Source: Phytophthora sp. 'mugwort' (taxonomy: Eukaryota > Oomycota > Peronosporomycetes > Peronosporales > Peronosporaceae). From it: DNA of 64,000 nt. A model generated the notes under the pieces. The model saw only the letters and a program-made list of their open reading frames with translations, made no database searches and was not told the DNA's origin. Location of the stretch: contig JAUCEF010000014.1 in assembly GCA_033558025.1 (NCBI GenBank), positions 1,922,001-1,986,000 on the forward strand, in the 5' to 3' direction. Every line of letters starts with the position of its first letter. The first letter of the stretch is position 1. The position numbers and the translations under genes were made by a program. Below are positions 1 through 64,000 of this stretch, one piece after another.

Positions 1-1239
1 ACATGGCGCGTTGAAACAGCGATATCGAGTCGTCTGCGGTGTAGAATCCAAGCTGCAACCTTTTCTGCTAGTGCTGGCGCGAAAGCGGACGTCCTGTTGA
101 TATTGCTCGTGCTCGTGGGTTTCTCCTCAACAGTTTCCTCCAACCTCTATCTATTTTGACGGCACTAGCGAATCTGAGATGGGTACACCTTGTACTTCCG
201 CGCGGTTCCCTTCACCGTTCCGCGATCAACTTCCAGCAGGATGCTGAGCTTCTCCTTGACCGTACGCCTCATGTCGCGGCACGGCCTGCAACTCAACCGG
301 TTTTGCACCTTAACTGGCTTTTTGATAATGGCATGCTTCTGGCAGCCATTCAGATCTTAAGCCAATAAACTCCAACCAGAGCAAATATCGCTGCAGCTTT
401 AGGTAAATCCCATTTGGAGAGCAGAGAGGGGGGCTACCCTACCTCAAAATTCGGTAGTCGATAATGGCTTACTTTCATTATTGATTAAGTTGAAGTAAGC
501 AGATGGCTACAATTGGTTGACACGAAAGCTTCACCCCATGTAGGGCACGACGCACACGACAAAGCTGCATGCACAGCTTCAACGTGCTTGTCAATTTTTG
601 CCATCGCACCGGACGTCGACTCCTGGTCACGGTTCATTGTCGATCCTCCCTGATCACGGTTCATTGTCGATCCTCCCTGATATATGGTGGCTAGTACATA
701 GCAATACGCTGGGGTGGGGAGAGTCTCACGAGGTCATTTCCATTTTGTAGTCCGTTGGAAGAGTGTTTCCGCCAACGAATTGAGATTCGATCCTTGCGCC
801 ATGAAGCCACTTAAACGAGAGCCGACATACAGCTTAGTGGTAAATAGTGGAACTTCCTTGGCCGCCAGGCCTTCCAATGCGAACCAAAGATGCAGCACTT
901 TCTAACGTTTCATGCGTCGCTCCCTTCAGTTTTTGGCCTCCGTCGTGATGCTCAACCATACTGATACTAGTGAGTCACTAGCCGCGATGTCATTTCAACA
1001 GCTGTTGTCATTTCAACAATCGATTCCGGCGACTAAGTGTGTCCGTCTTGGTTGACCGCCACGAGCTGGTTTTTATTGGCTCTGGACACGTGCGCTCGAT
1101 CCAGTGGGCGATGTTGTACATTCCTCAGACACGATAGCATGCGATACACGCACCGGGATCTATCGGCTAAAAGCGCCGCGCTTAGAAAATATGCACAACA
1201 ATCTCGAGCCGTCGCTTTCGGTCCCGATCCGTAGCTTGC
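1..1239. other. no convincing gene
   Basis: Several short open frames exist on both strands, but none has a recognisable domain or a consistent composition. Apart from the 27-bp tandem duplication at 627-680 I see nothing to annotate. Confidence 0.5.
627..680. repeat. 27-bp tandem duplication, two copies
   Basis: A 27-bp unit beginning TCACGGTTCATTGTCG occurs twice head to tail (627-653 and 654-680) with no mismatch that I can see. It lies in apparently non-coding DNA. Confidence 0.85.
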
Positions 1240-1330
1240 AATGCAAAACACGACATCGATATCAACACCGACCCCGACCATTTGAGCGCGCTCGCAGCCA
1301 TAGCGGCGGTCATGATCGCACTGGCGTCTG
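1240..1330 (+). pseudogene. remnant of a NicO-like metal transporter gene
   Basis: About 25 bases here (around 1273-1300) nearly match the segment of the downstream transporter gene that encodes its PDHLSALAA motif. Shortly afterwards comes a second match to its MIAL segment, with the intervening ~180 bp missing. This suggests a tandem copy of the gene at 2197-3210 that has mostly been deleted. No open frame connects it to a complete protein. A short acidic frame (about 1600-1676, rich in E, K and P) follows and may be another scrap of an old exon; that part is guesswork. Confidence 0.5.
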
Positions 1331-2196
1331 GGCAGAACTATCTATCTACCACAAGTGCCAGCAGCAGCTCCCGGAAGCGAAGAGAATTGCAGCGCGAGCT
1401 GTGACGACCTTAAGTCTAACGTGGACAACACCCGCACGCTTCGCCAACTCGTCTGTCCAAAGCTGCCAGCTGTGGTTGCGTTCCACCCAGAACCGAGACG
1501 TTTAGCTGCCGCTGTCCCATCAACTCTGAGCCCCACCCGATGTTCGTCGTCGATCCTGGTCGTGAACAACACAGTGGGAGAACGGGCGGTAACGGACGAT
1601 GATGTCACCGTCTCCGAAATCGGACGAAGAGGTCGAGGTCGAGAAGCCCGAGACATACAAGGGCGAAGTCATCTGAGCCAGGTTTACGTCTAGATTTACG
1701 CTCCGAACTTGTGCTAATCGTGAGTTCGTGCAGAAGTCCGTCACTAGAGGATCCCAATCACTTCAACGTGTCAAACGCGACTATTAATACGGCCAACTGG
1801 TACTGTACCGGTGTTGCACGGTGCCGTCTACAGTACCGCTCATTGGCCGTGTGCACGTGGCAAAGACCCAATCGAATCGAGCTTTTCGCCGCAATTGTCC
1901 GCGCTCTCGGCACAGTGTGCGCATGCTTGCTTCGTATTATCAGGTACAACCGCGTCTCACAAAGTGGCTGCTTGACTGACCAACTTGGTGCTGTGACAGG
2001 CGATTGACGTCGCCGAGGGCGCTCCCTCGGTGGCAGAAACAAGCATGTGCTGGTCTGTCCGCCGGCATACACGGTCGCAGCCACTCGATTGAGGCATCGA
2101 ATCGACCTCAGCTGGTCGTGGACATTGGCGACTGTCGCCGGACTCAAATGCCCATTCCTCAACCTCCTCCGTTACCAAGAACGTCCAGAGCTTACC

Positions 2197-3210
2197 ATGG
2201 ACGCCATACGATCGACCGCCACGCGGTTGCTCAGTGAAGAGAACAGCAGTCTCGAGCATGCCGCCATCGGCAAGATCATCTCGACGGGCTTACTGCTTGG
2301 CATCGTGCATGTCCTCACGGGTCCAGACCACTTGAGCGCGCTCGCAGCCATGTCCAATGGTGGATCCTGGAGAGCCTTCGCCTTGGGGCTGCGCTGGGGC
2401 TGCGGCCACTCGCTCGGACTGCTCATCATGACTGCCATCTTCTTTGCCGCCGGCCAGACGATCGATCTCGATGCGACGGGGGAATATCTGAACTACGTCG
2501 TGGGCGTCTTCATGATCGCTCTGGGGCTTTGGACGGGCCGGAGCGTCTACCGAAAGTATCATCTCAAGCTCGCCGAGCAAGACAAGGCGGGGGCCATCAC
2601 CGACGACGACGCTCGCAGTCGCAGCTGTACCGGGGGACTCAACTCTGGCACGAGTACGCCGACTGTCGTAAGCCTCAAACCAGACCAAAAGAGGGTGCGG
2701 TCGACCACTGTGAGCCCGATTACGGAAGCCCCAGCAGTGAGTTCACCGACAGGATCCTACACGCTCATGATCCACGATCACAACGAGACGGGTGAAGCCC
2801 GTGACCCTCAAACTTCAGCTACAACACTATCGTCTAAGGACGAGGAGCCTAAGCACCAATACTGCTCCAATTTCAGCTTTGACAACCCTCTTATGCAAAA
2901 AGTGGCGGCATTGTGTGTGGGTATCGTGCACGGCATTGCTGGACCCGGTGGTATTTTGGGCGTTTTACCGGCCGTGGTGCTCAACAACTGGGGCAAGTCG
3001 ACGGCGTATTTGGGCTCTTTCTGTTTCGCCTCCATCTTTGTTATGGGAGTCTTTGCCGCCCTCTATGGTGAACTGACTCGTCGACTAGGTGGCACGACCC
3101 CCGTCATGGATTTCCGGGTCGGGATCTGCTCGTCAGCCTTTTCGTTCCTTGTTGGCTGTCTTTGGATTATTTTGCAGTCTTTTGGTGTCCTGGACGACAT
3201 TTTTGGGTAA
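2197..3210 (+). CDS. NicO/UreH-like nickel/cobalt transport family membrane protein
   Basis: This 337-residue membrane protein has the signature of the nickel/cobalt exporter and urease-accessory (UreH-like) family. The first half carries HVLTGPDH (residues 38-45), followed by a conserved RWGCGHS block (66-72). The second half has a matching VHGIAGPGG block (around 244-251). Each half holds about three hydrophobic segments, separated by a hydrophilic, Ser/Thr-rich loop of roughly 110 residues (120-230) that probably faces the cytoplasm. In the family the His/Asp-rich motifs bind divalent metal during transport; the substrate here is inferred. I chose the ATG at 2197 (context ACCATGG) over the in-frame ATG at 2047, because the first 50 residues of the longer form look like 5'UTR translation. 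The gene converges with the FAM228-like gene, 129 bp away. Confidence 0.85.
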   Translation: MDAIRSTATRLLSEENSSLEHAAIGKIISTGLLLGIVHVLTGPDHLSALAAMSNGGSWRAFALGLRWGCGHSLGLLIMTAIFFAAGQTIDLDATGEYLNYVVGVFMIALGLWTGRSVYRKYHLKLAEQDKAGAITDDDARSRSCTGGLNSGTSTPTVVSLKPDQKRVRSTTVSPITEAPAVSSPTGSYTLMIHDHNETGEARDPQTSATTLSSKDEEPKHQYCSNFSFDNPLMQKVAALCVGIVHGIAGPGGILGVLPAVVLNNWGKSTAYLGSFCFASIFVMGVFAALYGELTRRLGGTTPVMDFRVGICSSAFSFLVGCLWIILQSFGVLDDIFG

Positions 3211-3339
3211 AACTTACACAGTACTGGAAATGTCGTAGCTTTTCCTTCATCTCACTTAAACAATCATAAACATAAAGGTCCCAATTTCCGTGGCATTTTT
3301 TCACGTTAGATTTACTATAGTATTAAGTTTAAGGGTAAC

Positions 3340-4137
3340 TCATGTAAGTTCGATCGTGCTTTTCGGGATCTGATAGCCGTCAAAATTGGTACGTTTGCCC
3401 TTTGGCAACTCGGGGCGTAGAACTTCGGACCCCTTTTCGATGTTGTAATGATCCAGCTTAACACGCGACGCATATGCCTTGGACGCGTCTGCGCTCGCGG
3501 TGCTGTTCATCATCTTATGGAAGTAGCCGTACGGAGTGCTCTCAAATACGCCCTTGGCACATAGTTTCACGTCCAAATTATCGGGACGACCGAGGTATTG
3601 TTCCTTGAAGACGACACCGCTTCCGTTCGACAGATTGGCACCATCTCGAGCAATTGCGTCCTCTTCCTCGCGCCGACGACTTCCTCGCTTCACGGGGTCG
3701 TCCACTTCCGTTCGGTAGGTGAGGAATTTGGCATCACTCAGCGGGTTGTACTCACTCTCGATGATGATATCGCGGAAGAGACCCCCTTTCTTGTTTGTGA
3801 TCTCCAGGAACTTCCGGTACGCTTCCGCTCTCTCAGCACTGCGTTGCTTGCCGTCCATCGCCTCCACTTTAGCTACGATCGGGTCGTTTAGCTTGTGGTA
3901 CACGCCCGTGGTCCACTCCTCGTGCATACGAGAGAACTGACGTGCTTTCGACTGCTGCTGTAGCTCCAAGTTCTCATGGAGCTCCTGTGCGAGGACTTTC
4001 GCGTCGTCGACCTCTTGCTGCAGCTTCAAGTATTGGCCCTCTTTCTTGCTCTTCTGTCGCTCGATCTTCTCGGCAATTGTCTCGGCGAGCTTCTTTGCCA
4101 TCGCTTCTTGGTCCTTCACGTGCAGCTCGTGCTTCAT
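3340..4137 (-). CDS. FAM228-like coiled-coil protein
   Basis: This is a 265-residue, highly charged cytosolic protein. Residues ~1-70 are a Lys/Glu/Gln-rich helix that probably forms a coiled coil. The central part contains a NKKGG motif followed about 18 residues later by YNPL. This resembles the core of the animal and protist FAM228 family, poorly characterised proteins often present in flagellated lineages. No signal peptide or membrane segment follows the chosen ATG. The open frame extends 29 codons upstream through a hydrophobic stretch that I read as intron: an acceptor AG at 4150-4151 and a possible donor GT at 4242-4243 would join two phase-0 exons. The only ATG in that upstream frame (4246) lies right at the donor, so I keep the ATG at 4137. 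Family assignment is moderate; the reading frame is convincing. Confidence 0.72.
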   Translation of the reverse strand: MKHELHVKDQEAMAKKLAETIAEKIERQKSKKEGQYLKLQQEVDDAKVLAQELHENLELQQQSKARQFSRMHEEWTTGVYHKLNDPIVAKVEAMDGKQRSAERAEAYRKFLEITNKKGGLFRDIIIESEYNPLSDAKFLTYRTEVDDPVKRGSRRREEEDAIARDGANLSNGSGVVFKEQYLGRPDNLDVKLCAKGVFESTPYGYFHKMMNSTASADASKAYASRVKLDHYNIEKGSEVLRPELPKGKRTNFDGYQIPKSTIELT

Positions 4138-4908
4138 GGTCAAACGTTTCTGGGTGTGTACAAACCACCGAGTAAGAAAGAGATAAAAACAAAAGAGTTT
4201 GATTGTACAGGCAAAAACACACAAAAAACAATAATTTTCGGACCATGTGCGTCTCCTTTGACAGAACGGAAGCTGTCACTTTACCGCTGCCAGTCGTCGA
4301 AGAAGAGACCGTCGAACGCGCTCTAGAGGATACGTTCACGTTAACGGGAAGACCCGCAATGATATGGGCAGATGCAAAACGTACTTTGACGAGAACGACG
4401 AGGTGCTCAGAGCACTTTGACGGAGCTCCTCAAAGTGTTCCGAGTTGTGCACACGGATGCTCATAGTGGACTAGTAGTGATCCAAGGTTCAGCTTCTATG
4501 ACGCCACCGCAATGGAATACTCTGGAGTGAGAGTACGGCATGGCCCCGCAGGGATCAGAACGTGCGCTAAACATACAACTTCAAGCACTATGTTTGTCTA
4601 AAAACACATTGAGACTGTCCAAGGAACGTAGCAGGGCACTCGAAACAATAATACAGCACTGTCTCTCTTAAACATCCATTCGAATACTTTAATTCAATTA
4701 TTAATGATCAACTCATTTTTTGGATTGCACAAAATTCCTATTTCAATTGTCAAACTGGGGTCCACAGCAGACACCAGAGTCTACCTGGGTGTCCACTACC
4801 AACCATTCACCAACTTAACCTCAAAACCCAAGCAGGAGCTCCACCAGAAAGCAGGGGCTCCACCAGATTCAAATGTACCTGCTTCACTCCACAACGACCC
4901 ACCCTCTC
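4138..4908. other. upstream region of the FAM228-like gene, no further gene seen
   Basis: The stretch holds the possible first intron of the FAM228-like gene (4150-4243) and AT-rich non-coding sequence. It ends where the chromovirus LTR begins. I see no other gene. Confidence 0.5.
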
Positions 4909-5242
4909 TGTGACGGGGCAAACAACACCTTGCGCACAGGAAGCGGAGCTTCCGGAGAGTATACAAACTCTCAGTGAGCGGCAGTTCACAAGTCCCTGCT
5001 CTGGGGGACTGTTACCAAAATTAGGTAGATTTAAGACTGAATATATTTATAGGTGACCCCTTTTAATGCGTCTACATACTAACTATTAGTCACCTATAAA
5101 GTACCTTAGATGCTATCCTATAGAGTGGCGATGAGGTCTTTGTACCATATCTGTGGTACCTATCCGTGTGACGTCATTACCCTTGACGTCATAGTGATGT
5201 TTGGCTACATCACTTAGTGTACTTGGGTACACCTCCGTTACA
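4909..5242 (+). repeat. LTR of a Ty3/gypsy element (copy 1)
   Basis: The sequence starts TGTGAC and ends GTTACA, near-inverted termini in the TG...CA style of LTRs. It is alignable along most of its length to the inverted sequence at 55829-56193. A gag reading frame starts 185 bp after its end on the same strand, so it is the 5' LTR. Copy 1 lacks about 37 bp found near the 3' end of copy 2. Confidence 0.8.
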
Positions 5243-5427
5243 TCCCCTTCCCACTATGTTCGGTTTACGACCATCCAGGGCGAGTGAAAGGAAGTCGCCT
5301 CCTTCACTCTCCAAGTCGAATAACATCGACTTCGCCGCGGTTGGTTTCCGCAGCCGGCTCATTTCCTTTTGACCCCGAGCACTTCCGCGTGCTCTTCTCC
5401 TTCTCGGCTTCCACGTCAGCCCCAAGC

Positions 5428-6665
5428 ATGACCAAGACTCGGTCAGGCAGCGGTGCGAAAGCGCCTGCCAAGCCTGTTGCTTCCAAGCAGCAGGCTAATA
5501 GCTCTAAGCTGTCCGGCAAAGGCTCTGCTGCTAAGGGATCCACCAAGATGGCAACCAAGTGACACCCAAGGCACCTGAACCGCCTGAGGAGAACCGTGAG
5601 CTCCTCGTGGACAATGAGGAGGACTCGCACAAGTCTTCCATGTTCTGGGGCGATAACGAAATCCCGCTTGTCAAGGGGTCTGACGGCGACCCGAGTCAGT
5701 CGGACTCGCTTGGGTCCCGTACCCGCTGTCTAGCTATCATGGCGATAATGGCGACGCGCCGAAGACGCCCGAGCGCCAGGGGAGTCCAGGCTCACCCAGG
5801 GAGGACGAAGAGAAACCTCGTTCTCCGGTCAAGAATTTGACGATCGCTGAGTCAACTGCCCGCGTCAAGGCTGCTAAGGCTGCAGCAGCCTCGGAACTCA
5901 GCCTCAAGCGTCCTGCTGCTTCCAGGTCTCCAGTCCGTGAAGGGTATGGGACACTCACGTTCACGAACAAGCGCGTCTATTGCTCTTCTTCCGACGAGGA
6001 GGAAGAGGGCCAAGTCGGCCGAGGGATCTCCAACGATCTCGACGGGTAGCAGTCGGAGTACCAGGCTGCTCATTATGAGGGAGTGCGGGCCACGGCGACC
6101 CGGTCGCCTGTGAAGTACTCTTTACCTGTTACCTGCTTGTTTTGTTGGGGGGAATCGCCTTACGCTCCCGAGTACTTCCCTCCTGAGGGGTCCCACGGAG
6201 CCGACGTCTGCATGGGTCAGCTCCAGCCGCCGCACGTGCTTCTAGGGGAAGCTGTTCTCAGGGCGCGTATGAGCGCCACCTGGTGGCCAAACAGCCCCTC
6301 TTCCAGAACATGAGCATCGCTCAGTGCATGCTCCTGGCACCGCACGACATCCCATGAAAAAGTTCACGAGCCGGCGAAAGAAGCCAGAGCTCCGGTCGGG
6401 ACTGCGACCTGTCTGGGGCTATCCAGTCGTGATGCCCCCACACTGTGACTCCTTTCAAGAGGCAGAGGCTATATTTTGGAAGTCGGCATCTACGCGGTGC
6501 TCACAAGGACAACTCGAGGTTCTTCGGCAGGATCTCATGTTGCAGGCCATGCTTGACCTCCCAGATCTGCGTATTAAGTTTGCCCATGTGGTAGGCAAAC
6601 GGCAGCTCTCTCGAGAACTGCAGAAGCATCTGCTTTTAGCGCTCATGATGAGCGCGGGTAGGGTA
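5428..6665 (+). pseudogene. gag of a chromovirus-type Ty3/gypsy element, decayed
   Basis: The frame starts at the ATG at 5428 with MTKTRSGSGAK and a Lys/Ala/Ser/Pro-rich N-terminus almost identical to the start of the second copy at 55642 (minus). A one-base deletion near 5555 shifts the frame relative to that copy. After it the protein continues as a charged region and then an acidic Ser-rich stretch (about 5980-6050) before further stops. An additional open stretch to about 6665 has helical, capsid-like composition. There is no protease or reverse transcriptase after it on this strand; instead the sequence switches to an inverted pol end. Retroelement structural protein, non-functional here. 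Confidence 0.65.
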
Positions 6666-6686
6666 TTGGCTCCACGACCACACCTC

Positions 6687-6708
6687 GTTCGGGCAAGAAA
6701 GCCCGAAC
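6687..6708. other. perfect hairpin at the stop of the inverted pol fragment
   Basis: GTTCGGGC and GCCCGAAC form an 8-bp stem with a 6-base loop. The right arm touches the stop codon of the minus-strand pol frame (6708-6710), at the junction between the plus-strand gag and the inverted pol. It could be a 3'-end structure or a mark of the rearrangement. Confidence 0.6.
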
Positions 6709-8266
6709 TACTTACGAAGCCGTCGCCGACTCTGTTCCCAGATCGCGACAATCTTCGGACAGTTAGCCTGGAGCCGCTCGTACGGCTCCCAGAAGCACCC
6801 AGCCTCCGAGTACCCCGTCCACTTGACGCGGAGCTGGCGCTTCTCGTGAAGGCGCCGCTCCTGGTGCACACTCTCCACGTGGTAGTGGGTCTCCCCATTA
6901 CGGTCGAGGAGAGGCGGTGGTGCCCTCGAACGAGTACGAGAATGAGGCGCCGCCCCTCCGGTCCAGCTCAGGACCTGGTGCGCCGCCTTCGGCTCCACAT
7001 CAGGTCGTTGAAGACGCCGCTCTTCGTCGTCGAGTCTTTTCGCTTGAGATTGCGCTTGAACTTGGTGAGGACGGGGCTGTCGCCGCCCAGGCCGGGAGCG
7101 CTGGGGTCCTTGGCCCAAATCGTGACGACGTGAATCGTCTGGCCGATGACTTGTCGGCCCTTGAAGGATGGGTCGACCGTCATACGAATGATGTGGACGA
7201 GATCTCCCAACGTCTGGATGCCATTTTGGGCGTCTATGGACCGAGGCCAACGGGAGTTGTCTCTCGTTCGGGTCCTCCTGTGGCTTGTATCCCAGGCGGG
7301 AGCGCCTCCTTCGTACTCCCAGCCGTATCACTATGGTTTATACTCGGCGTATGCAGCCGGGGTTCCTTCGTATGGAACCCTTCCGCGGTCCCGCAAGGGA
7401 CCTGGGCGTCTGGCTCTGGGCGCGCTCAGCGAGAAGCTTCGCACCCTCGCGTTGTAGAGCTGGGGCCTGTGAGCCCTGAGGATCATGGTACCGCTTCAGA
7501 CGGCCCACGTAGAACGTCGGGTGGGTCGTCATCGACTTAGGCAGGTCAATGGTATATACCCCACCACGCCTGACCAGGACCGCGAAGGGTCCAATGAAGC
7601 GGTGCTTCAACTTGCTCCCAATGGAACTTACCGTGTGAGTGGCAAGCTCCTAGTGTCTAGTTTGACTGACTCACCCACATTAAACACGTTTAAGTTTCCT
7701 TTTCCATTCTTATTAGAGAATCCTTTTGTTTGTCCTGTGCCGCTGTCATGGCATCACGGACACGGCTGATTACGTTCAGCCTGGTGTCTACAAAAGACTC
7801 CACTTGTTTAAGGAAACCGGACTCATGTCCGAGACCTGGGAGGAAAGCGCTTTCTGAGCCTCTCTCCCACTTAGAACTGAAGACGGGGTGCTGCCTCGCA
7901 AAGTGAGCGGCACCCGTGGATGGCGTAAGCCATTCAGATAGAACGAGGTATACCCGGTCGATGCGAACCGCATTGTTGAGTGCAAACTCAACTACTGGTA
8001 GGCGTTCTAAACAAGTGCGAGGAGCCTCCGCACAGACCCTGCGTAGAACGTCCTCAAGCACTCGGTTGAAACGCTCCATCTGCCCATCCGTCTGAGGATG
8101 ATCGGCAATGGACATGTGCAGCCTCGTTCACCCTACCGGATGTGTGACAGTCACCGAGCTCAGGTGAATCGATCAAGGAAGTGAGGCGAGGATGACGCAG
8201 TTGATGAACCTTCAAACGAGTCCTGGGTAGCAAAGTAGCAATATACTGGGTTTTCCACGGGAACAA
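6708..8266 (-). pseudogene. integrase C-terminus and chromodomain of a Ty3 chromovirus, inverted
   Basis: Reading the minus strand from 8266, the ADHPQTDGQ..ERFNRVLEDVL block of a Ty3 integrase core appears at about 8105-8045. It is followed by the FALNNA segment, then a block with RFIGPF, YTIDLP and THPTFYVGRLK (about 7600-7490). The end is a chromodomain with RVKWTGYSEAGCFWEPYERL (about 6810-6760). Several frameshifts separate the blocks. In an intact chromovirus this order would follow protease, RT and RNase H on the same strand as gag. Here those are missing and the piece points the opposite way to the gag it abuts. Confidence 0.8.
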
Positions 8267-8583
8267 GAGTGAATTGCAACGCTATCGTTTCGTAACTGTG
8301 TGTGTGTGAAGGGGGGGGGGGGCGCTAAGTATTGTGTTAGTGCACACAATTTTGAGTGTCGACCCATTTTAGCAACAAGGAGCGCAAGCGAACGTGCTCT
8401 CAGCTAGTATATGTATTAGCAGCTCTGCTGGATCAGGAATCATTCGTCTCATTGAGGCCAACCGGCAGTTTCGCGTTCTGCTTATAAGCTCAGTTATAGG
8501 CTATAACTGCAGCTCACACGGATTCCTGGTTCAATTGCTGCGCCGCTGTTCCCGCTATACATGAATCGGAGCTTAGTATACGT
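8267..8583. other. intergenic, with a G12 run
   Basis: There is no gene. A short (TG)n tract runs into twelve consecutive G residues (8311-8322). Confidence 0.6.
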
Positions 8584-8859
8584 TTATACTGTATTAATAC
8601 GTGTACAAAGCGAACCTGAGTCGAGGGAGGAAAGGCAAGTATGGAAAGTGGGTGGTGGCTGCCTCCACTTTGTCGTGGTATCAGGTAATCCGATGATGTC
8701 AATCCAACTGCACCTACGTGTACAGTCTAATCCGGTCCGGATTTCTGACCAGTGACAACAGTATACTGTATTATTAAAATCAACAGCAAGACTGTGCGCG
8801 TAATGTCCGTCAGTTATTTCTAACAGTAAAAAACATCGTGTGGTTGTGCCCACAAACCT

Positions 8860-9395
8860 GAGTCCCAACAAGTCCGCTGCTAAAGCCATGTCCCTGTGCA
8901 CTACGAGCAGCAAGTCCGCGACGAACGGCGCCATCATAGCCAGGAGCAGCGCCCAGGAAGCGAAAAACGTGGCGATTCCGCCAAACACGCGGGCGACGGC
9001 TTTAGGCGCATGGCTGCCCATTGCAGCGTGCTTAAGCGAGTCGAAAAGCACAGAAATGTCGTAAAATACGTCGTGCAGACGAAGTCTTCCAGGAATCCGA
9101 GCCCCATGACGGCGGCCTTGACTCGTGGTGTGTACTCTGCAGCGCTGCTGTACTTGATGACTAGAGACTTGAGCGCCACGAAGCGACTCGCAGAGAAGTA
9201 TAAGAGCACGAGTGTATAGATAAATAGCCAGCCGAGCCACGCGGGGGCTTCGTCGAGGTCGAAAACCTGCTCCGGTTGTCTCCGCCACCGCCCACTGGAC
9301 TTGATCTCTGCTGCCTCCAAGTTAGCGTCATCCACATCGTCCTTTATGAGCGGCCCTGCGACTCGGTATCGTGTAGATTCGGCCTGGGATTCCAT
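8860..9395 (-). pseudogene. N-terminal transmembrane part of a sulfatase-type protein, apparently inverted
   Basis: The frame starts at the ATG at 9395. A polar N-terminus of about 50 residues is followed by hydrophobic segments (around WLGWLFIYTLVLLYF, VKAAVMGLGFLEDF, and GIATFFASWALLLAMMAPFVADLLLVV). A frameshift near 9050 divides it. The hydrophobic pattern and the last phrase, VVHRDM, resemble the membrane-embedded N-terminus of oomycete sulfatase-like proteins. Recognisable protein stops at about 8890. The catalytic part of such a protein begins 70-100 bp to the right on the opposite strand, so I read this as the 5' end of the same gene, flipped. It could instead be a separate divergent gene. 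Confidence 0.6.
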
Positions 9396-9489
9396 GCCTG
9401 GTACGTATACCCGGGGGCTTGAGTCTTAGGAAAATAGCTCAGCTGTCTATTGAGGAATGAACAATGACATTAGCTGCAGCTTTTTCGTT

Positions 9490-10808
9490 CTGTTGCGCAC
9501 GTCTGGCCATCGACAATCATCAGGGAGCGAGAACACCTGAAAGATGCGCCGATCACGGAGGAAGAAGTCAGCACGAGTTACGTCAACGCTGTTGGTCTCA
9601 TGATGGTGGCACCGTTCTTCGGCCTTGTGCGGGCATGTGCCGGCTGGACGGATCTCTCGCAGTGGAACCCGCCGCACTTGGCGTCGACCCTCCTTGTCCC
9701 GAAGCTCGTCGACTTGGAGACGCGGAGCAACAAGCGCGAAGGACACGAATCTGACTGGGATGCCCCAGTTTTTCACACAAAAAGGATACGAAACGTGGTT
9801 CACGACCGGATCTTCAATTGATCTTGACGGCTGGGACGTTTTCTTCCTAATCATGGCTTTGACACTGTATGGGATAACAAAAAGATGATGCGACTGGCAG
9901 AAGGCTACCTAGGCATTACTCCGGATGACTGGCTTGGTGATGCGCATCGTGGATTAAACTGGGGCGTTCACGACCATCTGAGCTTTCAGATTCTAGGTGA
10001 CCTTCTCGTGAACACGACCAAGGAGCAGCAGGAGCGAGTGGCCAAGGGTGAGCCCAAGAATCCGTCGTTCATCACGCACTACACCATCTCTAGCCACGCA
10101 CCGTTCGACTCGTGGCCGAAATGGTACGACGAGGCCGACAAACCAGACTTCTCGACTTTCTACGAAGGACATCCCCACGCAGATATGATCCAGAGATATC
10201 TGGAGGTGAGGTACTTTTCAGACATGGAGCTGGGCAAGTTCATAGACCGTATGGCGAAAGAAGGGATCCTCAACGATACCATTGTAATCATCACGGGAGA
10301 CCACGGTCAAGCACCTGAAGCGGACGTGACCAACACATTCGAGGAATCGATGACCCGTGTAGCCGCTGCCATTGTCGCAGAAGGGCGTCTGGGGGATGCT
10401 GTAGGGCTGGTGATTGACGACGCTGTGGAGCATTACGACTTCCTCAACACGTTGGCCGACATCACTGGCGTCCCGGAAGGAGGATTCCTCCAGAATGGCA
10501 TTGGCCGCTCACTCAAGCGCAAGGTCCCGTATGGCGAGCGCGTCGTCTTCAGTAACGAGCCAAACCGCAAGATGTCGATCGTGCGTGGCCATGAGCGTCT
10601 GCGGTACGACCAAGTGAGCGACTCGATGATGCTGCACGACACCGAGAGCGACCACGCCATGATCATCGATCTGTTCCCGAACCTCACAGCTGAGGCGCAG
10701 ACTGAGTGGCAGAACTGGCGCGACAGTGGGCGCCGACTTGCCGCCTATTATACCAAACGCTGGGATGAAAACTGCCTGCTTGCAGTCAATTGCACAGCTG
10801 AAAAGTAA
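9490..10808 (+). pseudogene. sulfatase / alkaline-phosphatase-superfamily catalytic part, 5' end missing
   Basis: From about 9501 a frame reads REREHLKDAPITEEE, followed by a hydrophobic segment (MMVAPFFGLVRACAGW) and the phrase SQWNPPHLASTLL. After at least two frameshifts (near 9730-9760 and near 9860) it continues as QFFTQKGYETWFTTGSS. An uninterrupted frame from 9885 to 10808 carries the C-terminal catalytic half, including IIITGDHGQAPE-like metal-binding residues (TGDHG near 10300). Family members hydrolyse sulfate or phosphate esters at membranes; the substrate is unknown. The N-terminal membrane part is absent on this strand but present, inverted, just upstream. The residues that usually hold the catalytic nucleophile are not found, so the gene is very likely dead. 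Confidence 0.75.
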
Positions 10809-11018
10809 CTGGGGAGACATACCCATTATTATGAATACCCATTATTATGAAAGTATACATGCATACACATGTACTTTTGGATTACCGGTATACCACTTCA
10901 ATATGGTGTCTAAGAGCGAAACCGGATGCTCTTGATTTGTAAGAGTCCAGGTCACCAAATTATATCCAATCCAATATCACCATCCAATAGCTCATATCGG
11001 AGCCACACACGTCAGGGT

Positions 11019-13118
11019 ATGCTGCTGCTGCATCACCTCTCGTTGACACGCCTCTCTCCGCGTCCCCGCTCGTCCCTCTTGGCTCTACGATGTCTCTCCA
11101 CCTCGCTATTCGCTCCTTATCCAACCTCCAGAGATCTCAAGATGTTTAACGCGCTCTCGGGCCGGTGCGAGCCATTTCCGCGAGAGACCTCGGCCACTCC
11201 AAATGTACTGAAATGGTACGCGTGCGGCCCCACAGTGTACGACAAGGCGCATCTGGGTCACGCGAGAGCGTACGTAACCCAGGATATTCTTCGCCGAGTA
11301 GCAGAGCGCACGGGCGGCTACAAGGTGCAGCTCGTCATGGGCGTGACAGACGTCGACGACAAGATCATCCGGCGCGCCAAGGAGCAGAACGTGAGCTTCC
11401 AGACCCTCGCGCGGGAGCACGAGCAGCAGTTTTTTGAAGACATGGCCATACTCTACGTGAGGCGTCCAACTGCAGTCACCAGAGTGAGCGAACACCTGCC
11501 AGAAATCGTGAAATACATCCAAGAGATCCAGGACAAAGGCTTCGCTTACGAGGCCGTGGACGGCTCCGGAGTGTACTTTAATACCCAGCAATTAGGAGAT
11601 AGTTACGGTAAATTGGATCCAAGACGACAGACCCAGCAAGACGACCAAATGCAGGCTGAAACGATGGCTGCAGTCGAGGAGCGCGACGTATTCGAGGAAG
11701 AGGAGACAGTGAAGAAAGACCCGAGGGATTTTGCACTGTGGAAAACAACGAAAGAACCAGATGAACCGGCGTGGCCGTCACCGTGGGGGATGGGACGGCC
11801 TGGATGGCATATTGAGTGCTCGGCAATGACGCACCATGTACTGGGCGACAAGGTGGATGTGCACACGGGTGGAGTAGATCTACGGTTCCCGCATCATAAC
11901 AACGAGATTGCGCAGTGTGAAGCGCATAATCATGGACCACAGTGTGGACATGACGACGAGTGGTGCAAACATTTTGTACATTTTGGACATTTGTATATTC
12001 GCGGAAGGAAAATGTCCAAGTCGCTGAAGAATTTCATTTCGGTCCGGGAATTTCTAGCCGATGGACATACCGCGGATCATTTCCGGCTCTTTTGCCTCCA
12101 GTTCAAGTATCGCGCCAACTTGGTGTACTCGGAGGACCGTGTGCGTGATGCCGAAGCTCTAGCGGATCGTCTTAAAGGGTTTTTTCGAAGTGTTATGGCA
12201 TACGGCAGTGATCACGAGATTTTGAGCAGCAGTAGCGCTGAGACGCCACAAATCAAGTCAAAACGCTGCGAACAACTGGACTTGGAGCTGCTGGACGCAC
12301 TGTTTGCGACCCGAGCGCAGGTTGATGACGCGCTGCTGGACGATTTGGACACTCCACAGGCTCTATCTCTCGTGTTGGACCTCGTATCTCGCGGAAACAC
12401 GTACTTGTTGGCACAACGGGGCGAGTCCGAAGCCCCAGATGAAGTGCTGATCTCACTCACGGACTATGTGCTGGAGATGCTCGACCTCTTTGGACTAGAC
12501 GGGCTTCACGCTGAGTTTTCGGCTATGATGCGTCGTCGATTTACTCCTGGACGAGCTCAAGCACAGCAACAACCGAATGCAAGTGAGGATCTGGTCAGTC
12601 GAGACCAGCATGAAGCTCTGCTCCGCTCTTTACTAAAATTCCGAGCTGCTGTGCGAGAGGAAGCCCTGCGGGATGCTAAACAACCGGGCAATGCTCGCGT
12701 TCTCGCGCTGTGTGACACGTTGCGCAGCAAGGAACTGGCTCCTTTGGGTATCCTAATTGAGGACCTTGCACCTGGACGCTCCGTGTTCAAGCTGCTCTCG
12801 GCTACAGAGCGCAAGGCAGCTCAAGCGCAGACAGCCGAGTCAGATGACAAAGCGAATACAGCAGAAGACAAGGCAGCAGACGCTCTGAAGCGCAAGCAAC
12901 AGGCGTTTGAGGCTCTCATGCAGGTCGCTCCTTCGGAATTCTTCAACAAATCGCCGGAGTTTGCTAACCGCTGCTACACACTTGACACTGACGGGGTCCC
13001 AACACACGAGGACGGTGAGCCTCTCAGCAAGAGCCAACACAAGAAACTCGCAAAGAAACTGGCCAAGCACGAGAAATCGTACACAAAGTACTGGGAAGCT
13101 AGAAACAATGAACAGTAG
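11019..13118 (+). CDS. cysteinyl-tRNA synthetase
   Basis: This 699-residue class I aminoacyl-tRNA synthetase charges tRNA-Cys. The HIGH motif is HLGH (78-81), with the nearby zinc-ligand Cys69 in ACGPTVYD. A VTDVDDKI block follows. HIECSAM and HHNNEIAQCEA provide further zinc ligands, and KMSKS is at 331-335. The C-terminal part is anticodon-binding-like, with a Lys-rich tail (KKLAKKLAKHEK). A low-complexity acidic insertion lies around residues 210-235, as is usual for eukaryotic enzymes. I chose the ATG at 11019: it gives a 40-residue Arg/Ser/Leu-rich presequence without acids up to residue 38, typical of mitochondrial targeting. A second ATG at 11142 (codon 42) would give a cytosolic form. 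The frame is intact, and the gene converges with the next one at 62 bp spacing. Confidence 0.95.
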   Translation: MLLLHHLSLTRLSPRPRSSLLALRCLSTSLFAPYPTSRDLKMFNALSGRCEPFPRETSATPNVLKWYACGPTVYDKAHLGHARAYVTQDILRRVAERTGGYKVQLVMGVTDVDDKIIRRAKEQNVSFQTLAREHEQQFFEDMAILYVRRPTAVTRVSEHLPEIVKYIQEIQDKGFAYEAVDGSGVYFNTQQLGDSYGKLDPRRQTQQDDQMQAETMAAVEERDVFEEEETVKKDPRDFALWKTTKEPDEPAWPSPWGMGRPGWHIECSAMTHHVLGDKVDVHTGGVDLRFPHHNNEIAQCEAHNHGPQCGHDDEWCKHFVHFGHLYIRGRKMSKSLKNFISVREFLADGHTADHFRLFCLQFKYRANLVYSEDRVRDAEALADRLKGFFRSVMAYGSDHEILSSSSAETPQIKSKRCEQLDLELLDALFATRAQVDDALLDDLDTPQALSLVLDLVSRGNTYLLAQRGESEAPDEVLISLTDYVLEMLDLFGLDGLHAEFSAMMRRRFTPGRAQAQQQPNASEDLVSRDQHEALLRSLLKFRAAVREEALRDAKQPGNARVLALCDTLRSKELAPLGILIEDLAPGRSVFKLLSATERKAAQAQTAESDDKANTAEDKAADALKRKQQAFEALMQVAPSEFFNKSPEFANRCYTLDTDGVPTHEDGEPLSKSQHKKLAKKLAKHEKSYTKYWEARNNEQ

Positions 13119-13179
13119 CTGAATATATACATGTAACGCGGTTTCAATCTGGCAAGCGAACGACTCGACCTGGTTTTGT

Positions 13180-14310
13180 TTAGCAGGCAATCGCTGGCGA
13201 CTCAGCATCGACATACTTGACACCAGTAGTAGCGCCTTGTGTGGGGACGTGCGACGCCTTGGAGCGGACGTACGAGTAGCCAAAGCGCTGTTTCTTGCGA
13301 CGGTGGCGGAACAGGACGAAGACCGCGATAAGAGCTCCGCAGATCGCTGCGAAGATCAGTGCACCGACAGGAACATTGTTCGAGGCATACTCATACGCTG
13401 CCATGACTGCCGACTTGGACGCACTCTCGAAACAGACCGTGTCGGTGTACATCAGTGTGTTGATTCCACGAGCTTGCTGGATGACCACCATACAGTCGTC
13501 ATGAGCAAACTTCCCACTGCTGTCCGCCACACGGTAGCGCACGTAAGTCATGGTCTCAATCCCCCCGTCTTCATCTGTCGCGATATCCTGCAGCTCCACT
13601 GCATCATACTTAACATGGAGCGAATGAGTCGCCAAGAATGAAGCTGGAGCAGCGTCGGCAATCGTGCGTTGAATCGCCTTCCCGACTTCTCCCTTGTGTC
13701 GTGGCAGATCCAAATGTTCCAGCAGGTCGCACTCCATATCTTGTTCGTCTGCGATCGTATCATTGACACAGTCCAACGTCAACCTTAAGACTGACACGTA
13801 CGGCCTCTTGGAGTCCATCATACTGGTCTGGAAACCATAGTCCACGAGCAGGAAGGTCCTAATGAGCTGACTCACGTCGGTCTCCACCAACTTTAAATTG
13901 TTTTCTTCTCCCTGTCCCGTGCCGATCTCGATCTCGTGCACCTCCTCTCGAGACTCCGTCTTCTCGGCCTTTAGCACCTGCAGCACCGAGGCTTTGAGCG
14001 CTGTACGACCCACTTCTTCTTCATACTGCTCCATGAACTGCTTGACCAGCTCCACCACCTCGTCACTGCGTTCGTCCATGGGGACGAAGTTGTCCGGATC
14101 GTTCACGGGCACTGCAGCGATGATAGTTTCCTCTCCATCCAATAATTCTTCATCAACGTCCCTAGTGAGGACCTCTTCTCTCTCTCCAGCTGTATTCGCG
14201 ATCTCCTCATGGTTTTCGGGGCTGAAGGCCCTCGGGGTCACTGTCTGGTCGTCCAGTACGTCGTTCAGACGCGCCGTCTCCGGCACATTCTGAGCTGCGA
14301 TGGCCTTCAT
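13180..14310 (-). CDS. single-pass type I membrane protein, unknown function
   Basis: The 376-residue frame has a large acidic, Glu/Asp/Val-rich ectodomain and one transmembrane segment (about 315-334, VGALIFAAICGALIAVFVLF). This is followed by a basic stop-transfer RHRRKK and a 36-residue cytoplasmic tail ending SPAIAC. The ATG at 14310 begins MKAIAAQNVPE. The codons just upstream encode SLLLVLIAVT in frame, which would complete a signal peptide, but no in-frame ATG precedes them. A short intron with acceptor CTCAG near 14340 could join them to an upstream exon starting in the 14461 frame. I do not recognise the family. The topology suggests a cell-surface or endomembrane protein. The frame is intact. 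Confidence 0.75.
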   Translation of the reverse strand: MKAIAAQNVPETARLNDVLDDQTVTPRAFSPENHEEIANTAGEREEVLTRDVDEELLDGEETIIAAVPVNDPDNFVPMDERSDEVVELVKQFMEQYEEEVGRTALKASVLQVLKAEKTESREEVHEIEIGTGQGEENNLKLVETDVSQLIRTFLLVDYGFQTSMMDSKRPYVSVLRLTLDCVNDTIADEQDMECDLLEHLDLPRHKGEVGKAIQRTIADAAPASFLATHSLHVKYDAVELQDIATDEDGGIETMTYVRYRVADSSGKFAHDDCMVVIQQARGINTLMYTDTVCFESASKSAVMAAYEYASNNVPVGALIFAAICGALIAVFVLFRHRRKKQRFGYSYVRSKASHVPTQGATTGVKYVDAESPAIAC

Positions 14311-15375
14311 GGTCACTGCAATGAGCACGAGCAATAGACTGAGGCAAGAGGAACGCGGTGGGGTCGTCGGGAAGATTGGCGAATACCACTTGGATCTTTA
14401 AGAGACGCTGCGCCGCTTCAAGATACATTTGCTGTGGTGGACACAAATTTAACAAACCCATTTTTGTGATTTATTGTTAAGTATTATGAAATATATGTCT
14501 ACTGAGTAGATGCTCGACTGAGTAGATGCTCGAATATACAACGTCCGCGTACTGACTAATATACTAGTCAGTTTTTTTCGCAGCATCATGATCAATTTCT
14601 CTCTGGCGGCGAAGGTGAAACGATTAAATCCTTTGTCGTTTTAACAAAGGCCCCATCTCCAACTACAGAAAATCCGGCGTTCCATCTGATGGACAACGCG
14701 CCAGACCCGTAGTACATAACGTGTGGCCTCTGTCTCCAGCAAGGTAACTGCATCGTCATGAGGGCCAGGCATAGTGTCCTCATCGTCAGAAGCCACTCAA
14801 ACCAATTTATTTCGCCATTGAGGGAAAACACACACACAGTACCGTCACAGTCCGTTCTAATTGCACATCAGCAGTATCGTGGTTGAACACCGGGATTGTT
14901 TGCAAATGAAGGTTGACTAACACGCCATAAACAGCAAGCCGAACACTTCCGTCCATGAAGTTATGATCTTTGTGTGCTGTTATATATATATTCAATTCTC
15001 CCCATCGAAGAGATCCGATAGAGGAAGATGTGCAACGAATAGGAGATACAACACGAAATTCACTGTGAAGTTGTACAAGTTTGTAGAGCAGTGGTCAAGT
15101 GGCTGAACCTTAAATTGGAGGGCTGTTTCGCCTGAAGTCGAGTGTGTGAAGGTCCCGGATACAACCGCAACAGTGTCTGTGCGAGGGGTTAAAGAAACAA
15201 GTCTGGCAGGACCAGTCTAGTCTCAGGGAAAACGCGCAAGATCCAAGCGCTAAGGAGGTAAAATAGAACCGTCACAGGAACGGATCGTGAAAGGAAGTCC
15301 GCCTGGTCGGATCAGAGTCAACAACAGGAGTGAAGAAAAAGGTTCCTGGCGAGTCTCGTCGAGAATCGGTAGCAA
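14311..15375. other. no convincing gene; candidate first exon only
   Basis: Apart from the possible first exon of the membrane-protein gene (up to 14461), the stretch contains only short frames. A short direct repeat, TGAGTAGATGCTCGA (around 14503-14532), occurs twice. Confidence 0.45.
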
Positions 15376-16480
15376 GATGGCTATAACCGGTGACGACGGA
15401 GTCGGGAACGACGGAAGAGGTGACTGAGCCTCAGATCAAGTCCGAAGTCAAGGAAGAGCTGGCCTTTAAGAAGGAATAGCGTTGGAGCGGCCCGCCTGGA
15501 CGGAACGGTTCCAGACCGTGGAACATGAACACGCCGCCGAAGGCTGTCTGAAGTATGGGTACGGCGAACACTTCGATGAGGATGAACAGGAAGGAGCGCC
15601 CCAGAAGAGCCCGAGTGGCTTCATTCCTCGGTATTCTTGACCTGAAGCCTGACGGACCGACCGCGCGGCCGCTGCCTGGAGCTGGAGTGGCGTGAGGAAA
15701 CCGGACCCTGAGCCTTCCCGGAAGGAACGGTCAGCCGCTGAAGAAGGTGTAGAAACCCGCGCTTACGGACCAGAGTTACTATGCTGGCCCGAGTGGGGTG
15801 GGCCCTTGGAAGAGTAGTGGGCATAATAAAGGACCCACTACTACCGTCCGAAGTGCGACTGTAACGGCTGCCCGTGGAACGGTAAATGAAACACCCATAC
15901 AATCGGTCCAAATGGTGAATCTTGGTCGGCAATGCCTGTCGTCAGAAAAATGAATGCGTTCGGCCTGTCGGCCCTGGTCTCGAATGCCGTGAAGGTGTTA
16001 CCCATGTTCTACCCGGAATCGGCCACCGCAGAAAAGGTCCGTGGCCTCTGGGAGATATTCGAAGTTCATACATTTAGACTTCCAGACCTTTCTTCCCCTA
16101 CTGGTCTTTTGACAGAAGATTAAAGGGCGAGTGGCTGAGAGAAGGGGAGGGGAACTAGAGCATCTTGCCGTTTGACACTCTGAAGCTGCGATTCCATAAC
16201 CAGTTTGTCTGTCGAACAGCTGACGAGCTCTGGGAACGGTTGATAACGGCGAAGAGAGGGCGTGGAGTGTCAGCGCAATAGTGAGGGGACCGAAAGTCGG
16301 ATCTCTGTGGGTTGTTGAACGACCCAAAGACGTAGATGCGTTATCACTTGTTCCGGCAAGGTCTACGCAACAAGCGAATGCTTGCTACGTTGGACGCGAG
16401 TCCCGCTTCGGAGGCGTGCGAGAGGCTAATGGCCAAGGACATGTACCGCCCCGAACACGTCGCAGTATTTTTATGCAGAG
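15376..16480 (+). pseudogene. decayed Ty3/gypsy gag
   Basis: Conceptual translation across frames shows a gag capsid-like pattern. It begins MPVVRKMNAFGLSALVSN (15932), then runs through FDTLKLRFHNQFVCRTADELWERL-like sequence (about 16180-16240) to YHLFRQGLRNKRMLATLDA (16336-16395), and ends near AKDMYRPE. Many stops and frameshifts interrupt it. No protease, RT or LTR could be tied to it. An upstream acidic stretch (15380-15620) probably is its N-terminal part. Confidence 0.6.
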
Positions 16481-18651
16481 GTCTTTTTGCGAGGGGCAGG
16501 TGGCGTGTCTGGCGCCGACCGAGTGTTTGGCCGCCCTGCCGCCTAGTCACATGAGGGTGTCGTGCGCGCCGTTTTCGTATTTTGCCAAGGAATCGTAGTA
16601 CCGTAACTCTTTGATGTTGTAGCTGAGGAACTTCATTCGGGCGAGGACGGCATACGACCTCAGTTTGCAACGAACGTCCGACTTGGTGGTGGGTGCAAAC
16701 AGAACAAATCAAAGAACACACGGCGCAAGCGCATCAACAGACGCCAATGCAGTTCTTGTGCGCCTTCGGGTTCTACCAGACCCTCTGTCCATTCCATGGG
16801 GACGCAGTGCGGAACGGTTCCTTGCCGAGGCTGGCTGCAGTCGGAAGATCTGATCGAAGCCCTTCTTTAGTTGCGCCGGTACATCATCGGGCAGGCAGAA
16901 GTCAAAGTCGGTGGGAACGGTGGTCTTCATCTCGACGGCCTTCTGTTTCTTGGCGGGCGGGGTCCTGTTTCGGATCGTGCTGCACGCGGCGGAACTATAG
17001 ATGAAATGAATTAGAGCAAGCAATTCCCTGAAGATGGAGTGAGTCTGAGTCTCGACCTTGGTCATGGTGTCAGGGGTGACAGGAACATCACAACGGTCAG
17101 GTCCCGGAGAGCGGGCACGGCGAGGTCGTCGAGGGCTTCGGTCCCCAACGAAACGCTGTTTACGGAGAAGCGTTCTCGCATCGTCGGCCAGAAGGCGACC
17201 ACATCAACAGGGAGTGGTCGGGGTCGCTTGACTTAATCTCCTCGTCGAGGGCGCGAGCAGTCGGTCGATGGCCGCCTCGTGCTTCGTCGACTTCGTTTTT
17301 GGTGGGTGGATTTGTCATTCTTAACTAGGACTCGGGGACTTCGTGGCGGAATGCGGACCAAAGAGGATTCGGACTCAACGAAGCCCTCTCCATGATTGGT
17401 GCGTTCTGACCACGGTCCCCTCCCACCAGACCAGGGTACGTTACGATGTCACTGTTGGGAACGGTTCTACGAAATTCTGTCGCCCACCAGTTAGTGCGTG
17501 TTTTGAACTGGAACTGTCGTCGGGATGGAAATTATCCAGAACGGTCAATAACGGTCTTCCATGTCTGGGTTGTGGTGGACGCCGGCTACATCAAAACTGT
17601 AGTCGGCTGGACAGGTGCTGCCTCGACCGTGCTGGACCATCATTGTGGAGCCAGTCACTAGAAAATTTGCCTCTGAAAAAAGGGAGCTGGTTTACGGAGC
17701 AGTCGAGCAGAGCCTCGCGTTGGGAGAAGAAACCGCGTCGGCTGGTTACGTATCCTGCGGATTTTTCAGAAGCTGCTACTCTGCTTTGTCTGCAGCGTCG
17801 TGATCTGGACGATCACCGAGCCTATGCGTGACTTGACCGCCCAATGGTCTCGGCGGCGAGCCTATTGTATACAAGTGGGCCGTCGCCCAGTCTTTCGTCT
17901 GCCGATACTGACATTACGTGAAGGGACCGATTGTGCATGGCCAACCCCGTCGGATCAGACTGTGAAAGATCTACGAGGCTCTGGTGGCGACGCCTATGGT
18001 CGTTTTGATGGCAAGTCGCGAGCACTAAGGGGGATCGAGCCGGCTGATCTACAAGTGGCTGGAGGATTTACTGCTGCGTCTTCTTGCCGAATACGGTGGA
18101 ACTTACGCTGATGTCTGTCGTGAAATACGTCAAAGGACTGAAGTGATAGTGGAAGCGAACGATTAGCCGTGTGTGGCTCGTCGGACAAGCGGTGTGGACG
18201 GCCGTCTCGCAGACGGTCTATTCCTCTTTCTACGGAGTGTTGTTCGCGTATGAGATGGTCTAGTGGGCATGCCGATGTTGCTTGGGGCTTCGTCCAAATG
18301 GCAGCAATCACTTACCAATTCTGGGAGTTGTGAGGAACGGTCGAATACGACGGTCTGGTCGTGAGTCTAGCCTTGCTGGCTTCGGCATAACCGTTCTAGC
18401 GGTGTGCTTCACTAGCCGCTGTTGGCGGTGGTACGAGCCGTCCGCCTGTGGAAGTTCTCCGCTCAAGATGGCTGGCGACGGATATGCGTCATAGCGCAAG
18501 GCCGTTGAAGAACAAGATCAAGAACGTCTCAGTGAGGCTTATTGGCGCCTCGACGTTGGAGGAGACGAACCTCGTCGTACCGTTCTAACCCGCTCTCAGC
18601 GGGCGGCCAAGCAGCGCGAGTTGCGAGCCAAAAACAAAAATGGGGTCGGCC
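16481..18651. other. decayed sequence without an identifiable gene
   Basis: Short frames on both strands have no recognisable domain. Recurrent short phrases (GAACGGTC/GACGGTC) and helical fragments suggest more retroelement debris downstream of the gag remnant, but I cannot identify RT, RNase H or integrase motifs. Confidence 0.4.
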
Positions 18652-18747
18652 GTGTCGAAGATGCCTGCCGTGCTGAGGAAGTCGTGTCGAAGATGCCTGC
18701 CGTGCTGAGGAAGTCGTGTCGAAGATGCCTGCCGGGCTGAGGAGGCT
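18652..18747. repeat. 32-bp tandem repeat, three copies
   Basis: The unit GTGTCGAAGATGCCTGCCGT + 12 more bases repeats at 18652, 18684 and 18716 with a single difference in the third copy. Because 32 is not a multiple of three, it would shift any reading frame. Confidence 0.9.
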
Positions 18748-20378
18748 CGCGGAGACAACGCGCTTCGGCCGGGGATGATGTCCGATCATGACGGAGGACA
18801 TTGGCTTGTTCGGGGTGGTCGCCGGCTCGCTCTACGGTCCACGGTCGACGGGTATTTGACACGCAAGGGTGCGCTGGATCTAGTATCAAGACCGATAACC
18901 ACATGTGTGTTGCTGGCTTGGTTTAGTATGTCGCCAATCCAGGTCAGGTTTGGCGACGGTCTACCTGGTCCCCTTTGGAGGGATCGTGGACCATTTACAC
19001 GGATCACGCTGAACGGCAAGGATGAATAGCAGGACACGAATGGTAGTGGTGTCAAGGAGATGGACGAGCTGAATGGCGCCTGGCGTGCCAAGGTCAAAGA
19101 GACGCACGGTCCTCGGAGAGAGAGCGGTCACCTAGCCCGAGTTGTAGGAAGGTAAGTTGTGTATTTACCCGGTGAATATCAAGTTAAGGTGTTATATTCA
19201 AGCTTGTTGTTACTGTCGTTTGGCCTCAGTCAAGCTAGTACTACTTCCATACAGCGTCAACCGGCCTCGTGCCGGGAAGAATCGCGACAAGCGCTCATGC
19301 TTGGAGGGGGCGACGTTCCCTTTCTGAAAAGCACGAGGCATTCAACTTCTACAGGTTGAGGACTTGATGAAAGCGACAGCAGGGGAGGCTGGATGGGTTA
19401 AGCTTGCTCAACGTGGTGGCCGTGCAAGTCAATGGTAGCGCCAATATGCGAGAGTACTTTCCGCTCAGGTCAGTCTGTAATCCGACTAGTAGAATATATG
19501 CAGAGTTTGTATTCTTATTGGTAGATTACATGCCGACTTTGTTCAAGTCAAACTTTGTAGAGAAATTGTAATAGTCTAATTTTTAACCTTAAAACTGGTC
19601 ACATCTTTCTGCTGGTTTCCACCGATGTCGGTATTTTACCGGGCGACTCCTGCAGCGCAAATCCAGGTCAACACATATACCGCCGACCGGGACGACACCA
19701 CCTTGAAGGTCATTCGCCGGTTATCATCGTCGCACCGTCGCCTTTATGAGGACGTAGCTGAAAGTGCTTCGCTAAGGGAGATATTGCGCTGTAGTCGTCT
19801 GTTAAGCTGGCTCTGAATGCGTGATGACAGGGTGCTCAGTAGATTTAACAATGATGTATTTCTTCAGCTTTATTGTAAGCCAGCGAATCATTCTAGCCTG
19901 ATCGGGTAGATGCAGCTGAAATTCAAACGATCTCGGACTACGGGGAAGGCGGAATCTTTATACAGATGATCCCATCGTTGTGCTTCTTTACGCCAAAACA
20001 AATCTCATCCTCGGGGCGCTTAACGAAACGAAAGCAAATTTTATGTAGAATGTTCGAAAAGTCCATCAATGACATCTTCTGCCTATGCTCTTGCATCCTG
20101 TTGTCTCGAACCGTCCTTTTTGGACCGTCCTGCGCTGTATGGGAACGGAGGCAAAGGCCGGTTCAGAAACCACAAGGAAGATAGCCAACAAGCTCACACA
20201 CGAAGATGCAACTTGTTAGCTTAAAGGTAAATTCACGACTGACCGGATTATTTCTTTCCTATCTTCTTACTTGCGTTCCAAGGCTCCGCACGCGTCAGAC
20301 TCAGGTCAACGGTCTGCGCATCCATGGCACCTCGTCTTGTTCTTCGTACAATCCATAACAAACTTCCAGTATTCGTCC
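18748..20378. other. no convincing gene
   Basis: Only short open frames are present. I see no domain, tRNA or clear repeat. Confidence 0.4.
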
Positions 20379-20763
20379 TTCAGCGTCTCCCGTCCTCGCA
20401 CCCACCGCACGCCAGGCGCACTCCTTCCGCACGCATCGCCTTTCACCTCTTTCGAGCCGTCGCCCACGCTGTACCGAGTCACCAGTCATCGGCGTTCGTG
20501 CTTTCCGTCCATGATCCCAGCGCGCCCCCTGATGTGTGATTGCTGAATGGGTGCCGGAGTGCCACAGCTCCACCAGCTGGGGCACCACCCGATAGTCAAA
20601 CAGCTTGCACAACCGCATCTCGGCGGGTCCGTTCCTCACGGTTACTGTCCGTCCCACACCCTTTCGCGCGAAGAACTCTCATGCATCATGTTGCCTGCCG
20701 CTTCCGAGCGAGACCGCTACCGAACCCTGTTGGTACGGACCAAACCGTTCTCACTCGGGGCAT
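20379..20763 (-). repeat. gag fragment, direct copy of 32338-32722
   Basis: About 385 bp are nearly identical to 32338-32722 in the same orientation, including the minus-strand frame with RTVTVRNGPAEMRLCKLFDY. At 32 kb it lies in the gag of the long Ty3 element. Here the homology stops abruptly at both ends. Confidence 0.85.
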
Positions 20764-20895
20764 CCTCCCCGACACACCCTCGGTGTCCTCGGCGAGTCTC
20801 CTCACGCTCCTTGCCAACCGCGCGAACTTGTTTCCACAGTTCGCGATGTCCCGCACGCGATCCTCGTAAAGCGTCTCGTTCTGCCCTCGAATCTC

Positions 20896-21886
20896 TCAGA
20901 GCTTCCACTGCACTCTTTGGTACGGGACCGGTATCTCCGTCTTCTCGCCAAAAGGCCGCTGCCAATCTCTCCATCTGCGCACGGTCTTCCATCGTTTCCG
21001 TCCATTGATGATACAGATTCCGACTCCTTCCAGAGGAGACGGTCTCGAATAAGCAAACCATCGACACACCCGGCTGGTCACACCGGTCAGCACCACCGCT
21101 CTACTCAGGACGGCCGTCCAACAGCCGGTCATCAAGTCACCGTAGATGGTAATTTCCTGGTCGCTCCGATAACAGTAGTTCACGGATGCCAATACCATAA
21201 CGACGCCGAACCATCTAAGGCAGATAGCCCCCACCACGTCGTACACGAACAAAATGACGTAGGCTACTACGTAGTCAGAATAGCGTTCCGCCTGTTCGCA
21301 AACGAACCACACTCGATTGAAGGTGCTCTCCCTTGGATAGGAGGTCCTCCTTGTATTTCACCGTAGCTTTCCAGCTGTATTCCCCAGTTTCAGGAAGGAA
21401 CACGTACCAATAGACATGGATAGCATCGCACCACTTGGACACTAGACGCCCGAGCCCTTCCTTGCGCTTAACTTGCACTGTCAGTTCAATCATTGGCGTG
21501 ACCAGCAGCAATTCGCTCAGCTTCCACCATCGACGCATCGTGCCCACGTCTTGCACCTCGCGGGTCAGCATGTAGCTACGGTAGCGCCGTATGCACTGCC
21601 GAATGATGCCCGCCCACCTTAACGCTAGGTCACACCTTGCGTAGATCGGTTCCGTTACTAAACCGTGCAGAAGCGACAAGATCGCCCCCAGTAAGATGCC
21701 ACACTCCACACACGTCAACCCCCCGTTCGATGCTGCACCAGAAATTACGTCGTCAAGACAACTTCCTAACACAAACTGCGGTGGCTCGAGTAAGTGTCTC
21801 GAGGCGAGAACGCCCTCGTGACTAGAGACCACCCATCCGTTTTCACTCAACCAGTCTCTTCCGGTAGTCAGGAACACTCTGGTCAT
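20896..21886 (-). pseudogene. unknown membrane protein ORF pair, frameshifted
   Basis: Two overlapping frames (21886-21275 and 21312-20896) read as one protein of about 320 residues if a single shift near 21290 is allowed. The second part has two hydrophobic segments (VVAYVILFVYDVVGAICLRW.. and a Val/Leu-rich stretch near 21130). A helical, Arg/Glu-rich gag-like frame continues to 20717 and leads into the repeated gag fragment. I do not recognise it. It may be a host gene captured by a retroelement or part of a retroelement variant. Confidence 0.35.
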
Positions 21887-22124
21887 TCAAGCCGTCTTCC
21901 ACAATGGTCAACAAGCGTTCCACCTTTCGTCCATCGGAAGCCGTGTCACATTCTGGCGATCGTTACCATCCCACCCTGTCCCTCATGGTGATTAAAGTTT
22001 AACGAACTCAGAGCCAGGTTGCCCAGCCGAGGTAAGTCACCATCAACGGCAACTCAACTTGACATTTCTCACTCTGCAATCCGCGACCGACCCCAAGAGC
22101 GTCTACAGCACGCTCTCCCTCGCC

Positions 22125-23690
22125 ATGGCGAAGCCCAAGACACGCTCAGCAACTTGTCCGACGAAAGAACAACTCCGCGCGCACATCGACAACGAGGCGA
22201 AGAGCGCCGACGACGACGCACCTCTCCTCCGAGCACAAGTCGGGTTCTAGGCGCGGCTCCGCAGCGCGCTAGCTTCCAACGACCAGTCCAGCGAGGTCGA
22301 AGCCCTGGACAACCTCGAACTCACCGACGACGACGCCACTCCACTCGTGTTGGCCAGCACGGCCGCACTGCTCCCGCCTCCCGGTACAATGCCCACACAA
22401 GCTCCAGCGCCACACATCTTATTCGCTCCAGCTTCGGCCGCCATTCCGTCCAAGCGTTCCAATTCCAGCAGCGCCGGTGATTCCAAGGTACATCCGCCCA
22501 AGAAGCAGCGGACCGTGTCCAAATCCTGGGCTCCCTGGATCAAGCTACCCGACAAATCGCCCAAGAAGATTAAGGACGACCTCGCCAAGTTGGAGCAGAT
22601 GGCTGCCGACCAAAATACCACTCCGGAGCGACTCGCTTATCCGTGGCGCGACCCGCGGGCCTGGTACGACCCGGCACGACACACTTGGATCCACCTCCTG
22701 CATTGGAGTCTGGCCAAGCGTCACCACGGTACCTTCCTGAACTTGGCAATATACGTCCCTGCCGACAACCCAGGCGCTCGACGCAAACAGAAGTCGCTCG
22801 CCTGCCGAGCGCGCCTTCAGTTCAGCAGCTGTAACATCGAGGAGTTCGGTTACTATGGCTTCCTCAAGAAAGTCGAAAACAGCGCTCACGACCACCTCGT
22901 GTGGCTGGGCGGTCAGCCCGTCAAGCATTCCGTCGAGGCCAAGCAGCGCCAAGAAGCCTCCGAACCACCCCACGACGACCTCGCCAAACTCGTCCACCGC
23001 GACCCCATCCATTACGACAAGGTCATCGGCCGGGGACTTGATCCAGCCCGCGTCGAATGAAGAGGGCTTCACGTCGATTACCGAGCTCATCACGCAGAGC
23101 AACGCCATGGATCCCGCTCGACCGCCTCATTTGCGGCCCACTTCGAAGGCTCTCGCACGGACATCTTGGACGTGACGACCAAGGATCCGCCCAACCCCGC
23201 TTGGGTCAGCAACCGTTCTAGTGACCGTGAAAGAAGCTGCTGTCCGATCGAACACTCCGTCCCCTGTAGATCAAGTTGGCCAAACTGCTCCTCAAGAGCA
23301 AGCCCATCGTCACATACGACTTGAAATCGTTCAAGGCCTCAGAGAAGCGCGACGTCGATTCCAACTATGAAGACGACGGCTCTCCCATCGTGTGGCCTCC
23401 TACACCCCCAATTGACACGTCCACACCCAACGCGCTTAAGCACCAAAGGCACGCCGGCCTCACTGACAGCGACGATGACAACGCCAGCGACCACACCAAG
23501 GACCACGACAGCGACGGTGACGAGGCCGGCAGCGAGGCCCTCAATGACGAGGACGCTGCTTCGACGATGGTGACAGCGAGGTTGACGACGGCGTCGATAA
23601 GGACGACGAGGACACGATCTCAAGGTCGACGGCAGCGAGGACAACAAGTTCGTCACCAGCCCCAAGTGAAGGGTCGCCCGCACGTCCATT
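22125..23690 (+). pseudogene. unknown protein with basic core and acidic C-terminus, broken
   Basis: The ATG at 22125 (GCCATGGCG context) opens a frame interrupted once by TAG at 22248 and then open to 23060. Frameshifts near 23040 and 23200 lead to a frame at 23276 whose tail is very acidic (runs of D and E to about 23690). The middle part contains PWIKLPDKSPKKIKDDLAKL and a Trp/His-rich stretch around AWYDPARHTWIHLLHW. Codon use is even and the frame is long, so this was once a real gene, perhaps the gag-like gene of an unclassified element. It is arranged divergently from the minus-strand membrane ORFs, 240 bp away. Function unknown. Confidence 0.45.
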
Positions 23691-23836
23691 CAAGTTTCCA
23701 TTTATTTCTCTTTTCCTCGACAGTCGTGATAAACAAACTAATACATATAAAATGTACACTTGTTGCCCATGGTTGATCGTTCCCAAATTCCGATATTTCC
23801 CATGCGTCCTTCTCCTTTCATCCATCCGTTCTTCAG

Positions 23837-23863
23837 ATTCATTATTCATTATTCATTATTCAT
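23837..23863. repeat. heptanucleotide microsatellite (ATTCATT)n
   Basis: Nearly four copies of ATTCATT stand head to tail. Confidence 0.85.
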
Positions 23864-24516
23864 ATCCATTCTTCAAGTCTTGGGAACCGTTCCACCATGC
23901 CTTACACCAGCACTAATTCATCATCTTCCACACCGGCATTAGCGTCCACCAGCTGCGCATTCTTCTCTATCTCCGGGAGTCCCTTCTTTCTTCTCTCCGC
24001 CTATTCAAAGTCGATTACTAGCGTTGCGTAGGCGGGCATCAGCGCTGACGAGACAGCCAAGAGGTCACGTAATTTGCAGTCAGCACCAGATACTCCGTCG
24101 CGTGATGCATCACTCGCTTGGCAACCACATCCAGCAGCGCCACGTCCATTGCTATAATAGCAGTATCCTCTCGTCCGATAGTCAAGCGTTCCGTGAAGCT
24201 CGAGGAGTGCAATAACGTTTCTTCCAAAGACCCGTCTTCGGCCTCATATCATCTGCAATGACTCCATCCGGTATCTCGTCCATAAAAGGTCTATCGTCCT
24301 CGAAACTTTTCAAACGGTTGACGTTCACAGTCACTACTTTATCAGGATGCGAAGGAATCTCGAACCAGTAGGCGTTCTCCCCGACTTTGCCTAAGAAATG
24401 GTACGGACCGTGTCAGGAGAATACCAACTGCTTCGTTCGCTTCTCTCCGATCTTGGTTCGGAAGAATTGTATACACAGATCTGGTCACCAACCTCGTAGT
24501 TCACTTCAACTTGGTC

Positions 24517-25430
24517 TCACAGTCGTAGTTCGTGACGACCTTGCGCTTTAATCAACTGACGCTCCACAAGATGTCTAGAGTCCTTCAGCGATCGATACCG
24601 TTTTCGGCGATACTGAGCGACTTCATTGCTCTTCCACTTCTTCCCGAGATTCAAAAACGCCACATTCAAAGGCAGCACCGGGTCGCGGCCGTAAATGAGA
24701 AGAATGGCATGTCTTCGAGCGCCTCGTGACACGCCGACCCATAGGCAAACAGCACTCTAGGCAAATAGACGTCCCAGTCCGTTTGAGCCTCATCCACATG
24801 CATCCGTAGCACTCCAATGAGTGTTCGGTTGAACTCTCCACCAATCCTAGCGTCTGCGGATAATATGCGACCCCGAACAGCTTTCGTATGTCAATCGTCT
24901 GGTAGAAAGCCTTGGCAATATCCGACGTAGCGTTCCGACCCTTTACAGCTGAACAGGCGGGACGGCACACCGTGCCGAGCCATTACTCCTTTCACCATTG
25001 CATCTACAAACGTAATAGAGTCCAAAGCGCCCACTGTACAGGCTACCGCCCACCCCGTGAAGTAGCCCACAACACAAGAATGTACTTGTTGCCTTTTTCC
25101 GTCTCAGGCATGGGTCCGACGGCGTCTACGACTAGGAGCGAGAACGGCCCAGTCAGATCGGCGATTGGGCATCCTCTGCATTCGTCGAGCAGTCCACAAT
25201 TGTAGTCATTTTCCTTCGCCACACTTCGCACACTCAAGTAGATACTCAGCGACATCCTTCCACCTTCCAGGCCAAAACGATGCTTCCGCACCTTCTCGAG
25301 GATCTTTGGTAAGCCCAAGGACGACGCCAACAAGTCACGGTGGTAAAAGTGCAACACCGTGTTAACGTTGGGCAACGGCACTACCGGGACAGTTACTGTC
25401 CGCACCGGGCCAACGTTTGAGGGCAAACGT
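24517..25430 (-). pseudogene. integrase of the long Ty3 element
   Basis: The HHCC zinc domain is partly visible (FYHRDLLA..., and C-X-X-C as CRGCPIADL). It is followed by the core start LLVVDAVGPMP with the first catalytic Asp (about 25110). A frameshifted core part, GVAYYPQTLGLVESSTEHSL (around 24870), resembles the YHPQTDGQVER block with substitutions. YGRDPVLPLNVAF (24690) resembles the post-core phrase of many Ty3 integrases. Confidence 0.75.
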
Positions 25431-25879
25431 AGACCTCATCAACAAACCGTTCACCACTAGATATTTCGGGGCCATGCTCACTATGCGCCGACGTTAGAAA
25501 GGATTCAACGGAAGCGCTCGGTACTGCAGCATCGCCACAAGCACTCGGATCCACGAGAGCTTTCTTCTCCGCTAAATACTCTCCAGAATCTAGACCGAAA
25601 AAGTCCACTTGCATCGGAGGGGTCGGCGTTGCCGAAACATCGCCTGTTTCCAAGTTCGTGGGTCCTTCGTCGACCTCAAGCTGTAGCTCCCCGTCGTCAC
25701 CAAAATTCAGCTCGTCTCCGCTATCGTCAAGTTCAACGTGATCACGATCTGCGCCCTCATCCTCGACGACTCTATCGTCCTGCTCCCCGACGGAAGACGG
25801 GGCCTCGGCTTCGACCGAGCTCGGTTCCGGATTCAGGAGATCCGCCATAGTCAAAACGTTCACGGTAGTCATGGGCAGT

Positions 25880-26281
25880 CTCGACAGACTGTCCACGTGG
25901 ATCATTGAAGTGCCAGGCTTGTGATGCACCTTGAACGGCAGGCACAGCTCCATTTTCCAATGCGCCAGCTTCGCATTACTCATACGGTTGCCGGGGCCGA
26001 AGACCCACGTTAAAAGCCTGACGATTCGTGTGTATGTCGTATTCACGCTTGTCTAGTTAACACCGAAACTTACGAATCGCCCAGCCGACACCCCAGCACT
26101 CAGTCTCGGAAGTCCCGTCTTGGTTAGAAATCCAGTTATAATATCCTCCCGTAATCAGCTTGCTCGCATAGGCGACGACTCGGTCGCGTCCGTCTACTTC
26201 TTTCATCCAGCACGCTCCCACGGCATAGCGAGACGAGTCTACGTAAAGCTTAAACCGTTTCTTCATGTCAGGATAGATCAA
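25880..26281 (-). pseudogene. RNase H domain of the long Ty3 element
   Basis: FKLYVDSSRYAVGACW (from about 26260) and VAYASKLITGG correspond to the start of Ty3 RNase H domains, with the first catalytic Asp in place. After a shift near 26050 the frame continues with HHKPGTSMIHVDSLSRLP, the usual end of the domain (HxPGxxxxxADxLSR). Confidence 0.85.
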
Positions 26282-26306
26282 ATTGGCGGCTTAATCAAAT
26301 CACGCT

Positions 26307-27331
26307 TCAGCTGTTGGAACACACTCTCACAGTCCTTGATCCAACGAAATGACGCGTCTTTGACTTCCAGCGTTTCAAGGGCGTCGAAATCAAGGCATAC
26401 CCAGGAATGTAGCGGCGGCAGAAATAGCTCGTCAGGCCCAAGAATGACCGAGTTTCATGCACGTCACGCGACCTCTGCACGTTCATTACGGCTTTCACCT
26501 TCTCAGGATTGGGCAGGACGGCGTCGCGCTGTGACCGAGAAATCTACTTGGCTATATCGTCCCAGTGACACATTATCATCTTAAGCTTGAATCCGGCCTC
26601 TGTGAACCGTGTCAACACTTGATGAACGCGGATCAGGTGCGACGGGAAATCTTTGCTAAATATCACGCAGTCATCCAGATACACGAGGCACATCCGCCAT
26701 TTCAAGTCGACTAGCACCTTTTCCTTTAGACGTTCAAACGCAGACACCGCATTACAAAGACCAAAAGGCATCACCGGCCATTCGTAGAGACCGAACTTGC
26801 ACGTAAAAGCCGTCTTAGCCACACTATCCTCATGCATCGGCACGTTCCAGTATCCAGACGCGATATCCATCGTAGAGAACAGTTGGGCACCTCAGAGCAC
26901 GTCGAAAATATCATCGATCAACGGCATCGGATAACAGTCTTCTACGGTCACAGCGTTCAACTTGCGATAATCAATACAAAAACGGATCCCTCCGTCGGGC
27001 TTACGGATCATAAGCACGGGGCTTACCCACGGACTATTCGAGGAACGGATCAGATTCAACTCCAAGTACTGGTCAATCTCCGCATCCATGACGTCACCTT
27101 CCGCCCCGACACGCGGTACGGTAGCTGTTTTATCGGGCGACTATCTCCCGTATCAATCTCAAACTGCAATAGCTCAGTCCGTCCTGGCTTCTTCGACGAC
27201 TCCACGAACAGGCCGCTGAAGTCGTTCAACTCCTTCTGAAACAAAGTCGTCTGCTCGTCCGACAATTTCGACTCCGAGAAGTCCGCATCTACGCCTTTGT
27301 CCCGCGGGATGTCGGGTCTCAATGCTTTCAC
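26307..27331 (-). pseudogene. reverse transcriptase of the long Ty3 element
   Basis: Blocks appear in the correct order: INLEI-like QYLELNLIRSSNSPWVSPV with KPDGGIRFCIDYRKLN (27089-26892), then MDIASGYWNVPM, MPFGLCNAVSAFERL and the catalytic YLDD (in CLVYLDDCVIFSKDF, around 26690). The SFLGLTSYFCRRYIPGYA phrase of the connection follows (26460-26400). At least three frameshifts separate them. The catalytic aspartates are retained, but the gene is not continuous. Confidence 0.88.
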
Positions 27332-27659
27332 GATTGCTCTATCGCCTCTCTTCCGTTGAAGACTTCATCACTTCGGGCTCGACATCGTCCTCCTTAGTCG
27401 AGGGCTCGCCTTCTTCCGGAACACTCCATCTTTTTGCAGTGGTTCGGTGCCGAGCCCCGACTCGGGACCACGGCCATCAGTGCCACCACGGTTCCTCTCC
27501 GAATCCAGTACTCATTCGTAGACGCATTGCACACTTCGACGATCATTGCCCTTCCAGCACGGTGCACAGCGAACGGGTCACGCACAGCGTGGGCGTCAGG
27601 CCCCAGGAGCCTTCCACCAACACCATGGCCTTGCCGGTCACGTAGCCAGCCAAATTCGT

Positions 27660-28201
27660 CATCACGAGAGCTTAGCCTCGCGGCGGAAGTCGCATGGACA
27701 CGGCCATATCTTCCATAAACGACTCTTGCACGACAGTGACTCCCAGTCCCATCACTTCCCTAGTACTCTTGAGCGTTGTGGTCCTCTCCTCCCCGTCGAT
27801 CACAGCTCCGAAGGCACCGAGCGCGTCCACTCCCAGGATCGCGTCGCAATACAACTGTTCCGCCACCAGCGGATTTAAAGTGGCTTCAAAAGATCCCAAC
27901 CGAACCGGCAGTGTGATCCAGCCCCGGATAGATAGACGGTGACCCGACGAGCTGCGCATTTGGTCCTCATACGGCCTTAGAGGCTCGCTCGCACGGCCCC
28001 ACCGTTCAGCACCAGTCGATCCACCGAACTCAGAGTCGCATCCATGTCAGCCAGCATGCGAGACGGTAGACAGTCAATGTGGCATCCCGAGGGAGCTTCA
28101 AAGCTCTCCACGGCACACACAACTCGTCGCCCATCTTTTCCTACTTCAGGCACCTCACTTTCTTCGTCTTCATTTTCCCGTAGGCCAAATTCGTTCGGCA
28201 A
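27660..28201 (-). pseudogene. retropepsin-like protease of the long Ty3 element, active site altered
   Basis: The frame ending at 27977 contains CHIDCLPSRMLADMDATLSSVD, which lines up with the usual active-site block of Ty3 aspartic proteases, where D-T/S-G-A is expected. Here the codons read DMDA. The next frame (27959-27672) has the C-terminal half with CDAILGVDALGAFGAVID, matching the ILG(M/V)D signature. The polypeptide is frameshifted between halves. The loss of the DTG triad implies a dead enzyme. Confidence 0.7.
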
Positions 28202-28258
28202 ATTAACCTTTCATCGTCTTCGTTTTCCCGTAGGCCAAATCCGTTCGGCAATTAATTG
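28165..28258. repeat. 50-bp tandem duplication
   Basis: A segment containing CGTCTTC-TTTTCCCGTAGGC and CCAAAT-CGTTCGGCA is found at 28165 and again at 28215 with two mismatches and a one-base indel. On the minus strand it encodes the phrase PNEFGLRENED twice, just upstream of the protease domain. Confidence 0.85.
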
Positions 28259-29639
28259 TTACTACTTCCACTAGACCGTGCCGTCCAGACCTTTCCGACT
28301 TCCACCACTCTGGTCCTATGACGTTCACGTAGTGCGACACATCACCATTTTGTTCAGGACGCAGTCAACTCCTTCGACAGCTCCAGCGAAATCTACAAGC
28401 AAGGCCGAGCAGTCGAACAACACCGGAACAACACCGGAGGCTTGCGCCGACGCTTCGGTCCTAGCATCAGCCATTTGACCGTCCCGTTTCCACAGTCTTC
28501 CCAGATTCTAACGGAACTCTCGGCGTAGTAGTCCTGGGCCCAGATCACGAAAGGGCCCAATAATGACAGGGTACGGACTGACGGTCCGCAATTTCGACGG
28601 CAACAGCATGGAGTCGCGACCAGTCCACCTCGAGCACCTTGTCACACTGCGGAGGCACCTTGGACATGTGATCATGTCCCGGCAGATGCACCAGTCCAAC
28701 CGACCTCTTCACACCGTTCCTCATCTTCATCAGCCAAAGCTACACAGCTTGCCGCACCAGAGCGCGCACGATTGAAGGGTCTATCTTCTCAGTCGCCACA
28801 GCACTAGCTGTCGTTGCCTTAGCCGCAGCCTTAATCGTGTAGTCACTCCCCCTCGTCAACGAGACTCCAATGTTGGCACGCACAACTGTTTCCAAGTCAC
28901 TCTCTTCTCCGTCAAGTTCACTATTTTCCTCTTCCGTTCCAATGCCAGTCTTAGGCAGTCCAAAGCCTTCGACAATCTTACATGCCGAGTCGACTACCAG
29001 TCGCCTGATCGGTTGCAGCGTCCTTGAAATCACGGTTCGATCGCTTCACCTCTGTAGAACTCCTAAGCGTTTCTTTAAACTACTCTTGACAATATTCTGG
29101 GGACGCCATTTCTTTTGTGGACGCTCCCTTAGTCTTTTCCAGCACGTCGACAGTCAAGCCCAAGTAGCTAGCCATTTCCTCATTCGACGGTTCTTTTCGA
29201 GCTTCAACATTCTTCTCATACGCTCCTCTAGGTCTACTTCGTCCTGCGGATAGAGCCGTTCTTCCAGTTTCTTCCCGTATTCCTCTTATCGCAACCTCGG
29301 TCCCAGCGAAGGCCGTCACTTTTCGACCCGACTCGCATGCTTCCATGTCCTCTAACTCAGCATCCGAAAATAAGCGTTGACGGGCATCGGTTCTTCTGTT
29401 TCTATTCCTTTGCCTTCGTCGGCCGGTATCTTCACGATTTTTTCGACCTGCTCTGTTATAGGCTCTGCGTCTGTCAACGTCCCGCCACCGTCCCTATTCA
29501 CGGATTTACACGATCCATTCACCGCTCTGACTCCTTGCACCAGTCTCGAAAGACGTTGTCGCCAATCGTAACTCCAGGAGCGTTCCACGGATGGCAGTAG
29601 CGGGGCGGCTCGCCATTCGTCCGTGCCTTCACGGATAGA

Positions 29640-30352
29640 AGCGTAGCAAAATACGCGGCTACCTCCTCTTTTTACGCATAAGGACTCGTCATTGCGACTG
29701 CAGGCATATCGGTCTTCTTCCCCGGTACTTCTTCGGGTTCCACTACCGCAGCGTCCTCATTGTCATCATCTTCCCAGGAATCCTTCCAACACATCAACTG
29801 CTTCTTTACGGACTCCGACAGGCGCCGTTGCCACAGCAAACTTCACGCCCCTCATCGCGGACCGCGGGCGCCCTGCACTCTCTTCACGTTTTTCTTTTTT
29901 GTTAGGTATCAACGCAGGTTTTTCGTCCAATACTCCATTACACTCTCGTTGGCCACCTCCTTCACGACGGCCACCCTCCTCACGTCGTCGTCCGACTGTT
30001 TGTACTCGTCGTTCGTCTTCACACTACCACACCTGTTCATCTTGGGAGACGCGACCACTTTCATCGGCGCAGCCTCGTCCTTCACACCAGCAACCTCAAC
30101 CGGGTTCACTACTTCATAACTCGTCTTCACTCCGTCATTACCAAATCCCTGTGGCTTCACAAACTTAACACGGTTCACACAAGCCTCCTTGGCCCTCGTC
30201 ACACTTCCACTTTCGCTCTTCACACTCGTCACACTCTTCGGGCCAACGGCCGTGGCGTTCTTTACTCTCTTCCCTCACACGCAGTCACTATCCGAGCCGT
30301 TAATCGGGCTAGAGGAAGGAGCGGCTCTCCCTTCCCCATCCTCTCGCCGTCT
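29640..30352 (-). pseudogene. gag-pol linker region of the long Ty3 element
   Basis: The frame 30232-29909 reads as a Lys/Val/Glu-rich hydrophilic 107-residue segment (TSVKSESGSVTRAKEACVN...). It is present without a single amino-acid change in the inverted copy at 63409-63732. It has no catalytic motif and probably links nucleocapsid and protease. Confidence 0.5.
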
Positions 30353-30986
30353 TCAGGGGCGGGGCGCTGCCTGTCCCGCGGAACCTTGTTGCTGTGTATC
30401 CAGCTCCAACAGTCTCTTCACAGGGGGGCAGCTTCCGATCGTATGTCTCTCAATTTGGCAGAAAGAACACCAGCGACGACCGATCCCATTACCCCCTTGA
30501 AATCCTCTTCGCTGCGGCTGCGGCGGCAGCTCACACTCTTGCCTGTATGTGGCCAAATTGATTGCACCGGCGACAGGTCATTGACTGGCGACAACAAGTA
30601 GATCGACCGTGCCCTCTATACCCGCAGAATCCACAGATCGGAGCTCCTTCCTGATCTCGACCGTCATCACCCATACGGATACCTCGGAACCCTTGGCCGT
30701 TCCTCGACTGCTGCTGCATAGGCAGAGGAGCAGGAATCAGAATTGCGGCCACCGTATGCGGCGCTTGGAAAGGAAGTGGATGAGGAGCGTGCATCTCCCT
30801 CTTCACTTTGTTCATCCACTCTCTTTCGGCCTTGACGAACGAACGCACCTCTTGAGACAGAGCATTCATTTGGTCAATCATCGGCTTCATGATGGCCGGA
30901 GTCTCGGTCGCCTTTGGTTGCTTTGCAGGAGCGGCTTCTTCGAAATCTCCATTCTCATCCACAGGCCGATACCTGTCCTTGGCCAT
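30353..30986 (-). pseudogene. gag nucleocapsid part with zinc knuckles
   Basis: The first frame (30986-30531) has a helical, Met/Glu-rich start and ends in two cysteine knuckles: CGFCGYRGHGRSTC fits CX2CX4HX4C, and the next begins CRRCNQFGH. The frame stops three codons later, but the neighbouring frame (from 30556) carries on with a third complete knuckle, CSFCQIERHTIGSC. Such knuckles bind retroelement RNA. The same overlap and the same stop are present in the inverted copy at 62826-63288, so the shift is old or functional. Confidence 0.75.
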
Positions 30987-31385
30987 TAGCCACTCAACGC
31001 TTCCGGGATATCTCGAGCCGGCTCGAGGGCAGGATGGCCATCATCCGACGGTTGTTCAGTCCGCGACGGAGAAGTTGATGCGCATCCTAGCATCGAGGTA
31101 GTCCAGCGAGTCGCAGAGGTCCGACACTCGGTCGCCCCACTGCTCGATCGATTCACCTTTCTCACGCTTCGTAGTATGCAGGCGTTCCTATAGCTCAACC
31201 GCCGTTCTGCTCAGGAAGTGGTTATGGAACCGCACCTTCTACGCCTTAAACGTCTTGATGAAAAAGTCATTCCATCAACGCTCTGCTTCGCGGCCCTTCA
31301 GCTTCTGCTGACACACTAAGGGTGGTCTACTCTTCGGAAAACCTTCTTGTTCTCTTCGAGCGCTTCCCAAAACCTACGCGCCTTC

Positions 31386-32980
31386 TCAACGGTGGTTGTG
31401 TCCGAGAAGAAATACGGCAACACCTTCGCGGCATCGGACACGGCCTGTGTGTCTGGTATCTGATAGACATGTGCGCTCACGGCAGATCGGACTCGTTGCG
31501 GAACTGTTCTCCGGGCACACTAACTCCAGTCGTCCCACTTCCAGTCTTAGTCTTATCACTGTCGATACGGGTCCGGACGCAGCAGCTTCTGGAGCCTTCT
31601 TTACATTCCATGTTCTCTTCGTAGGTGAGGCTGTCAGAGCCGCGGGTGCTGGACCAGGCCCATAGCCGAACGTCACACCGTACCGTTCGCGGTCACTGCG
31701 ACACGGTCCTAGCCAAGTAGGCTGACTCCAACCATACACCGTACGGTCCGATCGTCGAACTTCGGCCCCAGTATACACCGGGATGGAGCCGCTTGGTCGA
31801 CGTCGGGGCAGTGGCTCTTCTCTCGCCTCCCCATAACCTTCATACTTAGCCGGCTGTAAGTAGTACGTTTTGCCATACCCACTGTAGCTCGGTTCATCAT
31901 ACATCGAGCGTCCCCTTCCAGACAGCTCAGCTTCAAGGCTTCTTCTAGGCCTCGGCGATAGCCAGCAACATAGCACTCTTCACCAAACTGGGCTCTGTCT
32001 TCACTTCTGGATCGTGCTCAGCTTTGACGCCATCTTCATCATCTTCTTCTTCAGTCTCCTCTGCATCAGCTTCCTTCTGCTCTTCACGGTGGTGTTGTTC
32101 CCACATATCTTAAAACACACCCGTGTGTCCTTGGTCGTCGTCCAGCTCAATAGCTGTTCCTCCACCGGTACCACGAGACGGTACCGCGCCGGCGTGCTCC
32201 AGCCTCCAGACGGACTGTACTACCACAGACCGTACTTCTTCACCTTCACCAGGACGCCCACCTAACCCGCAGCTCCTTGATCGTCTCGTCTCTCACAATA
32301 ATCATCCATCTCGTCGATGGGTCCATTAACCTCGTCGTTCAGCGCCTCCTGTCCTCGCACCCACCGCACGCCAGGCGCACTTCTTCCGCACGCATCGCCT
32401 TTCACCTCTTTCGGGCCGTCACCCACGCTGTACCGAGTCGCCAGTCAGCGGCGTCCGTGCTTTCCGTCCACGATCCCAGCGCGCCCCCTGATGTGTGATT
32501 GCTGAATGGGTGCCGGAGTGCCATAGCTCCACCAGCTGGGGCACCACCCGATAGTCAAACAGCTTGCACAGACGCATCTCGGCGGGTCCGTTCCTCACGG
32601 TTACTGTCCGTCCCACCCTCTTTCGCGCGTAGAACTCTCATGCATCATGTTGCCTGCCGCTTCCGAGCGAGGCTGGTACCGAACCCTGTTGGGACGGATC
32701 AAACCCGTTCTCACTCGGGACACTGTCTAGCTCCTCTCGTAGTTCTCGCTACATCTTTCGAAGTACCATCGCATACCTGTCCGTTGCCCTTTAAAACAGC
32801 GCGGACGAGAAACCTGGTGATCCACTTGAGGTGATCATTTATGTCTTCAGGCTTAAGCTCCATATCAGGAGCGAACGATCCCTGCTGCATGCCGTCCGTC
32901 TTATCCATAGACTCATCAGCGTCAGCGCTATTATCCTTCTTGACACCACAAAAAGCTTCGTCAGTGGAATCGCTCATCAT
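31386..32980 (-). pseudogene. gag N-terminal and capsid part of the long Ty3 element
   Basis: The frame starts at the ATG at 32980 with an acidic N-terminus (SADADESMDKTDG) and a helical part ending near 32711. After a frameshift the repeated segment RTVTVRNGPAEMRLCK follows (32616-32419). A later frame (31976-31386) holds Tyr/Arg-rich sequence and further helical phrases. The arrangement fits a retroelement structural protein. Several shifts and stops break it. Confidence 0.55.
32338..32722 (-). repeat. gag segment duplicated at 20379-20763
   Basis: This is the partner of the 385-bp direct repeat 12 kb to the left. Here it is embedded in the gag of the long Ty3 element. Confidence 0.85.
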
Positions 32981-34528
32981 GCTCTAGTGGATTGAGCAGC
33001 TCCGTCAATGTCACCAGGTTTGAGGCATGGATCAAATAAAACTGAACGGGGGGGGGTCACGTTCGAATGCACCCACGTGGGTCGGTTCAAATGGCTACAA
33101 GTACCAAATAGGTGGTATTACCGGTTTTTTTTTCACTACCCTGGCTTACAAATATCCATAAGGAGGAATAAAGAGTTCGTTCCCGACGCTATGATGAGCG
33201 AGGTCCACTGACGGGTCAGCTTCCAGCTTGTCAAGAGCGTGTTGCGCCTGGGTCAGCCCATTGTGACGCTTGAAGGTGGCAATGGTGCCAGCGTCAAGGG
33301 GTTGTCGTTTGCTTGCCGTGCTCTGCGCTGTGAATGTATCATTATTCTTGCGCACTCCAGTTTGTGATGATTCCATCAAGTGATAATGTGAACCTATCAC
33401 ATTTGAGAGATCTACTAATTTTAACTACGTATCAGCCAACGAGAGGCCGTATAGTCACCGGCGGAGCACGTAATTCAGAACGTAAAATGCTGCCATATGC
33501 AACTGAGTCAGGCTAGCAAAAGGGGAGGCACCGGAAATGCTCAAAGCAGTTCAAGCGCGTCGCGATCTCGTGCCGCCACAGCGGGATGCTGTAAGGTTCT
33601 ACGACGCGGTAGTGTCGAAAGACAAAATGCGAGTATCAAGTACTTGTACCCCTCGCTAACACCAGCACAAAGTGCAGGAACAATTGTTTCAACTGATTGC
33701 TGGAGGAGGTTCTTGTAATAGGCCACGAGGTAGATGTTAGCCGAGATATTAAGAAAAATACACTGGTTACGGAAGATGCAGCAAGCGAGAGGTTCACGGT
33801 AGCGGTAGACACCAGCGACACACTTCAATGGTACATCTGTATATACCGGTATATGTATGTACATCTCCTGTCCGCATTGCAACACGACAACTTTAAAATT
33901 CCGTGGTCTGACGTAGGGGATCTCAAATACACTAAGACCATCATTATGAGATTTGAGTTCCCTCTGAAACGGATGTCATTGCGGAAGTTTGCAGTTGTTC
34001 GCTGCGCTCCGAAAAGGTAGTCGCTGAGCTCCTGCAATGGAAATATTCTAGGTTGAGCCCGCTACAGTGCTCGACTCGCTGGAATGATCGGTGCCTGATT
34101 CGCGAGTACCCCACGCAGGTTTGCTATGTCTACGCTCGAAACCGTTTGTCTCGATGTCACGTTCGTGCCATAGGCGTTCGGCACCTTGTTGTTACGAAGC
34201 AAAGAATTAATATCCTTCATGTCACTGAGCGGTGGCAGTCTCCGCGATTTCAAGAGAGCCTTCCGCAGTATCAACTACTCGTATCCTATTAGGTACTACG
34301 TAGTAGTAATACATTTAACACATTGTGAATAGACACTAAGACCGAACTTATGCATCAGGTTTCGCTTTATTTAAGGGAACAAGCCACAAACAAAGCGTAC
34401 TTAGCACAGGGTTAAGGTGGAGTAAGCTCAAAAATCTCTAACACCAACAATGTAACAGCCCGCCGATACTGAACTTCGCATCGCCATCAAGTACTGAGTA
34501 ATGCAGCAGACCCTGCCGCCACTGTAGC
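32981..34528. other. no convincing gene
   Basis: Short frames only. A phrase around 33341-33375 (GCACTCCAGTTTGTGAT) recurs at 39412-39430, suggesting an unclassified dispersed repeat. I see no RNA gene. Confidence 0.4.
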
Positions 34529-35044
34529 CTAAGACGACCCAGTCGTCGTCGTCGTCGTCGTCGGGACCGACCTGGCGTCCGGAAACATGAGCTTGTAAGC
34601 ACCGTAGACGGCCAATATACCGGCACCAGCGCCAAGGGTGACAAAGGCGAACTTTTTAAGACGAGGCCACGACTTCGGGTTCTTCTTCACCGTCTCAGCC
34701 ATCGTAGCCGATAGCTTGGTAATTGCTTCATCACTAACGTGGGCCGACGCTTTGGCACGAGTAGCCATCATGAGAGCATCCCTCGTAAGCTTCTCGTCAC
34801 CGTTAGCATGCATGGCCGCTTTGAGCGCCTTCGTCATCAGCATGTCCTCCTTCGTCTTGGAGACAAATTTACCCATGATACCGGCAACTTTCTCATTTGA
34901 GACGGTCCCGCCAGCCTGCGACCGGAGACGACGGGCCTCGGTAGTTTCAGCGTTGAACACATCAAACTTCTCGGCACTGGCCAATTGAGAGCAGCTCGCC
35001 ACGAACGTGGCCACGAGCAGAGCGAGAAAGACGGCGAAGCGCAT
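34529..35044 (-). CDS. RXLR-type secreted effector candidate with C-terminal membrane segment
   Basis: This 171-residue protein starts with a clear signal peptide (1-24, MRFAVFLALLVATFVASCSQ then LASA as cleavage site). An R-x-L-R motif, RRLR, is at 38-41, in the window where oomycete host-translocation motifs occur. A classical dEER is not present; an acidic phrase (GDEK, 82-85) is all that is seen. The middle part is helical and Lys/Ala/Met-rich. Residues 132-154 (FAFVTLGAGAGILAVYGAYK...) form a glycine-rich transmembrane segment, and the protein ends in seven threonines (162-168) encoded by a CGT/ACG microsatellite. Such proteins are secreted during plant infection and act inside host cells; the target is unknown. 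The frame is intact with an ATG start, and the gene is isolated among repeats. Confidence 0.8.
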   Translation of the reverse strand: MRFAVFLALLVATFVASCSQLASAEKFDVFNAETTEARRLRSQAGGTVSNEKVAGIMGKFVSKTKEDMLMTKALKAAMHANGDEKLTRDALMMATRAKASAHVSDEAITKLSATMAETVKKNPKSWPRLKKFAFVTLGAGAGILAVYGAYKLMFPDARSVPTTTTTTTGSS

Positions 35045-35778
35045 CGTGAAAACTGGAATGCCAACGAATAAGTAGATTCAGGAATGACCCTTTATCAGAG
35101 TGGGCCGTTTCGTTTGTCCGTCCGTCCCATCAACAAGTCCCATCAACAAGCGTTAGCTACTGGTATGATGTTGTGAATCATTGCTGAATACAACTTGAAG
35201 CCAACGACCAGGGAATGAAAGCCGGATAGCGTTATCTTGCGCAAATCAGAAGATAATAGGAAGCGTGGGCACGAAAGCCGAATCCCCGTCCGGAAGTGAT
35301 CAAGTCTCAGGATCACAACGAGGAAACGTCTTGATTCAGGACCTGTATAGTATTGGTATTACAGTATTCTTTGAGCAGCGTTGAGATGAATCAATCGTCA
35401 GACTCGTATTCATTGGGTAGGGTCAGAGCGTGAGAACAAGACGGCTGAAACTCAATACCTTTATTTAAACTAAATAATTAAAGTAGCTTACAAAAATCAT
35501 TGATATTTGTTAGTTTCCTCCTTCAATCGTCAAAGCCTCTTGACTGTGGGAATATCAGGCGCTTTAGTCTACCATCATCAAACATAGTTTCCGTCCGTCC
35601 GTCTGTTACGCTTATGTCCAGTTTATCCTGCTGCATTGACTAAAACTAGCGAAGTTGGAAAAGAGCGTTGCTGTCGGACGGAAACGCATGCTGATTACCA
35701 AGACTCTGGAGGCGAACAAACGTCAGCGCATCGGCGGTTTCGCAGGCTACTGCCCCCCATAACAGCGTGTGTGTGTGT
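35045..35778. other. upstream region of the effector candidate, no gene seen
   Basis: A direct repeat TCCCATCAACAAG (two copies around 35126-35153) and AT-rich stretches are visible. No open frame of substance. Confidence 0.45.
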
Positions 35779-35801
35779 GGGGGGGGGGGGGGGGGGGGGG
35801 G
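35779..35801. repeat. G23 homopolymer after (GT)n
   Basis: Twenty-three consecutive G residues follow a (GT)6 tract. This is the longest of several G runs on the plus strand. Confidence 0.9.
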
Positions 35802-35889
35802 CTCGTGGAGTTCAGGCGTGCGTGGACCAAGCTGCGAAGACGGTCCAAGCTGCGAAGACGGGTGGTCTTCAATGCCACCCACGACCGGC

Positions 35890-37020
35890 CTGGATAATCG
35901 CTATCGTTACATTAAGCCTGGGGGGACCCAAAGGAGGAAGAAGGTATCGACTTCCTCCTCGGCGAGGAAGCCGTCCTCGATTTCATCGGCACCAGTACGG
36001 ACGCAATAGACTCGGGTGTCCCAGGTGCGACTAATTCGGGACCTTTTGTATGATATGTATGATATTGAGTATGCCCTCTTCCTACATGTGTATGCTGGAC
36101 TAATATGCGCTGAGGGTGTCGATAGTCTCACGCAAGGCAGTGACATCGGTACTAGAGGACATTGCGCAGCTCACGTTGATCAAGGACATGGACACGGACG
36201 TGGTCGTGCCCGAAGGGTTGACAGCGGAGACGGTGGGGGAGATGATTGCTGCAGGTGCGAACAGTATGGTGAAACGGTATGAGGAAGGGGTAGGATACTA
36301 ACTATGCTTGCAGTGCTAACAGGAACTGTGAGTGCCGGTGGTCTCACTCAAGGCAGAGGCCCAGGTGCTGGAGGACGTGGCGCCGCCAGCGCACATAGTG
36401 GTGGTGGAGACCGCGGACACGGCTTCGGACGGAAACGCACACAAGAGGCCGATGACGCGAACATACATGTAGATGTGTTGTACGTAGATAGCAGTGATCG
36501 CTGTCGACACGGAAGACGGCGCACAGGATACGGTCGAGATGCTTGTCACAGGTGCGAGTGGTGTGAGACAGTGTGGATGGTGTTCGACACTAACAATGCG
36601 TTCTTGTGCAAATAGGATCTGTACGTGCCAGTGGCCTCAAACACGCGGCAGCGCAGCTACCCCACGTAGTGGTGGCCAAGGATGTGGACACGGATGCGGT
36701 CGTGCGGGAGGGCTCGGCGAAGTGATGGGACGATTTGATGTCGTAAACGTGGAAAGCAGCGATGCTGCTGTCGATATGGTGAGGCGACGATAACAGGTGC
36801 AAATGACGGATAAGATGTGTCGAAGGTCGTGGGGTGCGTGGACGAGCTGGAGAGGTCAACGCCGGACGTGATGGAGCTGGTGCAAGACACGCTGGACCTG
36901 ACGGAGTTGACGAAATTGGTGCGGGACGTAGCAGAGCTGCTGAGTTTGGTGGAGGACTTGGTGGAGCTGATGAAAGCTGTGGAACAATTGGCGACGTCGC
37001 GAACGCGATATTGCAGCTGA
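35890..37020 (+). pseudogene. unknown gene with repeated exon-like units
   Basis: Short open stretches recur on the plus strand with similar wording. One reads GIDFLLGEEAVLDFIG (35940s). Another reads VTSVLEDIAQLTLIKDMDTD then VVPEGLTAETVGEMIAAG (36125-36255). Related but more broken versions lie at 36335-36470 (QVLEDVAPPAHIVVVE) and 36605-36720 (HVVVAKDVDTDAVV). Between them are AG-ended spacers with branch-point-like CTAAC. The last piece (36817-37020) is a leucine-rich heptad-like segment (DLTELTKLVRDVAELL...). I infer a multi-exon gene made by exon duplication, now damaged or with introns I cannot place. No family is recognised. The last segment is copied, inverted, at 37.84-38.04 kb. Confidence 0.35.
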
Positions 37021-37843
37021 TGATGTTGACTGTGGAAAATCAACCACATATATATGCATAAATGTCGATTAATGTATGTGTAAAAGTTAGAATCTAGATG
37101 TGTAGATATACAAAGGGTGGCAGGCTGCCTTCCGGCTACATTGTGCTTCTACTTCGCGCACCAATCTCCAGCGTTTACAGAACGGCTGTGCACATGTTGT
37201 GCGATGTCTTGGACAGAATAAAGAGGTCGAGACCAGGACGCGGGCGCGCTTCATTGCTCTAAGTTCTCTGGATACCACCAACTTGGCGGTTTCTTCAAAC
37301 CAAAATATATTTGTGAAGACGATTGTAGCATTACACGTTGGAGGTTGGAACGATAGTGCTACGTCGCGTACGTCAGCCATATTAGCGTCACCTTGTTGAG
37401 CATGGGTAGAGCTCTAATGTGCCGTTTCATGATAGTGTTTGAAAGCGCACAAAGCTCACCTCGAAGTTCAACACTGATGCATGCAAAGACGTTAGTAGTT
37501 AAAGCCACTTGAGCTAGAACGTTACCGATTCCTGCACAACATCCAGAAAGACATCATCGTGCTTTAATGGGCCAATGGCCTCAATCATCGCAGCAATACC
37601 ACGCGGAAGTATCTCACCAGGATTGTACGGCGTTCGGCCAGCTAGTTGGTGAATATCTCTTACATTTACATCCCCAAAAAATCATATTCATCTTCCGGGC
37701 CGCTTCAGCCTGCGTGTATGGGTAATGGATCCGGCTGATCACAGCAGCCGTACCGCGAGCTCGACCGCTGTGTCCGTCGCGTATTAAACGGACTTCATCA
37801 GCTCCATCAAGTCTTCCATGATCCTCTCGAACTCCATCACCTG

Positions 37844-38313
37844 CTATACGGCTGTTACGAGCTTCGCCGATTTCTCCACAGCTTTCATCAGATCCACCAA
37901 GCCCTCCACCGACCTCATCATCTCTGATACGTCCTGCACCACCTTCGTCAACTCCGTCAGATCCGGCGAGTCCTTCACCAGCTCCATCACGTCCGGCGTT
38001 GACCTTTCCAGCTCGTCCACGCATTTTCCACGACATTCGCTACCTCCAGCATGTCCTGAACGGCCGTCGATAGCGGTGCCACGACGTTGGGTAGCTCCGG
38101 CGAGTCCTGCTCGACCATCGTCGAGTATTGCGCCACCGTCACCAACTCCGACAGATACCGCGCCGCCACGTACTGTGCTGATACGTCCAGCGCGATCATC
38201 AGCAACTTCGCCACGCCCCCGTATAGGAGCGCTACCTTCTTGGGCGTTACCGCTTTTTTGTTTTCTTCCCCTCCGAAAAATTCCTTTACGGTGGCGCTTT
38301 GCCAAAGAAACAT
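37844..38313 (-). pseudogene. unknown helical protein related to the 36.8-37.0 kb segment
   Basis: From the ATG at 38313 a 108-residue frame reads as a soluble helical protein (VALLYGGVAKLLMIALDVSA, then DSPELPNVVAPLSTAVQDML) and stops at 37987. In the overlapping frame the sequence CVDELERSTPDVMELV and DLTELTKVVQDVSEMM continues to about 37844. This is closely similar to the inverted copy at 36830-37000. Either a frameshift or an unrecognised intron joins the two. Family unknown; the heptad-like leucines suggest a coiled coil. Confidence 0.35.
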
Positions 38314-40209
38314 GGCGGAAAGTTCGCTAAAGTATTTCCATATGTGCGTTTGAGACTAGTTAGGCGTAACTGTAGATCCCGTGGAGTACGCTTGGACCTG
38401 GCCATCCGGCGTGCTACGTAGATCTATGTTACCCGCAGACCTTCACGCTCAAACTCGCAAGCAATCTGAACCAGAGATTTATCCTCCCAGTCGTGGAAGC
38501 TAGTCCGCATAGTTGATAGTGATCCGATGTATCTATCTTGACAACAGTATGCATTCAGGTGCACGTATGGATATCATTTGGAGTTACTATGGTAACACGA
38601 CTGACGCGCAAGCAGGATAGCATCAGGATGGGAAATGACAATGTTATGCTCCCAATAAAACAAACGACTCGATATCTTACCATTCCATCGTTTTTAACAC
38701 ATCTTTCAGATTGGTAGAAACAAAAACAGGTACAAGAAAACCTGTAATATATGCAAAAGGGCGCTCCCAGCGCCCTTTCAGAGGCGTAATTTTCACCGTG
38801 TTTTGGAAAACATCGTAAAGGGCGCTTTTTGACCCCTTTACCACGAAAGGGTTAAAAAGTATATGTTGTATGTATAGGAACGCGAGTTCCGAGTACTTTG
38901 CGGTGGCCTGCATCTGTGTTGAGCGATTGAGTCGTGACCTTGGGAGACAACCGGACAAACACTGCAATTGGTACGCCCTGCCGGCAAGCAGACGCGAACG
39001 AAGATTGGCTCCATGAACATGTTTGGAAAGAATATTTATACTGATACCGCATACTCTCACGTGTAGTAGCGGACGAGTCTTGTTCGTTAGCGCAGCTACT
39101 GTTAGAGCCTCTAGGCAATGTATCTGACCATCCTGACGCTGGGACAGTAATTGAGAGAGCTGAAAAGCCGAATGGTTTCGGTCTGAAAATTGGGCTCAGT
39201 TGAGCGACGAAATTTCTGCGGTGTGAAGGCATATCTGCAGTCGCACTCGATTATTCGCGCGTAGGTAGATGGAGTGGTCGGGGTTGACGACATTGTGAGC
39301 TTGTTGTCGTAACTTACCAAATGAGATAAAAACATTTTGACGAGACAGACCAGGGCAATCGCTGCCAGCATGAGCGAACGATCCCGGTCGTAGAACTTAT
39401 CCGTATTAATGCACACTCCAGTTTGTGATAACCCTCATGAGTGATATTCCGGTGGCTCCCATGGGTTTGCATCAGCGCTGGAAGTTTTGTTCTTAACTAG
39501 CAAGACGAAGCTTGTAAGGCGTAGCGAGTTTACAATCATATCCCCAGTAGGCCTTGGGAGGACTTTTATATAGGGCGATGATTTTGATAGCATTTTTAGC
39601 ACGTTAAATGCACCTCAATAGATTTCTGTTGTTGATGCGATTTGACGGAAGACTTATATAGACAGAACACTGAAATTCTGTTCTGGATGGACATAATAGG
39701 AGATTCACAAGCTAAGATGCAGGTGGCACACAAAATATCTGTGTGCCACAAAGATAAGAAGCAGGGACTTCGTAGAGCCAGCGGGTGGGCGACGACGATC
39801 CATCCATCCCGCGGCCCGCTAAGTCCCTACCACACCATACTGCAAAACACCAGCAAGCAGGCAAGCGACAGCACCGCGGCCTGCCTCGGCTGGCAAGGCG
39901 GTACATCGGCGTACGGGCTAACGGTGGAAACTAGCGCGGCGTGCCTCAGTCGCGGCACGGCCGGCAAGGCGACGCATCGGCAGACTCGGCAAACCTTGCG
40001 CGGATGTGCGTAGGCGACCGGTAATACTGGCCTGTGCGGAGCAAGTTGAAGGGGCTCGTCCTCTGTACGGCTCTAGCTGAAGGCCAGGATTGCGTGGTGT
40101 CTATGCGCATTCCGCGCCACATGAGGCAAGACAGACGTCACTATGTGTCTTAAAAAACATAGTTGTGACATATATGAATGAAAATTTCGAACCCCCTATG
40201 CATTAGTTT
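38314..40209. other. no convincing gene; hairpins and possible transposon end
   Basis: The stretch holds the palindromic cluster at 38756-38856 and short frames without recognisable domains (for example 39111-39416 minus and 39642-40013 plus). Confidence 0.4.
38756..38856. repeat. cluster of inverted repeats ending in TTAA
   Basis: AAAGGGCGCT-CCC-AGCGCCCTTT forms a perfect 10-bp stem (38756-38778). The decamer AAAGGGCGCT recurs at 38817, and CCTTTACCACGAAAGG forms another stem before TTAA (38852-38855). Read on the minus strand, TTAACCCTTTCGTGG resembles the end of a piggyBac-type element, but no opposite end was found. Confidence 0.5.
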
Positions 40210-40772
40210 TTACTTCTCTTCCTTTGCCTCCGCCTCGATGTAAGCGTGCTCAACGTGACGGCGCTTACGTTGCCTGTACTTCTTGATCTCACCCGATGGC
40301 AGGTTTTCGGCGGGCTCTAGTGTAAGCTCCCATGATGTAAGGAGCAGGGTCTTGCCATTGACGCGAACGTCATCCAAAATCCTACGCATCTGGTAGGTTG
40401 GACAGACACTAAGGTCGACGTCAGCCGGCAACACCCACTCTGCCTCGCTAGCATCGTCGCCATGAAGCGCCGCCTCGATGAGACGAGCCTTGGTGATGCG
40501 CGCTTGAGGTACCGCGTCGAGCAACTGCTTGATTGTGCGTCCGGTATCTGCGGTCGGTTCGCTGACGTGAGTCCCCAAGTCCTCAAATAACGAGCCGCAG
40601 ACTCATCCAATCTCCCCCACTCACGCAGTTGAAGGTGCTGCTCGCACCAGTCGAAAATGCCTTGGAAGTGGTGGGAGGTGCTTGTCCGGAGCTTGAGGTC
40701 GCCATAAGGAGTAGATGAAGTGAAGAAAGTTTGAAAATGCGACTGTTGAAGCGAAAACAGAGTTGGTTTCAT
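40210..40772 (-). pseudogene. protein with a C-terminal chromodomain-like segment, one frameshift
   Basis: A frame from the ATG at 40772 (HFQGIFDWCEQHLQLREWG...) passes by a shift near 40570 into the frame 40578-40210, which ends with the stop at 40210. The C-terminal part reads YQMRRILDDVRVNGK, then SWELTLEPAENLPSGEI and KKYRQRKR. This follows the chromodomain pattern: Y-x-V-x-x-I-L-D, conserved W, E-P-x-x-N-L. The usual WKGY is degraded. It follows the MULE transposase on the same strand, about 100 bp downstream, so it could be the element's second gene or its C-terminal part. Function is inferred as histone-tail or chromatin targeting. Confidence 0.5.
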
Positions 40773-40864
40773 TTGTAGTATTTAAAGATAAAAAAACGGA
40801 TGCGAATGTGCAATAATCGGTATATTTTTTGTTATCGCACGGTGTCACACACCTCATTCAGTAC

Positions 40865-42720
40865 TTAGGGCGTGGCCTTGTTGCGCCGCGGACGACCAGC
40901 AGGAATATGGGTGCTTGAATTGCGCGTCAGACGTCGTTTCGAGGTGCTGAACCGGTTGACGAGGGCCCGATTACCGTCCAAAACGATGTGGTACTTGACC
41001 TGTAGAGCAAAGAGGACGTGAATGCAGATGGCAAATTTGAAGTCGTACTTGCATCCGCAAGTAAGCTTGCTCACATCCACATGCCAGCTACCCTCTGGTT
41101 GTCCTTCAAGCTCCATTCGGGCATAGTTGGCTCCCATCTGAGCCAAGACAGGAGCTAACTCTCGACTGCGACCCAGCTTAGGTAAGTATACCAGCTCACA
41201 ACCGCGTGACAGTACACGAACTTCGTCCGGGTTTCGGGATACCAACAACAACTCGATGCTTGATCGGTTTGGCGATAGATCCTGAATAAGTTCGAGGCGT
41301 CGAAAGTTGGTCACCCGTGCCTTCAACTGCTGCGAAGCCTGGGGCACCTCCTTGAACGATCTTGGCCTCACTGACTCGTGTCCACAGCAGTCAGCAAGGA
41401 GACGGATATGGGTTCCAATTTGAGCTGGTACGGAGCGTGTAATCGCGCTTGATCAAGCGGTTAAACTTCTCCACGGGGTTGTTTGTGGTCGCGAAACCAC
41501 CTGGCGTGTGAAAACACTACCAACGATGAAACTCACTCGTCAACACGCTCGTAAAGTAGTTCGAAAAGGCCGCCAGCTGTGTGTCACGTGATCACCTCGC
41601 AAGACCGGTTACAACCAGTTCGTCATACACTTGCTTGCAAGCGGCAAAATGCAGATCATAAATATATCTTCCACTACCTGTTCACACAAGAAACTTAGTA
41701 GACCTTTGAGACTCTCTTGAACCTTGGCCATAACGTGATAGAAACACATCAGATACTCAAAGTCGAAATCCACTCCAAACACTTGGTGGACGACATTTAG
41801 TTGGGCGGGTTCAGCATCCGCCATCATGTACTTAACCAACAACTGCTGCGTGGTCACAACATGGTAAATCTTGCGGAGCGCAACAAGTGCCTTCACGTAA
41901 AGCACTTCCAGCCGCTGAGACATAATAAACATTACCACCAGGTGGAACGACCGTGCCCGTCCGAACGCCACAGACAATGACAGGATACGCCAGTTCGTTC
42001 AACTTAACGTATCATCCATGTGAAACACGAAAGAAGTGGGATCACGAGGGGCGTTACGCAACAAACATTTGATTGTTAGACCAACTAGAAATGGGTTCTC
42101 GTCGGAGCCGTTTCTAACATCTGGCTGGTCCTGTTAATTGCGCTGCCATCCGAATGAGAATGTGCGCCTCCGAAACTGCAGGCCCGAACTCCAACTGGTC
42201 GATCTGGTCCAATAAAATTCGTCGTAGTTGTCTTTGCGATGCAGTTGCTTCTTGATGAAATTGCTGATGAACCACTGCACCTGGCGCAAGTTTGCATCTC
42301 GGCCTCCGTCAAAACAAATCGCTGAGCCATTCCGCGGTGGATGCATGCTGGCTTCAACTCGTGCGACGCCATTTCGCGCCCATAGTCCTTGAGTCGGGGA
42401 GTGAGCTTCAGTTTCCTTGGATCGCGGATGGGGGTTTCGTGGGCACCAGACTCCATGATGGACACTTGGTTCTTGGCAGGTAAGCACCTTACCAACCCAC
42501 GGACACGCATCAAATAAGGCGTACCGGCCTGGCATGTCTCCGAAGAGCATAGCAGCAACTGGTAGCGCATCTTATGCGGTCTTAAAAACGTGCAAATAGA
42601 GCACGGAACCGGCTGACTCTTCACGATGATGGAGACTTCATGTTTTCCATGAGCAGCTGGGCATCCTCGCGGGCCTTGTCGTTGCAAACAGTTTTCCACT
42701 GGTACTTCGAGGATATCTTG
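40865..42720 (-). pseudogene. MULE-type (Mutator-like) transposase, decayed
   Basis: The minus strand from about 42700 begins with a segment like the N-terminal part of oomycete MULE transposases (CTFLRPHKMRYQLLLCSS). Frameshifted helical parts follow. The frame 41977-41609 contains RSFHLVVMFIMSQRLEVLYVKAL, MADAEPAQLN and FEYLMCFYHVMAKV, matching the central MULE DDE domain (the second catalytic Asp would lie in MADAEPAQ). The frame 41371-40865 carries a SWIM-type zinc finger (LTCGCKYDFKFAICIHVLFA; CxC...CxH) and ends in a basic tail. Stops and shifts separate the parts. Terminal inverted repeats were not found. Confidence 0.78.
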
Positions 42721-45415
42721 GGTGCGGCGGAGGGCTTCAGGGGTTGCGCTGGGGGCTTGTATTTCCGAGAAAGAAGGGAATTGAACAACAGCAATGTAGT
42801 TTCTTAAGGCTGCCTTCTATTAATTCTGTTAGGTGATTGGTAGACATGAGTCGATAAACGCATTAGTGATTCGCTAAATTCGAGTGGCGTGGAAATTCCC
42901 GGATTTGTTGTGTTGTAGCCAGTCTCAGTGTGCCACGCGTTTGGTAGTGTGGTGGATCGTACAATTGATGTAAACCACGTACGCATATTGTGCTGTCACA
43001 TACTATGTGTGCTGAACCGTTTATTAGTGTGTTTTACAGGTTCTGTCTTTTGGATGTACACTGACGGTACAGTATGGGATAACTAAGGTATTGCCAGAGT
43101 GGTATTGTAGTGTGCCGCATAAACTGTTCATTCACTAATTATTTGACGCATGCATTTTCCTGATTTACGATAAACTGTTGAAGAAAACAGAAAAAAAAAC
43201 GCTTGAAAATCTACTCCGGCTAAAAGTCTGCATGCCAGCGGCCCAATTACTGCTGTACCTTATTTCGCGTTGTTTGAGGTTTACAACCACATTCTTATAG
43301 TGCAAAGTCTATGGCAATACCCAGTTGTGAGCATTTGCGCGAGGTTGGCCGAAACGTTGATACATGAGTCGAACGAGGCAAATTCTTGATCATGGGTAAG
43401 TTGGAACAGGAAATGATAGCACCTATGGTATCTCGCTGGAAGCGCTGGAGTGTTAACAGCCCCTCAACACCTGGCTTTCTATCGACCCATCAAACGATCA
43501 AGGCCCACCACGGTGGTATCAAAGTCGTCGCATCGGACTTTAACAATGGCCCAACAGGGACAGTGCTCACGGCGTTATACCTCATATCTGTTATACAATG
43601 CTGTTGTCAACATGCCCGCTTTGCACAGACTATTGTGAACGAACGACTCCATTTTGGCAACAATGACGATTTTACATCATTTTACTTTTGCTGTTATTAG
43701 ACTGTTTAGACTCTCTCTTCCGATATCATCGGTGGTGATAGCACTGCGTATCTCACAGATATAAGCAATTGCCGCACAATTTTGACTCGCCGCTCCTAAA
43801 ATATCGCGTTTAACAGCTCCAAAGCAATGGCTCAATTGGTAATCTTGCAGGATGCGCCGTCAGCAACATGAGGGCACAAAGGTAGATTACGGTATTTGAA
43901 TTGATTCACCTGGTACCTGAAACTCGTCTCTAGAATCGTTTTCTCTCTAACAGGAAGGATAAGTAGACGTGAGCCCATTAAGCCCATTAACACAGCCCGA
44001 CTTAATTATGGATCGCTTCGACATGCACTAAATAACCGGTCGCAGCTTGACGCATTGCTCATGCTTCAAATGGAGTCGACCTGTTCGAGACCGTATACCC
44101 GCTGTCATCATCCACCGAAGCGCTGACAGTTGCCGCGCTTACTCTTACCGGCAAACTGGTTTTGTCGATGGCGCTGCAGTGGATCCCGATGCGACGGCGA
44201 CCATGTCGCATAGGCAGCACTGACAAGACATGACCTAAATTCAGCCGACTTTTTCACTTTTAACAAGCTCACATACACTCTTCTCCCAACAACCAGACCG
44301 AGCGCTGTGATGGCCGTTTGGGCAACAGTTTGAGGTCGAAGATGGCAAAATGGCTTTTCAGGAATATGTAATCGGCTCAGTTGCAGGTTGCCGTCTATCT
44401 GAAGCGAGTAATGTTTTTTGAGTGGAGCGTCGCGTTTTTGCATGGTGTTACGCTTTACAATCAAGTACAGGATCTGGCGGTAGGTATTATCCGTGTGAGA
44501 TGGTTGGGGGCGCTGTAGGAGACGGCCATTGAAACCCTTTCCTTAGCTTCGATACATTTCATCTGGTTCATGCATTATTCATCTTCCAATGAAAGCTCTT
44601 TTCATCGTGTTGAATATCTGTGACAGGGTTTTCAACACGAGATTCTTTTGCTACCGACATACTAATCTGAACAACTTCCAACTCTAGCAACAGATTTCTG
44701 GTAGATTTTATGATGACAGGTCATTCAGTATTTCCGCGAACGATTTAATTAGCACCATCGACGAAATATGGGCTTGATGAACGTTTGGGATCAAAAATAT
44801 GACGCTGGAGATGGAGCGCCTGCCATCGAGATTGGTACCTCCTTGTACGTTGCGTCGCCCAATCCACCTCCATACGTGATACCATGTTCGCGGGTCATTT
44901 CAGGTAGCATAAGATCCGATTATCAGCTCGCGAGTGCTGCACGCCTGGGTTCTCAGACAGTTACTGTGGTGGATTCTGGGTTAAGCCAGCTTCCGCCGTC
45001 AGACATGAAACCCAAGGACTTAACGAACAGACAGTGAGCGCCCTGGCCCAATCATGTTAATCACAGACGAAGTCGTGCGTGACTCTGGTGCATCAAGGTC
45101 AGTACGCTTCGTTGGCGATGGCAGATCCAGACATCTGGATCTGACCAAATTTTCATGGATCTTGTAGAGCAGGCCGCCAGAGATCCAAGTGGAATCTCTG
45201 GATGTCTTGCACGTTACCTTTCATGCTGCCATCAGCTTGAAAGTTTTATACTTCATTGAGAAGGATAGATGGTGACGACTGTCCATACCTCTCACTTTCA
45301 ATCTGCTAGTTACATCAGAAACATTACCAATACACTAGGCTACAATTTTCCAGCAGGATCGCCACCTGCCCTGCCCTGTGTTTGGATTTGTTTCAACTTC
45401 CGGAAAACAGCACAG
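42721..45415. other. no convincing gene
   Basis: Only short frames such as 43386-43700 (+), 44108-44464 (-) and 44768-45037 (+) are present, with no recognised domain. Composition is AT-richer than in the host genes. Confidence 0.4.
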
Positions 45416-46909
45416 TTACGTCACCACGAATACATGTAGTGATGCAGAGAAAAAAACATGCCACAACGGTATACTGTAAGGGAACGGTATACCGTTGTGG
45501 CTACATCTCCGTCTGCTTCTCGACCGTCCAAGGCGACTACGTCTTAGTAATTTATTGTCCACCGGCTTAACGTTCTGCTGCCCAAACCGTTCTGCCACGT
45601 CATCAATGCACCATGTTGGCTTAATCGTGGGCGGTCGAACTGCAACGGCGTGGTCGATCTCCATTCCCAAGATGAACTTCGTTGGTCCGTCTTGAGAGCG
45701 TTCTTGACACCTCCTTCATCTCATGGATCTCATCGCCCATCTTGGTATGTTATCGCCGTAGCGACGGACAGGCATCAAACCGTTCTTAGAACGCTTGATG
45801 TAGACCCACCGCGGCTCTTTAAGCCGTTCCATAGGAAACCACAGTGAATAGTCTTGTTCATGACACTCGTCAGTCCCTAGATGATCTTGTTCAGCCAACG
45901 CTTATAATCCATAGCGTTCTCAATACCAAAGGTTGCCTCCATGCTGCACGGCCCTTCAACTATTTGTTAAGGAATGCTATGTCAGCGTTCACTGTTCGAT
46001 GTGGTACTCATATGGCGTGCAGACGGAACGAACAACTCGGATCGAGTTCATGCTAGCGACCAGAGGGTCCACCTTGAAGAAGTCAACTCCATACCCCTGC
46101 TTGAACTCTTTTCCACTAACCGTGTTTTGTACACTCCCATACACCGTTCTTGCCATCTTATTTGCAAATACACATCTGTATCCAGTGGTACGGTTGACCG
46201 TTCTTCTTTGATCCAGCGTCCAGGTACCGCCCCTCTCGTGTGAAATCAGCTCAGCGCCAATGGCATCACGCCACTGCATTGTGCCATCACTATACACGGT
46301 ATCATTCGTATGCTGGAACATCAGATAAAGAATGTCGCCGTACTCACAGTCCCCGATCACCACTCTGTCCAAATAGTAAGCAATGCCTTCTCCACGATGT
46401 AGTGGTTCATCCGTTCCGCCACTACGTTCTGCTGAAGCTGTACAGTACGGTTCGTTGGTGCATGATACGGTTCAGGGCACAAAACTTCGCCACCTCCTTG
46501 TTCACAAACTCCGTTTCGTTGACCGATCGCATGCACATAATGCGTTCTCATAACTGCTTTTATTTGCGCCATGAATCTTCACCTTGGCGCCCACCACCAC
46601 ACACCGTAAGTAGGCGTCCACGAATATCGGGATATAGTTGGCACCACCCTTCAAGTGTTTCTGCGTCGGTTCCACCACGTCCGTGTGGACTAGCCCAGAA
46701 TGCGCGGTGTCTTCGAATTGGAACGAGGTGGGAACGTTGCCACCGTCTGCATCCGCCGCATAATATATGGAACAGTTGGACCACATCCGGAAGACCGTTC
46801 GTGGTACGCTATATCCGAGCTTAAGCACACTTGCATGTGGGCCTGAGGCAGGTGTGCAAATAGTCCCACTGGTTATCAGCCACGGCGCACGGGACGAATC
46901 GTACTTCAT
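45416..46909 (-). pseudogene. Ty1/copia pol fragment: integrase to reverse transcriptase
   Basis: Reading left on the minus strand: HTDVVEPTQKHLKGGANYI (integrase core start, first Asp, about 46700), NVVAERMNHYIVEKA (integrase NGVAERxN block, about 46430), WRDAIGAELISHERGGTWTL then KEFKQGYGVDFFKVDPLVAS (start of copia RT, 46270-46060), YIKRSKNG (about 45800), and GMEIDHAV...RYIDD-like WCIDDVAERFGQQN (45670-45580). This order matches copia pol. Many frameshifts are present. Gag, protease and RNase H are not seen on this strand. Confidence 0.75.
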
Positions 46910-47077
46910 CCCTGTCGCGGTCCTAGAATAATGGCAGAAACGGCCGAGGTGGGGGGGGGCATTTGGGGTTAAACAATTCGGATGTTAGCTGTTCCCTTGG
47001 TGTCTACCTTTCTGTTATAGCTGAGTGCTGCTAGGTTATGTACCCAAAGGTCCTCCCATTAGACATAAGTATCTACG

Positions 47078-47470
47078 GTGCTCAAGAAAATGAACAGGTG
47101 GGCATCGGGCGCTGGAAGCTCGAGTGCGAGTGGAGCTGGAAGAGCTGACGATCCTGTACCACCGCTGTCACGCAAGCATACGATGAACGCGGTCAAAATG
47201 GTGAAAAGGGGGGGGGACTCCAGTACGCTTGACCCCTACCGTCGAAGAAAGCTGGTCTATTTCAAGCTGCAAAATGTCCGTGATGTTCTCGATGGGTATG
47301 AAACCAGACCGGATCCTGCCGTTGACGCAGCCGTTGCCCTGTTGTGGGACAGAAGGATATATTTATCCAGCACGCTTTGCTGTATGGTGTGAACAAGGCG
47401 GATCGGATCCCCATCGACAACAAGGAAACATGGAAATAAATGATAGATGCGCTGATTGAGGTTATGATCA
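47078..47470 (+). pseudogene. copia gag-like segment
   Basis: The frame begins with a Ser/Gly/Ala-rich leader and continues VYFKLQNVRDVLDGYETRPD, AVDAAVALLWDR. This resembles the W-x-x-x-M-x-x-x-L...L..G...P.. pattern of copia gag. A shift near 47345 passes to a frame reading FIQHALLYGVNKADRIP and ETWK, the typical continuation, followed by a TAA. Confidence 0.5.
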
Positions 47471-47929
47471 AGTAGGAGTTCTCGAGCCCTTCCCACCACG
47501 CTTAACGAGCTGATACAATATGTCCTCAAGCGTGTGTGAACGTCGAGGTCGGGCTGTCAGAGTTTGAAGCCCTGCGGCGTCGGCTCCAATACCTGAAAAA
47601 GGATGTTCCTGATGCGGGTACCCAGCGACGTTGCATGTGCTAGCCGCGAATGCGCATCGGGATGCCATTCGGCAACGGATCAGCTTCCTTCAGTAGGCTT
47701 GACGTCCCAAGAGATGATCCGCTAGCCTCGGAGGCTGGTGGAGCTAGTCCGTTATGGGAAACGGGTGCTCCGCGGAGCCATTTTGCAGCCCCAGATTTAT
47801 CATATACCCGGTCAGCCAGTCCAGGCCCAAACAATAAAACAAGCAGTAGAAAAAGCAGGGACATTAGAGGGATAATGAAAAGGAAAATGTTACAATGACA
47901 AGCGCAAGAAGAATGGTAAGGCTAAGATC

Positions 47930-48790
47930 AGTGAAGTCAGTGGTCGGAACTACAGCGTGGCGCTCCACGACACCGGGTTCTGCACTCATGGCTATACAAA
48001 CCTCGGCGCGACGGTGAACATCGGCAAGGACGTGGACATCGCGTTTGAGGCCTGGGGTGGCCAGAAGATCAGGCAGAGACCTACGGTGATGTAACCATCG
48101 CAGTCGAGAATGAGAGGACTGGTAATCGCGTGGAATTGAAGTTTCGAAAGGCGCGTTATATTTCCACAGGTCGCGTAAGCTATCTGCATCTGGTGCAACT
48201 GACTGGGTTAGTTACTGAAGGGAATGTGAAGATACACATGCAGAAGGTTGGCGGAAGCCCGTTCTACCTATTCAAGACTACGATGCTGACGAGCACAGTG
48301 TATAGCATCCTAAATACCCGAGTATCGCGAGAAATGCGAAGGATTGGAAGTTCCAAGCTCAGTTGGAGATGTAGCATCTGCTGATGGCCCACATTCACCC
48401 CCATGCGCTGTATGATTTTAGGTTAAGAAGAAGCAAAGTGAGTGGGATGGACATCTCCATTACCGATGTGACGCGTGCGATATGTCGATGTGCTTGCTTT
48501 TCCCACGGCACGCGCGTATCGGGCGGTGAGAAACTACTTGATGGTTGCTGTCTGCTATATTGGATTGAGAGCGTTGGCGAGATAATGTATTTCAAGCTGG
48601 TCCCAGATGAGGAGTCGAGGTTTGAGTGGGACTCGATGGCATCGCATCGGAGTGAGGCCATCGCGCACGTCATAATGTCGGTTGGTGAGCTGCTTGCGCA
48701 CAACGACGAGGTCGGAATCATGGCGTCTGACCAGGGGGGGGAAGCTGGTCAATAAGATGATGAAGGTGGTTTTTGGAGCAGTGTGGGACA
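47930..48790 (+). pseudogene. copia protease and integrase fragments
   Basis: The sequence around 47958-47990 encodes VALHDTGFCTHG, which fits the D-(S/T)-G active site of copia proteases. It is followed by DVTIAVENERTGNRVELKF and a YISTGRVSYLHLVQLTGL phrase (48130-48210). The frame 48384-48755 ends HNDEVGIMASDQGG, comparable with the V-x-x-x-x-S-D-N/Q-G-G of the integrase core. Frameshifts divide them. Assignment rests on order and short motifs. Confidence 0.5.
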
Positions 48791-49479
48791 TGTATTGCCT
48801 TCTCCGGTAGGCAAATACCCTGCTTCTCCACCTAATATCGCGCCCCTCCCTCTGCAGTTGGTCGGATATCTACGAGCTGTTACGAGTACGGTCTTGTTTG
48901 AGGTAGCTTGAAGTTAGGGACGCTTAAAGGTTAATGAAGAACGCTTAACTGAAAAATACGATTTCCTAGTTTATTGGAGCTGGCTTCTGTTCTACAGGGA
49001 AGGTTTTACGACTGATTGCTAGACTACGCGGACTACAGCTCCTAGCATTCACTCAGGAATAGTACGTCACACTCAGATGTTCCACTTGGACAGCTCACGT
49101 GCTCCCCGTCCGAGGCATACAATTTGCTGAACAGTGGAACTGTTCAGCCAAGGGAACCGTATCGCCCCGCCCGATTCACTGAATGGACGGTAAGCCCGAA
49201 CGGTTAGGTTGACTCTCCTTGAAACGAAGGGCCCGACCAGACCCCAACCAGGGTACCTCGTAGAGAGCGCACTCGACGCGGATGCCGTCACACCGGGCGG
49301 TGAGTCGCGTAGGCCGCCATTCCTTTGCTAGCGGCATTAGGCACTTCCGCCAAACCGCCGCTCGCACGGCAGCATGACTTTGTCCCATGGCCGATACCCC
49401 TGGCTGGTACACTGCCCACCCGGATGCGTGGCAAGTGCTGGGGTACATATCAAAAACCAGTGGCCGAGCGGTGCAAAAT

Positions 49480-49960
49480 GGGGGCCGAGGCGTTTCCAGA
49501 CGCGGATCTCAGTAAGTGCTAGGAAACAGGTCGCTCAGTGTCCGGGTACGTGCTACAAGCCATTCATGCTTGTTTGATTACCGTAGCAAGCAGCAGTCCA
49601 TCGAGGTGGACGAAACGTGCAGCGCCGAGTGCATCTCGGCGATCCAGTTTCTCACAGAAGTCCAGTGGATTCACAATTTGGGCATGGATTTAAAGATTCC
49701 GCGTCAGCTCACCGTGCTTCATCCGGAAAACCAGAGCGCCATCACGTGCCTGAAGAGAACGAACAAGACGACCAAGATGCACGGCATGGCTCGGAAATAT
49801 CACAAGCTCAAGGATATGGTGTAGAAAAGTTGAAGTGCGGTACTGTCTAGCAGGGGACATGGCGGCTGATTACATTCACAAGCCGTTGAGCATCCGGTTT
49901 GCGAGAATTAGTACCAAGCATCTGTGTGTCGACGTCTTCGGGCAAACGAGTTGTAAGCGA
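49480..49960 (+). pseudogene. copia RNase H fragment
   Basis: DADLSKC, a stop, then ETGRSVSGYV precede a frameshifted RSKQQSIEVDETCSAECISA. LHPENQSAITCLK follows, then KTTKMHGMARKYHKLKDMV and finally GDMAADYIHKPLS. This is the standard order of copia RNase H motifs up to the end of pol. The usual D-N-Q-S Asp is replaced by Glu in PENQSA. Confidence 0.8.
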
Positions 49961-50528
49961 CGACGTCTCCAGTAGGTCGAAGTTGTCCAGGCAGGCCTTA
50001 TCGTCCAGGGGGGTAGAAGCTAGAGTTATTGTCGAACCGCGAAGTCCAGAAGATGTCCAGGCTATTATCCCAGAGAGATGCGCCCGATAGGGTCAGGAGG
50101 CATGAATGTGGTCCATATAACGACCGAGGGAAGATCCCAGCGTTACACTACGGAGACCATATCCGGTGTTTGCTTTTTTTCTCTTTGTGCCCACGCCGCT
50201 GTTGATCTCAGGCGGCCCTCTGCTGGGCCGCTCGTCTCCTCGGAAGAGAGTCAATTCCAAACTGATCTTGTTTTTCTTCTTTACGTTCTCACTGGCTATC
50301 TGCCGACACTACTTCTGTATTCGTTTCTATAAGGCGGCGGCCCTGATCCTAGAGGCATCATTCACGCTCGTCGGGAGCGCGGAGCCGACGGAGTGAGACC
50401 CGCACGGATCACTTACTCCTCCAGCGGAAAATGTTAGCTACTGCCGCGCAAGCGCACGTTCGTGTTATACGACATCGCGGAAGACGAGGCAAGTCTGACT
50501 ACGGTCTTCGTGTAGCGCAGCGACTTTT
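49961..50528. other. probable 3' non-coding end of the copia element
   Basis: A purine-rich stretch (GGGTCAGGAGGCATGAATG, 50089-50107) follows the pol end and could be a polypurine tract preceding an LTR of about 300 bp. I could not find a second LTR copy, so this remains open. Confidence 0.3.
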
Positions 50529-50911
50529 TAACGGCGCAGTGACTCCTCTGGTTGCGCGTCGGCAAACGCTTCGAATAACACAGGGACATCTTGCCGAATC
50601 ACCTTGGCCGGCTCCCAGGAGGCCTCGATGCCGTCCAACCCGATCCATTTGACGAGGATCTCCCATCGATTGATCTCAAGGCTAGGGCGACAGTCTCGAA
50701 GCGTCTCCACCAAGTGACCGCCCTCGTAATAGATGGCTTGTTCCGGCAGTTCTTCGGCTTGCACGGGGGGGGGGGGGGGGGCAATCAGTAGTGGCTCACG
50801 GTACACAATCGGGGCTACTTTTTCATAAATCCTTCTGAATGTATCAAAACCACGATTAATCCATGATTTAATGAAAAGGTGTAAATTTTGGACCACACCT
50901 CTCGATAGCAT
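50529..50911 (-). pseudogene. chromodomain end of a Ty3 chromovirus pol
   Basis: The 127-residue frame has YYEGGHLVETLRDCRP, then WEILVKWIGLDGIEASWEPA and QDVPVLFEAFADA: a good chromodomain with the WxxxxxSWEP core at the C-terminus of a chromovirus integrase. Upstream on this strand the sequence runs into the AT-rich island, so only the pol end remains. A poly-proline stretch in it is caused by the G17 run at 50765-50781. Confidence 0.8.
50765..50781. repeat. G17 homopolymer
   Basis: Seventeen consecutive G residues sit inside the chromodomain fragment. Confidence 0.9.
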
Positions 50912-50960
50912 AATTTAGTAAATATAAGATTCAATATTTTGCCTATATGAAGTTATCCAA

Positions 50961-51000
50961 ATATCAGGATCAAAAATTATAAATGACTTGATCCTGATAT
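50961..51000. repeat. 13-bp perfect inverted repeat at the edge of the AT-rich island
   Basis: ATATCAGGATCAA (50961-50973) is the exact inverse complement of TTGATCCTGATAT (50988-51000), with a 14-base AT-rich loop. The right arm contains the ATCCTGATA motif that also stands upstream of the ORF at 51.8 kb. Confidence 0.9.
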
Positions 51001-51018
51001 GTATTACTAAGTATATAA
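50991..51018 (+). promoter_or_regulatory. candidate promoter, ATCCTGATA + AGTATATAA
   Basis: ATCCTGATAT (50991-51000) is followed by AGTATATAA (51010-51018), 28 bp before the ATG of a 39-codon ORF. The same pair recurs at 51751-51780 with 2 bp different spacing. Confidence 0.5.
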
Positions 51019-51045
51019 GTAGAATACTATATAGTTATCGAGAGT

Positions 51046-51165
51046 ATGGTCATTCCCCTGGCGATCAAGAAAAACCGTCATGTTGTTTGCTTTCCAAGAG
51101 AAGATAACATGATCATTTTTCGCAGAGCCTACCACACCCAGACTGAGCCAAAGAAAGATCCATGA
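51046..51165 (+). CDS. small ORF in the AT-rich island, unknown
   Basis: A 39-residue ORF (MVIPLAIKKNRHVV...) starts 28 bp behind a TATA-like element and ends TEPKKDP. It is too short for family assignment and may be the N-terminal scrap of the next frame. Included because of its promoter position. Confidence 0.3.
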   Translation: MVIPLAIKKNRHVVCFPREDNMIIFRRAYHTQTEPKKDP

Positions 51166-51178
51166 AAAAATCAATCTT

Positions 51179-51727
51179 TTGTTAAGGACGCCTTCAAGCG
51201 AAACTGTTTATATAAGAGCATTGATTACTCACCCAAGCTATTTCGCAGCTTCCAATCTATCAGTATCCACCAAGTTAGGTGACCTTGAAGGATGTTCGAT
51301 ACTTAATATGATTGTGTTCTCGATAGATTTGGAGACTAATGCAGCGGCGTGCACTCGTAAATCGGACAAATGCTATAAAAATACTTTCAATATTTTATCT
51401 TTCGATAATCAGGCAATCTACATAGCTCGTATTGATCAGTTTTGCGTTAGTCAGTTTTGCACTGTTGAGAAATGCGGTAGAGTATTCAATAGCTCTGTCA
51501 CACTCAATAACCATAAGAAGAACTGTAAAGGATCTAAGCCATTGATCGATCCGTTAGCTGGAAAGAGTCATGATGAAGCGATAGATATGATAGAGGCTTT
51601 ACACAAGCTTCCTATTGCTTCTAAAGTGCTATGTCCTGGTGGTTCATCGATAACTCGATGGAACTATGGTCATCATATAACTTCGAAAAAGCATGCAGTA
51701 TGGTGGTCGTCAATTGTAGATACTTAA
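51179..51727 (+). pseudogene. zinc-finger-like segment, possibly N-terminal part of a protein-primed DNA polymerase
   Basis: The open frame has no ATG before 51308. It contains NMIVFSIDLETN, a KNTFNILSFDNQAIYIARI phrase and a finger with CTVEKCGRVF, then L-x-x-H-x-x-x-x-C (LNNHKKNC). In polinton and PLV protein-primed family B polymerases the N-terminal region has this same order: a V-N-V-x-x-(Y/F) strand, a phrase of the NLL-x-(Y/F)-x-x-H-x-x-x-I type, and a C-x2-4-C...L-x-x-H-x4-C finger. No polymerase motif follows; the rest (to 51727) is unrecognised. The family link is a motif-level inference. AT content is visibly higher than in host genes. Confidence 0.4.
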
Positions 51728-51750
51728 AATTATGAGTAATTAATCTTTTA

Positions 51751-51780
51751 ATCCTGATACAGGTCCTCTATAGTATATAA
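51751..51780 (+). promoter_or_regulatory. candidate promoter, second copy of ATCCTGATA + AGTATATAA
   Basis: ATCCTGATAC (51751-51760) precedes AGTATATAA (51772-51780). Downstream a CTATTCACC resembles the TTACTCACC found behind the TATATAA at 51211-51218. This suggests a repeated start-site element in this island. Confidence 0.5.
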
Positions 51781-51842
51781 ATAACAGTGACCTATTCACC
51801 TGAAAATACCAAGCTAACAAGGAACGCTTCAAAGCGAACCAG

Positions 51843-51983
51843 ATGCGGTATTACCTCAAGACGAGAGAAACACGTATCGCTAGGCAAAACACGTACGATA
51901 CAGCCCATAGAGAACAGATTAATACTCGACGTAGGGGGAAGCGCAAATTACTTAAAGCAAACGAGAAAACAGAATCGAATTAA
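51843..51983 (+). CDS. small basic ORF, unknown
   Basis: A 46-residue ORF rich in Arg, Lys and Gln (RQNTYDTAHREQINTRRRGK) starts 63 bp behind the TATA-like element. The A-H-R-E-x-I-x-x-R-R-R pattern resembles short helical repeats seen in small proteins of giant viruses and mobile introns. That similarity is weak. Confidence 0.35.
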   Translation: MRYYLKTRETRIARQNTYDTAHREQINTRRRGKRKLLKANEKTESN

Positions 51984-52086
51984 TTCAAGTATTTCCAAGA
52001 ATATAAAGTTCTATCTTAAGTAAAGTCTAACTAATATATAAAGACTTTTCCACCAGCCGAAATGTACCCACCGATATATAGCAATC

Positions 52087-52305
52087 ATGTTGCCGTACGA
52101 AGTTGAAGGTCTTAGGCGATTGGATATTCCGTACGTCAAATGGAAAGAAAAAAACTATGGCGTGAAGGTGCGAGGACGCACAGGTAAGATGGTTTATATT
52201 GGAAACCCATCTCATCCAAGAAATAAGAAACTAATTGATCGAGAGCAACGCTGGGCTACAGGCCCGAAAATAATGGACAACAGGAACGATCGGTGTAGAC
52301 CGTGA
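52087..52305 (+). pseudogene. basic unknown ORF in the AT-rich island, frameshifted
   Basis: The ATG at 52087 lies about 50 bp behind another TATATAA (52036-52042). The 72-residue frame is basic (YVKWKEKNYGVKVRGRTGKM). After a shift near 52275 it may go on as DRDAIREAEVRQYSIKLYWP and a hydrophobic stretch to about 52460. No family recognised. Confidence 0.4.
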
Positions 52306-52460
52306 TGCAATCCGTGAAGCAGAGGTCCGCCAATACAGTATCAAATTGTATTGGCCAGCAGACATGCCACTAATAAAAACGGCAATTTATGCCACAGCAA
52401 TAGTAAATATTTCCGCAATTTATATTGACTTTATCTATGCTTGTCTACCTGTTCTTCCCA

Positions 52461-53325
52461 TCCCGCTTGTCCTGGTAGGCAGTCCTGTTGGTATGCTCGT
52501 CGACCGACGGGCCACGCAGTGCCCAGCTCCTCCCGCTGAAAATCACCGATGATTTATGGTGACAAGTCGGCTGCCGGCTGCAACGTTGGTCGCGGGAAAC
52601 CAACCCAGCCAACGAACTAGTACGCGTCGCCAGCAACGCTGGATTTCTTCGCGAAGATAAACTCGACCGTGAAGAGGTTGGACCCCTAAAACTCGGACCC
52701 GTCATTTGGGGATGATGTACTGTCATGCTTCTCACCAAGTGACGAGGAGCATCTTTGTATAGGGTCGACCCCCCAACGAGCTCCGCCAGGCACGGGCGTA
52801 TTGGCTGCTGGTGGCGGGGCCACCTTGAACGCTTATCATCGGCCAGTCTGCCGATCCATATGTTGCGCCTACTCTTCCTTGGCATTTCTTAAATACCTAT
52901 TGGTATACCAGTGACACAACATGCAAGTTGAAGTGCACTGCTAATTATAACGGATCGGGATGCCTGAAATATCCACTTTGACGGGATATATATAAATTAT
53001 ATATATAATGCAATTATATCAAATCACAACCTGCTTTTTGGGGATGTTATTCTAACCAATGATATCGCAACATGAAGCCAAAGCCACATTGAAAGAGGGA
53101 TTACGAGTCGAGATGGTCACATGTGCCAGCAAAAATGCTTCTACTTTTTCAATATGAGTGTGTCGAGTTCTGGAATGAGTCTACCAGATTGTCGAGGTGC
53201 TCCTGCAGACAAGTACGATTCAGTTCGATACAACTGAAAGATAGGTTGTTCATGACAGTGTTGCCTAGTCATGCCATCAATAAAGTCAAATAATACCGAA
53301 AGCGAATGTATCGATTGTGCTAAGC
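52461..53325. other. no convincing gene
   Basis: A GC-rich block (52440-52880) looks like a fragment of another repeat, and an AT-rich block with a (TA)n tract follows (52985-53015). Nothing else identified. Confidence 0.4.
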
Positions 53326-54600
53326 TTAAGCATTATTATCTTCGCAAATGCTAGCAACAGTGCTGACATCCCACGTACTGCGGTTGGCACGAAGGAACGA
53401 AAGCTGCTCAAAGTTAGCTGGAAGCATGCAACGGCACTGTGGAGTCATGACGAGCTTGCATTGCAAGAACAAACGCACCACAAGGGCATCAAACATCAGG
53501 AGGACCTCTGCCATATCAGTGTCGTCGCGCTGCAACCGTTTACATATGTTCTCAAACATCTTCAGATGCTCGAAATATGCATCAGCTTCCTGTGTTTGTT
53601 GCCAGTCGGATCAGTTCCTCCACAGCCTCCACCTTCTTGACCTCAGATCGAATCCGTATGTAGCGCTGCATCATCGTAAAAGTTGAAGATCAACGGGTGA
53701 CGTTGCGCTTGACAGGCAAGAGTTATTGAGCTCCGCAATGATGTTCTCGTGACGCAGCGCTACCATGAGAGTATTCACCTCATCCAAAGCGTATCATACG
53801 GCGCAAAGAACTTGTTGACAGCCAAGTTGAACCGGTGACTAGCACAGCGACCAGCGGGATGTCCATCTTGTTCGCAATACTCTGATTTGTAGTGTAGTTG
53901 TCACCCACCAGAATCCCCACCATGTCCTTGGTCTTGTTGTACACGTCAAGTACGTTCTCAAGCAGCTGAACATGAGCATCAGCGGTCTGGGTGCCATCGG
54001 TGAGAGGGAATAGGCGGCCCAGTGGAGCGCGCACTCGCTATCTGCCTCGTAAACAGCGTAGAGGCCGATGTATACAAACCATCATGTGCCCAGCCGTCGA
54101 ACATCAGGCCGAAGAGCGTTCCGAGCTCCTTCTCGAGCTTGAGACCGACTGCGATGGCAATGCCTTCCGTACACTTCTTGACGGCCTGGACTGTCACAAG
54201 TCGCAACTTGCTCATGGCTCGCGTGAGTGAGTACATCTTCAACCTCGTGGATGGGCATGTTCCGCTCATTTATCCACGGGATTCACTGAAATAGATAACC
54301 TATTTCCTCGCACACGAAGTCAAACGACTGCAGGGAACGGCTGGCGCTAGAGACAGATGCTGCGTACTGAGTTTCGTAGCCCGCATGCTGCCCAGCCAGG
54401 TGGGTAATGAGGTTGGAGTATCCGGAGCCCGGAACTTGTGTTCGGTCGGTTTGCAACGAAATAGGCCTTGGCCTAGCGGAGCGAAGAAAAAGAGATGATC
54501 TGTTTGTTGGCGACTATTGTAGTTCACGGAAGATGAAGCTGTGAGTCTCAAAGATTTGTGGGCCTTGCCAAATCACCGGTGGACCGATGCACTGTCAGCC
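53326..54600 (-). pseudogene. hAT-superfamily transposase, decayed
   Basis: Leftwards on the minus strand: a degenerate BED-type finger region (about 54480-54420), GTLFGLMFDGWAHDG (54120-54080, first catalytic Asp region), LFPLTDGTQTADAHV, and LVGDNYTTNQSIANKMDIPL (53900, the GDNxTTN core). After shifts comes MFENICKRLQRDDTDMAEV with LMFDALV (53559-53480), the helical insertion. Frameshifts and stops are frequent. Terminal repeats and the C-terminal dimerisation domain were not found. Confidence 0.8.
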
Positions 54601-54894
54601 AACGAATCGTTGGTGACGTGGCAGCAGTGTGGAGTACTTCACTGCTGATGTCATCGACTTTAGCAAACGACAGCATTGTGTGGTGAAGCTCAAAGGAGGG
54701 CAAACGTGAGCTACTTTTGCCTTACTTTTCAGGCTTACTTTTGCCATATTTATTGCCAATAATGGCCCAATAAAATTGTATTGAAGCGGCCAAATCAAAT
54801 AAAAATATATATCAATAATACATATTTTTATTGGAAATCCCAATATATTACTGTATTGCCATATTTTTAATTCTGACCTCTGTCGTGAAGGTGT

Positions 54895-55210
54895 ATGTCG
54901 AAGACCCGCTACAACAGAATGAAATTTGCTGAAGAATGGTGTTCGCTATCAACGCGCTCAGACTCGGCGCGTAATGAGACCCCGTTCTACCTAGTGTATG
55001 GATGCGTGGGCTCACTCCACTCTATACGCTACGGCAACGCCAGACGGGTCTTGGCAAATAATCAGATGCCTTGATGGCGACGAGAACTTAACAGTCAACA
55101 AGAGAATGCCCCCGAAATGGCCAGAAGTACCAAGCCACTGAGAAGTATCGAGCAGCCAATGATCACAACGATGCGCTGCGCCGCAGAGAAGGTAGCGGTG
55201 CCACGATAAT
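54895..55210 (+). pseudogene. integrase C-terminal fragment of a second Ty3 family
   Basis: The plus strand encodes NETPFYLVYGC (about 54970-55010), the block that follows the integrase core in many Ty3 elements. After a stop, WRRELNSQQENAPEMAR and a frameshifted helical tail follow. It differs from the integrase wording of the other Ty3 elements in the window, so it is a different family. Confidence 0.6.
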
Positions 55211-55225
55211 CGTCCAACGGGGAAA

Positions 55226-55642
55226 TCACAGATCATGGCGAAGATGATCAAGCTGAAGCGACAGCGAGATCTGTTTTCGAATCAAGAAGCGAGTCAAGCT
55301 TGGATTCAGCGCGTCGCCATCGCCGCCGTGATGGTTAGACAACAGGGTAGGGGACCCAAGCGAGTCCGACAGACTCGGGTCGCCGTTTTGACCCGTTGAC
55401 GGGCGGGATCTCGTTATCGCCTCAGGGCATGGGAGACTTATCCGATTCCTCCTCATAGTCCACTAGAGGTCAGGATCCTACTTAGGCGGTTCAGGTGCCT
55501 TGGGGGTCACCTTGGATGCCACCTTGGCAGATCCCTTAGCGGTCGATCCTTTGCCAGACGGCTTAGAGCTCTTAGCCTGCTGCTTGGAAGCAATAGGCCT
55601 GGCAGGCACTTTCGCACCGCTGCCAGATCGAGTCTTTGTCAT
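55226..55642 (-). pseudogene. gag start of the chromovirus-type element (copy 2), truncated
   Basis: From the ATG at 55642 the frame reads MTKTRSGSGAKVPARPIASK, nearly the same as copy 1 at 5428 (+). It continues to KAPEPPK and a stop, and after a shift (55456-55226) to SLSDSLGSP-like sequence also found in copy 1. Homology ends near 55260, where it meets the second-family integrase fragment. Confidence 0.8.
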
Positions 55643-55828
55643 GCTTGAGGCTGACGTGGAAGCCGAGAAGATGAAGAGCACGCGGAAATGCTCGTGCACA
55701 AAAGGAAATGAGCCGGCTGCGGAAACAAACCGCAGCGAAGTCGATGTAATTCGACTTGGAGAGTGAAAGGCGGCGATTTCTTTTCACTCGTCCTGGATGG
55801 TCGGTAAACCGAACCTAAGTGGGGAGGA

Positions 55829-56193
55829 TGTAACGGGGTTATTTGACGACGAGTGCAACGTCACTCTTCAGAGCAGGTGTACCCAAGTACCCTAAGTGAT
55901 GTAGCCAACATCACTATGACGTTAACGGTATTGACGTCATGGATAGATACCACAGAGATGGTACAAAGTCCTCAGAGCCACTCAATAGGATAACATCTAG
56001 GGAACTTTATAAGTGACTAATAGTGAATGTATAGACGCATTAAAAGGGGTCACCTATATATTCAGTCTTAAAAAACTACTAATTTGGTAACAGTCCCACA
56101 GGGCAGGGACTAGTGGACTGCCGTTCACTGAGAGTTTGTATACTCTCCGGAGGTCACACTTCCTGTGCACAAGGTGCTGTGTGCCCGGTCACA
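55829..56193 (-). repeat. LTR of the chromovirus-type element (copy 2)
   Basis: This is the inverse complement of the LTR at 4909-5242, with the same TGTGAC and GTTACA ends. It precedes the gag start on the minus strand. It has about 37 bp more than copy 1 near its 3' end (around 55837-55873). Confidence 0.8.
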
Positions 56194-56271
56194 CATAACT
56201 CGATAGGAAGATATCGAGCATGTGTAGTAGTTGGTCAAGGAGTACAACATCTAGTACTCGAATATTTACAA

Positions 56272-56470
56272 CATGGATGAGACTGCTGAGTTCCTTCACC
56301 ACAATCGCAACAAGGTCATCGAATTCCGTGGGGCCAAGGACGTCAACCTGTAGTCGTTCGGCTTCGAAAAATCTGTTACCGCTGTTTTGTGGCTTCTGCT
56401 TCGGGGCGTAAAAATGAAGCCCTCTATGATCTTGACCTCTTCGTCCTCCATGACGACGAAAGGGGTCAAG
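56272..56470 (+). pseudogene. pogo/Tigger-like DDE transposase fragment
   Basis: The plus strand reads MDETAEFLHHNRNKVIEFRG then AKDVNL, a stop, SFGFEKS and TAVLWLLLRGVKMKPSMIL. This resembles the start of the DDE domain of pogo-type transposases: D-E-T with first catalytic Asp, G-A-K-x-V, then T-x-V-L/V...G...P..I. Only this part remains. Confidence 0.5.
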
Positions 56471-56969
56471 ACCTTTAATTCCCCATCCCTTTAATAGTGC
56501 CCATAATAGTGCCCAATGAAAGGCTACGTGGGGCATTACGTTAGTGCCCCACGGGACAGTATCGCAAGTTTTACAGTATGCACGATGCTGACAATAACCC
56601 AACCTTTGGAGGACTTACTCACGGCAAGTACAACTGCTGCTATTCAAATGTAACAAATTTGTGTACCCTTTCGCATTTGTCTATAGGTCTACTATGGTGT
56701 TTATGACGATGCCAGATCGAACGAGGAATACGACGGGGGTCAGCGGGTAATATACGCTTTCTATAGCCTCTCTCAGTATCATATCGTACGGCGGATCTCG
56801 GTAAGTTTCGGAATGGATATTATCCTATTCAATTCACATCTACACAAACTCTAAGTACATCTTCCTAGCACGGACAATACTGGAGCGGATGGTAGAATCG
56901 TAAGCGTAGTATATTAGTGCAACAAACCCAACTCTCCTTACGTCTGCTGCTATGCTGTACCCTTACCAC
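56471..56969. other. no convincing gene
   Basis: No frame of substance. A short perfect duplication (AATAGTGCCC, 56493-56513) is present. Confidence 0.4.
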
Positions 56970-57344
56970 CTAAGTCCCCTTAGACTCTTCATCCTCATCC
57001 GTCCTGGCGAGGGTGCCGGTCGCATCCTCGATCGCATCCTCGACAGAGACATGCTCCATCTGGACCTCCAGATCGCGCGCCATCAACTCGTCCAGCAGTC
57101 TTGACTCCACTCGTGGCGGCGGGCGATCGTCAGGAGGCGAGCCTCGTCGCGAGTGATGTAAGCCCATCCAGCGTGCGGATCCTGGTTGTTGCCGTGCAGG
57201 TGGCAATACGAGGGTTGGAACGTCGCCTTGATGCGCTTGGGACTGCTCGGGTGGTTGCCTGGACACTGCACCGTCGGGACTAGGTTGACGTTCAGGTGGA
57301 GCTCGACGTCGGAGCAGCATCTTGCAAAGTGTGAGAAAATTCAC
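56970..57344 (-). pseudogene. unknown ORF pair, retroelement- or virus-like
   Basis: A 124-residue Pro/Arg-rich frame and an overlapping frame (57271-57083) with YCHLHGNNQDPHAGWAYITR are open. The latter wording (His/Cys spacing, WAYITRDEARLL) looks like real protein sequence, the former like its shadow. I do not recognise the family. Confidence 0.3.
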
Positions 57345-57594
57345 ACGATCGGCTGAATTTCATAATCTGACGCGGATAGGCACGAATCTAACAGACGCGC
57401 GGTCTTATCAGTTGTGAGAGGACCTCTTATTAGCTAATACAGGATTACAGGCTATCAATACCACCGGATGACAGACGTGACAGAGCATTGGCACACGGAT
57501 ATTGCTACTCACGAAAGCTCTACTGCTTCCTCATGCTATTAAATATCACGATGACGCCATGTCTCCACTTTCGGCTCCGCAAACCCTTCTTATT

Positions 57595-57636
57595 TCTCTC
57601 TCTCTTTATTTATATATATATTTATAAAAGAGAGAG
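57595..57636. repeat. imperfect palindrome, (TC)n-(TA)n-(AG)n
   Basis: TCTCTCTCTC, an AT core and AGAGAGAG make a 42-bp near-palindrome. A sequence TTTACTCACCC like those behind the TATA elements at 51.2 and 51.8 kb follows at 57653. Confidence 0.7.
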
Positions 57637-57818
57637 TGGTGTCATTGATTGATTTACTCACCCTGAATACGAGTAGAATGCTTTAAAGTGCCGATATCGT
57701 GATGACATCACTCGTGTCATCGAATTCCTAAACAAAGACAAACCTGGACGATAGGAGCGCGGGCGATGCGGCACAAAACAATATACAATAGCTGGGAGCG
57801 CGCCACGCGGATGGTACT

Positions 57819-58043
57819 CTACTCTCGTGCACCGGATGGTCTCACAAGCCAGATGGAAATCTTACTAATGGCGGGTCTGTCGATCGACAGTTGATCCACC
57901 TTGTCTATGCCGTCGGAACTGAGCAGAGAGGAAGCGATCGATCTCTGAGTCTGGCGCGAATATGCCTTGCTCATACAGTCACAGGAAGTAGCACCAATCG
58001 GCCATGAAGACGGAGTATATGCTCTCGAAACGATTTTTTCCAA
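57819..58043 (-). CDS. small ORF downstream of the capsid-like gene, unknown
   Basis: A 74-residue frame (MEKIVSRAYTPSSWPIG...) is collinear with the capsid-like gene and starts ~80 bp after its stop. No domain recognised; it may be a small viral gene or chance. Confidence 0.25.
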   Translation of the reverse strand: MEKIVSRAYTPSSWPIGATSCDCMSKAYSRQTQRSIASSLLSSDGIDKVDQLSIDRPAISKISIWLVRPSGARE

Positions 58044-58124
58044 AAGTAAATGTACTCATTGTGATCTATATCGGACTCAACATTTTTGTCCGTTTCAAAT
58101 TAATTTGCTTTCAACTAGATGTGT

Positions 58125-59915
58125 TCAATCGGTTCTATGAACTTCTCCTGTGAGACGGTTGATCTCAAGTTCGTGCTCGTAAATAATGAGCAAGAGCAGA
58201 TCCATGCCGGTCGCCAAGCCGTTGATTCCCGACACCTGAATGGCATGAGGCACCTCCTTGTGGGTGACACGCGAGCAGTCAGCTACGAGGATGCACTGGG
58301 CCATTGACCACTGTTGTGAGTCAATGAGTTTGTTCGAGATCTCACCACTCAGGTCCCCATTAATGGTTCCCAGTTTACTGAACTCGTGTCGGAATGATTC
58401 GAAATCGTACTCCTGGCTCCTGTCGAATCCGTTTGTGTTACCGATGGTTACCTGGAAATTGCGAATCGATACGCCTGGCATGCAAGTCCATGGGGCACTA
58501 TCGAACGGACTCTGATACTGCGGCGTGCCGTGCTCGGTGGCGAAGTGGCCTGCGCTCGTCTCCGCGAACGGGAGGAGAGCCACGTATTTAACGTTCTTCT
58601 TGTACCCAGAGATGTTAAGATCGAAAGGAGCATTCAACTGGCCAGTAGGTGTCTCAGGAAACGTACCAGCACCCTTGCGGAACATCTAGGCGAAACAGTC
58701 TTGGTAGCGAACGGTCTTCACCGGCTTCTGGATGATAGACGTCAGATTGCGTAGATGATATAACGGAATCATTAGAAGGCTGGTCGTGAATGAGAATTAC
58801 TCGCCAACCTGGCTGGTAGACGTAAATGCGCTGCCAACTGGGCCAAATGAGAACGATATCTGAGAGCCCGCGGTCGTTAGTACATTGTCCATAGGCGCAG
58901 CAGGAGGGATCGTGTCATTAGCCGCGGTCTTAGCACCAGCTGTAGCCGGGGCGACCATGATTGGAACGGTCTGTCCGGAGGTCATCGTGGTTGAGTCGAG
59001 CTTCATAGTTGAAGCAGTACCCGATAGAGCAACCGTACCAGCATTAATACGCAAGCGAAACTTTAGCTGTAGATTAGCACAGAGGTCGATTTCCTTGAAA
59101 TTGGGGTGTAGATCTACGAGCTTGATTTTTAGCACATGAAACTAGCGACCAACAATTTTGTCGTTGCCGAACGAGGTTACATCCGACTCTTTACAACGTT
59201 CGTGCCCGTTCTGCTGAAGGAGCTGTTTGGTAGCTCTAGTACCGACCGAGGCCCACGAGAAGGCTCCGATGGCCTCAGTAGAGTCGATGGGGCGGGAGCG
59301 TCCGTCAGACGTTTGAGGAAATCACTGTTGTACACCCACGGTTCCTGGGGCCTGTGGTAACGTGTTGCCGAGTGGCGATGTCATATCAATCTGGATGTTT
59401 GAGTAGCCATAGCCCGTCGCTGATGCAGAACCACTGAAGTTGATGCCAGACCACGTATCAGGATACAAATTCATGTCTGCGCCATGCTTCACCACCTCAT
59501 CCTTAGAAAGTTCAGTCATCGCTCGTAGATTATTCCAAAATCCTTTGTATTTATATTCCGTGGCAATTTTTTTACCGTTGAGCTCGACAGTCAGAGAGTC
59601 GACGACATTGGTGACGTTACATTTGGGCGCACACGCATATCTAGAGATAGTGCTCTTGTTGAGGTCAGCACTGCCGGTGCTCTTAGCAGTGATAACATAC
59701 GGTAGTAGAAGGTAGCCATCGTTTAGGCTAGCATATCCTTGCGAGCCTGTTAGCTGCGAGGTGGCATCAATCGTGATCAATCCCGAGTTCTATGATCCCT
59801 GGTTGCCATCATAGATGACTGATACGGACTTACCCTTCGATACATCGAAGGATGTCTCGGATTTGAGGGCTGATTGCAGTCTATAGGCATCTGCTAATTG
59901 GGTGGTGTCAGACAT
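58125..59915 (-). pseudogene. PLV-type major capsid-like gene, five in-frame stops
   Basis: A single 597-codon frame runs from the ATG at 59915 (MSDTTQLADAYRLQSALKSE) to TGA at 58125-58127, broken only by stops at 59790, 59322, 59142, 58797 and 58686 (plus-strand coordinates of the leftmost base). The part after codon 45 has GLITIDATSQLTG, NVVDSLTVELNGK and FWNNLRAMTELSKDEV, typical of double jelly-roll capsid proteins of polinton-like viruses and virophage-like elements; the length fits too. The C-terminal third has DFESFRHEFSKLGTINGD. It lies in a cluster with penton-, core- and ATPase-like genes. The TATA-like ATATATTT stands 9-16 bp before the ATG. It is an old, non-coding viral copy. Confidence 0.7.
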
Positions 59916-59962
59916 GGCTGGAAATATATTGCGGCTGATATAGTCTGGTGAGAAAATAATTG

Positions 59963-60190
59963 ATGGAGCTAGTCAAAGGTGTCACCTCTGTTCACGATCT
60001 AATCGAGCTGAGCAAGCGCGTCAGAGTAACGATTGATAACATAGTCGGCTTTCCGAGATCGAACGCCCGCTCCCCGCAAAAGGAAGCCATCTGGTACCTC
60101 TTAGGACGAGCCCTGGAGTCGGCCATTGGGTCGCTGTATGTGATGGTAGCTACGTCGATAGCATGGGCGTCCCACCTCCGACCGCGTTAG
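59963..60190 (+). CDS. small ORF between capsid and core genes, unknown
   Basis: A frame of about 75 residues (MELVKGVTSVHDLIELSKRV...) runs divergently from the capsid-like gene, with a 47-bp gap, and ends with a hydrophobic stretch and HLRPR. It is intact and well placed for a small viral gene, but unrecognised. Confidence 0.35.
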   Translation: MELVKGVTSVHDLIELSKRVRVTIDNIVGFPRSNARSPQKEAIWYLLGRALESAIGSLYVMVATSIAWASHLRPR

Positions 60191-60373
60191 GAAATCTACT
60201 GTAATTCGACCGGCAGATTCAAGCTTCCACAGCTGAATGTTGTGGGGTGTGGTGTCTCCTGTGGATCTACTGTCGCCAGCACAAAACAATGCACCTAATT
60301 GATAGGTTCATGGATTTGGATGTTGGTGTTATTTAATTTTTGAGTGTTTAGCTCTCAAGCTAATATATCAATC

Positions 60374-60990
60374 ATGCTTTACAAGGAACTATCCGTTTCC
60401 AATGCTATCCCAGCGGCTCGCCTCCTTAAGGCTGTCCAGTCCGGCAACCTGCAGCTGACCAAAGCTGATCTGGCTGGCTCTGGCGCAACTCTACATTACA
60501 TCCAGACTCGTATGCTAAGTTTATGAAAGCTAAGAGGGCTAACAGAGGCGTTCGCATTACTATTACTCCGCACGAGATTGAGTACCGAATGGAAGTTATT
60601 GGTGGTAGTCTTCAAGGTTCGTTCATATGGAAGAAAATATGGGCTGGCCTCAAGAGTGCTTGGAAACCAGTAATCTAGCCTGCTCTATCGGCTGCCGCGG
60701 TCGGGTTCGCTAGCATGGGATCTGCATACATAGCATCGATGGGTCGCGATCAGGATCTCGTCGGCGTTGCTCGCCAAGCGTTGAAGAAAGTTACAGGAAG
60801 TGGAGTTGCCGAGGCTGAGCCCTCGCAACGCTTGAGCTTCGCAAAGGGGTCTCCAGCGATGAAGGCGAAGATGGCGCGACTCCGTGCGATGCGCAAGTGC
60901 AGTGGTAGCTCTAAGAGCTCTGGTGGCTCAGGGGGGGGGGGTAGATTATATATATATATATATAATGCTTTACGTTTTTTGTCGAACAAT
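60374..60990 (+). pseudogene. small basic virion-core-like protein gene, broken
   Basis: The ATG at 60374 lies directly behind AATATATCAATC. The first frame (LYKELSVSNAIPAARLLKAV, then GNLQLTKADLAGSG) shifts near 60500 to a frame with HPDSYAKFMKAKRANRGVRI and WKKIWAGLKSAWKP. It reaches a TAG at 60676, then continues in frame as a Lys/Arg/Ala-rich tail ending in GGSGGGG. A promoter-like short leader, an S-N-x-I-P..LLKAV..G...LTKADL phrase and a basic Gly-rich tail recall small virion proteins of polinton-like viruses. A G11 run and a (TA)n tract sit at its end. Family name uncertain. Confidence 0.5.
60931..60965. repeat. G11 run and (TA)n tract
   Basis: Eleven G residues (60931-60941) are followed by GTAGAT and an alternating TA tract. 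Together they mark the border between the convergent core-like and penton-like genes. Confidence 0.9.
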
Positions 60991-61872
60991 TAAGCTGATC
61001 AGCATGTTCGTATCGTTCAGTCGAGCAAATCGTTCGTCCTGATCTACAATCGTCAGCGTCACCGAGGCGTAGCTTCCATTCTGGATATCAGCCCAGCTGA
61101 ACTCGTTAGGTTGATCACAAGCTGACCAATTGTGGTGCTTGCTGTGCTGAAGGTGATTTATACATCATCAGGGATGCAGTAGGGGTTGGAAACGAGCGAG
61201 CATCGAAGATGATAGCTTGATACGGTTACGGGATTGATCTGAGGCGGGATCGGCGACAGGATCGACTGTTATGTATATAAGCTCTGAGTTTGTGTACCAA
61301 GCTCGAATCCAAAGACCTTTCCGAATTCAGCGTTATCAATATCGATATTGGGAACGCACGAGAACCCAAGCGGTAATCCAGAGCCACTGTCTGAGTATAG
61401 CCCAGTAGGCGGTCGAGACCAGCCTGAAGCAAGGGTCGTCGGCACAGGCGAGAAATCAACTTGACAGGAGTAGAATGTAGGGTTCTCAGACAAATAAAAA
61501 AAAAAACATTGTCGCCATCAGCATTGATTAGGTACGCTCCGGCGCTCATCATCGCTGCTTGAACAGATGCATTGATATTGGCATAGCTGTAATATCTATC
61601 ACGAAGTGCGATCTGGATCGTCGAGTAGTCATTGCCAGTTGGCATCAAAATCCTGAAAGAATTATTGCCATATGAAGTGGAGCCGATCCTGAATTGAGAA
61701 TTATACAGGTTGATGCTGTGGATAGCAACTTCGGTATTGACGAACTCGCCAGAGCTGCCAGGGAACTCGTATCGGAGCATGTTATTGAATCCATTGGAAA
61801 ATGATATGGCGGGTAGATAGGGTAATGATATTCGACACGATTTTGATATTCATTTTCTGAAACTAATTGCAT
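60970..61872 (-). pseudogene. penton (minor capsid)-like gene, broken
   Basis: From the ATG at 61872 (MQLVSENEYQNRVEYHYPIY) the frame shifts near 61795 into MLRYEFPGSSGEFVNTEVAI. It continues through ALRDRYYSYANINASVQAAM to about 61500, shifts again to VDFSPVPTTL...PLGFSCVPNI, and after a stop and further shifts ends with ASVTLTIVDQDERF and NMLISLIVRQKT at 60970. The beta-rich wording, the ~300-residue length and the position directly behind the ATPase gene (overlap of 23 bp) fit the single-jelly-roll penton proteins of polinton-like viruses. No catalytic motif is expected. Confidence 0.6.
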
Positions 61873-62532
61873 GTTCGATAAAATTATATCTCAATACGCC
61901 TCTAACATTGTCGGTCAACAATGCTTGACCTTTTTCTTTAGTGGCTTCATTGTAAGCGCTAATTAGCTTCTCAAGCGTAATTCCTTGGCGACTGAAGTCG
62001 CTGATGACCATTCTTAAGTCTCGTCTGCTGTTCGCCTTGAGGATCCAGAGGTACTCTGAGTTGAGCCTAATAAGCTTGTCCGTGCTGAACCACGAATGCG
62101 TCAGAAACAGTGTTGAGAACCGTTTGTAGCGACCGCGGATGAAGTAATGGCTGAAGAGATCCTTCTGAAACTTCTTATCCGAGCTGTAGTCATCAATGAT
62201 GACGAGCTGGATGCCACCTCTGGAATCTTTCTGAATATCATCAAGCGACGGTAGAGCTGATGGCTCATACAGCGTTATGAATCCATTCAGTTTGTCCTTC
62301 ATATAATTGTATAGCTCTTGATTAGGGTTGCGGGCGATGATATGTAGATGGCTAAAAACGTTATAGCTGTTCTTAACGATTTAAAGACGAGATTGGTCTT
62401 TCCCGCGTTAGAGGGCGCAAGAATGATTCCTCGAAATCGTCTCTTGATTCCATGTGCCTTAATATCACCGAGAGAGTCTGAACGGTACTCGTTTGGGAGT
62501 GCTGCTCCCCAGTTATCAATCTTCGTCGCCAT
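61850..62532 (-). pseudogene. A32-like genome-packaging ATPase gene, one frameshift
   Basis: The ATG at 62532 (MATKIDNWGAALPNEY) opens a frame with the P-loop GIILAPSNAGKT (Walker A, A-P-S-N-A-G-K-T). A shift near 62375 leads to the frame 62302-61850, with IQLVIIDDYSSD (Walker B, hydrophobics then DD) and THSWFSTDKLIRLNSEYLW, the sensor-like region. Total length about 227 codons. These traits and the length match FtsK/HerA-type packaging ATPases of polinton-like viruses and larger DNA viruses. The TATA-like TATATATCA stands about 30 bp upstream. The reading frame is broken, so no product is expected. Confidence 0.75.
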
Positions 62533-62800
62533 TCGCGAGCTTTGAAAGTATATTCGATGATATATATAATCAAGCCGTCGTAGTGGGATTTACAGCTCGT
62601 CCTCCTCGCAAGAATCAACAATCTTTAATCCAAATTACTATGCGAGCGGAACAGACGTTTTGAGCCTCGAGATGGCTGACGCCCTATTTCGTAGCAAGAC
62701 TGATTATAGATTAAGTTATATTTCTGGGATCACTCTGGGATAAGCAGCGCCCATGTCAGCTCTCGTCGTTGATTCAAATCAAGACATAGGAGATATCACC
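62533..62800. other. right flank of the virus-like module
   Basis: AT-rich upstream sequence of the ATPase-like gene. No further gene before the retroelement junction at 62800. Confidence 0.5.
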
Positions 62801-64000
62801 GTTCGTCAAGGCCGAAAGAGAGTGGATGAACAAAGTGAAGAGGGAGATGCACGCTCCTCTTCCACCTCCTTTCCAAGCGCCGCAGACGGTGGCCGCAATT
62901 CTGATTCCTGCTCCTCTGCCTATGCAGCAGCAGTCGAGGAATGATCAAGGGTTCCGAGGTATCCGTATGGATGATGACGGTCGAGATCAGGAAGGAGCTC
63001 CGATCTGTGGATTCTGCGGGTATAGAGGGCACGGTCGATCTACTTGTTGTCGCCAGTCAATGACCTGTCGCCGGTGCAATCAATTTGGCCACATACAGGC
63101 AAGAGTGTGAGCTGCCGCCGCAGCCGCAGCGAAGAGGATTTCAAGGGGGTAATGGGATCGGTCGTCGCTGGTGTTCTTTCTGCCAAATTGAGGGACATAC
63201 GATCGGAAGCTGCCCCCCTGTGAAGAGACTGTTGGAGCTGGATACACAGCAACAAGGTTCCGCGGGACAGGCAGCGCCCCGCCCCTGAAGACGGCGAGAG
63301 GATGGGGAAGGGAGAGCCGCTCCTTCCTCTAGCCCGATTAACGGCTCGGATAGTGACTGCGTGTGAGGGAAGAGAGTAAAGAACGCCACGGCCGTTGGCC
63401 CGAAGAGTGTGACGAGTGTGAAGAGCGAAAGTGGAAGTGTGACGAGGGCCAAGGAGGCTTGTGTGAACCGTGTTAAGTTTGTGAAGCCACAGGGATTTGG
63501 TAATGACGGAGTGAAGACGAGTTATGAAGTAGTGAACCCGGTTGAGGTTGCTGGTGTGAAGGACGAGGCTGCGCCGATGAAAGTGGTCGCGTCTCCCAAG
63601 ATGAACAGGTGTGGTAGTGTGAAGACGAACGACGAGTACAAACAGTCGGACGACGACGTGAGGAGGGTGGCCGTCGTGAAGGAGGTGGCCAACGAGAGTG
63701 TAATGGAGTATTGGACGAAAAACCTGCGTTGATACCTAACAAAAAAGAAAAACGTGAAGAGAGTGCAGGGCGCCCGCGGTCCGCGATGAGGGGCGTGAAG
63801 TTTGCTGTGGCAACGGCGCCTGTCGAAGTCCGTAAAGAAGCAGTTGATGTGTTGGAAGGATTCCTGGGAAGATGATGACAATGAGGACGCTGCGGTAGTG
63901 GAACCCGAAGAAGTACCGGGGAAGAAGACCGATATGCCTGCAGTCGCAATGACGAGTCCTTATGCGTAAAAAGAGGAGGTAGCCGCGTATTTTGCTACGC
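62801..64000 (+). mobile_element. inverted near-identical copy of the long Ty3 element's gag (29641-30840)
   Basis: Every position x here corresponds to 93641 - x at 29.6-30.8 kb without an indel. The 107-residue linker frame is unchanged, and only a handful of substitutions are visible elsewhere. It includes the zinc knuckles CGFCGYRGHGRSTC and CSFCQIEGHTIGSC and the same stop after the second knuckle. It begins sharply at 62801 beside the virus-like module and runs off the end of the window. Confidence 0.95.

Follow-up and report, generated by a model that had tools for sequence, protein, structure and literature searches.

Polinton-like viruses (PLVs) integrated in oomycete genomes have been described before. 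In the sections of the published accounts that are cited here, Bellas and Sommaruga (2021, PMC7805220) present 15 oomycete elements, some with Gossevirus-type capsids among them; four of the oomycete elements carry both rve and pPolB, and some have inverted repeats and 5–7 bp duplications. Bellas et al. (2023, PMC10120064) report as many as 299 capsid copies within a single oomycete genome, and S74 fibres and cysteine proteases are described in PLVs in PMC12220804. As oomycete PLVs are already published (PMC7805220, PMC10120064), the kind of element analysed here is known and the copy in our window is a new member of it. Class, host group and scale are in print, and the window copy is a clear but ordinary case.

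The likeness to the Gossevirus (GKS1) PLVs of oomycetes (PMC7805220, PMC10120064) extends to the oomycete host, the ATPase and the high copy number, to a capsid type that is described as not linked by BLAST to other viruses, to a putative cysteine protease, such as is found in many members, to the rve and pPolB of some oomycete elements and to the terminal inverted repeats and short target duplications seen in some. Unlike that group, the window copy is decayed and split by 47.8 kb. Judging by host group and gene content, the element would belong to the Gossevirus (GKS1) group. With polintons (Mavericks) it shares an rve integrase, a family-B polymerase, an ATPase, a putative protease, capsid-type genes, terminal repeats and, in one of three siblings, a 6-bp target duplication; it differs in the size of its family (~15–16 kb) and in a capsid type without sequence match to known families. 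The PLVs of cryptophytes and other protists (sections of PMC12220804) are alike in having a Peptidase_S74 fibre, a cysteine protease in the GKS1-type cluster and an rve integrase in some clusters, and differ in their hosts.

The window, by which we mean the whole analysed stretch of 64,000 nucleotides (C14:1922001-1986000), is part of a genome assembly of 86.26 Mb in 154 contigs. Our main reading, to which we assign a probability of about 0.92, is that the block listed in Table 1 is half of an old and dead PLV of ~16 kb that has a gene set of polinton type and is integrated in the chromosome of an oomycete. The contig bearing the window, C14, is 4.28 Mb long and a cysteinyl-tRNA synthetase frame is present in the window, and the viral block is therefore chromosomal, as assembled. 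Elicitins are a marker of oomycetes; 44 matches to the elicitin family were obtained in the genome, all over the cut-off, compared to none in 14 control genomes, which fits an oomycete host. An Rfam scan and a tRNA scan of the window were both empty.

Table 1. Features of the viral block, in window positions; L029, L034 and L035 are less damaged relatives in the same genome.
Feature	Position	Strand	Evidence
Morphogenesis half of the decayed Polinton-like virus	58033..62798	- (element orientation)	matched by eight multi-kb siblings
Major-capsid-type gene, 597 codons	58125..59915	-	42% identity to intact relative, E 1.8e-127
Cysteine-protease-type remnant, two frames and a stop	59960..60333	+	E 3.5e-20 to L034 protease-type protein
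Minor-capsid-type small basic gene, two frames and a stop	60374..60897	+	E 2.7e-25 to L034 protein
Penton-type gene, two frames	61116..61798	-	E 3.5e-46 to L035 241-residue frame
Packaging ATPase (A32/FtsK type), two frames	61862..62520	-	E 2.7e-61 to L029
Tail-fibre gene, N-terminal remnant with a stop, truncated by the junction	62582..62797	+	E 2.9e-9 to L034 fibre-type frame
Break point: virus ends, inverted copy of window 8130-30841 starts	62798..62800	.	sibling comparison

Searches of the broken window pieces against Pfam, PHROGs and PDB resulted in no significant match to a virus family, and intact relatives from the same genome were therefore utilized as queries. Sixteen proteins from less damaged copies were searched against the window with composition correction off, and nine of these matched at E 0.01 or better. 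Two of the nine were polymerase pieces, matching at 51-52 kb of the window, and the others fell within the block, where the ATPase was found with two queries. No match in the window was obtained for the remaining seven queries, namely the S74 end, the integrase, two small proteins and three unknowns. In a control with twenty dinucleotide-shuffled versions of the window and one reversed version, run with the same 16 queries at the default composition correction, three hits were observed in total (E 0.007, 0.007 and 0.009). Given block matches of E 1.8e-127 to 2.9e-9 against 0.007 at best in the control, the block matches are not due to chance.

The relatives connect several of these genes to known families. 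The intact ATPase of L035 scored 36.6 bits against PF04665 (Pox_A32, cut-off 22.8) and an intact relative integrase 33.0 bits against PF00665 (rve, cut-off 32.6), and the fibre end of a relative matched PF13884 (Peptidase_S74) over the curated cut-off. A relative's ATPase also matched a PHROG terminase family (E 3.2e-6) and the L034 fibre-type frame a PHROG tail-fibre family (E 8.6e-5). A chromodomain match in less damaged copies was just below the cut-off. Polymerase matches to PF03175 were observed at 12 places in the genome, 11 over the cut-off, two of the 11 only with neighbours in frame; the N-terminal polymerase pieces of relatives matched no family. Profile searching of the frames, which an earlier note on this DNA had proposed as a check, gave no significant virus family for the broken pieces and matches over the cut-off for the relatives' ATPase, rve and S74. 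The capsid, penton, minor and protease types had no Pfam, PHROG or NCBIfam match even in intact copies, and the capsid and penton types had no convincing match to PDB sequences. Accordingly, these four names rest on position, length, conservation and literature. The putative capsid is named on account of its length, its place and the literature, and not its fold; a structure model of a 186-residue capsid-type piece was poor (mean pLDDT 39). For the candidate protease a motif may be added, as the remnant contains the pattern GHW...D...CG, which we take to be adenain-like. Viral contig scans for relatives of the element confirmed none.

Damage was observed in all six genes of the block. The capsid-type gene, whose alignment to the intact relative covers 563 of 572 residues, runs on the minus strand from an ATG at 59915 to a TGA at 58125 and is interrupted by five in-frame stops (codons 42, 198, 258, 373 and 410). 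The ATPase, penton, protease and minor genes are each split over two frames and the fibre gene is shortened. In the ATPase, the open piece 62302-62589 carries Walker A (APSNAGKT), and Walker B (VIIDD) belongs to the piece 61853-62380 in another frame, meaning that the gene is frameshifted; the penton-type frames are 61798-61499 and 61505-61116 on the minus strand. The earlier note, having listed a P-loop ATPase with both motifs, a penton-length gene, a small basic gene and a 597-codon gene, was right as to their presence and to the length of 597 codons, which is exact; the small basic gene is on the plus strand and the others are on the minus strand. It had missed the five capsid stops, and neither the ATPase, the penton nor the basic gene, which also has a stop, is contained in a single frame. 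Its statement that integrase and complete polymerase are absent from the block holds, the element's own integrase and polymerase, both broken, being found in the displaced half described below, and fails for the protease, of which a remnant is present. The wider proposal of an integrated PLV-type fragment in an oomycete is borne out by gene set and order, which are the same as in less damaged PLV copies of the genome, by the families of the relatives and by the inverted repeats of siblings. The fragment is better described as one part of a decayed copy split in two, with remnants of protease and fibre as well.

A DNA search of the genome returned eight multi-kb siblings, two each on C12 and C4 and one each on C14, C13, C11 and C1, that are 79-92% identical to the window element piece by piece, with shorter fragments elsewhere. 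Matching rows numbered at least 153 for an ATPase piece, at least 150 and at least 151 for two capsid pieces and at least 148 for the integrase, where rows are not loci, as one broken copy may yield several, and scoring was confined to the top 144 to 150 candidates. An open capsid frame of 500 codons or more without a stop was present in at least 14 rows. Some copies stand in regular arrays on C12. Compared with eight capsids of the abundant type, not all of them complete, that of the window shows 41-45% identity. Three siblings of 15-16 kb have terminal inverted repeats that are 96, 88 and 84% identical; the flanking six bases match exactly in the C11 sibling, at five of six in the C12 sibling and not in the C4 sibling. 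A copy on C5 had no terminal repeat in the two pieces inspected. Sibling matches to the block end at 62798 on one side and between 58097 and 58033 on the other, the side on which the right end of the window copy is lost; a right terminal repeat was not found in the window. The stretch 57055-58127 matches three places on C12; it is not a terminal repeat, and no PLV protein match was found in the one C12 place inspected.

One C12 sibling extends beyond the point at which the window copy stops, window position 62798 corresponding to sibling base L023:5570. A search with 5.6 kb of this sibling returned C14:2032646-2035827, in the orientation of the window element and with the match ending at sibling base 5570. 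Further displaced pieces reach C14:2038903, and a terminal repeat (90%) lies at C14:2044229-2044425, so that the displaced half spans C14:2032646-2044425. By protein comparison it contains an integrase spread over three frames as well as a broken polymerase, the latter matched via relatives with continuing genes that hit PF03175. This stretch also holds a second polymerase match, which is partial. The two halves add to ~16.5 kb, compared to 16.1 kb between the repeat ends of the C12 sibling, and are separated by 47.8 kb. The polymerase remnant at 50.8-52.2 kb of the window was considered as the element's own and rejected, as it lies on the opposite strand and on the capsid side, and the element's own polymerase is found in the displaced half.

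At the start of the interposed stretch, window 8130-30841 recurs as an inverted copy; its segments are 87-99.7% identical, and the three longest reach 98.8, 98.8 and 99.7%. A local rearrangement was observed at the far end of this copy. A transposon was rejected as the identity of the inverted neighbour, as the duplicated part holds the cysteinyl-tRNA synthetase and a sulfatase-like frame; no target duplication was seen at its junction, read by eye. Identity between the longest segments and their source (98.8-99.7%) exceeds that between the capsid of the window and those of the siblings (86.1-89.6%), so the viral insertion probably predates the split.

With about 150 matching rows per gene a neighbouring copy could arise by chance, and the second polymerase match might likewise indicate that C14:2032646-2044425 stems from another PLV copy than the window block. 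We regard this as very unlikely: both stretches share contig, orientation and subfamily, their lengths add up, the displaced match breaks off at the very base of the sibling that also limits the window half, and the displaced stretch bears a terminal repeat at the expected far end. Still less credible, and close to negligible, is that errors in assembling a repeated element have produced the stops and frameshifts and that the copy is truly intact. PMC10120064 does warn, in the part cited here, that the genes of repeated viral insertions seem broken when their consensus is wrong. Against this, a cut at 62798 divides the element, its right end is missing, damage extends to all six genes, and 10 to 14% of bases differ between the window capsid and those of the siblings, at which distance reads would not easily be mixed.

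Decay as the preferred reading was followed through the siblings. The five capsid stop positions of the window were read in seven of the eight siblings, the one on C1 being left out, which gave 35 positions, 34 of them with letters. None of the window stops recurs in the seven, although a different stop stands at one of these codons in a single sibling. The copies have therefore decayed separately and the window copy has not multiplied after its decay. This argues against the proposal that the copies are a polinton-like transposon moving within cells, or passengers of chromosome duplication, and that the block was never a separate virus infection. The many copies in one genome, some in regular arrays on C12, are in favour of that proposal, as is the fact that the virus is known here from its genes. 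In five of seven siblings, though, third codon positions differ from the window capsid more than first and second positions, a sign that the protein was once under selection (in the other two the positions are nearly even), and open capsid frames of at least 500 codons persist in at least 14 rows; we consider the proposal unlikely overall. The codon-position pattern fits divergence of working viruses prior to insertion, followed by neutral decay.

For the history of the PLV, the following course is suggested by its gene content. The linear genome of the ancestor would have borne terminal inverted repeats; the rve integrase would have inserted it, leaving a short target duplication, and a family-B polymerase of the protein-primed type would have copied it. 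Capsid, penton and minor proteins would presumably have built a particle, into which the A32/FtsK-type ATPase would have packed DNA; the cysteine protease would have matured this particle and the S74-type fibre attached it to hosts. The window copy would then have decayed through its own stops and frameshifts, and later the 47.8-kb stretch beginning with the inverted segmental duplication would have come between the halves.

A further and rather speculative scenario, which we also hold to be unlikely, is that successive viral waves entered this one oomycete genome. The older window-type subfamily, decayed and with a capsid 41-45% identical to the abundant type, would have died out, and a second subfamily, rich in open frames for capsid and integrase and standing in part in regular arrays of 26-29 kb, may still be mobile or expressed and could serve as a virophage-like defence against giant viruses. 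The locus itself is a well-resolved example of a PLV that entered an oomycete chromosome long ago, and it illustrates why such copies can look incomplete: the integrase and polymerase half is displaced by 47.8 kb and not lost. This may escape notice when fragmentary endogenous viruses are counted.

The window PLV (Polinton-like virus) is cut at the inner junction of an inverted segmental duplication of roughly 23 kb, the copies of which are mostly 97–99.7% identical. Both a cysteinyl-tRNA synthetase and a sulfatase-like frame lie inside this duplication.

At the end of the capsid gene, a stretch was found that matches three sites on contig C12 (2188–2216 kb) at 82–90%. It is not a terminal repeat of the PLV. 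A second PLV remnant in the window, a polymerase piece, has relatives at approximately 83–90% on contigs C10, C7, C5, C17 and C3. Numerous copies of a ~0.9-kb repeat occur in the genome at 83–88% (40 of 1039 candidates scored). An 88-bp piece from L023, a C12 sibling of the window PLV, has 97% copies on a large number of small contigs from C15 to C54.

Features of the window and related sequences
Feature	Location	Strand	Basis	Remark
Stretch matching C12	window 57055-58127			overlaps final bases of capsid gene
Inverted segmental duplication	window 8130-30841 and C14:1984800-2008318	inverted copies	DNA match	
Polymerase piece, second PLV remnant	window 50785-52245	+		strand opposite to main PLV
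88-bp piece	L023 379-466			within integrase gene of sibling
Repeat, ~0.9 kb	window 55305-56194 and 4909-5763		DNA match	

On C12, near-identical and evenly spaced copies of the PLV ATPase were observed at ~2.33–2.51 Mb. The steps of this array measure 26.4 kb (n = 3) and 29.3 kb (n = 2), and PLV capsid copies recur in it with the same spacing. One array unit contains a frame identified by eye as esterase-like.
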